From a virus, in IMG/VR virus record IMGVR_UViG_3300046413_000387, positions 1 through 41,135 of that record: a stretch of DNA of 41,135 bases, one strand, 5' to 3'. The notes under the pieces were generated by a model. The model was not told where the DNA came from. It made no database searches and worked only from the letters and a program-made list of their open reading frames with translations. Shown here in pieces: positions 1 to 41,135 of the stretch. Position 1 is the first letter of the stretch; every line of letters begins with the position of its first letter. Both the position numbers and the translations under genes were made by a program.

Positions 1-1
1 T

Positions 2-229
2 CCTAATTACTGTGAACAATTAGAAGATACAAATTTTGAATACATATTGTTTGGAAATTTATCATCTTATGTAGGAGATGTAAAAGTAGGCACAACATTA
101 ACAACAGGAGTTAATCTTAATGACCTAACTTGTGATGACAAGATGAAATCTGAAATGGATTCTTATCACAAACTTATAACATCGAGAAAAGAATTAACCG
201 TAAGGGACTGGCGTGATCTCTGTAAGTAA
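2..229 (+). CDS. Unidentified protein, 5'-truncated by window edge
   Basis: An open frame runs from base 2 to a TAA at 227-229 (75 codons visible), and the true start lies outside the window. A TTG at 47 could in principle start a 60-residue protein, but the frame is open upstream, so truncation is the simpler reading. The C-terminus is polar and ends in a short basic stretch (SRKELTVRDWRDLCK). It overlaps the uvsW start by 17 bases, which is usual for this tightly packed genome. I do not recognise the family. It does not look like UvsY, the protein often found near uvsW. Function unknown. Confidence 0.6.
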   Translation, partial: PNYCEQLEDTNFEYILFGNLSSYVGDVKVGTTLTTGVNLNDLTCDDKMKSEMDSYHKLITSRKELTVRDWRDLCK

Positions 230-1682
230 AAAGAACGAAGTATATTTAAAGATACAAACAGATCCAGGCATTGGTCAGGAAATATGTGACTTCTTTACAT
301 TTGAAGTTCCGGGTGCTAGGTTTATGCCGATGTATAAGAATAGAATGTGGGACGGTAAAGTTAGATTGTATAGTTTATATACCAATGAATTATATGTTGG
401 ACTATTAAAGTATTTAATTGACTTTGCAAATACATTAGAATACGATATAGAAGTAAATATAGATGACTTAGGAGAGAATGTAGACGTAGAAGGTTTTACA
501 AAGTTATTAAAATTACAAAGTGGCGGTAAGGATATACAAATAAGAGATTATCAAATTGATGCTATAAAACACGCACTATCAAATACAAGGTCATTATTAT
601 TAAGTCCTACGGCTAGTGGTAAATCACTAATCATATACAGTTTAATTAGATATCATCAGTCACGAGGAAGAAAGCAACTTATTGTAGTACCAACGACTTC
701 ACTTGTAGAACAAATGTACGGAGACTTTCAGGACTATGCAACAGCAGATAATTGGAAAGCTCCTGAGAACTGTCATAGAATATATGGTGGTAAGGAAAAG
801 TCAAACGAATACGATATAACTATTAGCACATGGCAATCTATATACAAGTTTCCTAAAAAGTGGTTTGAACAATTTGATGTTATATACGGAGACGAAGCAC
901 ATAATTTTAAATCCAAATCACTAACAACATTAATGAATAAATGTGTTAATGCACCATATAGAATAGGAACTACAGGTACATTAGACGGAACACAGACACA
1001 TAAATTAGTTTTAGAGGGAGTTTTTGGCCCTGTACATAAAGTTACTACCACAAAAAAATTGATGGAGGATAAACAATTAGCAGATCTAAAAATCGTGTGT
1101 TGCACGCTAAATTACACCAAGGACGAAGAGCGCAAGTTTATTACCAAATGCACATATCAGGAAGAGATAGATTGGATTGTAACAAACCCACAAAGAAACG
1201 AAATAATAAAAAATCTAACTATCGCCCAGGAAGGTAATACTTTAGTTCTATTTCAATTCGTAGAAAAGCATGGAGTAGTATTACATGAGATGATTAAAAA
1301 ATCCGTTAAGAAAGGTAGAAAAGTATTCTTTGTATACGGTGGAACAGAAACAGAAGTTAGAGAAGAAATAAGAGCGATAACAGAAACACAACACGATGCT
1401 ATTATTATAGCATCATACGGCACTTTTTCAACAGGCATAAATATAAGGAACCTACATAACATTGTCTTTGCCTCTCCTACAAAGAGTAGAATAAGAAACT
1501 TACAGAGTATAGGAAGAGGACTTAGAAGAGGTGAACAAAAGGTACAATGTAAATTATTTGATATAGGAGATGATTTATCCTGGAAGTCCAAGAAAAATTA
1601 CACATTAAATCACTTAATAGAAAGGGTAAAAATTTATAACGAAGAAGGTTTCGATTATAAGTTGGTAAAAATAGATGTCTGA
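213..1682 (+). CDS. uvsW: UvsW-like SF2 helicase
   Basis: A superfamily 2 DNA/RNA helicase of the T4 UvsW family. In T4 this enzyme unwinds R-loops and branched DNA and drives the switch from origin-primed to recombination-primed replication. The 489 residues are close to T4 UvsW in length. Residues 1-100 resemble the UvsW N-terminal domain (FFTFEVPGARFMP, WDGKVRLY). Walker A is SPTASGKS at 131-138 and motif II is DEAH at 227-230. The second RecA domain carries IASYGTFSTGIN and the motif VI stretch QSIGRGLRRG. The start is GTG at 213, inside the preceding gene; the next gene begins 8 bases before this one ends. Sequence similarity to T4 UvsW runs along the whole length (for example KLMEDKQLADLKI and TYQEEI), so the call is firm. 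Confidence 0.96.
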   Translation: MISVSKKNEVYLKIQTDPGIGQEICDFFTFEVPGARFMPMYKNRMWDGKVRLYSLYTNELYVGLLKYLIDFANTLEYDIEVNIDDLGENVDVEGFTKLLKLQSGGKDIQIRDYQIDAIKHALSNTRSLLLSPTASGKSLIIYSLIRYHQSRGRKQLIVVPTTSLVEQMYGDFQDYATADNWKAPENCHRIYGGKEKSNEYDITISTWQSIYKFPKKWFEQFDVIYGDEAHNFKSKSLTTLMNKCVNAPYRIGTTGTLDGTQTHKLVLEGVFGPVHKVTTTKKLMEDKQLADLKIVCCTLNYTKDEERKFITKCTYQEEIDWIVTNPQRNEIIKNLTIAQEGNTLVLFQFVEKHGVVLHEMIKKSVKKGRKVFFVYGGTETEVREEIRAITETQHDAIIIASYGTFSTGINIRNLHNIVFASPTKSRIRNLQSIGRGLRRGEQKVQCKLFDIGDDLSWKSKKNYTLNHLIERVKIYNEEGFDYKLVKIDV

Positions 1683-2091
1683 TATAACGATTATAAAGTT
1701 AATAGATGGTTCCACATTGGTGGGTATAGTTTCCGCAGGCCCAGATTCATATGAAATAGAACACCCGATTGAGGTTGTTAGTCATTTGTCTATGAATCGA
1801 GGTGTTGTAGGAGAACAATTAAGTTTACGGCCCTGGATTGCATTTAGTGATACAGGAATTTTTAAAATAGATAGAATAAATGTTTTGGCGGTATCAAACT
1901 TAGATGAAAAATTTGTAGAAGGTTATAACAGTATTGTAAGCGCTACTTATTTAAATGAAAATGTTTCCATTGAGGACCTCCCTAAACTATCAGACATGAG
2001 CGAGTCTTATTTAGAGGAAACATTAGACGACTTAGACTTAGAAACATTGGCGGAATTAGCTGACGCCGTTATAAAAAAGCAAATACATTAG
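1675..2091 (+). CDS. LSm/Hfq-like small phage protein (copy 1)
   Basis: A 138-residue acidic protein. The N-terminus (MSDITIIKLIDGSTLVGIV) has the pattern of an Sm-like fold: a strand, a short Gly-containing turn and a second strand. It matches the N-terminus of the protein at 25993-26352 (MSNIRIIKLTSGEDIIGDV), so the two are probably paralogues. Such LSm-like proteins of unknown role are common in marine T4-like phages. The C-terminal 45 residues are rich in Asp, Glu and Leu (EETLDDLDLETLAELADAV) and probably helical. The ATG overlaps the uvsW stop and the gene ends nine bases before gp55, so it is presumably co-transcribed with both. RNA binding is an inference from the fold only. Confidence 0.75.
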   Translation: MSDITIIKLIDGSTLVGIVSAGPDSYEIEHPIEVVSHLSMNRGVVGEQLSLRPWIAFSDTGIFKIDRINVLAVSNLDEKFVEGYNSIVSATYLNENVSIEDLPKLSDMSESYLEETLDDLDLETLAELADAVIKKQIH

Positions 2092-2100
2092 GAGTATATT

Positions 2101-2700
2101 ATGGCAAAAAGACGTGATCCAAATTCATCACACTACATAAACAATAAGGAGTTTCTAGAAGCAATGACTGCCTATAGAAACATTCGTATAGAAGCTGAGG
2201 AATCTGGTGATGACAGACCTCAGGTACCAAATTATATTGGTGAGTGCTTTGTTAAAATAGCAAATCACTTGGCATATAAAGCAAACTTTGTAAATTATAC
2301 ATTTAGAGATGAAATGATTCTGGATGGTATTGAAAATAGTCTTACATATATGGACAACTTTGATCCTGAAAAATCTAAAAATCCTTTTGCATACTTTACA
2401 CAAATCACATATTACGCTTTCATTAGACGTATCCAAAAAGAGAAACGTCATATGGAAACTAAGTTCAAGTATATACAAAGTCTCGATATTGAGCAGATAC
2501 TTGAAGAAGGTGAAGGTAGTCCAGACTATCTCAAATATATGAAAGAAGTTATTGACCAAGCTCAAGCAGATGAAGCAAAAGCTGATGCGGCAAACAAAGG
2601 CAAAAAGATGCCAAAACGTAGGCCCAAATACTTAGACGAAAAAATTAAGGCAGAAGAAGCGGCTGCAAAAGAGGCAGCTAAAAAAGAAGAAAACGGTTAA
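2101..2700 (+). CDS. gp55: Late-transcription sigma factor gp55
   Basis: A divergent sigma-70-family factor that directs host RNA polymerase to T4-type late promoters (TATAAATA), working with the sliding clamp gp45 and, in T4, gp33. The 199 residues are slightly longer than T4 gp55. The diagnostic region-2-like stretch is NPFAYFTQITYYAFIRRIQKE at about residues 96-116, preceded by DNFDPEKSK. The C-terminal 50 residues are Lys/Ala/Glu-rich (AAAKEAAKKEENG) and probably disordered. The gene has a strong ribosome site, AGGAGTATATT directly before ATG, in a form repeated upstream of gp45, the CobS-like gene and the gene at 35769. Four intergenic TATAAATA boxes in this window are its likely targets. 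Assignment is firm from the conserved core. Confidence 0.95.
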   Translation: MAKRRDPNSSHYINNKEFLEAMTAYRNIRIEAEESGDDRPQVPNYIGECFVKIANHLAYKANFVNYTFRDEMILDGIENSLTYMDNFDPEKSKNPFAYFTQITYYAFIRRIQKEKRHMETKFKYIQSLDIEQILEEGEGSPDYLKYMKEVIDQAQADEAKADAANKGKKMPKRRPKYLDEKIKAEEAAAKEAAKKEENG

Positions 2701-2708
2701 ATAGACTC

Positions 2709-2738
2709 TTGATTATAGGTTGTATAATCATATATAAT
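2709..2738 (+). promoter_or_regulatory. Sigma-70-type promoter upstream of queE
   Basis: TTGATT (2709-2714) and TATAAT (2733-2738) are separated by 18 bases, eight bases before the queE start. The spacer contains ATAGGTTG, resembling the TTTAGGTTC block in the other promoters of this window. A second TATAAT lies at 2723-2728 but has no suitable -35. This would start transcription of the 7-deazaguanine cluster. Confidence 0.5.
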
Positions 2739-2745
2739 ACTCAAC

Positions 2746-3627
2746 ATGGCAAAACTTAGATATAGCGAAGCATTTTATTCAGTACAAGGCGAGGGTAGAT
2801 TCGTAGGAGTCCCTAGTATCTTCCTTAGAGTCTTTGGTTGTAATTTTGAATGTAGAGGTTTTGGTCAGGAACGAGGCAAACTTATTCCTGTAGAAGAAAT
2901 GCCCTATATGACAGATCCTAGAGCAGAAAAGGATAATGAAATAGCATATAAAAGTATCGAAGAACTTCCTGTTACTCCTATAGGTTGTGATAGTTCAGCA
3001 TCTTGGGCGATGAAATACAAACATTTACAATTAACAAAGACAATAGACGAGGTGTTTGAACATATAATTAGTTTACTTCCTAATAATAAATTTGATGAGA
3101 GAGAAGATATACATTTAGTTATTACAGGTGGCGAACCTTTATTAGGTTGGCAAAGAGTTTGGCCTGAACTATTAGAAAGGTGTAAAGAAGTAGGTTTGAA
3201 GAATGTAACATTTGAAACAAATGGAACACAGAACTTACAACAACAATTTATAGATTATTTAAATGAAGATGGAAAAGACATTCATATTACATGGTCAACA
3301 TCTCCTAAATTATCTATCTCAGGTGAGGATCAATTCGATGCCCTTATTCCTGAAGCACTATTAGATATGAACAAGGTAACTAACAGTCATTTATATAATA
3401 AATTTGTCGTTAGAGACTATATAGATTTTGAAGAAGTAGATTTATTTGTTGATGAATATAAATCTGCTGGTGTTGTTCTGGATGCAGTTTATTGCATGCC
3501 AGAAGGCGCAACGTTGGAACAACAAGCCCTAACAGAAAAGGATGTTGCAGAAGCCTGTATGAAAACAGGTTACAAGTTTAGTCCAAGGTTGCATATTACA
3601 TTATTCGGGAACGCATGGGGAACATAG
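2746..3627 (+). CDS. queE: QueE, 7-carboxy-7-deazaguanine synthase
   Basis: A radical SAM enzyme that converts 6-carboxytetrahydropterin to 7-carboxy-7-deazaguanine (CDG), the third step of the preQ0 pathway. Hallmarks seen: the N-terminal YSVQGEG (residues 11-17), cysteines in GCNFEC (C32 and C36), and TGGEPLL (SAM-binding GGE at 128-130). The usual CxxxCxxC cluster motif is not compact: no third Cys follows C36 at two-residue spacing, and the next Cys is C81 in IGCDSSASW after an insertion of about 45 residues. QueE families do vary in this loop, so C32, C36 and C81 are my proposed cluster ligands. At 293 residues it is longer than typical QueE (about 210-230). It opens the cluster with folE, dpdA and queD; its end overlaps the next gene by 13 bases. 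Confidence 0.92.
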   Translation: MAKLRYSEAFYSVQGEGRFVGVPSIFLRVFGCNFECRGFGQERGKLIPVEEMPYMTDPRAEKDNEIAYKSIEELPVTPIGCDSSASWAMKYKHLQLTKTIDEVFEHIISLLPNNKFDEREDIHLVITGGEPLLGWQRVWPELLERCKEVGLKNVTFETNGTQNLQQQFIDYLNEDGKDIHITWSTSPKLSISGEDQFDALIPEALLDMNKVTNSHLYNKFVVRDYIDFEEVDLFVDEYKSAGVVLDAVYCMPEGATLEQQALTEKDVAEACMKTGYKFSPRLHITLFGNAWGT

Positions 3628-4040
3628 ACGTAACTTGGAATACAATAAACGAACAAGTAGAACACATTAGTGATTTGGTAAAACAGAATAATATTGACAT
3701 GATTGTAGGTGTTGCTAGAGGAGGATTGGTTCCCGCAGTAATGGTTTCAAATAAAACAAAGGTTCCTATGCAATGCTTAGAGTGGCAAACAAGAGACGGC
3801 AACGGAACAGACAGAAAAAAACTTATAGAATTACAGCTTGATAAATATAATTGTCTGTTCATAGATGATATATGTGATACAGGCAAAACAATATATGGTA
3901 TAAGAGAATTGTTTCCAGGCGCTAAGTTTGCTGTTTTATTTAACAAAATGGTTGACATGGAGCTTGACTTTGAGGGAATAAGACTCTATAATAATACACA
4001 ATACCAGTTAAAACAATGGATAAATTTTCCCTGGGAGTAA
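3615..4040 (+). CDS. Gpt-like purine phosphoribosyltransferase
   Basis: A type I phosphoribosyltransferase of 141 residues. The PRPP-binding loop is LFIDDICDTGKT at 81-92, and VGVARGGLVPA at 31-41 is the second conserved loop. The pattern resembles E. coli Gpt (xanthine-guanine phosphoribosyltransferase): an N-terminal TW, the VARGGLVP loop, then IREL.P.AKFAVLFNK after the PRPP loop, and a closing INFPWE. The expected reaction is a purine base plus PRPP giving a nucleotide. Its position between queE and folE suggests it supplies guanine nucleotides to FolE or handles a 7-deazaguanine base; that role is inference. The ATG lies inside the queE end and the stop is 3 bases before folE. Confidence 0.85.
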   Translation: MGNIDVTWNTINEQVEHISDLVKQNNIDMIVGVARGGLVPAVMVSNKTKVPMQCLEWQTRDGNGTDRKKLIELQLDKYNCLFIDDICDTGKTIYGIRELFPGAKFAVLFNKMVDMELDFEGIRLYNNTQYQLKQWINFPWE

Positions 4041-4043
4041 AAT

Positions 4044-4727
4044 ATGGAAGTAAGTAAAAAGATAAAAGAACGTTTGGATAAAATAGGCAAAAGATATTAC
4101 GCAGCGGATAATATCTCAGAAGTTATGTTGCCTGGTGAGAAACAAGAACTGATTGACGAACTAGCACCTAAGTTTAATGAAGTATTAAAGTCATTAGTTA
4201 TTGATACAGAAAACGATCCTAATAGTATTGACACAGGCAGACGTATGGCCAAGATGTATGTTAATGAAATTATGTCAGGTAGGTATAACACTATGCCAGA
4301 TCCTAATAGTTTCCCTAACTATATTGAAAATGGATACGAAGGTATGTTGGTTGTGAGAAGTGAATTAAAAAGTTTATGTTCACATCATCATCAACCAGTT
4401 ACAGGTATTGCTTATATAGGAATTATTGCAGGCGATAAACTATTAGGGCTAAGTAAGTACACAAGAATTGCACAATGGTGCGCTATGCGAGGTACATTAC
4501 AAGAAGAACTTAATGTAATGATAGCAGATGAAATACAAAGACAATGTGAAACAGAACACGTAGGTGTCTACATACAGGCAACACATGGATGCTGTGAGAA
4601 CAGAGGTATTAGAGCTCATAGTTCTTTAACACAAACAACTGTCTTAAGAGGCGGTTTTAAAAATGCAGACTTGAAGAAAGAATTCTTCGATAACATAACA
4701 CAACAACAAATGGTATCACCTAGATAA
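4044..4727 (+). CDS. folE: FolE, GTP cyclohydrolase I
   Basis: Converts GTP to 7,8-dihydroneopterin triphosphate, the first step for folate and for 7-deazaguanines. It is 227 residues, the normal size for the family. Zinc ligand candidates are C112 and H115 in SLCSHHHQP and C183 in THGCCENRG. Other family signatures visible are LLGLSKYTRIAQW and GTLQEELN. It sits inside the queE-dpdA-queD cluster, so feeding 7-deazaguanine synthesis is more likely here than folate supply. The stop codon overlaps the next ATG by one base (TAATG), so translation of the following exonuclease is probably coupled. Confidence 0.95.
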   Translation: MEVSKKIKERLDKIGKRYYAADNISEVMLPGEKQELIDELAPKFNEVLKSLVIDTENDPNSIDTGRRMAKMYVNEIMSGRYNTMPDPNSFPNYIENGYEGMLVVRSELKSLCSHHHQPVTGIAYIGIIAGDKLLGLSKYTRIAQWCAMRGTLQEELNVMIADEIQRQCETEHVGVYIQATHGCCENRGIRAHSSLTQTTVLRGGFKNADLKKEFFDNITQQQMVSPR

Positions 4728-5260
4728 TGGATATTAATAAACCACACATAGTCGTTGATTTGGAAACTTTAAGTGTACGTTCAAATGCGTGTATAGTTTC
4801 TATTGGCGCTGTAAGAATAGAAAACTTAGAAATTGTTGATGAGTTTTATGTGAACGTAGATCCTAGGACTTGTAAAGATGCAGGACTACATATTGAAAAG
4901 TCCACACTTGATTGGTGGGCAGAACAACCTAAGGAAATTAGGCAAGCGTGGCAAAAAGATCCTGTGCCATTAGATGAGGCATTGGATAAATTCCAAAAGT
5001 TTTATGGGTGGGATAGTATTCCTGTTTGGGGCTATGGTGCTAACTTTGATATTGTCATATTAGAAAATGCTATGACATTATCTGGTTGGAATGAAAACAA
5101 ACCTGAAATGGAACGTTACCCTTGGAAGTTCTGGGACATATATTGTTTAAGAACTCTCATGAATGTATTAAATAAAAGGCTACCTAAAGCAAATAATCAT
5201 AATGCTTTAGATGACGCTGTAGCAGAAGCAAACTTATTAATAGAGATATTGAAGTCATGA
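4727..5260 (+). CDS. DEDDh 3'-5' exonuclease (DexA-like)
   Basis: A 177-residue RNase H-fold exonuclease. The catalytic set is readable: D11 and E13 in VVDLETL, D108 in GANFDIVIL, and H158 with D162 in HNALDDA. That is the DEDDh arrangement. Overall it resembles the T4 DexA / Rv2179c-like exonuclease group (DLETLSVRSNACIVSIGAV and WWAEQ). Probable substrates are single-stranded DNA or RNA 3' ends, for instance host transcripts or nucleotides to be recycled. Nothing ties it specifically to base modification apart from its place between folE and the transglycosylase gene. Confidence 0.9.
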   Translation: MDINKPHIVVDLETLSVRSNACIVSIGAVRIENLEIVDEFYVNVDPRTCKDAGLHIEKSTLDWWAEQPKEIRQAWQKDPVPLDEALDKFQKFYGWDSIPVWGYGANFDIVILENAMTLSGWNENKPEMERYPWKFWDIYCLRTLMNVLNKRLPKANNHNALDDAVAEANLLIEILKS

Positions 5261-5400
5261 TAGAACAATTAAAAGAAAATATAGAATTTTGTAGATGCCA
5301 TTGGAAAACACTTTTTATAGGTAGTTTTCTTATGCACTTTGTATTTGATTGGTTTATATTTGGACTAGGAGTTCTATTAGGTATGCACATAGGACATTAA
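5257..5400 (+). CDS. 47-aa single-pass membrane protein
   Basis: A short frame, ATG at 5257-5259 overlapping the stop of the exonuclease gene (ATGA) and ending in TAA two bases before the dpdA-like ATG. The 47 residues have a charged N-terminus (MIEQLKENIEFCRCHWK) followed by one long hydrophobic stretch (TLFIGSFLMHFVFDWFIFG and LGVLLGMHIGH). It fills the only gap between its neighbours with matching overlaps, which supports it being real. I do not recognise a family. It is probably inserted in the inner membrane. Confidence 0.65.
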   Translation: MIEQLKENIEFCRCHWKTLFIGSFLMHFVFDWFIFGLGVLLGMHIGH

Positions 5401-5402
5401 TT

Positions 5403-6668
5403 ATGGATAAAGTATTAGAGTATGTAGTTTCAGGCACAAGTTATATGAGGTTAAGCAATCCTCAAATTGCTAACGATGAAACTAATTCAGGTATTGTTAG
5501 AACACTAATAGAAAAATTAGTACAAGACAAACATCATCACAAATTTAGTATGCTATATAACGGACATACTGAATCAGGTTTTGGAGAACGTTTCAAATCC
5601 TATAGAGAATCTATTCATAAAGTTCATGTGGACTCAGGAGGTCTACAGGTTGTTACACAAGGATTAGATTTGACTGATGAACTAAAAGAAAAAGTTTATC
5701 GTAACCAAGCACAATTCGGTGATGTGGGTATGTGCTTTGATGAGATTCCAGTGATACTTACAGGCGAAAGGTCAGAACGTAATGATGTAAAACAAAGGTT
5801 CTTTGATTTTGAAAACTATGAGGAGATGGCAAGAGCTACAGGTAGAAATATTAAAAGACAATTAGAAATATTTGATGAAGAAGAAAGCTCTTGTAAACCT
5901 TTTATTATTCTACAGGGTAATTGTGTTGATACATATTTACGTTGGTATGAATGTTTACTCGGTGAAATACCAACTGAATGGCATGATAGATTAGGTGGTA
6001 TAGCAATGGGAGCAGCAGGTTTAGGAACAGGCCCATTAGAAGATGTTAAAAGAGCTTTTATTGCTAGTGAAATAGAAAAAGTTTGGCAACAGGATAAAAT
6101 GCACTTACACGTCTTAGGTGTAGGTAGTATTAGACGTATGTTACCCTACATTGTATTTCAACAGAATGGTTTATACAAAGACGTAGACATTTCATATGAC
6201 TCTACAACACATAGTAGAGCCGTAGAAACAGGTTTATTTTACATGGGTACTGGTACAACTAAGTTTTCTAGACAAATGACTAATTTGTATAGAGAAATGT
6301 ACGATAATTGCACACAGGAAGTCAATTTAGGTGTAGATCTTGACACATTTTACAAGATGTTGAACACACCAAGTACAAAGGCAAAAGAAGAATGGGGCGA
6401 TTTACATCAATGGATATATGTAAGGACAGCATTTACACTTATGTCAATTAAAAACTTTATGTCTCATCTAGAAACAATGATGTTGGATAAAGATACCCTA
6501 ATTAAGTTTACGGGTAAAATGAAACTTGACGGACAGTTCCGTAATCTCTATAATGTAAACAATAGAGAGGACTTTGACTATTGGGAGAACAATCAATACT
6601 TAGGAGGTATGATGAAGTCAATGTCCGTGGCGAAGGAAGCGCCAATTAATTTGGAGGAACTATTTTGA
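5403..6668 (+). CDS. dpdA: DpdA/TGT-like guanine transglycosylase
   Basis: A 421-residue protein with the tRNA-guanine transglycosylase barrel. Motifs match TGT point by point: VDSGGLQVVT with D77 (general acid/base position), FIILQGN at about 167-173, GGIAMGAAGLGTG at 198-210, HVLGVGS at 236-242, and ISYDSTTHSR with D266 as the proposed nucleophile. Phage members of this superfamily are called DpdA and exchange guanine in DNA for a 7-deazaguanine base. Co-occurrence with queE, folE and queD supports a DNA role over tRNA. I could not see the C-terminal zinc site of bacterial TGT, in line with a DpdA. ATG 5403 was chosen because it follows the small upstream gene directly, and upstream in-frame codons overlap that gene. 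Which DpdA subfamily it belongs to needs alignment. Confidence 0.88.
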   Translation: MDKVLEYVVSGTSYMRLSNPQIANDETNSGIVRTLIEKLVQDKHHHKFSMLYNGHTESGFGERFKSYRESIHKVHVDSGGLQVVTQGLDLTDELKEKVYRNQAQFGDVGMCFDEIPVILTGERSERNDVKQRFFDFENYEEMARATGRNIKRQLEIFDEEESSCKPFIILQGNCVDTYLRWYECLLGEIPTEWHDRLGGIAMGAAGLGTGPLEDVKRAFIASEIEKVWQQDKMHLHVLGVGSIRRMLPYIVFQQNGLYKDVDISYDSTTHSRAVETGLFYMGTGTTKFSRQMTNLYREMYDNCTQEVNLGVDLDTFYKMLNTPSTKAKEEWGDLHQWIYVRTAFTLMSIKNFMSHLETMMLDKDTLIKFTGKMKLDGQFRNLYNVNNREDFDYWENNQYLGGMMKSMSVAKEAPINLEELF

Positions 6669-7225
6669 ATATCTTTATGTTACATGAGAACCAGCAAAAA
6701 TGTGTAGAGTCACATTGTGATAAGCACGTTGTTAAAATGGTTATTGAATACGCACAATTATTGTCCACAGCGCACAGAGTATTAGACGGTACAATGTACA
6801 TGGACAAAACTGCTAACGGTAGAAATATTAAGCGTTGGCGAATAGAAGGTGATGAAGTAAAAGAGTGGGGTTTGTACAAAGCATCCCACATCAATCATCC
6901 TTGTGGTATATGGGTAAGGCAAAGCGATGCCAACTATATGTACTTGCATAACTTGTGGTACAAACTTTGTAAAGAGTACACGCATAGATATGGTAAATTA
7001 CATCTAACCGAGGCAAAACTTAGAAGCATTATTTGTAACCCACCAAAAAATATTCCATACGCTCCAATAGCAGACGTACATAATATGCCTCAAGCTATGC
7101 CTGACGATGCAAAAATACCAAATGATATTGTATCTGCATATCGAAGGTATTATAATATGTACAAATTGGATTTTGCTAGATATACAAACAGAGAGGAACC
7201 AACATGGTTAAGAACAGGTACATAA
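6665..7225 (+). CDS. Conserved phage protein with CDKHVVKM motif, unknown function
   Basis: A 186-residue protein starting at TTG 6665, which overlaps the stop of the transglycosylase gene; ATG 6677 is an alternative. It has a recognisable pattern found in phage and bacterial proteins of unknown function: CDKHVVKMVIEYAQLLSTAHR near the N-terminus, then HINHPCGIWVRQS, then NYMYLHNLWYKLCKEYTHRYGK, and a closing YRRYYNMYKLDFARY. The many conserved His, Cys, Trp and Tyr residues suggest an enzyme or a metal or nucleic-acid binding protein. Its place inside the 7-deazaguanine cluster makes it a candidate partner in modification, but that is only guilt by association. Confidence 0.8.
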   Translation: MNIFMLHENQQKCVESHCDKHVVKMVIEYAQLLSTAHRVLDGTMYMDKTANGRNIKRWRIEGDEVKEWGLYKASHINHPCGIWVRQSDANYMYLHNLWYKLCKEYTHRYGKLHLTEAKLRSIICNPPKNIPYAPIADVHNMPQAMPDDAKIPNDIVSAYRRYYNMYKLDFARYTNREEPTWLRTGT

Positions 7226-7587
7226 AAGTTAGTTTTCAGAAGGAGGGTATTCATAAATTCCCAGGAGCAGATACGAATCCTAAATACGCAACAGGAAACT
7301 GGGATGACGTCTCATTTTTAGGATACCCTCACAGACACATCTTCCATTTTTATGTAACACTAGGTGTTTCTCATAACGATAGAGATGTAGAGTTCATACA
7401 ATTTAAGCGTGAACTAGAAAGACTGTTCACAAAGAACGTGGTACACTTAGATTACCAATCATGTGAGATGGTGGCAGAGTCACTTATAAATTACATAGAA
7501 GAGAATTATCCTAATCGTGCAGTAAGAGTAGAAGTGTATGAGGATGATGAAAACGGAGCTATACTAGATAATGATTTATTTAATTGA
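7204..7587 (+). CDS. QueD-like T-fold protein
   Basis: A 127-residue protein whose layout parallels 6-carboxytetrahydropterin synthase. It has a His-rich strand (HRHIFHF at 43-49), then HNDRDVEFIQFKRELERLF in the place of the QueD DF..LK segment, LDYQSCEMVAESL in the place of LDH..PT.E.lA, and VRVEVYEDDENGA in the place of the closing strand with the substrate-binding Glu (E113 by position). This suggests a tunnelling-fold enzyme, a distant paralogue of the queD product at 8635. Similar short proteins occur in marine T4-like phages without an assigned function. Starts at ATG 7204 inside the previous gene and overlaps the glycosyltransferase by 17 bases. The T-fold assignment is inference from pattern. 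Confidence 0.6.
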   Translation: MVKNRYIKVSFQKEGIHKFPGADTNPKYATGNWDDVSFLGYPHRHIFHFYVTLGVSHNDRDVEFIQFKRELERLFTKNVVHLDYQSCEMVAESLINYIEENYPNRAVRVEVYEDDENGAILDNDLFN

Positions 7588-8638
7588 TTTAGAATATGTA
7601 GAAACTCGTTACACGGCACAATGGAAAACAGAACTTCCTCAAGCTATTGCTGATGCTAACGATACTTCTGTTACAATTATAGAAGGTTCATACATAGAAC
7701 AAGATGTTTCCTCAGGAACATTTTTAGATTTCTCAGCAACAAACATTTACAAATCACAGCAAGTACAAAAAATTGCTGAACTGTTTAAAAACGGTGATGT
7801 AAAAGATGGAGATCATTTCTTATTTACAGACGCTTGGCATCCAGGTATTATTAATTTAAAATACATGGCAGAATTACAAAATATTAAAATAATTACACAT
7901 GGATTATGGCACGCAGGCAGTTATGATCCACAGGACTTTTTAGGTAGAATGATAGGAAATAAAAGGTGGGTTAGAAATACAGAGTATGCCATGTTTGATG
8001 CCTTTGATAAAAACTATTTTGCCTCACAATTTCATATAGGTTTATTTGCACAGGAAATGTTTAATGATCCTGAACAACAAAGTTATTTACAAAGCAAAAT
8101 TGTTAGAACAGGTTGGCCTTTTGAATATCTAGGTAACACAATACAAAACGATACAATAGGTGTTGAAAAGGATAACTTAATATTGTTTCCTCACAGAAAC
8201 GCACCAGAAAAACAGTTAGAAATATTTAAAGATTTACAATACATGATGCCTGAATATGATTTTATTAACTGTGCAGAATATGATTTAAAAAAACAGGATT
8301 ATCACAAACTATTAGGACAGGCAAAGATTGTATTTAGTGCTAATCTACAAGAAACATTAGGTATATCTTGTTATGAAATACTATTAGCAGGTGGTTATCC
8401 ACTTGTTCCTGATAGATTGTCTTATAGTGAGATGTATGATAGTGAATTTAAATATCCTAGTGAATGGACTTTAAGTTATGATGATTATCAAAGTAACAAA
8501 CAGGCTATGATAGATAGGATAAAATATATTATGGAAAACTTCAATTCAAATGAATTAAGAAGTGCAGCAGAAGAGAACACAAAAAAATTAACAGAGCAGT
8601 ATTTTTCTGCTAGTAACTTATATCAGGAGCTAAAATGA
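7571..8638 (+). CDS. GT-B fold glycosyltransferase
   Basis: A 355-residue protein. The C-terminal half has features of GT4-type glycosyltransferases: LILFPHRNAPEKQLEIF around 210-225, then KIVFSANLQETLGISCYEILLAGGYPLVPDR, a classic nucleotide-sugar binding segment with the conserved Glu (QETLG...YE). The N-terminal half (DHFLFTDAWHPGI, KIITHGLWHAGSYDP) would hold the acceptor site. It lies between the QueD-like T-fold gene (17-base overlap) and queD (4-base overlap), so it is locked into the 7-deazaguanine operon. The acceptor could be a modified base in DNA, but phages also carry such enzymes for surface glycans. Donor sugar unknown. Confidence 0.82.
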   Translation: MIYLIDLEYVETRYTAQWKTELPQAIADANDTSVTIIEGSYIEQDVSSGTFLDFSATNIYKSQQVQKIAELFKNGDVKDGDHFLFTDAWHPGIINLKYMAELQNIKIITHGLWHAGSYDPQDFLGRMIGNKRWVRNTEYAMFDAFDKNYFASQFHIGLFAQEMFNDPEQQSYLQSKIVRTGWPFEYLGNTIQNDTIGVEKDNLILFPHRNAPEKQLEIFKDLQYMMPEYDFINCAEYDLKKQDYHKLLGQAKIVFSANLQETLGISCYEILLAGGYPLVPDRLSYSEMYDSEFKYPSEWTLSYDDYQSNKQAMIDRIKYIMENFNSNELRSAAEENTKKLTEQYFSASNLYQELK

Positions 8639-9099
8639 ATATGAAAGCGTATAACTATTATTCGACAAAAACTTATGGACACGAAGAAGGATTGTCGTGT
8701 GTATTTAGACAACCTAATGCAACACATAGCCATTGCAGTTTACTACATGGTTATTCTTTGTCCTTTAGTTTTGAATTTGCATGTCAAACTTTAGACGACA
8801 AAAACTGGGTTGTAGACTTTGGTGGATTAAAAGAACTAAAACAATGGTTAAAAGATAATTTCGACCATAAGTTTGCAGTAGCAAAGGATGATCCTGCACT
8901 ACAAGAATTTCTAGGACTAGAACAAAAAGGACTAGCAGATGTTGTTGTAATGAATGGTGTAGGTTGTGAGAAATTTGCAGAACAAGCATATCATTTTGCT
9001 AATGACTTAGTACAAAAACAAACAAATGGCAGATGTTATGCCACACAATGTGAAGTAAGAGAACACGGGGCTAATTCGGCGATATACAAGGCGGCCTAA
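8635..9099 (+). CDS. queD: QueD, 6-carboxytetrahydropterin synthase family
   Basis: Converts dihydroneopterin triphosphate to 6-carboxytetrahydropterin, the step between FolE and QueE. The 154-residue protein has the T-fold signatures: HSHCSLLHGYSLSF with the candidate catalytic Cys34 and metal-site histidines, VVDFGGLKELKQWL, the dyad FDHKF at 76-80, and EVREHGANSAIY near the C-terminus with E143 and H144. Two details differ from E. coli QueD. The HGH motif reads HGY, and the N-terminal zinc His is not at its usual place (VFRQ instead of AHR). This looks like a divergent phage-type QueD, still with the key Cys and DH pair. The stop codon is immediately followed by the ATG of gp47. Confidence 0.88.
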   Translation: MNMKAYNYYSTKTYGHEEGLSCVFRQPNATHSHCSLLHGYSLSFSFEFACQTLDDKNWVVDFGGLKELKQWLKDNFDHKFAVAKDDPALQEFLGLEQKGLADVVVMNGVGCEKFAEQAYHFANDLVQKQTNGRCYATQCEVREHGANSAIYKAA

Positions 9100-10161
9100 A
9101 TGAAAATCGCCTTAGTTACTGATACGCATTTCGGTGCGAGACAAGACAATTTACAATTCGACGCTTACTTCGAACAATTCTATACAGATTTTTTCTTTCC
9201 GTATTTACAAGAACACGGAATAAAAACGATATGTCATTTAGGTGATATATTTGATAGGCGTAAGTATATAAACTTCAATACATTAAAGTCTTGTAAAAGA
9301 TACTTCTTCGCTAAAGCAGCAGAGTTAGGTATTGAAATACATATGATACCTGGTAATCATGATACTTACTTTAAAAATACAAACGATGTCAATAGCCCTA
9401 ATTTATTATTAGGAGAATATGATAACATAACATTATATGAGGAACCAACTGAAATAATGTTAGACAGACATAAGGTATTATATTTACCTTGGATATGTGG
9501 AGAAAATTATGACAGGACTATGGCCAAAATTAAAGAATCAGATGCAAAGACTGTATTCGGACATTTCGAATTCGCAGGTTACGACATGCTTCCTGGAATG
9601 CCTAATCTTCATGGCATGGATCCTAACACTTTTGACGGTTATGATCTTGTGGTCAGCGGCCACTTTCATCATCGTCATAGCAGAGGGAATATTACATACA
9701 TGGGCAACCCTTACGAAATCACTTGGTCTGACTATGACGACCCTCGTGGATTCGCCTTATTCGACACGGTTGAAGGAAGTTTGGAATATCATGACAACCC
9801 GTTTAGAATCTTCCATAAAATTTATTACGACGATTCAACTTTCGAGGGCGTCAATGATATTAGGAACTACGATTTTAATCCTATTATTGGTGGTGTTGTT
9901 AAGCTTATTGTAACAAAGAAAACAGATTACAAATTGTTTGATAGTTTTGTAGACAAATTATATCTTAATAACTTATTAGACTTAAAAATTATAGAAGACT
10001 TCTCAGAGTTTGAGGACGAGGCATTAGGAGATGATATTAATTTAGAAGATACAATGACACTTCTAAAAGAATATGTAGATGTAGTTGAAACAGACTTAGA
10101 TAAACAAAAAATTAAAAACTTATTGCAGACACTTTATTTAGAAGCACAAGATACTATATGA
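9100..10161 (+). CDS. gp47: gp47, recombination nuclease (Mre11-like)
   Basis: Nuclease subunit of the gp46/gp47 complex, the phage Mre11-Rad50/SbcCD equivalent, which resects DNA ends for recombination-dependent replication and helps degrade host DNA. It is 353 residues. Metallophosphoesterase motifs are complete: D8 and H10 in VTDTHFG, D49 in HLGDIFDRR, N86-H87 in GNHD, and SGHFHHRHS further on. The start ATG directly abuts the queD stop, and the end overlaps the gp46 start by four bases (ATGA). Firm assignment from motifs, size and pairing. Confidence 0.97.
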   Translation: MKIALVTDTHFGARQDNLQFDAYFEQFYTDFFFPYLQEHGIKTICHLGDIFDRRKYINFNTLKSCKRYFFAKAAELGIEIHMIPGNHDTYFKNTNDVNSPNLLLGEYDNITLYEEPTEIMLDRHKVLYLPWICGENYDRTMAKIKESDAKTVFGHFEFAGYDMLPGMPNLHGMDPNTFDGYDLVVSGHFHHRHSRGNITYMGNPYEITWSDYDDPRGFALFDTVEGSLEYHDNPFRIFHKIYYDDSTFEGVNDIRNYDFNPIIGGVVKLIVTKKTDYKLFDSFVDKLYLNNLLDLKIIEDFSEFEDEALGDDINLEDTMTLLKEYVDVVETDLDKQKIKNLLQTLYLEAQDTI

Positions 10162-11864
10162 TACACTTTAAAAATATTAGATGGAAAAATTTCCTTTCAA
10201 CAGGAAATGCGTGGACAGAAGTAGACTTTCAAAGGTCACCAAGTACATTAATTATTGGTGAAAATGGAAGTGGTAAATCCACTATGTTAGATGCTTTGAC
10301 ATATACTTTGTTCAACAAACCTTTTAGAAGTGTAACCATTCCTCAACTTGTTAATTCTATTAATGGGAAGAACATGGTTGCAGAAATTAACTTTCAAATA
10401 GGTAGTAAAAATTATTTGATAAGAAGAGGATTTGGGCCTAGAATATTTGATATAGAAATTGATGGTGAAAAATTAGATAGTGATGCCAACATTAGAGATA
10501 TGCAAAAGTTTCTAGAGGAAAATATCCTTAAACTTAATTACAAATCTTTTACACAGATTGTGATGTTAGGAAGTACATCATTTACTCCGTTTATGCAGTT
10601 ACACTTAGGTGCAAGACGTGAGATTATTGAGGACTTACTTGACATAAGTATATTTTCATCTATGAATCAAGTCCTTAAAGGTAAGTATGTACAACTTGAA
10701 AACCAACAAAGAGTTATAGAAGGTGAAATAGAAGTAGCTAAGCAGAAAGCAAAAGTTCAAGAGGAATATATACTAACACTAGAGACAGATAAACAGGCGA
10801 AAGTCGATGACATTCTTAAACAATTAAAGGAAGAAAAGAATGCGGTCCAGACAAATCAAGAAACGGCAAATGACCTCCATGAGGAGAAGGAGGCGCTTGG
10901 CGATGTTACTAGCACAAAAGCGCAACTCGACAAATACCGAGACAGATTCCAAAGACAAATAGAACAACACGAAAAGGCCCTGGCGTTCTTTGAAAATAAT
11001 GATGAGTGTCCTACTTGTCAACAGGGTATACCACACGAACACAAAGATGAATTATCCTCAAAGGATAAAGATAAAATTAATGAAATACAAACGGCATTAG
11101 AAGAATTAGAGAAGAAGTATACGGAAGTTAATGCCTTATGCAACAAAGTAATTGAAATAGATGAAAAGATAATGGACGCTAATAACGAAATTATTACTCA
11201 TCAAAGAATTGTCCAACGTCTACAGTTAGAACTAAATGATACAGAAACAAAAGTAGGAAATATCACAGAAGAAAAGGCAAAGTTAAAAAAATTAGCAAAA
11301 ACAACTTTGTCTAAAGTAGAAGATAAAACGGACCTCACTCAAGAAGAACATTATTATAATGTAGCCAGAGCTATGTTAAAAGATTCTGGTATAAAAACTA
11401 AGATTATTAAAGAATATTTACCTATTATTAATAAATTAGTTAATAAATATCTACAGGCTATGGACTTTTTTGTTCAATTTGACCTTGATGAAACATTTAA
11501 GGAAACAATTAAGTCTAGACACCGAGATAAATTTAGTTACGCATCATTTTCAGAAGGCGAAAAACAAAGAATAGATCTCGCATTAGTATTTACTTGGCGA
11601 ACTATTGCTAAAATGAAAAATAGCGCAAGCACTAACATACTATTATTAGATGAGGTGTTTGATAGTTCATTAGATGTGAACGGTACAGACTATGTTATGA
11701 CTCTATTGAATACAATAGGAGAAGACACGAACGTATTTGTTATATCTCATAAAGGCGATCAATTGTTTGACAAATTTAGAAGTGTAATTAGATTTGAAAA
11801 GAGGCAGAATTATTCTGTCTTAGAAAACAGGAAACAAGAGAACGATTTTGAGCAAGGGAAGTAA
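10158..11864 (+). CDS. gp46: gp46, recombination ATPase (Rad50/SbcC-like)
   Basis: ATPase partner of gp47. The 568-residue protein has Walker A GENGSGKS at 34-41, a long charged coiled-coil interrupted by a zinc hook CPTC (C284 and C287), and a C-terminal lobe with the signature FSEGEKQRIDLAL and Walker B LLLDEVFDSSLD. The order (head, coil, hook, coil, head) is that of SMC-like nucleases. The length is close to T4 gp46 (560). The gene overlaps gp47 by four bases and the following glutaredoxin gene by 17 bases. Confidence 0.97.
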   Translation: MIHFKNIRWKNFLSTGNAWTEVDFQRSPSTLIIGENGSGKSTMLDALTYTLFNKPFRSVTIPQLVNSINGKNMVAEINFQIGSKNYLIRRGFGPRIFDIEIDGEKLDSDANIRDMQKFLEENILKLNYKSFTQIVMLGSTSFTPFMQLHLGARREIIEDLLDISIFSSMNQVLKGKYVQLENQQRVIEGEIEVAKQKAKVQEEYILTLETDKQAKVDDILKQLKEEKNAVQTNQETANDLHEEKEALGDVTSTKAQLDKYRDRFQRQIEQHEKALAFFENNDECPTCQQGIPHEHKDELSSKDKDKINEIQTALEELEKKYTEVNALCNKVIEIDEKIMDANNEIITHQRIVQRLQLELNDTETKVGNITEEKAKLKKLAKTTLSKVEDKTDLTQEEHYYNVARAMLKDSGIKTKIIKEYLPIINKLVNKYLQAMDFFVQFDLDETFKETIKSRHRDKFSYASFSEGEKQRIDLALVFTWRTIAKMKNSASTNILLLDEVFDSSLDVNGTDYVMTLLNTIGEDTNVFVISHKGDQLFDKFRSVIRFEKRQNYSVLENRKQENDFEQGK

Positions 11865-12153
11865 ACGTAGACCAGAAAAAGGTGACGCATACAGAAATAA
11901 TTGGGACAGAATTTTTAATAAAAGGAAAGACATGATTGAAATATATGGAAAGACTAGATGTTCATTTTGTAATTCAGCAAAGGCACTAGCAGAATCAAAG
12001 GGACGTGACTATAAGTATTATCTTTTAGACGCGGATTATACTGAAGAGGAGTTTTTTGAAAAATTCCCTGGGGCTAGAACATTCCCTCAGATTGTTGTAG
12101 AGGGAAAAGCTATTGGCGGATTTCAAGAACTACAGCAGGTACTTAAAGGTTAA
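11848..12153 (+). CDS. Glutaredoxin with basic N-terminal extension
   Basis: A 101-residue protein in one frame. Residues about 29-101 are a glutaredoxin: RCSFC active site (C38 and C41), cis-Pro loop FPQIVVEG, and the GGFQEL glutathione-binding turn. Residues 1-28 (SKGSKRRPEKGD, NNWDRIF) look like a separate short basic protein type that I associate with marine T4-like phages, here joined in frame. The start at TTG 11848 overlaps gp46. An internal ATG at 11932 could give the bare glutaredoxin from the same message. Glutaredoxin would reduce phage ribonucleotide reductase or other disulfides; no reductase gene is in this window. The domain call is firm, the fusion an observation. Confidence 0.87.
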   Translation: MSKGSKRRPEKGDAYRNNWDRIFNKRKDMIEIYGKTRCSFCNSAKALAESKGRDYKYYLLDADYTEEEFFEKFPGARTFPQIVVEGKAIGGFQELQQVLKG

Positions 12154-12168
12154 CAAGTGGAATTCAAT

Positions 12169-12510
12169 ATGGAAACATATAGACCATTACCAAAAGGTTT
12201 AACGATACTAGAATCCAAAATAGATGGATTAGGATTACACGCATCTATGCCTCATAATGCAGGAACAGTATTTGGAGAAACTCATGTCTTAGTACATAGT
12301 AGAGATAGACATGAATGGATTAGAACTCCACTAGGAGGTTTTATAAATCATAGTAATACTCCTAATTGTTTTATTACAACGGATGCGGGAGACAGAACTT
12401 TATACGCAATAAAGCCCATTAAAAAAGGCGAAGAGATAACAGTATTTTATAGATTTAAAGGGTACGATGGTATCATAGGAGATACTGGAGCACCTGACAT
12501 AGGATGTTAA
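12169..12510 (+). CDS. Small SET-domain protein
   Basis: A 113-residue protein that is almost entirely a SET domain, the fold of protein lysine methyltransferases. Visible motifs: GLGLHASMPHNAGTV (SAM-binding G.G element), GGFINHSNTPNC (the NHS.xPNC core with pseudoknot residues), and LYAIKPIKKGEEITVFY (closing GEE.t..Y). ATG 12169 was chosen; GTG 12157 in the same frame is possible and adds four residues. The pre- and post-SET cysteine domains are absent, as in many bacterial and viral stand-alone SET proteins. The substrate is unknown; a host or phage protein lysine is the family expectation. Confidence 0.87.
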   Translation: METYRPLPKGLTILESKIDGLGLHASMPHNAGTVFGETHVLVHSRDRHEWIRTPLGGFINHSNTPNCFITTDAGDRTLYAIKPIKKGEEITVFYRFKGYDGIIGDTGAPDIGC

Positions 12511-12511
12511 G

Positions 12512-13087
12512 ATGGAAGAAGCAGTAATAACAGAAACAGAAACAACAGAACTAGATGGATTAGAATTAATCGATCCTGGAAGTGAACTATTAAAACGTGC
12601 ACCGACTCCGTTTGATTTTGAACTTGATAACGCTGAGGAATTGAGCGAACAACTTATAGAAGCTATGAAAAAACTAGGAGGAGTTGGACTTTCTGCTAAC
12701 CAAGTAGGAATAGACAAATCAGTTTTTGTTATAGGAGACCAAGGAGACTTTACAAAAACATTTTTCAACCCTGTGGTTGTGGGTGTTAGTGAAGAAACAG
12801 AAGTTATGAAAGAAGGTTGTTTATCCTTCCCAGGTTTGTGGTTAATGGTATCACGCCCTAAACAAGTTTCAATTAAGTATACTGATTTAAAAGGTGAAGA
12901 AATTATTGAGACATATGAAAGTGTAACGGCAAGAGTAATACTACATGAATACGACCACATGCTAGGGTTCAACTTTACACAAAGAGTTTCCAAAATGAAA
13001 TTAGAACGTGCAATTAAGGCGTTCAATAAAAAACTTAAAAAACACCAAAGACACTTAGCTTTACAAGCAGCTAACATAAATAACTAA
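12512..13087 (+). CDS. def: Peptide deformylase
   Basis: Removes the N-formyl group from nascent proteins. The 191-residue protein has the three metal-site motifs: GVGLSANQVG at 57-66, EGCLSFPG with ligand C103, and HEYDH at 145-149 (two His ligands and the catalytic Glu). The extra 15 acidic residues at the N-terminus are poorly conserved-looking. Phage deformylases are known from marine T4-like phages, where they are thought to speed maturation of phage-favoured proteins. Here the gene sits two bases after a SET-domain gene and one gene before a ClpP-like protease, which suggests a protein-handling block. Confidence 0.95.
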   Translation: MEEAVITETETTELDGLELIDPGSELLKRAPTPFDFELDNAEELSEQLIEAMKKLGGVGLSANQVGIDKSVFVIGDQGDFTKTFFNPVVVGVSEETEVMKEGCLSFPGLWLMVSRPKQVSIKYTDLKGEEIIETYESVTARVILHEYDHMLGFNFTQRVSKMKLERAIKAFNKKLKKHQRHLALQAANINN

Positions 13088-13104
13088 AAGAACAGGAGAA
13101 CAAA

Positions 13105-13458
13105 ATGGCAGACGATACTTTTGATTTCGGATTCACGGCTGTAGATGAACCAAGTGATAATGTACAGCAGCCTGGACCTGCTCTAAATAATGATGAAGTG
13201 CTTGATAAATTACAGCAGTTAGAAGCTAAAATTTTACAAGCAGATAATTCAAATATGGTGAACGAACATAGGGCTCTTATCGAGTCAGATGTTGCAAGCA
13301 AACTTCGTGATGTTGAAGATCTTGTACTACCTTTACTATATAATTTACAAAAGAATCCTGAAAAGGAATATATTCATTGGCCAAATAGAACGACTATTAT
13401 TGATAAACAAATTGAAAAAATTAAGGCGGTAACAAGATACTATGAGCGAATCAACTAA
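13105..13458 (+). CDS. Small conserved phage protein, unknown
   Basis: A 117-residue acidic protein with a good ribosome site (ACAGGAGAACAAA before ATG). The first 30 residues are low-complexity and probably disordered. Residues 33-80 look helical or coiled (EVLDKLQQLEAKILQ). The C-terminal part holds YIHWPNRTTIIDKQIEKI, a pattern I recognise as recurrent in small proteins of marine T4-like phages. No enzymatic motif is visible. It overlaps the ClpP-like gene by 17 bases. Confidence 0.8.
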   Translation: MADDTFDFGFTAVDEPSDNVQQPGPALNNDEVLDKLQQLEAKILQADNSNMVNEHRALIESDVASKLRDVEDLVLPLLYNLQKNPEKEYIHWPNRTTIIDKQIEKIKAVTRYYERIN

Positions 13459-14044
13459 ACCAATAAACAATCCTCAGCAACTAGGTAACGCATTCGAACG
13501 CCCGGTTGCTAGGATATTTGATTTATATCTCTCAGGCGCAATAGAATCGGCAGAGAAATATCAGGATTGGAACCAGATTTTACGGTCATCAGGTGAAAAT
13601 GATGTAATCGTAATGCACATCAATAGCAATGGAGGTAATATATTTACTTGTATTCAATTGATGCGAAGTATAAGGGAGACTCAAGGAACAGTCGTAGCTT
13701 CAGTAGAAGGTATGTGTTTCTCAGCAGCAACTCTTTTATTCTTAGTTTCTGATGTATGTGAAATTAGCGAGCACTCGCACTTTATGTTTCATACATACAG
13801 TTCAGGAGCTTGGGGAAAAGGTAACGAACAGTTAGAGTCAGTTATGGCTGATGATAAGTGGGCTCGTGCTTTATTTAAAGACGTATATAAAGACTTCTTA
13901 TCATCAGATGAGCTAAAAGAAATGATGCAAGGTAGGGACTTTTGGTTATCAGCAGATGAAGTTACAAAACGTCTCGAGGCAAGGAATAAGAAAAACGCAA
14001 AAGCTCAACCTCGTAAAAAGCTATTGCAAAAACAAGGAAAGTAA
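13442..14044 (+). CDS. ClpP-like serine protease
   Basis: A 200-residue crotonase-fold protease. The catalytic triad is readable: S94 in GMCFSAATLLF, H117 in FMFHTYSSG, and D166 in GRDFWLSADEV. The INSNGG oxyanion-hole strand lies at 60-65. The closest pattern is ClpP, although the Ser motif is CFSAA rather than the usual ASMAA. The C-terminal tail is very basic (KKNAKAQPRKKLLQKQGK). In phages such proteases may act as a prohead protease or work with host Clp ATPases; the distance from head genes here favours the latter, as inference. Its stop overlaps the ATG of the outer-membrane receptor gene by one base. Confidence 0.9.
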   Translation: MSESTKPINNPQQLGNAFERPVARIFDLYLSGAIESAEKYQDWNQILRSSGENDVIVMHINSNGGNIFTCIQLMRSIRETQGTVVASVEGMCFSAATLLFLVSDVCEISEHSHFMFHTYSSGAWGKGNEQLESVMADDKWARALFKDVYKDFLSSDELKEMMQGRDFWLSADEVTKRLEARNKKNAKAQPRKKLLQKQGK

Positions 14045-15591
14045 TGAAAAATATATTATGGGCGCTACTATTCGCCTTACTAACTACCACGGCTACTGCT
14101 GAAGAAGTAGAAGAAGTGATTGTTGTCGGAGCATATATTGTTGAAGGCAATGCAGACGTAGAATATGATGACACTTTATTGGAATCTATTATGCCAACTA
14201 AAAGTTATGTCGCAGGAGGCCCTGGAGCCTTTCAAGGCATTATGTTGAATGGTACTGATACTAAGCATACAGCTGTTTATAAAAATGGTGTACCTGTTAA
14301 TGATCCTAGTTCTGGGTGGTTCGATTTCGGAACAGAACTAATTACAGGACAGAATACAAAACTTATATCAGGACCTAATAGTGTACAATTTGGAAGTGGC
14401 TCAATGGGTGGAGTAGTTCTTATAGAGGACGACTTAAAACAAAGAGAGTTTATCAGTAAAATTGCTGATGATAAAACATTCTTATTTACATCAATTGATG
14501 GTTTTCAGTTAGCACATTATAAAGGGACAAATGGTTCTGTTAGAAGTGATAATACAGAAAACGATTGGTATGAAAATACAACTGCTAAATTTGGTGGTGA
14601 TGTAAATGGTTGGAGTATCAGAGGAGAATATACTGATTACAATTATGATTACGATAATTGTTGGATGCCTGATTTCTCAGTATCTAATATATGTAATCAA
14701 GACGGAGAGAAAACATTTTTATCTGTAAGAAATGATATTGTTACTATAGGTTATATGAGTAATGATGCAACACATAATACAGGGTTTGAATTAGACACAG
14801 AAAGATATTATCTTGATGCAACAGTTTACCAAGGTTATGGTATGGAGTTAGGGCTTACAGGACAGAAAGAAACATACAACAAAATAGATAGAGATATTGG
14901 TTCCGTATGGTTTACTTGGACAGATGACAGAGGAGTTTCTGTTGGATTACGCTACGAAGAAGATGCTGAAATTATCAGAGTAGGATACGAAACTGATGTT
15001 GTAAAAGTTTCTGTAGGTAATAGTTACAGACGTCCTAATCTATATGAAGAAAATGGTGACGACTGGGTATCAGCAAATCCTAATCTACTTCCTGAGGAAG
15101 GCATGGGTATTGATGTAACTTGGAACAAATTCTCAGCATTCTATAATGAATTTAAAGAAGGTATTGATTTCGATATGTCAGCATATCAATATGTGAACAC
15201 AGGTTCATACGATGCTTATGGTCTTAAATTTATGAATCAATGGGTAACGAACACAGGGTCATTCTTTTTCTCTACTACATATACACAAACAGATAAAATC
15301 AGAGTTCCTGATTGGATGACTAAAATATCATACTGGACAGCAGGAAGAATAGGTAGTATCCCATGGACTGCAGAGGTAGCATACATCTCAGAACTTAATA
15401 AAGGGGCTGACTTTGATGGCAGAGAAATCGACGATGTAGACAACATAGATCTACGTTGGTCCATACAACCTACTGCTAAGTCTACATTAATGTTCGCGAT
15501 TAATGATGTTTTAGACAATAATTTTGAAGTTTTACCCGATTATCCAGCAGGAGGACGTGAATTTACGCTAAGCTACCGCGTAACCTATTGA
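14044..15591 (+). CDS. TonB-dependent outer-membrane receptor, BtuB-type
   Basis: A 515-residue predicted outer-membrane protein. Residues 1-19 form a Sec signal peptide (MKNILWALLFALLTTTATA). The mature start EEVEEVIVVGA resembles the TonB box region of many receptors. The plug domain follows: LNGTDTKHTAVYKNGVPVNDPSSG, then LISGPNSVQFGSGSMGGVVLI, matching the BtuB-type plug (DGVPVNDP, GP.S.lYGSGA.GGV). The remaining 380 or so residues alternate polar and aromatic residues as beta-strands, ending FTLSYRVTY with the terminal aromatic needed for BAM assembly. The length is at the short end (E. coli BtuB about 600), so extracellular loops are probably trimmed. Two cysteines about 15 residues apart (NCWMPD, NICNQ) could form a loop disulfide. 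It is coupled to the ClpP-like gene by TAATG. Possible roles: cobalamin or siderophore uptake, or receptor masking. Confidence 0.87.
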   Translation: MKNILWALLFALLTTTATAEEVEEVIVVGAYIVEGNADVEYDDTLLESIMPTKSYVAGGPGAFQGIMLNGTDTKHTAVYKNGVPVNDPSSGWFDFGTELITGQNTKLISGPNSVQFGSGSMGGVVLIEDDLKQREFISKIADDKTFLFTSIDGFQLAHYKGTNGSVRSDNTENDWYENTTAKFGGDVNGWSIRGEYTDYNYDYDNCWMPDFSVSNICNQDGEKTFLSVRNDIVTIGYMSNDATHNTGFELDTERYYLDATVYQGYGMELGLTGQKETYNKIDRDIGSVWFTWTDDRGVSVGLRYEEDAEIIRVGYETDVVKVSVGNSYRRPNLYEENGDDWVSANPNLLPEEGMGIDVTWNKFSAFYNEFKEGIDFDMSAYQYVNTGSYDAYGLKFMNQWVTNTGSFFFSTTYTQTDKIRVPDWMTKISYWTAGRIGSIPWTAEVAYISELNKGADFDGREIDDVDNIDLRWSIQPTAKSTLMFAINDVLDNNFEVLPDYPAGGREFTLSYRVTY

Positions 15592-15632
15592 AATAAATAG
15601 AGAAAAGATTTCAAAAAAACGCACAAAAGTGC

Positions 15633-15661
15633 TTGACTTTAGCTTCTATAGGTGCTATCAT
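15633..15661 (+). promoter_or_regulatory. Early-type promoter, TATCAT subclass, before cobT-like gene
   Basis: TTGACT (15633-15638), 17-base spacer, TATCAT (15656-15661). The spacer starts TTAGCTTC. The segment 15653-15680, running from TGC before the -10 into the leader (ATACACATAAACT then six A), is identical to those at 18100-18127 and 36612-36639. This is the only promoter-like site between the receptor gene and the 784-residue gene. Confidence 0.85.
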
Positions 15662-15696
15662 ATACACATAAACTAAAAAAGTGAGGATTTTTAGCA

Positions 15697-18051
15697 GTGA
15701 ATGAGATAAAACAAAAATCAGTATTAGCGAAGTTATTAGCAACAGAAGATATAGCTGTTGTACATGACTCAAAAATGCCTACTGCGGCATTCGATGTAAA
15801 AGAACGTACATTGTATTTGCCAGTATTTAAGAAAATGTCTGAGGACTTATACGACCTCTTTATTGGACATGAAGTAGGACACGCACATCATACTCCTGAA
15901 GAAGGATGGCATGATGCCGTATGTGATACACCTGAGCTAAAGGGTTTCTACAACATTATAGAAGACGCACGTATAGAAAGAAAAATTAAAGCCCAGTATC
16001 CTGGTTTAGCGTCCTCATTCTACAAAGGTTACAAAGAATTATTTGATAAAGACTTTTTTGGTATTAGAGGTCGTGACATCAACACATTCCCATTCGCAGA
16101 CAGAATTAACATTCACTTTAAAATAGGCCACATGGCTAGCGTTAATTTTTCAGAAACAGAAAAAGTTTTTATAGAACGTATTGCAAAAGCAGAAACATGG
16201 GACGATGTTAAGACACTTTCACAAGAACTAGCAGGCATCTCAAAAGAAGAAGCAAAAGAACGTGCACAAGAAGGTGAAGAGTTACAGAAACAATTAGACG
16301 AACTTAAGGAAAAGATGGAAGGTATGCGAGGTGAGCAAACTCCTAATCCTGAGGACAAAGAATTGGATCAATGGGAAACACGATACGAAATAGAAAAAGA
16401 AGATCGTGAGAAAAATGAAGATGAAGATGGAAATGTTCCTGAAGATTACGAATTTGATCGTTACAGCGATGAAGTAACTAAAGAAGTTGATGAGCGTGTT
16501 AAAGATGCTGAGAAAAGACGTGAAGAATTTGAATCAACAGAAAAAGACTTACAAGAACTTGAAGCACAACAAAAAGAACTTGAAGAAGACTTAAAATTCC
16601 ATGAGGAAGAAGGTCAACATTCACAAACAGATTCTTGTTTCCGTAAAAATGAGGTTAAACTTGTTGATATGGACGCAGCACAGATGTTGTATGTAGACTT
16701 AGACGGTCCTACTGAACCAGAAGATGTTATAGTTCCAATGAACGAGTTATATAATTGGGAAGATTGTGTTACTCGTGAAGTTGGTTATGATACTAGAGAG
16801 TCTCAGCCCGAAGAACTTAAAAGATGGGGACTTAAAATGGCTCGTGATTACGAGGCATCTAACAGACCAGTAATTAATCAAATGGCTCAACAGTTTGAAC
16901 TTAGAAAAGCAGCAACAGGTTTCAAGAAAGCACGTATTTCTAAAACAGGTAAGTTGAATGAGGACAAATTGTGGGCATATAAGTTGACTGAAGACTTATT
17001 CCAACAAACTCAGGTTGTTCCTAACGGTAAAAATCACGGTATAATTATGTATGTTGATTTATCAGGCAGTATGTGCAACCACATTAAAGGTACAATAGAA
17101 CAAGCAATCAATGTTGGTATGTTCTGTAGAAAAGTTGGTATCCCTTTTGATGTTTATGGTTTTAGCGACTGTGGTAAAAGGTCAGAAAGACTAAAAGGTA
17201 AATTCAAATCATTAGATTTTGAAACAGGCCAGTTCATAGATTATGGCAATGTTAATCTAGTACATATGATTAGCTCTAAGTGTAAGAAAACAGAGTGGGA
17301 TAATGCAATGGCATATCTAATGTGCATGATGAAAGGTTATGAACGTGGTGGATATAGATACGATGATGAATACGAATATGTTTACATTACAAATTCGTTC
17401 TTCAGATTAGGAGGCACACCATTAAATCATGCACTAGCATATGCTCCTAAAATATCTAAGTTATTTAAGAAGCGTTATAACGTTGAAATACTTTCAACAA
17501 TATTCCTAACAGATGGTGGTGCAACTGATAACTTACAATGGTACAAAAGAACTGAAACTGATGATGAAGGCGAGAAATTTGTAAAAGTAGATTACGCTCG
17601 TGGCAAACAGCTTGTAGCAAAAGTAGGAGCTAGCACAGTAGCAGGACCTAAAATGAACGGTATGTATTATGAGAGAGATCCTGAAACTAAGTTCCTTATA
17701 GAGTATTACAAAAAGGTCACAGGTGACAGAATATTTAACTTCCACATAGTAGGTACAAAGCGTAGAGACTTTGAGTCAGAGTACAGCAGACGTTCAAAGA
17801 ACTACTGTTACCAGGAGTTTGATAAGTGGTATAAGACGGTACTTAAGAACAAATTTGGAGTGCTTATAGAGGACTCTGGTTGGGATACATCACTTATTAT
17901 TAAAGGTCAAAAGGACCTTCAGATAGACGATCAAGAACTTGAAGTAAAGAGCAACAAAAGAGGTGATTTACTCCGAGGATTTAAGAAGTTTAGTGGTACG
18001 AAACGTACTAGCAGAACTTTTGTTAACCAAATCATAGACTTAGTAGCATAA
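15697..18051 (+). CDS. CobT-like metallopeptidase/VWA protein
   Basis: A 784-residue protein with two recognisable domains. Residues 1-110 contain a zinc peptidase motif HEVGH at 58-62 followed by NIIEDARIERK at 86-96 (E89 and D90 as further ligands), as in the putative metallopeptidase domain that precedes VWA domains. Residues about 175-320 are highly charged coiled-coil. From about 445 a von Willebrand A domain begins, with MIDAS D454-L-S456-G-S458 in YVDLSGSM, and FLTDGGATDN further on. Phage annotations often name such proteins CobT, after the cobaltochelatase subunit, and they pair with CobS-type AAA+ ATPases, as here. Start GTG 15697; an ATG at 15701 is out of frame and stops at once. 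Whether it acts in cobalt insertion or as a MoxR-VWA chaperone pair is not settled. Confidence 0.85.
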   Translation: MNEIKQKSVLAKLLATEDIAVVHDSKMPTAAFDVKERTLYLPVFKKMSEDLYDLFIGHEVGHAHHTPEEGWHDAVCDTPELKGFYNIIEDARIERKIKAQYPGLASSFYKGYKELFDKDFFGIRGRDINTFPFADRINIHFKIGHMASVNFSETEKVFIERIAKAETWDDVKTLSQELAGISKEEAKERAQEGEELQKQLDELKEKMEGMRGEQTPNPEDKELDQWETRYEIEKEDREKNEDEDGNVPEDYEFDRYSDEVTKEVDERVKDAEKRREEFESTEKDLQELEAQQKELEEDLKFHEEEGQHSQTDSCFRKNEVKLVDMDAAQMLYVDLDGPTEPEDVIVPMNELYNWEDCVTREVGYDTRESQPEELKRWGLKMARDYEASNRPVINQMAQQFELRKAATGFKKARISKTGKLNEDKLWAYKLTEDLFQQTQVVPNGKNHGIIMYVDLSGSMCNHIKGTIEQAINVGMFCRKVGIPFDVYGFSDCGKRSERLKGKFKSLDFETGQFIDYGNVNLVHMISSKCKKTEWDNAMAYLMCMMKGYERGGYRYDDEYEYVYITNSFFRLGGTPLNHALAYAPKISKLFKKRYNVEILSTIFLTDGGATDNLQWYKRTETDDEGEKFVKVDYARGKQLVAKVGASTVAGPKMNGMYYERDPETKFLIEYYKKVTGDRIFNFHIVGTKRRDFESEYSRRSKNYCYQEFDKWYKTVLKNKFGVLIEDSGWDTSLIIKGQKDLQIDDQELEVKSNKRGDLLRGFKKFSGTKRTSRTFVNQIIDLVA

Positions 18052-18079
18052 AAGAATGCAAAAGAATGAGAAAAAAAGG

Positions 18080-18108
18080 TTGACTTTAGGTTCCAAAGGT
18101 GCTATCAT
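18080..18108 (+). promoter_or_regulatory. Early-type promoter, TATCAT subclass, before cobS-like gene
   Basis: TTGACT (18080-18085), 17-base spacer beginning TTAGGTTC, TATCAT (18103-18108). From AGGTGC just before the -10 through the A-run of the leader (18097-18127), 31 bases equal those at 15650-15680. A 50-base leader follows, ending in GAGGAGATATATT before ATG 18159. Confidence 0.87.
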
Positions 18109-18158
18109 ATACACATAAACTAAAAAAATAACTATTAAATCTTGTGAGGAGATATATT

Positions 18159-19358
18159 ATGAAAACAATTGATAGAGAAAACTTAGTACAAGCACTTCAA
18201 GCAGCCGATAATGGCACAGGTGTTTTTACTAGGAAACAAATAATCGAAACAGCACAATCAATAGGTGTTGGTTTCCCAGCCTGGTTAGTTAATAAGCCAG
18301 ATTATAAAGTTGATAGAGGAATCTATAACTTGACTGCAATGTTCGGAGGAACTGCACAGGCAATTGAACTTCCAAAGGCAGCCCCACAGGCTCCAATTAT
18401 GGAAATACAATCCAACGTAGCTCCAGCTCCCGAGGTATTGACTCAGGCAATTCTAAATGTAACCGTAGACAACTTAGTCCCACTCAAAGATGCGACTTAT
18501 GTTCCATATGGTTTCTTCAAGGACTTGAAAAAAGTTCTTACAAGTTCTATGTTTTACCCAATATTCATTAGCGGTTTATCTGGTAATGGTAAAACTACAA
18601 TGGTAGAACAAGTATGTGCGAACCTAAAACGTGAGGCGGTTCGTGTTAATATTAGTATTGAAACTGATGAAGATGATTTAATCGGTGGCAATACTCTAGT
18701 TGACGGTAACGTCGTGTATAGAGAAGGGCCCGTCCTCACAGCGATGAAACGCGGGGCTGTTCTTATACTTGATGAAGTAGACAGAGGTTCGAACAAGTTA
18801 ATGTGCTTACAAGCCATACTTGAGGGGAAACCTTACTTCAACAAGAAGACAGGCGAAACCGTAACTCCTGCTCCCGGCTTCAACATTGTTGCTACAGCCA
18901 ACACAAAAGGTCGAGGTTCAGATGATGGCAAGTTCATAAGTGCCAATATACTCGACGAGGCATTCCTAGAAAGGTTTGCAATTACCGTGGAGCAGGAGTA
19001 CCCTACTTTATCAACAGAGAAAAAGATTGTTCTAAACAAAATGAACAAGGCTAATTGTGTAGACGAGGAGTTTGCACTTCACTTAGTTACTTGGTCAGAT
19101 GTAATTCGTAAAACATATTACGAAGGTGCAATTGATGAACTGATCTCAACTCGTAGGTTAGAGCACATTGTAAATGCGTTTGCAATGTTTACAGATAAAA
19201 CTAAGGCAATTGAACTTTGTGTCAACAGGTTCGATGAAGATACTAAGGCAGCATTTATAGACTTGTATGCCAAAGTTGATCCTAGTGTACAGATTAACGA
19301 AGGTGACGATGAGATCCTAGACAACGAAAAGGCGGAGGAAGACTTTGGCGAAGAATAA
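18159..19358 (+). CDS. CobS-like AAA+ ATPase
   Basis: A 399-residue MoxR/CobS-type ATPase. Walker A is GLSGNGKT at 139-146, Walker B LILDEVD at 202-208, and the region after it (GFNIVATANTKGRGSDDG) holds sensor 1. The N-terminal 65 residues (GVGFPAWLVNKPDYKVDRGIYNL) match the N-terminus seen in CobS of marine T4-like phages. A Pro/Ala linker follows at about 72-95. The C-terminus is acidic. ATG 18159 is preferred to GTG 18144 because it has an ideal AGGAG ten bases upstream. The partner is the VWA protein encoded just before, but each has its own near-identical promoter, suggesting parallel early expression rather than one operon. Confidence 0.9.
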   Translation: MKTIDRENLVQALQAADNGTGVFTRKQIIETAQSIGVGFPAWLVNKPDYKVDRGIYNLTAMFGGTAQAIELPKAAPQAPIMEIQSNVAPAPEVLTQAILNVTVDNLVPLKDATYVPYGFFKDLKKVLTSSMFYPIFISGLSGNGKTTMVEQVCANLKREAVRVNISIETDEDDLIGGNTLVDGNVVYREGPVLTAMKRGAVLILDEVDRGSNKLMCLQAILEGKPYFNKKTGETVTPAPGFNIVATANTKGRGSDDGKFISANILDEAFLERFAITVEQEYPTLSTEKKIVLNKMNKANCVDEEFALHLVTWSDVIRKTYYEGAIDELISTRRLEHIVNAFAMFTDKTKAIELCVNRFDEDTKAAFIDLYAKVDPSVQINEGDDEILDNEKAEEDFGEE

Positions 19359-19650
19359 AATAGACTATAAGTTTAACGAAGGAGCTCTTATTCAAGAGCT
19401 CCAGGCGTATATCGACGAAACATATGGTGGTCATTATAGCAGAAACAAATTCCAATCAACGGAATTTATCAGTGATTGTGGGCATGGTATTGGATTCGCG
19501 ATAGGAAATATATTAAAGTATGCACAAAGGTATGGCAAAAAAGGTAGCACAGAGGACCATAGAAAGGACCTAATGAAGGTGTTGCATTATGCAATAATAG
19601 CGCTCAATGAGCATGATAAAAGTACCACAAAGCATTATTTAGACGATTAA
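19345..19650 (+). CDS. DUF3310/SaV-like protein
   Basis: A 101-residue protein of a type common in phages (annotated as DUF3310, SaV-like or nucleotide kinase-like, with no proven function). The defining stretch is GFAIGNILKYAQRYGKKG followed by RKDLMKVLHYAIIAL. A start at TTG 19345 has GGCGGAGGA just upstream and overlaps the CobS-like gene by 14 bases. It is probably translated from the same message. Confidence 0.85.
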   Translation: MAKNKIDYKFNEGALIQELQAYIDETYGGHYSRNKFQSTEFISDCGHGIGFAIGNILKYAQRYGKKGSTEDHRKDLMKVLHYAIIALNEHDKSTTKHYLDD

Positions 19651-19655
19651 AAGTT

Positions 19656-19663
19656 TATAAATA
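19656..19663 (+). promoter_or_regulatory. T4-type late promoter TATAAATA
   Basis: An exact TATAAATA in the 44-base gap between the DUF3310-like gene and the gene at 19695. This is the consensus used by gp55-type late sigma factors, and gp55 is encoded at 2101. Position and strand fit transcription of the 124-residue protein. Confidence 0.6.
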
Positions 19664-19694
19664 AGAGTATAGAAAGTTAATTTAGGAGAATTTA

Positions 19695-20069
19695 ATGGCA
19701 TATTCTAAAATCAATACATTTGTCCGACCAAGCACTGGTACAGCATGGACATCAGTTAAGGACCACGGCGAAGGTTCTGACTATTGGGATTGGAGAAGAC
19801 AGTATCAGGCAGACAATGGTATTAGTGTTTCTTTTGATTTATCATCAGATGAACTAACATTAACTGTCACAGAAACTTGCGCAGACGAGGCAACTTACGA
19901 TGCGTTTAAGACAGCGGACTTATCTGATGGTAGATATAACGCATTAAGAGCTGATTTATCAGCAGCAATGGCATCGGCAGGAATAACTTTGGCGATAACC
20001 GAAAACAACGACGGTACAGTACAAACTTTAATGGAGGCGGCCTCAGTATCACCTGAGCTTACTGGTTAA
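19695..20069 (+). CDS. Unknown protein, candidate late gene
   Basis: A 124-residue acidic protein behind a good ribosome site (TTTAGGAGAATTTA before ATG) and an exact late promoter box. The N-terminal third has Trp-rich segments (GTAWTSVKDH, DYWDWRRQYQ). Then comes a strand-rich region (ISVSFDLSSDELTLTVTETC) and an Ala-rich helical region (YNALRADLSAAMASAG). I do not recognise a family. The late promoter hints at a virion or assembly-related role, unlike its replication-gene neighbours. Confidence 0.75.
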   Translation: MAYSKINTFVRPSTGTAWTSVKDHGEGSDYWDWRRQYQADNGISVSFDLSSDELTLTVTETCADEATYDAFKTADLSDGRYNALRADLSAAMASAGITLAITENNDGTVQTLMEAASVSPELTG

Positions 20070-20086
20070 AACGGTACTCTTACCAC

Positions 20087-20115
20087 TTGATTTTTAGTAT
20101 GAAAGGTCCTATAAT
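20087..20115 (+). promoter_or_regulatory. Early-type promoter before gp45
   Basis: TTGATT (20087-20092), 17-base spacer, TATAAT (20110-20115) preceded by GGTCC, as in the other TATAAT-subclass sites. It lies 25 bases before the gp45 start and would drive the clamp and possibly the clamp-loader genes. Confidence 0.75.
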
Positions 20116-20140
20116 AGTAGGATAATATTTGGAGTATATT

Positions 20141-20794
20141 ATGAAATTATCGAAAAACACAATTGAAGTTCTAAAGAACTTTGCAACTATCAACACGAAC
20201 ATTCTAGTTCGTGAAGGTAGTTTACTTTCAACAATTAGTACAGGTAAAAATATTTTTGCACGTGCAGAGATTGAGGAAAGTTTCCCACAAGAATTTGCAG
20301 TCTATGATTTAAATAGCCTGCTATCTTTACTAACAGTCATAGAAGATCCTGACGTAGTATTCGAGGAAGAAAGACTCCTCGTGTCTAAAGGTTCATCTAG
20401 ATTTGAATATTACTTTGCAGATCCTAACATCATTGTTAGCGCTCCTGATAAGTCAATTGAAGTAGACAACTTCTTCGAGTTTGAACTTACAAAGGATAAC
20501 GTTGAAATGATTCTTAAGGCTGCGGGTATTACAGGCGCACCTATGTTATCTATTAAAGGTGACGGTGAGAACATTAGAGTAGAAGTAGGAGATCCCAATA
20601 CACCTAAGTCCAACGCATATAGAACAGACATCATACAATCAGACGTAACGTTTGATGCGAGACTGGCTATTGAGAACTTTAAGGTTATTGCAGACACTTA
20701 CAAAGTAATCGTCTCTAAAAAGAAATTTATGTATCTTGAAAGTAAAGCTGGTCGTAAGTATTGGTTAGCACTTGAAAGATCCTCAGATATATAG
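20141..20794 (+). CDS. gp45: gp45 sliding clamp
   Basis: DNA polymerase processivity clamp; also the mobile coactivator of late transcription with gp55. The 217 residues begin MKLSKNTIEVLKNFATINTNILV, nearly the T4 gp45 start, followed by FAVYDLNSLLSLL as in T4. ATG 20141 is chosen because GGAGTATATT stands directly before it; GTG/TTG starts upstream only add a few residues. The clamp genes are in the expected order gp45, gp44, gp62, but with two extra genes inserted between gp45 and gp44. Confidence 0.95.
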   Translation: MKLSKNTIEVLKNFATINTNILVREGSLLSTISTGKNIFARAEIEESFPQEFAVYDLNSLLSLLTVIEDPDVVFEEERLLVSKGSSRFEYYFADPNIIVSAPDKSIEVDNFFEFELTKDNVEMILKAAGITGAPMLSIKGDGENIRVEVGDPNTPKSNAYRTDIIQSDVTFDARLAIENFKVIADTYKVIVSKKKFMYLESKAGRKYWLALERSSDI

Positions 20795-20802
20795 GAGTAA
20801 CT

Positions 20803-20982
20803 ATGGACGAGAGTAAATTAGAAGTAACAATCCGAGAAGCGACTAACGGCTGGATTGTTGAAATTAATCTGGATGGTGAGACAGTAGAATATATTTTCAC
20901 TAGACCCAACCCAGCAATTAATTTAGTTAGAAAAGTAATGAAGGGAGAATTAGATCCTTTCGCATCAGGGGAGGATGAATAA
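20803..20982 (+). CDS. 59-aa conserved small protein between gp45 and peroxiredoxin
   Basis: An ATG at 20803 with TAGGAGTAACT upstream opens a 59-residue frame ending in TAA at 20980-20982, which overlaps the next ATG by one base. The sequence (LEVTIREATNGWIVEINLDG then TVEYIFTRPNPAINLVRKVM) reads as a small beta-beta-alpha unit. No family recognised. Tight spacing on both sides and typical codon use support a real gene. Confidence 0.75.
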   Translation: MDESKLEVTIREATNGWIVEINLDGETVEYIFTRPNPAINLVRKVMKGELDPFASGEDE

Positions 20983-21593
20983 TGGGAGAGCATGTATTTA
21001 CAGAAACTGCTACAATCGCAGAAACAATCCCACCATTCAAACTAATCAAGCAGGTTAAAACAACTTCAGGCGTATCTAAATTTGTAGACATGGACAACGA
21101 TGTTCTGTTTACAGGTAAAAGAGTAATTCTATTTGGATTGCCTGGTGCATTTACACCTACTTGTTCTAGTAAACAACTACCAGGATTTGAATCCCAATAT
21201 CACTTGTTTAGAAACTTGGGTATTGATGACATCTATTGTATTAGTGTCAACGATACTTTCGTAATGAACGAGTGGGCACAGGATCAAGGATTGGTAAATG
21301 TAAAACTTATCCCAGATGGTAGCGCCCAACTTACAATTAAACTTGGCATGGATGTTCGTAAGGACAATCTACAGTTTGGTGTTAGAAGTTGGAGATATGC
21401 TGCAATCTATGATGATGGCAAACTCGTACAGAGTTTTATTGAAGAAGGGTTTGGTGATAACTTCGAGGACGATCCTTATGTTGTTAGCACACCCGGAAAT
21501 GTGATGGAATGGATTAGAAATAATCCTTTTGAAGGGAAAGATATTAAACTTGATATCTCAGATTCGACAGATATTAAGGAAGATATTTCCTAA
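20982..21593 (+). CDS. Peroxiredoxin (Prx5-type)
   Basis: A 203-residue thiol peroxidase of the AhpC/TSA-redoxin family, reducing H2O2 and organic peroxides. The active site reads GLPGAFTPTCSSKQLPGFE with the peroxidatic C61 and the invariant P and T before it. A further Cys (about residue 85, IYCISVND) might act as a resolving residue, though Prx5-type enzymes vary. The C-terminal 30 residues are acidic and extend beyond the domain. It is inserted between the clamp and clamp-loader genes, an unusual place. It may protect replication from oxidative stress in the infected cell; that is inference. Confidence 0.92.
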   Translation: MGEHVFTETATIAETIPPFKLIKQVKTTSGVSKFVDMDNDVLFTGKRVILFGLPGAFTPTCSSKQLPGFESQYHLFRNLGIDDIYCISVNDTFVMNEWAQDQGLVNVKLIPDGSAQLTIKLGMDVRKDNLQFGVRSWRYAAIYDDGKLVQSFIEEGFGDNFEDDPYVVSTPGNVMEWIRNNPFEGKDIKLDISDSTDIKEDIS

Positions 21594-21606
21594 AACCTTT
21601 TTCTGT

Positions 21607-21644
21607 GACAAAATTTTTTACGATATTTTGGAGCAAAAAAAGTT
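21607..21644 (+). repeat. 38-bp perfect repeat, copy 1 (before gp44)
   Basis: Begins GACAAAATTTTTTACG and ends GGAGCAAAAAAAGTT; the 38 bases are identical to 37919-37956. Each copy lies in a short intergenic region upstream of a gene. It contains TTGGAG (21628-21633), followed 18 bases later by TATATT (21652-21657), so it may be the -35 and upstream A/T element of a second promoter type. It also contains the short inverted pair CAAAAT/ATTTTG. Confidence 0.85.
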
Positions 21645-21673
21645 GGTTAATTATATTATGAATAGGAGTGAGT

Positions 21674-22612
21674 ATGGAACCAGCACAATTCTTATGGGTT
21701 GAAAAATATAGACCCAAGCGTATAGACGATTGTATCCTTCCTGAGGATGTTAAAAAACAATTTAAACAGTTTATAGCTAAAAAGGAAGCCCCTAACTTAT
21801 TACTAGCAGGTACTGCTGGCACAGGTAAGACAACGCTCGCGCGTGCTCTCTGTGAGGAGTTAGGGTGTGACTATATAGTAATCAATGGTAGTGATGAAGG
21901 TCGTCAGATCGACACTCTCAGGACCAAGATCAAGCAGTTTGCATCAGCAGTTTCATTTGAGGGTGCTACAAAGGTAGTTATACTAGACGAGGCGGACTAT
22001 ATGAACCGCGATAGTGTACAACCTGCACTTAGGGCGTTCATAGAGACGTTCTCAGAGAACTGTAGATTCATCTTTACTTGTAACTATGCTAATAGACTTA
22101 TAGAGCCCTTACATAGTAGAACAACTGTCATAGACTTTAAGATAGCCCCTAAGGACCGTCCTAAGATGGCTAAATTGTTTATGGAACGTATGGCATACAT
22201 CCTAAATAATGAGGGTGTGGACTACAATGAGAAGGTCCTAGCAGAGCTATTGATGAAATACTTTCCTGACTATCGTAGGGTTATCAATGAACTCCAGAGA
22301 TACTCTGTGGCAGGTTCTATTGATGAGGGTATACTAAGTAACTTCCAGGAAATTAACTCTAAGAACCTAATAGAGAGCCTTAGAGAGAAGGATTGGAAGA
22401 AGATGAGGCAATGGGTTGTCAACAATGTAGACACAGATCCTCAAGGGTTATTTAGACAAATATACGACACATTATTGCCTGAGGTTAAAGGTATTCCACA
22501 CTTGGTACTCCTCATAGCAGACTATCAATACAAAGCGGCATTCGTAGCAGATCAAGAGATCAATATTACTGCATGCTTAACTGAGATTATGGCTAATGTG
22601 GAGTTCACATGA
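21674..22612 (+). CDS. gp44: gp44 clamp-loader ATPase
   Basis: AAA+ large subunit of the phage clamp loader, which opens gp45 and places it on primer-template DNA. The 312 residues show WVEKYRPKRIDDC, Walker A GTAGTGKTT at about 45-53, Walker B VVILDEADYMNRDS (DEAD box) and the SRC-like motif EPLHSRTT. ATG 21674 with AGGAG five bases upstream is chosen over GTG 21668. It overlaps gp62 by four bases. The start region is a possible RegA target, as in T4. Confidence 0.96.
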   Translation: MEPAQFLWVEKYRPKRIDDCILPEDVKKQFKQFIAKKEAPNLLLAGTAGTGKTTLARALCEELGCDYIVINGSDEGRQIDTLRTKIKQFASAVSFEGATKVVILDEADYMNRDSVQPALRAFIETFSENCRFIFTCNYANRLIEPLHSRTTVIDFKIAPKDRPKMAKLFMERMAYILNNEGVDYNEKVLAELLMKYFPDYRRVINELQRYSVAGSIDEGILSNFQEINSKNLIESLREKDWKKMRQWVVNNVDTDPQGLFRQIYDTLLPEVKGIPHLVLLIADYQYKAAFVADQEINITACLTEIMANVEFT

Positions 22613-23070
22613 GCGACGGTATACTAGAAGGGTTCGGAGACCCTATTGAGGATATAAACGAAGAGGACTTTCAACAGAAAATTAAAAAGATCTCTCCGTT
22701 TGATTTTGCCAACAGCATAAACTTTACAAAAGAAAACCTAATCGTAGATGAGAGGACAGAAAAAGAATATAATCCTTTCATTGTAAACCGTGCAATGGGA
22801 TTTGGTAAAGACACAGTTATAGCTGGTAACGAAATGAATTCTCGTCCACATCTAGATAACAAAATGCAATATGATTTTCTCCGTGAGGTTGTGAGGAAAT
22901 CTAAACGCTATAATAAGTGGCTAAAAACTGAAGAAGAGAACATTGAAGCAGTACAAAAGTTCTTCGGATACTCTTTTATTAAGGCAAAGGAAGCTTTATC
23001 TATACTAACTGAAACAGATCTTGATCGGATTAAACTGTACCAAACCACTTCAAAAGGTGGAAAGGTATAA
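22609..23070 (+). CDS. gp62: gp62 clamp-loader small subunit
   Basis: A 153-residue protein directly after gp44 with an ATGA overlap, in the position of gp62. This gene is poorly conserved in sequence but the context and length fit. Visible features are SPFDFANSINFTKENL, YNPFIVNRAMG, and a C-terminal EALSILTETDLDRI. NPFIVNRA in particular recurs in gp62-like proteins of marine T4-like phages. It contacts gp44 and has no ATPase motif of its own. Confidence 0.85.
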   Translation: MSDGILEGFGDPIEDINEEDFQQKIKKISPFDFANSINFTKENLIVDERTEKEYNPFIVNRAMGFGKDTVIAGNEMNSRPHLDNKMQYDFLREVVRKSKRYNKWLKTEEENIEAVQKFFGYSFIKAKEALSILTETDLDRIKLYQTTSKGGKV

Positions 23071-23073
23071 ATA
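23066..23073 (+). promoter_or_regulatory. TATAAATA late-promoter box before regA
   Basis: Exact TATAAATA overlapping the gp62 stop codon, 32 bases before the regA start. It could give late expression of regA and the radical SAM and oxygenase genes behind it. A further TATAAT (23095-23100) lies too near the start to be useful. Confidence 0.5.
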
Positions 23074-23104
23074 GTTCAGTAATTATTAACAGGCTATAAT
23101 TGAA

Positions 23105-23524
23105 ATGAATGATCAAGAGAATTTCTTTAATATTGACTTTCCAGGTTATGCACCCATCGAAGTCTCATTAAAAGACCCCGAAGACTTTTTAAAAGTTAGG
23201 GAAACTTTGTCTCGAATAGGAGTAGCGTCTAAAAAAGAAAAAGTTCTTTATCAATCATGCCACATCTTACACAAGAAAGGACGTTACTTTATCGTACACT
23301 TCAAAGAACTATTTGCTTTGGATGGTAAAGAGGCAGATTTCTTAGAGAATGATTTGCAACGTAGAAACACGGTAGCAAAACTCTTGTCGGATTGGGGACT
23401 GATTGATGTTAAGGAAGAACTAGGAGAACAGGCGCCACTCAGTCAGATAAAAATAATATCTTTTAAAGAGAAAGGTGAATGGAATCTAATTCCTAAATAT
23501 AACATTGGAAAGAAGACAAAATAA
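23105..23524 (+). CDS. regA: RegA translational repressor
   Basis: Binds start regions of early messages (in T4 including gp44, gp45 and regA itself) and blocks ribosomes. Strong likeness to T4 RegA: PEDFLKVRETLSRIGVA, KEKVLYQSCHILHKKGRYF, LLSDWGLIDV, and ISFKEKGEWNLIPKY near the C-terminus. The 139 residues include an N-terminal extension of about 17 residues (MNDQENFFNIDFPGYAP) relative to T4. The recurrent ATATTATG start context in this window is a plausible target. Overlaps the next gene by 20 bases. Confidence 0.96.
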   Translation: MNDQENFFNIDFPGYAPIEVSLKDPEDFLKVRETLSRIGVASKKEKVLYQSCHILHKKGRYFIVHFKELFALDGKEADFLENDLQRRNTVAKLLSDWGLIDVKEELGEQAPLSQIKIISFKEKGEWNLIPKYNIGKKTK

Positions 23525-24824
23525 AGACTTAGAATACCTAGAACTTATTAAAACAACACAGGATGCAGTTGGTCCTGGGTTTTGTGTCCTCAAATGGTAT
23601 CATCAAGAAATGCACTTAGCAGAGGGCATGAACCATTCATGTTATCATTGTCCTCAGCATAAAATACCTTTAGGATCTGATTTACATAACACACCTTTCA
23701 AAGTAGAACAACGAGCGAGAATGTTAAATGGTGAAAGGCCAGAAGAATGTTCGTATTGTTGGAGTGCAGAGGATTTAGGTTTAATAAGTGATAGGCAAAC
23801 ATTAGCAGCACAATTTTTCCAAGATGCCAAAAATGTGGTAGAAACTGCTGTACGGGCAGGACTAGAATACGTTTATCCGAGATACTTAGAAATATCTTTT
23901 ACAAATAAATGTCAAATGTCTTGCAGTTATTGTACTCCTGCTAAGTCTAGTATGTGGCAAAAGGAAATAGATAAGTTTGGAGAATATGATTTAGAACATG
24001 GACCTTCTAAAGCACAATACAATAGCAGAGATGATATTATTCCTACAGAAAGTAATCCTTATATTACAAAGTTTTGGAAATGGTTCCCACAAGCATACAA
24101 TCATTTGTTCGTATTAAGAGTTACAGGTGGCGAACCGTTATTAGATAAGAACACATATAAACTGCTGGAGTACGTCAAAGAACACCCGAGAGAAAGGTTA
24201 GGATTCCACGTTAATTCAAACTTAATGGTTACAGAAAAACGTGTGCAGAGGTACATAGATCTAGTCAAAGATAAAAGTAATAATAAGACTTATGTAAGTA
24301 TAGATAATTGGGGTAAACGTGCAGAGTGGATTAGAAATGGTTTGGAAATGAGACACTTCGAGAACAATTTACATAAGATATTAGATGCAGGAATGAATGT
24401 GGGGCTAATGATTACATACTGCTTATTATCTATACCACACTTCGAGGACTTTATAACTAGAATAGCATACTTAAAAAGAAGATATCCAGGACAAGTAACT
24501 ATTGATACACCACATATGGTACAACCAGAACACCTAACGGCGATGATTGCTGATGATTATACAATAAATAGTATGTTAGGCCAATTAGACTATATGAAGA
24601 ATTTTATTGGTGGCGATATGTTTAGTATAGGAGAATATAAAAAGTTTGAACGAACAGTAAATTGGATTGCCAATAATAGATTCACCGGCGAGGAACTTAA
24701 ACTACACAGAAAAGACTTTGCTAAATTTGTAACTGAACATGATAAAAGGAGAGGCACTAATTTTTTAGAAGCTTTTCCTGAATTGAGAGATTTTTATGAG
24801 AGCGCACGTTCACAGGATATTTAA
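23505..24824 (+). CDS. Radical SAM protein with extra cysteine pairs
   Basis: A radical SAM enzyme of up to 439 residues. The [4Fe-4S] motif is C136-x3-C140-x2-C143 in TNKCQMSCSYCTP; VTGGEPLL is the SAM-binding motif. Upstream lie two more cysteine pairs, CYHC (46-49) and CSYC (82-85), which could hold an auxiliary cluster; this N-terminal region (HSCYHCPQHKIPLG, MLNGERPEECSYCW) recurs in radical SAM proteins of marine T4-like phages, sometimes called twitch-domain proteins. The start is uncertain: TTG 23505 lies inside regA without a clear ribosome site, but the conserved-looking FCVLKWYHQEMHL upstream of the first ATG argues for it. It overlaps the 2OG oxygenase by 29 bases. The substrate is unknown, possibly a peptide. 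Confidence 0.85.
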   Translation: MERRQNKDLEYLELIKTTQDAVGPGFCVLKWYHQEMHLAEGMNHSCYHCPQHKIPLGSDLHNTPFKVEQRARMLNGERPEECSYCWSAEDLGLISDRQTLAAQFFQDAKNVVETAVRAGLEYVYPRYLEISFTNKCQMSCSYCTPAKSSMWQKEIDKFGEYDLEHGPSKAQYNSRDDIIPTESNPYITKFWKWFPQAYNHLFVLRVTGGEPLLDKNTYKLLEYVKEHPRERLGFHVNSNLMVTEKRVQRYIDLVKDKSNNKTYVSIDNWGKRAEWIRNGLEMRHFENNLHKILDAGMNVGLMITYCLLSIPHFEDFITRIAYLKRRYPGQVTIDTPHMVQPEHLTAMIADDYTINSMLGQLDYMKNFIGGDMFSIGEYKKFERTVNWIANNRFTGEELKLHRKDFAKFVTEHDKRRGTNFLEAFPELRDFYESARSQDI

Positions 24825-25476
24825 TCCAACCTTAGTAGAAATATATGACTTTATGAGTCGAGAAGAATGTGAGGAAATTGTTAGAGATATAAAACAATTT
24901 GGTACATTAAAAGACGCTGAGGTAGTAGCAAAAAATCCTGAAACAGGATTAGATGATTATTCAACATTATCAGACCACAGAACTAATAGTAATTGTTTTC
25001 TTCCATATAAAGATAGTCACATGGCTAGAGAGTTTTTAAAGAGAGCAAGTTTGGTTTGTCAACTACATTGGAGTCAGGCAGAAAATATACAAGCAGTTCA
25101 CTACAATGTCGGAGAGGAATATAAAGCACATCACGATGCGTTCCCACCTGAAAGTACAAGACTAGAAGGGCCAAGTAAAAACGCATCTGGCAATCGGGTA
25201 GCAACTGTTCTATTATATCTAAACGATGTAGAAGAAGGTGGCAGCACATCATTTCCAGAATGTAGAAAAACAATTATGCCAGAAATAGGTAAAGCAGTCG
25301 TGTTTAGTAATACATATATAGGAACACAGGTTAGAGACCCACAATCATTACATTCAGCAGACCCCGTTATAAAGGGAGAAAAGTGGGCAGTTAATTTATG
25401 GTTTAGGAATAGAGAGGAAACTAACCTAAACTATCAGGAATGGTTAAAAGAAAGACATAAAGAACTTGAAAATTAA
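24796..25476 (+). CDS. 2OG-Fe(II) oxygenase (prolyl 4-hydroxylase-like)
   Basis: A 226-residue dioxygenase that would hydroxylate a protein or small molecule using 2-oxoglutarate and O2. The iron triad is complete: H112-x-D114 in YKAHHDAF and H186 in SLHSADP, with K193 in GEKWAVNLWFR as the 2OG-binding residue. LLYLNDVEEGGSTSFP is the typical core strand pair. The start ATG 24796 lies inside the radical SAM gene, so the two enzymes are probably made together and may act on the same target (inference). Prolyl 4-hydroxylase-like genes are common in marine T4-like phages, with unknown substrate. Confidence 0.92.
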   Translation: MRAHVHRIFNPTLVEIYDFMSREECEEIVRDIKQFGTLKDAEVVAKNPETGLDDYSTLSDHRTNSNCFLPYKDSHMAREFLKRASLVCQLHWSQAENIQAVHYNVGEEYKAHHDAFPPESTRLEGPSKNASGNRVATVLLYLNDVEEGGSTSFPECRKTIMPEIGKAVVFSNTYIGTQVRDPQSLHSADPVIKGEKWAVNLWFRNREETNLNYQEWLKERHKELEN

Positions 25477-25496
25477 GGAAAAAGTATTATATATAG

Positions 25497-25525
25497 TATA
25501 TAGGTGCCGAGAATGGGCCTATAAT
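25497..25525 (+). promoter_or_regulatory. Weak promoter candidate before hsp20
   Basis: TATAAT at 25520-25525 preceded by GGGCC, resembling the GATCC/GGTCC context of other TATAAT-subclass sites here. No TTGAC-like -35 is present at 17 bases (the hexamer is ATATAG), so if it is active it may need an activator. Confidence 0.4.
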
Positions 25526-25554
25526 AAATCTTTGCTAAATTATAGGAGGAATAT

Positions 25555-25968
25555 ATGACAATTTACGAAGAAACTTTTGGACGTTTTAGTCCGTTCACAG
25601 TTGGATTTGATAGACTATTTCAACAACTACAAGCACAGTCTGTTACTAACCAACAAAACTATCCACCCTACAACATTGTAAAATTAGATGACGAACATTT
25701 CGTTATTGAACTTGCTGTTGCTGGGTTTGATAAAAAAGATGTTACCATTCAAATAGAAAAGAATGTTTTATCTATTGAAGGTAGCAATGAAGATTCTGAG
25801 AAGGAGTTCGTACATAAAGGACTTGCTTCTAGATCTTTTCAAAGACATTTTACATTAGCAGAAGATGTAGAAGTCAAAAGTGGCAAACTGGAAAATGGTA
25901 TTTTAAAGGTAGAGCTTGAAAGAGTTATTCCTGAGGAAGACAAACCAGTTAAAATTAAAATTACATAA
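25555..25968 (+). CDS. hsp20: Hsp20-type small heat-shock protein
   Basis: A holdase chaperone of 137 residues. The alpha-crystallin domain runs from about residue 40 (YNIVKLDDEHFVIELAVAGFDKKDV) to 130, with ASRSFQRHFTLAEDV and the family signature GKLENGILKVELER. The N-terminus FGRFSPFTVGFDRLFQQL resembles IbpA. Small heat-shock genes are a common feature of marine T4-like phages and may stabilise capsid or replication proteins. It has a strong ribosome site (AGGAGGAATAT before ATG). Confidence 0.95.
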   Translation: MTIYEETFGRFSPFTVGFDRLFQQLQAQSVTNQQNYPPYNIVKLDDEHFVIELAVAGFDKKDVTIQIEKNVLSIEGSNEDSEKEFVHKGLASRSFQRHFTLAEDVEVKSGKLENGILKVELERVIPEEDKPVKIKIT

Positions 25969-25992
25969 TTAATAAAAGCGAGAGGAGCAACA

Positions 25993-26352
25993 ATGTCAAA
26001 CATTAGAATTATAAAACTTACTTCTGGAGAGGACATCATTGGTGATGTTAAAGAACAGGAAATTGATGGTAATAATATGATTGTAATTGAAAAGCCAGCA
26101 GTTATATTAATGATGCCTAAAACAGATGGTCAAGGTGAAGAAGAATTCGGTGTTGGACTAGCTCCTTACGCCCCTTTTGCAAAAGGATATGCAGTTCCTA
26201 TTTTTGCCAATCATGTGGTATCATTATATGAACCTGAAATTCAATTACTAAATGCTTACAATCAACGATTTGGATCTGGATTAGTTCAACCTGACTTTAT
26301 AAATAAAAAGGTATTAAAAGAAGTAAAAGAAGGAAAATTAATTAAAACATAA
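25993..26352 (+). CDS. LSm-like small phage protein (copy 2)
   Basis: A 119-residue protein whose first 25 residues (MSNIRIIKLTSGEDIIGDV) match the pattern of the gene at 1675. The next part has an Sm2-like strand (MIVIEKPAVILMMP), then GLAPYAPFAKGYAVPIFANHVV. The second half (PEIQLLNAYNQRFGSGLV) is a helix ending in a tail. It lacks the acidic C-terminal tail of copy 1. The stop overlaps the ATG of the nuclease gene by one base. The Sm fold and any RNA-binding role are inferred. Confidence 0.75.
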   Translation: MSNIRIIKLTSGEDIIGDVKEQEIDGNNMIVIEKPAVILMMPKTDGQGEEEFGVGLAPYAPFAKGYAVPIFANHVVSLYEPEIQLLNAYNQRFGSGLVQPDFINKKVLKEVKEGKLIKT

Positions 26353-26780
26353 TGTACGAATATAGATGTAAAATTGTAAAGGTAGTAGATGGAGACACAG
26401 TAGATGTGGATATCGACTTGGGTTTCGGTGTATGGCTCAAAAAGCAGAGAGTTAGATTATACGGGATCGACACACCGGAAAGTAGAACCCGTGATCTCGT
26501 CGAGAAAAAGTTCGGACTCATGGCGAAGGAATACCTCAAAGAATTGCTTGGAGATGGAGCTATACTCAAAACGAGGCTCGATGGAAAAGGAAAATATGGT
26601 AGGATCCTCGGTGAGTTTTTAGTGAATCCTTGGGACGAGACCAAACAGGTGACGCCCGCGCTCACTTATAGCGTTAATGATTTATTGGTAGAAAATCATC
26701 ATGCTGTTCCCTATTTTGGGAAATCCAAAGAAGAAATCGCAGACTTACATATAAGAAATCGAACCTTTTTCGACAAATAA
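26352..26780 (+). CDS. Staphylococcal nuclease-like (SNase) enzyme
   Basis: A 142-residue SNase-fold nuclease that cleaves DNA or RNA with Ca2+. The active-site residues fall at nearly the same numbers as in the staphylococcal enzyme: D20 and D22 in DTVDVDIDL, R35, D40 and E43 in RVRLYGIDTPES, and R84 in GKGKYGRILGE. No signal peptide is seen, so it would act in the cytoplasm, perhaps on host nucleic acid. Starts at ATG 26352, overlapping the previous stop, and ends 61 bases before the DNA polymerase. Confidence 0.93.
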   Translation: MYEYRCKIVKVVDGDTVDVDIDLGFGVWLKKQRVRLYGIDTPESRTRDLVEKKFGLMAKEYLKELLGDGAILKTRLDGKGKYGRILGEFLVNPWDETKQVTPALTYSVNDLLVENHHAVPYFGKSKEEIADLHIRNRTFFDK

Positions 26781-26783
26781 TAC

Positions 26784-26812
26784 TTGACTTTAGGTTCGTA
26801 AGATCCTATAAT
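26784..26812 (+). promoter_or_regulatory. Early-type promoter, TATAAT subclass, before gp43
   Basis: TTGACT (26784-26789), 17-base spacer starting TTAGGTTC and ending GATCC, TATAAT (26807-26812). It lies 28 bases before the gp43 start, just after the SNase stop codon. Confidence 0.87.
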
Positions 26813-26840
26813 GTATAATAATTAGAATGGTGTTTATATT

Positions 26841-29336
26841 ATGAACTTTTATACTTACGCACGTCATTACGGTGACAAAGTCCTCGTTCGAGGCATTAAA
26901 GATGGTAAGCGTTTTGTTTCAAGACAAGACTTCAGGCCAACCCTATTTGTTAAATCTAACAAACCTTCAGAATACAAATCCATTTATGGTGAGAACTTAG
27001 CACCTATACAATTCGACGGCAACAAAGCCGCTAATGAATTCTTTGATAACTACAAAGACGTATCTAATTATCCTATATACGGACAAAACTATTATGCGTA
27101 TCAATACATAACAGAAAAATATCCTGGTGTTGTTGATTGGGACAAAAAACATATTTCAATATGGTCTATGGATATAGAAACAACAGCAGACGGAGGGTTT
27201 CCTAATGTAGATAATCCTACTGAACAGCTCTTAGTTATTACAATGCAGGATAATCTCAGTAAAAAGATAAAAACATTTGGTTTACATAGTTGGACACCAG
27301 GTGAAGAAACAAAAGACTTAGATGTTGATTACGTTCATTGTAAAGATGAATATACTCTATTGAAAACATTCTTAGAGTGGTGGCAGGATAATTGTCCCGA
27401 TGTTATTACAGGTTGGAACTCAGCATTGTTTGATATTCCTTACTTGTTGGCTAGAACAGAACGTATATTAGGAGAAGGCGAACATAAAAAGTTTTCTCCC
27501 TTTGGACTTGTAAACAAGCGTCCTATTAGATTCCAAACTAGGGAGATGACAGCATTTGAAATTACAGGTGTTGCACAATTAGATTACCTAGACTTATATA
27601 AGAAGTTTACTTATGTTACTCGTGAATCCTACAAACTAGATTTTATTGCTGAAACAGAACTTGGTGAGAAAAAACTTGAATCGGGTTACGAAACATTCAA
27701 GGAGTTTTATGATAATGACTGGAATAGATTTGTAGATTATAATATCATTGATACAGTTCTTATTGATAAACTTGAGGATAAAATGAAACTTATTGAACTT
27801 GCACTTACAATGGCATATGACGCCAAGTGTAATTACAATGATGTTTATTCAGCAGTTAGAACTTGGGATAGTATCCTTTATAATCACCTGTGGGAGAAAA
27901 ACATTGTTCTTCATCAAGGTGGTGGACGTAAGGAACGACAAATAGAAGGTGCCTTTGTACAAGAGCCCGTGCCAGGTGGTTATGATTGGGTATCATCATT
28001 CGATGCTACAAGTCTATATCCTAGTATTATTATGCAATACAATATGAGTCCTGAGACTATTGTTCCTGGATTTAAATATGATGTAAGTGTAGATGACTTA
28101 TTAGATAGATATAAACTAGATAAACTTAAAGAGAAAAACTATGCCATGGCAGCTAATGGTGTATGTTTCTCCCGTGAGAAAAAAGGTTTATTTCCTGAGA
28201 TAGTACAAAAGTTCTTTGATGACAGATTAAGATACAAAAAACTTATGCAGGATGCACAGCGTAAATATCAAGAAACAGGTGCCAAGGCATATCAGAATGA
28301 GGTTAGTAAGTATAATAATTTCCAGATGGCTCGTAAGATTCAATTAAACAGTTTATATGGTGCGTTGGCTAATCAATACTTTAGGTTTTATGATGATAGA
28401 ATTGCTGAAGGTATTACTATGTCAGGACAATTAATTATCCGTGATACTGCTAAAGCTCTTGATGTGTTTATGAATAAAGTATGTGGCACAGAGGATAAAG
28501 TTTATTCGTTCTATTCTGATACAGATTCTTGTTATGTAACATTACAAGATATGGTTACAAACTTCTTTGCAGACAAACCTAAAGACAAGGTACTTGACTT
28601 GTTAGATAGAATTGGTACAGATAAAATAGAACCTGCTATCGATAATGCGATGGTTAAGTTGGCAAACTATACAAATGCCTTTGAGAAAAAGATAGATTTC
28701 AAGCGTGAGGTAATTGCAGATAAAGGTATATGGGTTGCTAAAAAACGTTATGCACTTAATGTATTAGATGACGAAGGATTACGTCTTACAAAACCTAAAC
28801 TAAAAATTATGGGACTAGAAATTGTTAGAAGTTCTACTCCAATGGTTGTCAGAGACGCTTTGAGAGAGGCAGTTCGTTTAGTTCTTACAAGTGATGAGAA
28901 AACATTACAAGAATATATTGAAAATGTTAAAGACAATTTCAACAAACAATCTCCTGAGGAAGTAGCATTCCCTCGAGGTTGTAACAATCTTAAAAAATAT
29001 GAGACAAGTAATGGGATATATGCGAAGGGTACTCCTATTCATGTCCGTGGTGCTTTACTTTACAATTCACAGTTGGCTAAAAATAAACTTGGTTACAAAT
29101 ATGAAAAGGTACAAGATGGTGATAAAATTAAATTCTTGTATCTCAAAGAGCCTAATTCAATAGGAGAAAATACAATTGCTTTCGTAACAAAATTGCCTGA
29201 TGAGTTTGCTCTAAAACAATATGTGGATTATGAAACAATATTTACTAAGGCATTTTTAGATCCTTTATCTAACATTGTACAACCTTTAGGTTGGAATACA
29301 GAAGAACAGGCAAGTTTAGAGGACTTATTTTCATAA
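26841..29336 (+). CDS. gp43: gp43 DNA polymerase (family B)
   Basis: Replicative polymerase with proofreading exonuclease, 831 residues (T4 has 898). Exo I is D111 and E113 in SMDIETTADGG. Polymerase motif A is DATSLYPS with D388, motif B is KIQLNSLYGALAN, and motif C is YSDTDS with D560 and D562. The C-terminus ends EEQASLEDLFS, consistent with a clamp-binding tail. The start is ATG 26841 in the context TTTATATTATG, similar to other likely RegA-controlled starts. The stop overlaps the next ATG (TAATG). Confidence 0.97.
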   Translation: MNFYTYARHYGDKVLVRGIKDGKRFVSRQDFRPTLFVKSNKPSEYKSIYGENLAPIQFDGNKAANEFFDNYKDVSNYPIYGQNYYAYQYITEKYPGVVDWDKKHISIWSMDIETTADGGFPNVDNPTEQLLVITMQDNLSKKIKTFGLHSWTPGEETKDLDVDYVHCKDEYTLLKTFLEWWQDNCPDVITGWNSALFDIPYLLARTERILGEGEHKKFSPFGLVNKRPIRFQTREMTAFEITGVAQLDYLDLYKKFTYVTRESYKLDFIAETELGEKKLESGYETFKEFYDNDWNRFVDYNIIDTVLIDKLEDKMKLIELALTMAYDAKCNYNDVYSAVRTWDSILYNHLWEKNIVLHQGGGRKERQIEGAFVQEPVPGGYDWVSSFDATSLYPSIIMQYNMSPETIVPGFKYDVSVDDLLDRYKLDKLKEKNYAMAANGVCFSREKKGLFPEIVQKFFDDRLRYKKLMQDAQRKYQETGAKAYQNEVSKYNNFQMARKIQLNSLYGALANQYFRFYDDRIAEGITMSGQLIIRDTAKALDVFMNKVCGTEDKVYSFYSDTDSCYVTLQDMVTNFFADKPKDKVLDLLDRIGTDKIEPAIDNAMVKLANYTNAFEKKIDFKREVIADKGIWVAKKRYALNVLDDEGLRLTKPKLKIMGLEIVRSSTPMVVRDALREAVRLVLTSDEKTLQEYIENVKDNFNKQSPEEVAFPRGCNNLKKYETSNGIYAKGTPIHVRGALLYNSQLAKNKLGYKYEKVQDGDKIKFLYLKEPNSIGENTIAFVTKLPDEFALKQYVDYETIFTKAFLDPLSNIVQPLGWNTEEQASLEDLFS

Positions 29337-30205
29337 TGGCTAATGTTATTACTCCAGGTTTTACAACATTAATTACAGGAGGTTGCTCCTTTACTGAAGA
29401 CGCAGTGCAAGGTAACTCTTGGCCAAGTCATGTTGCAAATAACTTTGCTTTAAACTTAAAAAACACAGCAGTATCAGGAATAGGAAATAGAAATATAGCA
29501 AGACGTGTAATACATATGGTAGAAAAAGAACTACAGGAACCTGGCATAAAGAATAGGAATATCCTTGTAGGAATATGTTGGTCAACATCTGCTAGAACTG
29601 AATATTTTAAAAGAGATATTCCTAGCGAACAATTAGGATTCAGGCATTGGACAAAATTTGTTTATGAAGCAGTAGGTGATTGGGTATCAATAAATCATAA
29701 TTGGTTACAGAAAGGTGCTAAGGATTCTGAAATATATTATAAATGGTTTCACGACGCACTTGGAGGAGTAATCAACACATTAGAATCAATAATGTGGGTA
29801 CAAAATTATTTGAATACAAAAGGCATTGATTATTTTATGACTTCAATGAGCCCATCAACTTTTGGAAATGCAGGACAAAATTGGCTAGGAACTGATGGTT
29901 TCTTTGATATTGACTTTACTAAAGGTGATGGAAATATTAGTTGGTTGTTCAATGCTATTAAATCACAAGAACATAGATGGCTACCAGTAGACAGTTATTG
30001 GGATTGGATGTTTGAACAAAATAATCAGGACCTATTTAAAGAGGATGAATACAATCCTGCTATATGGAATAAGTTAATTGAGTATATAGACCATACAGGT
30101 AAAACAAAACAGAATTATCCTGGTTGGCATCCTAGTCCAAAAGGACATAGAATATTTACACAAGATATTATTATACCGTACTTAGAGGAGAAATATAAAT
30201 GGTAG
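29336..30205 (+). CDS. SGNH hydrolase-like protein
   Basis: A 289-residue protein starting at ATG 29336, which overlaps the polymerase stop. The N-terminus (TTLITGGCSFTEDAVQGNSWPSHV) has the GCSFT form of the SGNH nucleophile block often seen in phage and marine bacterial proteins, S18 being the candidate. GIGNRNIARR contributes the Gly/Asn blocks. The C-terminal WHPSPKGHRIF carries the catalytic His position, although the Asp that normally precedes it reads Gly. Expected activity would be an esterase or acetyl-transfer reaction on a glycan; the substrate is unknown and loss of the Asp leaves activity in doubt. Confidence 0.72.
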   Translation: MANVITPGFTTLITGGCSFTEDAVQGNSWPSHVANNFALNLKNTAVSGIGNRNIARRVIHMVEKELQEPGIKNRNILVGICWSTSARTEYFKRDIPSEQLGFRHWTKFVYEAVGDWVSINHNWLQKGAKDSEIYYKWFHDALGGVINTLESIMWVQNYLNTKGIDYFMTSMSPSTFGNAGQNWLGTDGFFDIDFTKGDGNISWLFNAIKSQEHRWLPVDSYWDWMFEQNNQDLFKEDEYNPAIWNKLIEYIDHTGKTKQNYPGWHPSPKGHRIFTQDIIIPYLEEKYKW

Positions 30206-30354
30206 GCAAAGACGAAAGAGATAGTCATTTTAAAATTAGTATGATTAAGAGTGGCGTAAGAATTGGCGCTTGTATCTGGGGACTATGGATGATAGAAGTT
30301 ATGTTAGTAGGATTTTTATTAGCAGAAATATTAGGAATTTACGAGGAGTTATAA
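30199..30354 (+). CDS. 51-aa membrane protein
   Basis: A short frame from ATG 30199 (overlapping the previous stop, AGGAGAAATATAA upstream) to TAA 30352-30354, directly before the next ATG. The N-terminus is charged (MVGKDERDSHFKISMIKSG) and a single hydrophobic helix follows (ACIWGLWMIEVMLVGFLLA). No family recognised. The gapless fit between neighbours supports it. Confidence 0.65.
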   Translation: MVGKDERDSHFKISMIKSGVRIGACIWGLWMIEVMLVGFLLAEILGIYEEL

Positions 30355-30537
30355 ATGGGAACGAATGCTTGGAGAAAGAAAGGCATAAATGCTAGAAGGG
30401 AGGGTGCTTTAGAAAGACTTAGGGCATCTAAATTTACACCTAAAATTGTTAAGGGAAAAGAACGCAATGAAGAGAACTGGACAAAGAAGAAGGAAGAACA
30501 AATCGCGACACTTGAATCCAGAATTAGAGGCGCATAA
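30355..30537 (+). CDS. 60-aa basic phage protein
   Basis: A very basic, helical protein (GINARREGALERLRAS, then NEENWTKKKEEQIATLESRI). Short proteins with the RREGALERL motif are frequent in marine T4-like phages. Ribosome site ACGAGGAGTTATAA before ATG. Function unknown; its charge suggests nucleic-acid binding. Confidence 0.75.
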   Translation: MGTNAWRKKGINARREGALERLRASKFTPKIVKGKERNEENWTKKKEEQIATLESRIRGA

Positions 30538-30637
30538 GGTTAAGTTTCAAGAGAAACGAATCAAGGATCAAGAAAAAGAGATTGAAGAACAATGGAAACG
30601 AATACATGAAACTATTGATATGTGGACTTCCGGGTAG
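30467..30637 (+). CDS. Possible overlapping 56-aa basic coiled-coil protein
   Basis: An ATG at 30467 opens a 56-residue frame that overlaps the end of the preceding gene by 71 bases and the start of the kinase gene by 32. The product is basic then helical (MKRTGQRRRKNKSRHL, KEIEEQWKRIHETIDMW). It covers the 68 bases between the two neighbours that are otherwise non-coding, which is the main argument for it. There is no strong ribosome site. It could instead be a chance frame. Confidence 0.42.
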   Translation: MKRTGQRRRKNKSRHLNPELEAHKVKFQEKRIKDQEKEIEEQWKRIHETIDMWTSG

Positions 30638-31046
30638 TGGTAAAACTACACTAGCTAGAGAACTGGCATATTACTTTTGCGTACCACATTTTAACGCAGA
30701 TACTATTCGAGAACATTTTAATGATTGGGACTTTACAGAAGAAGGAAGAGAAAGACAAGCATGGCGCTTTGCAAATGATTATCCATTTGGAATCTTCGAC
30801 TTTGTTTGTCCTTTAAAAAAGTACCGCAGTATTGTACACCCAGATTACGTCATATGGATGGATACAATAAAAGAAGGAAGGTTTGAAGACACAAATAAAA
30901 TCTTTGAGCCGTTAGAGGAATATGACATACGAGTAGATAAATGGATAAACATAAACCAACTACGCAAATGCTTGGAAGATTCCAACCCTGGCATGCAGGC
31001 CATACAGAACTTTTTAAGCGAGCAATTTCCAAGACTGGTCAAGTAA
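30606..31046 (+). CDS. Adenylylsulfate kinase-like P-loop protein
   Basis: A 146-residue kinase. Walker A is GLPGSGKT near residue 6, immediately at the N-terminus. FNADTIREHFNDWDFT resembles the substrate-binding segment of APS kinases (YNADKVRE in phage relatives), and CPLKKYRSIVHPDYVIWMDTI with GRFEDTNKIFEP recalls the C-terminal part of that family. The region between is shorter than in bacterial CysC, so part of the lid appears to be missing. ATG 30606 is preferred over TTG 30582, because the P-loop lies where it should. The last 106 bases overlap the next gene in another frame. The substrate may not be adenylylsulfate. Confidence 0.75.
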   Translation: MKLLICGLPGSGKTTLARELAYYFCVPHFNADTIREHFNDWDFTEEGRERQAWRFANDYPFGIFDFVCPLKKYRSIVHPDYVIWMDTIKEGRFEDTNKIFEPLEEYDIRVDKWININQLRKCLEDSNPGMQAIQNFLSEQFPRLVK

Positions 31047-31303
31047 TAATACTTCTAAGGGACATGGAAATAAATGAAGATAATCCTTACAGTGCTGTTC
31101 AAAGGACAGAACTAATTAAGGTTGAACTAGAAAATGAAGGGTATGAATATGGAGAACAATACGAAATCATGGTAGTACCTAACATTACGCATATAACTTA
31201 TGGAAGAGACGTAGGTTATAAAATTGAACAAGAACATTTAGATGCTGATATAGAAAATATCTCAGCAACTAAAATTAGAAAACAGGGGTGGCTTAACAGG
31301 TGA
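30941..31303 (+). CDS. NMNAT-like nucleotidyltransferase
   Basis: A 120-residue protein of the nucleotidyltransferase alpha/beta phosphodiesterase class. The N-terminus GRFQPWHAGHTELFKRAI has the HxGH motif (H18 to H21), and ISATKIR at 107-113 is the second ATP-binding motif. The GRFQP form is typical of nicotinamide-mononucleotide adenylyltransferases (NadM-like), suggesting a role in NAD synthesis in infected cells. The start ATG lies 106 bases inside the preceding kinase gene. Its stop overlaps the GTG of the next gene. Confidence 0.85.
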   Translation: MDKHKPTTQMLGRFQPWHAGHTELFKRAISKTGQVIILLRDMEINEDNPYSAVQRTELIKVELENEGYEYGEQYEIMVVPNITHITYGRDVGYKIEQEHLDADIENISATKIRKQGWLNR

Positions 31304-32076
31304 AAGTAGCAATAATTGGTTACGGTTTTGTAGGTAAAGCAACGCATAGATTGTTAAGTAAAACTCCTACATTTGAAGTTTTAATTCAAGACCCTGCTTT
31401 GGGTCATGAAATTAAAAATTGGTCAGGTGTTGAGTATGCTTTTATTTGTGTACCAACAAATCAAAAAACAGGTATACATAATGACGGTAAGTTAGACGTG
31501 TCGATAGTACACACCATTCTAAAAACTCTACCGGAACACGTCCAACCTGTCATTAGAAGCACACTCGGCCCTGACCAAACCCTTTTTATTGTGGAACAAT
31601 TTTATCCTTGTCCTATTATTATGCCAGAGTTTTTACGAGAAAACCATTGGAAGGCAGATGTGGACAACGATAGTATAGATATTATAATAGGAAGTTACAA
31701 TACAGATCCTAGAGGTTTAGTATACGCATTAAGGTCTTTAAATAGGAACATAAAAATTACAAATCCTGTTACAGCATCAATGATTAAGATGGGAAGAAAT
31801 GCTGCACTGGCAATGAAAGTTGCACTGGCAAATGATTTTTATGATATATGTAAAAATAACGGTGCTGACTTTGATGTCTTTGTAGAACATCTAAAGGAAG
31901 ATCCAAACTTAGGGGGTACGCATTGGGACGTACCAGGACATGATAATAAAAGAGGTTTTGGTGGAACTTGTTTACCAAAGGACTTGACACACACTTCAAC
32001 TTTATGTTATCATACAAACAATATTATGGAAACGGCTGTAATGGCCAACAAAGAAAGAAGGAGTGATTATGAGTAA
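31300..32076 (+). CDS. Short UDP-sugar dehydrogenase (Ugd-like)
   Basis: A 258-residue nucleotide-sugar dehydrogenase. The NAD-binding GYGFVG lies at 7-12; SMIKMGRNAALAMKVALANDF gives K163 and N167; GFGGTCLPKDL carries the catalytic C224. The full-size enzyme (about 390-440 residues) has a C-terminal UDP-binding domain, which is missing here: the protein ends 34 residues after the catalytic Cys. It could be a self-contained short phage form or depend on another subunit. The start is GTG 31300 overlapping the previous stop. A substrate such as UDP-glucose is the family expectation; the product would feed glycan or base glycosylation. Confidence 0.82.
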   Translation: MKVAIIGYGFVGKATHRLLSKTPTFEVLIQDPALGHEIKNWSGVEYAFICVPTNQKTGIHNDGKLDVSIVHTILKTLPEHVQPVIRSTLGPDQTLFIVEQFYPCPIIMPEFLRENHWKADVDNDSIDIIIGSYNTDPRGLVYALRSLNRNIKITNPVTASMIKMGRNAALAMKVALANDFYDICKNNGADFDVFVEHLKEDPNLGGTHWDVPGHDNKRGFGGTCLPKDLTHTSTLCYHTNNIMETAVMANKERRSDYE

Positions 32077-33145
32077 TTTAGTTGATAGATTACAGAAAAA
32101 CAGCACAATTAGAGAGACTGCTGTTTTATCTGATTCTAAATTTTTTAATGATAAGGACTTGATACAAACATCTGTTCCAGCAGTTAATGTAGCATTGAGT
32201 GGAAAACTTGATGGAGGATTAACGCCAGGACTTACAGTATTTGCAGGCCCTAGTAAACATTTTAAAACAGCATTTGGTATGTTGTTAGCAAAAAGTTTTT
32301 TAGACAAGTATGAAGACGGAGTAATACTATTTTATGATAGTGAGTTTGGTGCTCCACAATCCTACTTTGAAACTTTTAAAATTGATACAAACAGAGTAGT
32401 TCATGTTCCTATTGCAGACATTGAACAACTTAAACATGATGTCATGGCACAGTTGAATCAATTAGAACGTGAAGACAATGTTATGATTGTTGTTGATTCC
32501 GTAGGAAACTTAGCGAGTAAGAAAGAAGTAGAAGATGCCTTAGAAGGTAAAAGTGTAGCAGACATGACAAGGGCTAAACAAATGAAGTCCTTATTTAGAA
32601 TGATTACACCTCACTTAACAATTAAAGACATTCCTGCTATTGTTATTAATCACACATACAAAGAAATAGGATTGTTTCCTAAAGATGTTGTATCAGGTGG
32701 TACAGGAATTTATTACTCAGCAGATAATATTTTTATTATTGGTAGGAGACAACAAAAAACAGGAACAGAAGTTACAGGTTATGAATTTGTAATTAATGTT
32801 GAGAAGTCTAGATTTGTTAGAGAGAAGTCTAAAATTCCTGTTGAAGTAACATGGGAATCTGGTATTAGTAAGTGGTCAGGATTATTGGATATGGCATTAG
32901 AATCTGGTCACGTTATTAAACCTAGTAATGGTTGGTATCAGAAAAGTAATCCCGAAACAGGAGAGGTACTTCCTGAGGCAAAAATAAGACAAAAAGATAC
33001 ATATAAGAAAGAGTTCTGGCTCCCTATATTAAAAGATCCTACATTTACTAAGTGGGTACAGGAAAAGTACACAATGGGTGGTATTGAAATCATGGGAGAA
33101 GAAGTATCAGATGAAGATGTGGAAGCAGAATACGACAAAGTGTGA
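32069..33145 (+). CDS. uvsX: UvsX recombinase
   Basis: RecA-family strand-exchange protein, 358 residues (T4 UvsX about 391). Walker A is GPSKHFKT at 60-67, the form typical of marine T4-like phages. Other features are VILFYDSEFGAPQSYF, MIVVDSVGNLASKKE (Walker B) and VINHTYKEIGLFP (L2 region). The acidic tail EEVSDEDVEAEYD ends the protein. ATG 32069 with AAGGAG at five bases is preferred over GTG 32063. Confidence 0.96.
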   Translation: MSNLVDRLQKNSTIRETAVLSDSKFFNDKDLIQTSVPAVNVALSGKLDGGLTPGLTVFAGPSKHFKTAFGMLLAKSFLDKYEDGVILFYDSEFGAPQSYFETFKIDTNRVVHVPIADIEQLKHDVMAQLNQLEREDNVMIVVDSVGNLASKKEVEDALEGKSVADMTRAKQMKSLFRMITPHLTIKDIPAIVINHTYKEIGLFPKDVVSGGTGIYYSADNIFIIGRRQQKTGTEVTGYEFVINVEKSRFVREKSKIPVEVTWESGISKWSGLLDMALESGHVIKPSNGWYQKSNPETGEVLPEAKIRQKDTYKKEFWLPILKDPTFTKWVQEKYTMGGIEIMGEEVSDEDVEAEYDKV

Positions 33146-33281
33146 TAGGTGTAATAAAGGCATCAATCTTAAAAAAGACAAAGCGTATTGTTTCCATAAT
33201 GATAACAATGAACTTTATATCTGTGAGAAATGTGTGAAAGAAGTATATAAGGATTTTATAGAGAATGACACAGAGAGTTGA
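33111..33281 (+). CDS. 56-aa zinc-ribbon protein
   Basis: A frame overlapping the uvsX end, starting at ATG 33111 (GGGAGAAGAAG upstream) or ATG 33117. It has two CxxC knuckles, CDRC near residue 11 and CEKC near residue 42, with a further Cys-His (AYCFHND) between. This is a classical small zinc ribbon, perhaps binding nucleic acid or a replication protein. The stop lies inside the gp41 start. No specific family assigned. Confidence 0.72.
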   Translation: MKMWKQNTTKCDRCNKGINLKKDKAYCFHNDNNELYICEKCVKEVYKDFIENDTES

Positions 33282-34641
33282 AAAACTAATATTAGAAAAC
33301 CTATTAAAGAATGATGATTACATTCGTAAGGTTGTTCCTTTCTTAAAAGAGGAATACTTTTTAGACTATCCAGATAAAAAAGTATTTGGAGCTATACAAA
33401 AGTTCGTTGAAAAATACAACAACACTCCTACAAAACAGGCTCTAAAAATTGCATTGGATGATGACAAGACTTTAAATGAGGATGGTCACAAACAATGTAT
33501 AGAAATTATTGATACGCTAAATGGTAATGAAGTAGACTATCAATGGTTATTAGATGAAACAGAAAAGTTCTGTAAAGACAAGGCAATTTATTTGGGTATT
33601 ATGGAAAGTATCCAGATTATTGATGGAAAGGATAAAGAAAAAGGTCCTGATGCCTTACCTGATATTTTATCTGAGGCATTACAAGTAGGTTTTGATACTA
33701 ATGTAGGACACGACTTTATAGAAGATGCCGATAAACGATATGAATATTATCATAGACTAGAAGAAAAAGTTGAGTTTGATTTAGAAATGTTCAACAAAAT
33801 TACAGAAGGTGGACTTTCTAATAAGACATTAAACATTGCACTAGCAGGCACAGGTGTAGGTAAATCGTTATTCATGTGTCATATGGCGAGTGCATGTATA
33901 TCTAGAGCTAGAAATGTATTGTATATTACATTAGAAATGTCAGAAGAAAGAATAGCAGAACGTATTGATGCTAATCTAATGAACATTCCTATTATGGAAT
34001 TAAAAGATTTATCTAAGGCAATGTATGTTGAACGTATAGAAAAACTTAGAAACAAAATGGAGGGTAGGTTAATAGTTAAAGAATATCCTACAGCTTCAGC
34101 ACACGCAGGACATTTTAAGGCTCTTATTAATGAACTTAAATTAAAAAGAAACTTTAGTCCTGATATTATTTTTATAGATTACTTGAACATTTGTACAAGT
34201 TCAAGATTTAGGCCCGGTAGTAGCGCTAACTCCTATACAATTATTAAAAGTATTGCAGAGGAACTTAGGGGCTTAGCAGTGGAACAAGATGTTCCTATTG
34301 TAAGTGCTACACAAACAACTAGGGGAGGTTATAATTCTAGTGATGTTGATTTAACGGATACATCAGAAAGTTTTGGACTTCCTGCTACAGCAGACTTGAT
34401 GTTTGCTTTAATTAGTACAGAAGAGTTAGAACAGATGGGACAGTTTATGGTTAAACAGTTGAAAAACAGATATGCTGATCCTACAAGAAACAAAAGATTT
34501 ATGATAGGTGTTGATAGAGCTAAAATGAAATTGTATGATTTAGAAGACTCTGCACAACAAAATATCACAGATTCAAACATTGACATTCCAGTATTTGACA
34601 GAGGAAAAGAAGATGACAAGTTCTCAGACTTTAAGTTTTAA
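33265..34641 (+). CDS. gp41: gp41 replicative helicase (DnaB-like)
   Basis: Hexameric 5'-3' helicase and primase partner, 458 residues (T4 about 475). The N-terminal domain carries LKEEYFLDYPDKKVFGAIQKF. The ATPase core has AGTGVGKSLFM (194-204), LYITLEMSEERIAERID, Walker B DIIFIDYLNI, and VPIVSATQTTRGG. The Walker A begins with A rather than G, a tolerated change in this family. The C-terminus DDKFSDFKF may bind a partner. ATG 33265 overlaps the zinc-ribbon gene. Confidence 0.96.
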   Translation: MTQRVEKLILENLLKNDDYIRKVVPFLKEEYFLDYPDKKVFGAIQKFVEKYNNTPTKQALKIALDDDKTLNEDGHKQCIEIIDTLNGNEVDYQWLLDETEKFCKDKAIYLGIMESIQIIDGKDKEKGPDALPDILSEALQVGFDTNVGHDFIEDADKRYEYYHRLEEKVEFDLEMFNKITEGGLSNKTLNIALAGTGVGKSLFMCHMASACISRARNVLYITLEMSEERIAERIDANLMNIPIMELKDLSKAMYVERIEKLRNKMEGRLIVKEYPTASAHAGHFKALINELKLKRNFSPDIIFIDYLNICTSSRFRPGSSANSYTIIKSIAEELRGLAVEQDVPIVSATQTTRGGYNSSDVDLTDTSESFGLPATADLMFALISTEELEQMGQFMVKQLKNRYADPTRNKRFMIGVDRAKMKLYDLEDSAQQNITDSNIDIPVFDRGKEDDKFSDFKF

Positions 34642-35389
34642 TGGAGTAAAGTGGGACATTTTAAATAATCCCACAGCTATAAAGTTTGGCAAGTTTTTAT
34701 GTGAACACGTGGATACTTGCAGGGAGTTTTATTTTATAGGCGATAAAGCTGAAGAAATAAAAGACGAAATAGATAAGATTGTTTATATGTTAGGTAAAGC
34801 CCCAACTAACAATATGAATAAACTGCATGAACATTTTGCAGATCATGAAGATGACGATGAAATGGAAAGGTTGAACAATCTTATTCATTACTATGAATTA
34901 AGTAAAAGTAATTTTCCAGGTAGATGGGGATATTTTCCTGGTAAAAATGTGGGAGCAGAATTAGTATTAGATGATGAAGACGCTAAGCAGTTTACATTAC
35001 AACGTAAACCTGGCTATTTGTATATTAATTATGCTCACGTAGGAAAACATTATGCTGAGATTGTTTTTAGTAACGATTATAAGATTAAGAAGTCTCAGTA
35101 TGTGCCTCAACATTTGGCACGTCCAAGTTTTTTCTGTTGGTTAGGCAAAGAATTTACCAAGAAACAACTTGATATGTTTGAAATGAGAGGAAAGGAGCTA
35201 CACGAAAAATTGAAAACCAGATTGGAATTGCCGGAATACACAGATCCTGAGATGAGAATAGGATATATTCCATTTGCCAAACTGCAACGACATATAAATA
35301 CAAATGAACTATCCAACATGCTATTAAAGCATAAGGGTAAGAATAAAAATTATATGGAGTTATTCAATGCCGGACAGAGAAGAGTTTAG
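34613..35389 (+). CDS. Unknown 258-aa protein after gp41
   Basis: ATG 34613 follows GAGGAAAAGA and lies within the end of gp41. The protein begins with WDILNNPTAIKFGKFL and contains an acidic stretch (FADHEDDDEMERL), a Trp/Gly-rich stretch (FPGRWGYFPGKNVGAELVL) and PSFFCWLGKEFTKKQLDMF. The C-terminus is basic (KHKGKNKNYMELFNAGQRRV). I do not recognise a family or catalytic motif. The position next to the helicase could point to a replication or primase-related function, but the usual primase zinc finger is absent. Confidence 0.75.
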   Translation: MTSSQTLSFNGVKWDILNNPTAIKFGKFLCEHVDTCREFYFIGDKAEEIKDEIDKIVYMLGKAPTNNMNKLHEHFADHEDDDEMERLNNLIHYYELSKSNFPGRWGYFPGKNVGAELVLDDEDAKQFTLQRKPGYLYINYAHVGKHYAEIVFSNDYKIKKSQYVPQHLARPSFFCWLGKEFTKKQLDMFEMRGKELHEKLKTRLELPEYTDPEMRIGYIPFAKLQRHINTNELSNMLLKHKGKNKNYMELFNAGQRRV

Positions 35390-35747
35390 AGGTGACATGA
35401 GTCGTAATGAAGTCGAAATGGACCTTAACAAGTTCATGGACTTGATTCAAGAAAACGCAGATCTCAAAACAAAGTTAGCAGAAGCAATGGCTGATTCAAC
35501 TGTCAACCCCTGGCAAAAATGGGTTCATCTAGCTAGAACAGTAGACAGCTGGAGAATTTGGCCAAGGGCTTTTTTGAGTGTTTATATATTTTTAGTGTAT
35601 TATGCAGCAATATGGTTTATGGATTTACCAGAACCTAGTATGGAACAAAGTGGATTGATATCAATCCTAGTTGGTGCCGGAGCTGCATGGTTCGGATTGT
35701 ATGTTAATAGCGCTGCTAAGGAGCATAGCGATAACGTTAAAAAATAA
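35367..35747 (+). CDS. Two-TM membrane protein, candidate holin
   Basis: A 126-residue protein. Residues 15-45 are coiled-coil (NEVEMDLNKFMDLIQENADLK), followed by an amphipathic part and two membrane helices, about 66-88 (AFLSVYIFLVYYAAIWFM) and 98-117 (GLISILVGAGAAWFGLYV), with a short acidic link (DLPEPSMEQS). The last residues are charged. The arrangement resembles small phage holin-like proteins, in particular ILVGAGAAWFGLYVNSA, but no lysin gene lies beside it, so the role is uncertain. The start ATG 35367 overlaps the previous gene. Confidence 0.7.
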   Translation: MPDREEFRGDMSRNEVEMDLNKFMDLIQENADLKTKLAEAMADSTVNPWQKWVHLARTVDSWRIWPRAFLSVYIFLVYYAAIWFMDLPEPSMEQSGLISILVGAGAAWFGLYVNSAAKEHSDNVKK

Positions 35748-35768
35748 TTAATTGAAAGGAGATATATT

Positions 35769-35999
35769 ATGCCACCAAAGTTTAAACCAAGTCACAAAGA
35801 AAACGTCCGAGGTAGGGACGGGAAACCAACAGGTAGGACTTTTATAAAACACTACTATTTGAGAAACACTCCTACCCAAGAGATTATAGACGCAATTAAC
35901 AAAGGCAAACGAAAGCACAGAATGAAATTTATTAATGAATTAACAAGACGTGGAGTGAAGTTAGTATGGAAGACAGAAGAAGAGATAGCGAAGCAGTAG
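35769..35999 (+). CDS. 76-aa basic conserved protein
   Basis: A strongly basic protein with the start MPPKFKPSHKE and the segment HYYLRNTPTQEIIDAINKGK, both recurring in small proteins of marine T4-like phages. The ribosome site is AAAGGAGATATATT before ATG, the same translational context as the CobS-like gene. Function unknown; charge suggests DNA or RNA contact. Confidence 0.8.
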   Translation: MPPKFKPSHKENVRGRDGKPTGRTFIKHYYLRNTPTQEIIDAINKGKRKHRMKFINELTRRGVKLVWKTEEEIAKQ

Positions 36000-36595
36000 C
36001 TGACGAAGAACAATTTGCAATTCAGGGATCTTTAAGGATCTTTGATCAGGCGCTTACACCTGAAATTTGTTCACTGCTGATTGATACGTTCAAATTGAAT
36101 TTAGACAAACAACAGACAAAAGAAACATTTATAGAAATAAATTACTCTGATGATGTTGAAGACCAGGATGAGGTAAAAGAACAATTAGTCAATTTTTGCT
36201 CCACACTTCACGAACATTACATGGAACACCTGAACTTACCAAGTGGTATCTTCCACAGAGCGGGTGTTGAAAAACTAAGAATAAGAAAAATTACAAATCC
36301 CAAGGACGTGGTAGTTACAGTAGATACTAGAGACCGAACTAGTTCTATTCGTGCTATTGGGTTCATATTTTTCTTAAATACTGCTGATTCTAAAGTACAA
36401 TTCTTTAGACAGAATGTAGGAGTACAGGCAGAAGAAGGTAGGGTAGTAGTTTATCCACCAAATTGGGAATATCCTTACAGATACGACTTATCTGATGAAG
36501 ATAATGACGTATTTGCACTACAAACTTACATACATTATGGTGATGCGGCACAAGTTACTGAAAAACAAGAGAAAATACCTGGAAAAAATGCTTGA
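35966..36595 (+). CDS. Degenerate 2OG-oxygenase-like protein
   Basis: A 209-residue protein with the overall pattern of phage 2OG-Fe(II) oxygenases: an early helix ICSLLIDTFKLNLDKQQ, a strand FIEINYSDD, the core AIGFIFFLNTADSKVQFF, and EEGRVVVYPPNWEYPYRYD where active members have GR.l.FPp.W.y.H. Both iron histidines seem lost: the HxD site reads T118-V-D120 and the distal His reads Y171. This suggests a non-catalytic fold used for binding, or a different metal site. The active paralogue type is encoded at 24796. The stop TGA is part of the -35 box of the next promoter. Confidence 0.62.
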   Translation: MEDRRRDSEAVADEEQFAIQGSLRIFDQALTPEICSLLIDTFKLNLDKQQTKETFIEINYSDDVEDQDEVKEQLVNFCSTLHEHYMEHLNLPSGIFHRAGVEKLRIRKITNPKDVVVTVDTRDRTSSIRAIGFIFFLNTADSKVQFFRQNVGVQAEEGRVVVYPPNWEYPYRYDLSDEDNDVFALQTYIHYGDAAQVTEKQEKIPGKNA

Positions 36596-36620
36596 CTTTT
36601 GGTTCCGTAGATGCTATCAT
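36592..36620 (+). promoter_or_regulatory. Early-type promoter, TATCAT subclass, before 36653
   Basis: TTGACT (36592-36597) overlaps the preceding stop codon; 17-base spacer starting TTTGGTTCC; TATCAT (36615-36620). Bases 36612-36639 equal the -10/leader segments before the cobT-like and cobS-like genes. Confidence 0.87.
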
Positions 36621-36652
36621 ATACACATAAACTAAAAAAGTAAGGTAAATTA

Positions 36653-37174
36653 ATGTCAAACTATACACAAGAACAACTAGAGCTTAAGGCACATATTGAG
36701 GCAGAGAACGAGAAGTTCGTTGCTAGATGTAAGGCCGAGGGTGCTACTGCTTGGTGTACGACAGTATCTGACCTGCAACATTGGGCGGATTACGGTATCT
36801 ACAACATTAAGCAGTATGAACGTTATAGTTTAACATCTTATATTTACGATGCTTATAAGGACGCACACGGTTTCCGTCCTAGACACTTTGACTTTGACTC
36901 TATGTCAATGGTAGAGCTAGAAAAACTAGCTGACAGAGTATCTCAGGAAGTTACCGAAGCTATTGAACAGGATAGAATTAGAGAAAAAGAAGCCACAACT
37001 AAGTGGAAAGAACATCTCGGTTCTTTACTTTCAATGGGTGCTAAGAGCTTAAAGCAAGCGCTTATTTGGGATATGGATGCTGAGGAAATCAACGGTGATA
37101 TTAGTTATTACTGTTACCTCAAAGGTCTTTCTTATACAAAAGAAAGACTTATCCAAAGGATTGTGGGAGTTTAG
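36653..37174 (+). CDS. Unknown protein with YKDAHGFRPR motif
   Basis: A 173-residue, mostly helical protein. The region WADYGIYNIKQYERYSLTSY followed by YDAYKDAHGFRPRHFDFDSMS is a pattern I have seen in small phage proteins of unknown function. The second half carries a charged helix (QEVTEAIEQDRIREKEATTKW). A single promoter and ATG 36653 with TAAGG upstream make it a one-gene unit. Its mRNA end contains a 9-bp inverted repeat (37125-37133 with 37140-37148). Confidence 0.75.
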   Translation: MSNYTQEQLELKAHIEAENEKFVARCKAEGATAWCTTVSDLQHWADYGIYNIKQYERYSLTSYIYDAYKDAHGFRPRHFDFDSMSMVELEKLADRVSQEVTEAIEQDRIREKEATTKWKEHLGSLLSMGAKSLKQALIWDMDAEEINGDISYYCYLKGLSYTKERLIQRIVGV

Positions 37175-37195
37175 GCCTTTTGGTCACCTTTATGG

Positions 37196-37224
37196 TTGAC
37201 TTTAGGTTTAAAAGATCCTATAAT
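37196..37224 (+). promoter_or_regulatory. Early-type promoter, TATAAT subclass, before 37256
   Basis: TTGACT (37196-37201), 17-base spacer starting TTAGGTTT and ending GATCC, TATAAT (37219-37224). The leader leads to AAGGAGACGTA before ATG 37256. Confidence 0.87.
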
Positions 37225-37255
37225 GTGTATTGTAATTAGAAATTAAGGAGACGTA

Positions 37256-37564
37256 ATGACTGATCAATTATTTACTTATGCAGGGTACTCTGTTACTGCT
37301 AACGGACAAACAAAAGCTCGTTTTGGCAATGACATGGTTTCCCGTGTTAAAAAACTTTCTGGTACGAACTCAGACGTTTGGTTTGAGGAACTACCAAAAG
37401 CAATGACTAAGAAAGAAGCATCGGAATTCTTACTTGAGAACGAAAAGTTCAATAGTGATTTCGACATTAAAAATGCTTTGCTCAAGGTCGTATTTCGTAA
37501 TACACCCAAGGGATCAACTAAGGTTGTGAACAAAGGTGTTTCTTTAAATGATGGAGGAGAATAG
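37256..37564 (+). CDS. Unknown 102-aa protein
   Basis: Soluble basic-to-neutral protein. N-terminal strand region (FTYAGYSVTANGQTKARFGND), then KLSGTNSDVWFEELPKAMTKKEASEFLLE, a helical part. No family recognised. It is the first gene after a strong promoter and is followed two bases later by the HTH protein, so the two probably form a small early operon. Confidence 0.75.
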   Translation: MTDQLFTYAGYSVTANGQTKARFGNDMVSRVKKLSGTNSDVWFEELPKAMTKKEASEFLLENEKFNSDFDIKNALLKVVFRNTPKGSTKVVNKGVSLNDGGE

Positions 37565-37566
37565 TT

Positions 37567-37824
37567 ATGGCAAAAGCTAAAACTAACCAACATGCTAAAA
37601 TCGTGAATTTCCTAAACACAGGACAATCACTTAGCATCGCATACGCCAAGAATAAACTTGGTGTAACACAGTTACCTGCAAGGGTAACAGAACTTAGAGC
37701 GCAAGGTTTTGCAATCTATACAAACGTGAACAAGGCCGGTAACACCGCTTACAGACTTGGCACACCTAGCAGAGCAATGGTTGCAGCAGCACACGCAGCA
37801 GCAGGCTCAACAGTCTTTAGCTAG
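37567..37824 (+). CDS. Small winged-helix/HTH protein
   Basis: An 85-residue protein. AKIVNFLNTGQSLSIAYAKNKLGV reads as the first helices of a DNA-binding helix-turn-helix, QLPARVTELRAQGFAIYT as the recognition helix and wing, and the end AYRLGTPSR as a closing strand. This is the pattern of the phage HTH_39-like domain. The Ala-rich tail is short. A DNA-binding regulator of phage or host transcription is likely. It is followed by a strong hairpin at 37834-37888. Confidence 0.82.
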   Translation: MAKAKTNQHAKIVNFLNTGQSLSIAYAKNKLGVTQLPARVTELRAQGFAIYTNVNKAGNTAYRLGTPSRAMVAAAHAAAGSTVFS

Positions 37825-37833
37825 AAATTAATT

Positions 37834-37888
37834 AATTAGGGTACGATTGTAGACATCGATGACTGTAGATTACTTTCGTACCCTAATT
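37834..37888 (+). terminator. Strong 13-bp hairpin in the 37.8-kb gap
   Basis: AATTAGGGTACGA (37834-37846) is perfectly complementary to TCGTACCCTAATT (37876-37888), with a 29-base loop containing the palindrome CATCGATG. No U-run directly follows (TTACCC), so it is not a textbook intrinsic terminator. It might stabilise the 3' end of the 37256-37824 operon, or be a structured RNA or protein site. Confidence 0.6.
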
Positions 37889-37918
37889 TACCCGATTTTG
37901 TCCACTTTGAAATATGTC

Positions 37919-37956
37919 GACAAAATTTTTTACGATATTTTGGAGCAAAAAAAGTT
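37919..37956 (+). repeat. 38-bp perfect repeat, copy 2 (before 38058)
   Basis: Identical to 21607-21644. Here TTGGAG (37940-37945) is followed after exactly 17 bases by TATAAC (37963-37968), which fits a -35/-10 pair whose upstream A/T tract is the rest of the repeat. The longest intergenic stretch of the window (37825-38057, 233 bases) also holds a hairpin and a late promoter. Confidence 0.85.
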
Positions 37957-37982
37957 AGCGCATATAACTCTAAAAACAGCGC

Positions 37983-37990
37983 TATAAATA
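37983..37990 (+). promoter_or_regulatory. T4-type late promoter TATAAATA
   Basis: Exact TATAAATA in intergenic DNA 68 bases before ATG 38058, followed by a leader with the small inverted element GTCGTCCGAGAC. It would allow late expression of the 38058-40704 gene run by gp55. Confidence 0.6.
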
Positions 37991-38057
37991 TTGAGGTAAC
38001 ATACACCAAAGTCGTCCGAGACTAAAGTATGCCATTATACATATAGAGAGATACACA

Positions 38058-38288
38058 ATGACAAACAACAAACAATTAACAGCAGATATCGTAGATGCTT
38101 TAGTAGCAAAATATAGAGGCGAAATGGCCGAAGCAAAGGCCAACATAAAAATTTATTTAGAAAATCCTGTAGGCATAGGGGAACATCCTGATGTGCTTGC
38201 AGCTATAGATACACAAATTCAAGCAATGGCAAATGCACAAGAAAAATTAGATGCATTAGCGACATTTAGCAAGGTACCACAAGAGTGA
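38058..38288 (+). CDS. 76-aa conserved helical protein
   Basis: A helical, slightly acidic protein (DIVDALVAKYRGEMAEAKAN, then YLENPVGIGEHPDVLAAIDTQ). The PVGIGEHPDV segment is a recurring feature of small proteins in marine T4-like phages. Function unknown. It overlaps the next gene by four bases (GTGA). Confidence 0.78.
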   Translation: MTNNKQLTADIVDALVAKYRGEMAEAKANIKIYLENPVGIGEHPDVLAAIDTQIQAMANAQEKLDALATFSKVPQE

Positions 38289-38488
38289 TTAAAACCTTTG
38301 GTAAACGAACAGACTTTCATGCAACAGTAGAAGACGATCCGAAGATGACGATTGTAAAATATTGGCAAGGTAATGAGGAATTATTTACAAATTATGTTTT
38401 CAATGATGAGAACAGAAATATTAGGAATAAGGAAGCCATAGAGATGGCAGAGAAGTTCGTTTTATCAAAGGAGAGTACCATTGGCTAA
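38285..38488 (+). CDS. Unknown 67-aa protein
   Basis: GTG 38285 overlaps the preceding stop. Sequence pattern: FGKRTDFHATVEDDPKMTIVKYWQG, NYVFNDENRN, then a short helix AIEMAEKFVL. It overlaps the following gene by eight bases. No family recognised. Confidence 0.65.
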   Translation: MIKTFGKRTDFHATVEDDPKMTIVKYWQGNEELFTNYVFNDENRNIRNKEAIEMAEKFVLSKESTIG

Positions 38489-39026
38489 TAATGTATATTG
38501 CACACTGCAACTAAACTACGGAAGTCCTCAAGCAGAGGAAGAATGGAAGAGGGTTTTTAGATTACTGACAAAACTTGATCCTTATTCTAATGACTACGGA
38601 TTACAATATCTGGATATCTACAAAACAAATGCTGAGATAGCAGATAATGAATTTATGATGGAACACATAGGGTCCACATCAGCATTATTAGAAGGTCCTG
38701 TAACGTTCATAGCATGTAGCGAATATAACTACATATATGAACATATCATTAAGGCAAAGTGGACTCCGCCTATTAAGTTTTTTGAGGAACTAGCAGACCA
38801 CTTATACGACTTTGATGAAGATGTAAAATTATCCTTAGTATATGAGGACGAATATTATAATTTTGCAGGTGCTATAACATTTGCAGAAGGACAATTTGAC
38901 CAACAACAAGAATCAGGTGGTTGGTTTACACAAGAACAACATGACCAAGGGAGAGACCCAAGGGACTTTCAGGACTTTGTAACTGAACAAATTGAAGAAT
39001 TTAGGAGAGAACAACTTGAAACTTGA
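38481..39026 (+). CDS. Unknown 181-aa acidic protein, possibly YubB/DUF1281-like
   Basis: A TTG start at 38481 has AAAGGAGAGTACCA upstream. The N-terminus (MANNVYCTLQLNYGSPQAEEEW) and the middle (EHIGSTSALLEG, WTPPIKFFEELADHLYDFD, VKLSLVYEDEYYNFAG) are reminiscent of the ferredoxin-fold plasmid and phage proteins of the DUF1281 group, which is only a weak likeness. The C-terminus is charged. Function unknown. Confidence 0.65.
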   Translation: MANNVYCTLQLNYGSPQAEEEWKRVFRLLTKLDPYSNDYGLQYLDIYKTNAEIADNEFMMEHIGSTSALLEGPVTFIACSEYNYIYEHIIKAKWTPPIKFFEELADHLYDFDEDVKLSLVYEDEYYNFAGAITFAEGQFDQQQESGGWFTQEQHDQGRDPRDFQDFVTEQIEEFRREQLET

Positions 39027-39495
39027 TTATAATAATGTAGGTAAAATAGGATTTACCTGTAGTACATTTGACTTCCTACACGCAGGACATATTGTAATGT
39101 TGGAAGAGGCAAAAAGGCATTGTGATTATTTAATATGCGGGTTACAAAGTGACCCAACATTGGATAGGAAAAATAAAAACGCCCCTGTACAGAGTATTGT
39201 TGAAAGACAGATACAATTATGCGCCGTAAAATTTGTAGATGAAGTCGTAATATATAATACGGAAAAAGATTTAGAAGATTTATTACTTACATTACCAATT
39301 GATGTAAGGGTACTTGGTGATGAATATAAAAATAAAGAGTTCACTGGTAAACGAATTTGTTATAAGAGAAAGATTGAAATTGTATACAACAAAAGAGACC
39401 ATTCTTTTAGTACAACTGATTTGAGGAAAAGAACCGAGAATCAACCTATTGAATTGAAACCTATAAAAACGGAGAGTGAAAATGGCAAAAACTAA
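39016..39495 (+). CDS. Glycerol-3-phosphate cytidylyltransferase-like enzyme
   Basis: A nucleotidyltransferase of 159 residues of the TagD/RfaE type. IGFTCSTFDFLHAGHIVMLEEAK contains HxGH (H22 to H25); DYLICGLQSDP and the later FSTTDLRKR complete the active site. It could make CDP-glycerol or an ADP/CDP-sugar alcohol. TTG 39016 is chosen because AGGAGA lies seven bases upstream; a longer TTG 38992 start is less likely. It precedes a GT2 glycosyltransferase by three genes, which hints at surface or DNA glycosylation. Confidence 0.85.
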   Translation: MKLDYNNVGKIGFTCSTFDFLHAGHIVMLEEAKRHCDYLICGLQSDPTLDRKNKNAPVQSIVERQIQLCAVKFVDEVVIYNTEKDLEDLLLTLPIDVRVLGDEYKNKEFTGKRICYKRKIEIVYNKRDHSFSTTDLRKRTENQPIELKPIKTESENGKN

Positions 39496-39682
39496 TCCTG
39501 TCAAGAGAATAGTAAATTGTATGGTTGCTGAGAAAAGAGCTTTACACGGCGAATTCAAAGCATATTGGAAAGACACTGCTAATAAAATAGCACAAGAACA
39601 TAATATTGATATTTCTACTATTAGAGATAGATTTGAATTAGGACTATATCAAAATGAAACTAAAAGTCGTAGCTATCACTAA
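39482..39682 (+). CDS. Unknown 66-aa basic protein
   Basis: ATG 39482 preceded by CGGAGAGTGAA, overlapping the previous gene by 14 bases. The basic N-terminus (KTNPVKRIVNCMVAEKRALHG) and the helix FKAYWKDTANKIAQEHNIDI are the main features. Overlaps the next gene by 29 bases. No family recognised. Confidence 0.65.
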   Translation: MAKTNPVKRIVNCMVAEKRALHGEFKAYWKDTANKIAQEHNIDISTIRDRFELGLYQNETKSRSYH

Positions 39683-39989
39683 TATTTGGGAGGCAAAAGG
39701 CCCAAGTAAAGAGTTTCCTATGTGGACACCTGTTGGAAGTAGGGAATATATCATCGACAAAATGGAAAAAGAGCCTACTCTAAAAGATATTAGTCAATCA
39801 GTAATGAGATTAATGCACTTATTAGAAGGTAGAATAGAAGATACAGTAGTTGAAGTATTCTCAGGTTATGAGGTATACGACGCTAATGCTTTAACACATA
39901 ATGAAGCATTTCAATTACAATTAGGCGACGCCATTGATTATCCAGCAGAAGATATTAGGGATAAACTAGATGTCGAAGAAACTTCCTAG
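39654..39989 (+). CDS. Unknown 111-aa protein
   Basis: A strand-helix protein starting at ATG 39654 inside the previous gene. It begins KLKVVAITNIWEAKGPSKEFPMW and ends in an acidic helix (PAEDIRDKLDVEETS). No family or motif recognised. It overlaps the glycosyltransferase by 20 bases. Confidence 0.68.
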   Translation: MKLKVVAITNIWEAKGPSKEFPMWTPVGSREYIIDKMEKEPTLKDISQSVMRLMHLLEGRIEDTVVEVFSGYEVYDANALTHNEAFQLQLGDAIDYPAEDIRDKLDVEETS

Positions 39990-40704
39990 ACTTACATTAG
40001 GATTAACCTATTTCAACGACGAAAAATGGATACATGAATGGTATCATCAATTTAAGTTCTATCCTTCAGATATAGAAGTTATTATATTTGACGATGCCTC
40101 TGATGCAACACCACTTGAGGATTTATTATACCCTATTGAGATAATGCCGGCACATAGTCCAGAAATATCCATATATAAAGTAACAGAAAATTTAGGATTT
40201 AATAGTCACGGTTGTAGAAATGCTATAGCTAAATTGGCAAAATCTGAATTTGTATGTTTCTTTGATATTGATATGTTATGTATGGGCGACACCATGGGAA
40301 GAATGAGACAGAGAAACTGGCAACACCAATCGTTATATCATCATCAATTTTATATTTTTCCAGAACAAAAAATGTTGCCATACCCTGGCCATCTAAATTC
40401 CTTTTTATGTTCAAAACAACTCTTCTGGGAAGCTGGAGGATATGATGAATCCTACACAGGATATCATTATGGAGACAGAGAGTTCATAGCAAGATTAAAG
40501 AGAAAAGCACAATTTGAAAGGGACTCTGGTGAAGTTATGATGTTACGAAGAATGGGTAAACATGGTAGCGTCCGTAAACAATACAAGAAAACAGAATATT
40601 TTGATGACCATTTCTTCATACAACCTGATACAGAAGAAAATATTAAAAAATTAACAGGAACAGTCGAAACAAAAATCAATTTCTCCTACGAAAGAATCTT
40701 ATAA
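39970..40704 (+). CDS. GT2-type glycosyltransferase
   Basis: A 244-residue GT-A fold glycosyltransferase. The N-terminus RLTLGLTYFNDEKWIHEW and the nucleotide-binding IIFDDASD (D41, D42) fit GT2. The metal-binding DxD is FFDIDM with D99 and D101. AGGYDESYTGYHYGDREF provides the catalytic-base region. The gene's stop overlaps a late promoter box. It may modify phage or host glycans, or DNA. Confidence 0.88.
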   Translation: MSKKLPRLTLGLTYFNDEKWIHEWYHQFKFYPSDIEVIIFDDASDATPLEDLLYPIEIMPAHSPEISIYKVTENLGFNSHGCRNAIAKLAKSEFVCFFDIDMLCMGDTMGRMRQRNWQHQSLYHHQFYIFPEQKMLPYPGHLNSFLCSKQLFWEAGGYDESYTGYHYGDREFIARLKRKAQFERDSGEVMMLRRMGKHGSVRKQYKKTEYFDDHFFIQPDTEENIKKLTGTVETKINFSYERIL

Positions 40705-40707
40705 ATA
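40700..40707 (+). promoter_or_regulatory. T4-type late promoter TATAAATA
   Basis: Exact TATAAATA overlapping the end of the GT2 gene and lying 13 bases upstream of an early-type promoter for the same following gene. Confidence 0.6.
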
Positions 40708-40720
40708 CTGTAAATAATGC

Positions 40721-40749
40721 TTGACTTTTGGTCCATATGGTGTTATCAT
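40721..40749 (+). promoter_or_regulatory. Early-type promoter, TATCAT subclass, before 40782
   Basis: TTGACT (40721-40726), 17-base spacer starting TTTGGTCC, TATCAT (40744-40749). The leader differs from the three shared leaders (ATAGAATATAAGG). Confidence 0.8.
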
Positions 40750-40781
40750 ATAGAATATAAGGTTAGTAAAGTAGGTAAAAA

Positions 40782-41135
40782 ATGCGATTTAAAGACTTTT
40801 TAACAGAAGCCACAGAAGAAGATAAACTAAAACACTTAGAACACGTGGAAGACCATGTCTTGCATGCTGGTAAAGAAGGTTTTGGTCATGCGTTTCACAC
40901 AGTCAGAGACGTTCATCACAAGATGCAAGGCATTAAAACAGATACACAGACTACAATTAAATATGATGGCAGTCCCGCTGTTGTATTTGGGGAACACCCT
41001 GAGAATAAAAAATTTTTTGTAGCATCTAAATCAGCATTTAACAAAGATCCTAAAATTAACCATACGCATGAGGATATAGAAAAGAATCATGGTCACGCAC
41101 CAGGACTTGTAACAAAGTTAAAAGCGGCATTAGAC
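40782..41135 (+). CDS. KYDG-motif protein, nucleotidyltransferase-like, 3'-truncated
   Basis: The visible 118 residues run open to the window end. The N-terminus MRFKDFLTEATEED is a common start in T4-like phage proteins. A His-rich region follows (HLEHVEDHVLHAG, FHTVRDVHHKM). TTIKYDGSPAVVFGEHPENK matches motif I (KxDG) of the DNA/RNA ligase nucleotidyltransferase superfamily, with K74 the candidate nucleotide-binding Lys, and FFVASKSAF could be motif III-like. The pattern is familiar from T4-like phages as a conserved protein of unknown function (DUF6267-like). It carries both an early and a late promoter. Confidence 0.72.
   Translation, partial: MRFKDFLTEATEEDKLKHLEHVEDHVLHAGKEGFGHAFHTVRDVHHKMQGIKTDTQTTIKYDGSPAVVFGEHPENKKFFVASKSAFNKDPKINHTHEDIEKNHGHAPGLVTKLKAALD

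Follow-up and report, generated by a model that had tools for sequence, protein, structure and literature searches.

A genome fragment of 41,135 nucleotides, which spans the whole analysed stretch of the viral record IMGVR_UViG_3300046413_000387 and is here called the window, carries among phage genes what looks like a bacterial outer-membrane nutrient receptor. The locus thus raises the question of whether a phage really owns a TonB-dependent receptor (TBDR) and, if so, what such a protein would do for it in the infected cell. The evidence points to a TBDR of the BtuB branch that belongs to a recurrent viral family, and favours, at a rough probability of 55%, its use as an importer of corrinoids.

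The receptor gene and its product

The reading frame predicted originally was borne out as an uninterrupted ORF of 515 residues with an ATG start (Table 1). This ATG overlaps the stop codon of the ClpP-like gene (TAATG), which implies translational coupling, and an AAGGA precedes it. The receptor is accordingly taken as the final member of a polycistron that also includes genes for an SbcCD-like nuclease, a SET-domain protein, a peptide deformylase and the ClpP-like protease. The T4-type surroundings and the neighbour-like codon use of the original prediction also held, as the adjoining genes are T4-type in the window annotation and the codon use of the receptor stays within the 95% limits that the remaining genes of the window predict.

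The signal peptide reads, by eye, as MKNILWALLFALLTTTATA followed by EE, and the proposed TonB-box-like start corresponds to EEVIVVG (residues 23-29), with E23, E24 and G29 invariant in all 57 distinct relatives. PF07715 recognized the plug at residues 48-124, with 29.3 bits where 23.9 would suffice, and its suggested BtuB type agrees with the best NCBIfam matches of the protein, which are BtuB models (7.8e-14 and 6.2e-13). An AlphaFold model built from 20 viral sequences has exactly the 22 barrel strands that the original prediction proposed to look for (residues 134-513; mean pLDDT 66, pTM 0.68). In Foldseek searches of the PDB the best hits were structures of E. coli BtuB (E 2.6e-14), and the top Foldseek and VIA matches were TBDRs only. 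VIA-align gave Z scores of 24-27 to BtuB and likewise to other TBDRs, so that the fold alone is insufficient to fix the ligand. Of the predicted C-terminal aromatic beta-signal, the terminal Tyr is present in the window receptor, but the last residue of its relatives is variously L, I, F, W, R or P, so that a terminal aromatic residue does not seem to be a family feature. With its plug, predicted 22-strand barrel and TonB box, the protein is by sequence and model a member of the TBDR superfamily, and as such would act in transport.

Table 1. Features of the receptor locus (window coordinates).
Feature	Position	Strand	Basis or remark
ClpP-like protease, same polycistron, directly 5' of receptor	13442..14044	+	
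Ribosome-binding site AAGGA	14034..14038	+	sequence
TonB-dependent receptor (BtuB-like), 515 aa	14044..15591	+	frame, Pfam, NCBIfam, AlphaFold, Foldseek, profile comparisons
Putative signal peptide, residues 1-19	14044..14100	+	by inspection: K, hydrophobic core, ATA/E
TonB box VEEVIVVG, residues 22-29	14107..14130	+	greatest conservation within the family
Plug domain, residues about 45-130	14176..14433	+	Pfam match 48-124
Predicted 22-strand beta-barrel, residues 131-513 (strands 134-513)	14434..15582	+	AlphaFold, Foldseek, VIA
Extracellular loop L2 region, residues 164-178, GSVRSDNTENDWYEN	14533..14577	+	aligns with BtuB B12/Ca2+ loop (D193, D195)
Loop L3 region, residues 199-223	14638..14712	+	Y203/D204 align with BtuB Y229/D230
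Sigma70-like promoter (phage promoter family), 3' of receptor, drives next gene	15633..15666	+	
CobT-like 'peptidase' (phrog_459), downstream neighbour	15697..18051	+	VWA-type DLSGSM motif
CobS-like AAA+ ATPase (phrog_249)	18144..19358	+	

Several other features of the window deserve mention. Near-identical sigma70-like promoters (TTGACTTT.GGTTC...TATMAT, 17-bp spacing) sit in intergenic gaps at 15633, 18080, 26784, 36592, 37196 and 40721, and related versions occur in other phages of the clade. The CobT-like gene shares 75% identity with its counterpart in L014, as compared to 86-96% for most neighbours, and so diverges faster. A SET-domain protein of 117 residues (12157-12510) is kept in related phages. 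Consecutive QueE-like, phosphoribosyltransferase and FolE genes (2746-4727), as well as a QueC gene in a 170-kb relative (L047 13351-14034), were also found, and together they make 7-deazaguanine DNA modification probable.

A phage gene and its likely host

A host-phage chimera, or a passenger host gene decaying without function, is excluded. A second contig of 59.6 kb, which carries the capsid gene gp23, shows 4 mismatches over 21.5 kb with the window (99.98% identity), and gp23 also occurs on contigs of 170 kb, 161 kb and 57 kb that bear receptor relatives and on four further contigs with a TBDR, eight records in all (G001, G002, G004, G005, G047, G049, G050 and G055). These linkages, together with the fitting codon use and dN/dS values of 0.08-0.32 in all close pairs compared, well below 1, rule out both chimera and decay, as does the conservation of the gene throughout the clade.

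By gp23, the nearest isolates are the T4-like pelagimyophages HTVC008M and Mosig and the OM43 phage Melnitz (68-72%; Melnitz 72%, SAR11 phages 68-70%), which indicates only a neighbourhood of OM43/SAR11 phages, and the window holds no tRNA for host assignment. HTVC008M shares with the clade of the window the gene order from SbcC to CobT-CobS, but lacks the receptor in the syntenic slot, and its SAR11 host HTCC1062 has no TBDTs (PMC3400609). On the other hand, SAR86 bacteria have btuB throughout (PMC11582366), and the OM43 host of Melnitz keeps btuB under a cobalamin riboswitch (PMC9004378). The host of the window phage is likely a TonB-bearing proteobacterium other than SAR11.

Pelagimyophages and Melnitz are reported to carry instead the outer-membrane curli genes CsgG/F (PMC7029224, PMC9004378), and the papers describing them report no TonB genes. 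TBDRs of uncultured phages have already been mentioned in passing. A SusC-like receptor of 805 residues is likewise assigned to an uncultured marine phage (A0A8D9FQQ5 in BFVD), but with 11% identity it belongs to a different family, whereas reconstructions of hot-spring phages list TBDRs among the genes of phage contigs in one sentence, with the type unstated and with no family analysis (PMC6302217). Searches confined to the open literature gave no account of phage-encoded BtuB-like receptors.

A recurrent and exchanged viral family

Successive scans of IMG/VR viral contigs revealed 11, then 26 and then at least 151 contigs with relatives (38-100% identity), and the receptor is, by sequence, a viral family that recurs in and is exchanged between phages. 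The original prediction had included neither this family nor the probable arrival of the window copy from another phage lineage; its suggestion of an old acquisition is supported by the breadth of the family, by its several synteny groups and by purifying selection. No relative was found in isolated phages, nor did PHROGs contain a family for the receptor, and tblastn against 50,697 phage records gave no relative with either the window protein or a group C member as query. A group D member matched there only bacterial BtuB contigs mislabelled as phage, and most of the BtuB-like matches in INPHARED came from bacteria (assemblies of Salmonella that include 16S rRNA, and Acinetobacter contigs) or from short unannotated fragments. 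AFYI01000005 and CAKLQH020000002 are examples of bacterial contigs filed in the phages collection, in which btuB occurs together with 16S rRNA or several TBDRs are present. The search for close bacterial homologues that had been proposed retrieved none in two pattern scans of bacterial genomes, which need exact conserved peptides and could therefore be escaped by distant relatives.

Within the clade of the window, whose members share at least 76% identity in CobS, a receptor occupies the interval between the ClpP-like protease and the CobT-like/CobS pair at all loci that span it. The same interval is empty or occupied by other genes in outgroup phages, and a profile search found no receptor in 24 outgroup records with a query that was positive in other records. 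In other phages the location of the receptor changes: in L025 and L029-L031 it adjoins an SbcD-like gene, group B, a sister lineage with gp23 88% identical, has it in a different place, group C (gp23 61%) near a gp32-like gene and group D near a UvsX-like gene, the gp32 and UvsX names being given by eye.

The history of the gene seems to be one of replacement. In the tree, whose few bacterial rows are all long branches, the window receptor joins those of groups B and C (support 97/97), apart from the same-slot receptors of its close relatives, and a single clade of the slot receptors and the nested A2 group was rejected (p-AU 0.018). Since these close relatives share 94-96% of capsid identity with the window and only about 43-46% in the receptor, the gene was probably replaced in the lineage of the window by a copy that, as judged from the sequences, is closer to the receptors of other phages.

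Most clade members encode directly upstream of the receptor a secreted glycine-zipper-like protein of 137-199 residues (e.g. L026 2678-3121, L028 9492-9959, L070 5142-5585), and Pfam recognized none of the three that were compared with it. The lineage of the window, in which a swap of the receptor is probable, has no counterpart at that spot. A long coiled-coil membrane protein with a weak tetraspanin-like match lies upstream of a group B receptor (L038 8659-9996), and a similar-looking one elsewhere in the 170-kb phage (L047 16104-17585).

Relationship to BtuB and the question of the ligand

The original prediction left cobalamin and iron as candidate ligands. Comparisons of sequence profiles single out BtuB. 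A 47-member viral profile found BtuB as the only strong match among PDB sequences (1.5e-24; next 2.5e-4), and among eight TBDRs of E. coli K-12 it scored 88 bits with BtuB, 18 with CirA and less than 10 with the others; the next-ranking relative, a plasmid TBDR (70 bits), adjoins cobO and cobN. The match to BtuB extended over the full length in hhalign (99%), and two vitamin B12 receptor models were the best in NCBIfam for 16 and 13 of 20 viral members.

The calcium cage of BtuB, which we take to be D179, D193, D195, D230 and D241, is aspartate at all five positions in the K-12 sequence. In the viral alignment, the residues at D195, D230 and Y229 are kept in 57 of 57 receptors, Y579 in 56 and D193 in 45, but D179 and D241 are not kept, and the five-aspartate cage is thus incomplete. 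BtuB binds B12 through loops L2-L5, holds two calcium ions with five aspartates and touches B12 with Y229, D230 and Y579 (PMC7360065). The viral site is therefore, by sequence, BtuB-like but not identical to that of BtuB.

Both proteins share the plug, the TonB box, the 22-strand barrel (predicted in the virus) and these residues of L2, L3 and L11, and BtuB is the best match in both sequence-profile and Foldseek comparisons. However, the viral receptor has about 20% identity to BtuB, falls short of its length by about 100 residues, has very short loops and an invariant cysteine pair in the L3 region (C206/C217), and is encoded by a phage. No cobalamin riboswitch was found in the window or in 19 related loci. 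The missing aspartates, the lack of riboswitches and scores far below the BtuB equivalog cut-offs (TIGR01779, 51 bits against 599.7; NF007926, 48 against 836) are the reasons why the receptor is not classed here as an ortholog of BtuB.

A BtuB-like scaffold could also serve the uptake of iron, as siderophore or heme, or of another non-corrinoid ligand. Some members show weak matches to heme/hemoglobin families (best 1.6e-6) and the structures of ZnuD, HasR and OprC score as high as BtuB in VIA, but CirA, FepA, FecA, FhuA, FhuE and Fiu do not exceed 18 bits and it is the residues of the B12 loops that are conserved. The BtuB-specific match thus disfavours the iron part of the original prediction, and this reading is improbable as a whole.

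Genes that would use B12 were also considered. A B12-dependent ribonucleotide reductase was discarded as the reason for uptake, since the enzyme of L047 is of class I (NrdA and NrdB) and TIGR02504 matches elsewhere fell below the cut-off. An association with B12-binding radical SAM genes was equally unconvincing, these being only slightly commoner in records with a TBDR (6/23) than in those without (3/24). Near the receptor/CobS region, L027 (5377-6840), L073 (5953-7401) and L045 (13514-15073) encode radical SAM proteins whose N-terminal part weakly matches a B12-binding domain.

A probable role during infection

The distribution of conservation bears on what the receptor does. In 57 distinct near-full-length viral proteins, mean column entropy rises from the TonB box (0.70 bits) through the plug (1.08), extracellular loops (1.32) and strands (1.74) to the periplasmic turns (2.34), the sides of the loops being inferred from strand order, and hypervariable loops are absent. 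A conserved ligand face, plug and TonB box are what should be expected of a working TonB-coupled transporter; in a decoy or a mimic of a receptor, variation would be expected on the outside, and a TonB box would be superfluous.

The main rival of an importer is a remodelling of the cell surface, in which the phage protein would replace, dilute or block a BtuB-like phage receptor of the host and so confer resistance to superinfection, as the original prediction had also suggested. TBDRs of the BtuB/FhuA type are well-established entry points for phages, and in T5 the protein Llp blocks FhuA (PMC9586334; 8a60). The receptors, moreover, differ by more than 50% between phages of nearly identical capsid, apparently swapped like genes of an arms race. 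However, extracellular loops that are more conserved than the strands, and a TonB box and plug that are the most conserved parts of all, fit masking less well than corrinoid uptake, and surface remodelling is an unlikely explanation, if one to be taken seriously. Even less probable is that an abundant phage receptor acts as a sink that titrates host TonB and silences the TonB-dependent entry of other phages or toxins, ligand uptake being incidental; the TonB box as most conserved segment would agree with this, but the conserved extracellular loops and plug would be left unexplained.

The preferred reading, a TonB-coupled corrinoid (B12-type) importer carried by marine T4-like phages and active during infection, would start with translation from an early/middle-type polycistron that holds recombination nuclease genes. 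The signal peptide would direct secretion of the receptor, which would assemble as a plugged 22-strand barrel. A search of phage records gave no TonB gene, so that the TonB box would couple the receptor to the TonB-ExbBD of the host. Scarce corrinoids would then be brought into the periplasm and taken over by host transporters, and cobalamin-dependent steps (e.g. host MetH, folate/methionine turnover or radical-SAM enzymes) would no longer limit phage production. This importer is supported by the fixed slot in the clade and the size of the family, and by a HTVC008M devoid of receptor in a host devoid of TBDTs. Against it stand the loss of D179/D241, the low identity to BtuB, the lack of riboswitch and of B12-dependent reductase, the barely enriched radical SAM genes and the fact that a lytic phage benefits from uptake within one infection cycle only.

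Biological meaning

Vitamin B12 is scarce and needed by many marine bacteria. The metabolic genes described in phages up to now have mostly intracellular roles. The presence of a BtuB-related receptor in marine T4-like phages suggests that these viruses also reprogram how infected cells import nutrients across their surface, which, if true, would give them control over an energised outer-membrane nutrient transporter. As a tentative extension, somewhat short of an even chance, these compact BtuB-like transporters may form a large clade specific to viruses and be a standard exchangeable module with which marine T4-like phages of TonB-bearing bacteria seize B12 from seawater during infection. 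The receptor also links phage infection to a receptor class by which many phages enter, so that a single gene would give experimental access to both uptake and superinfection control. An energised outer-membrane importer that is fixed in a clade, recurrent and exchanged would mean that viruses set what the infected cell takes up from seawater.
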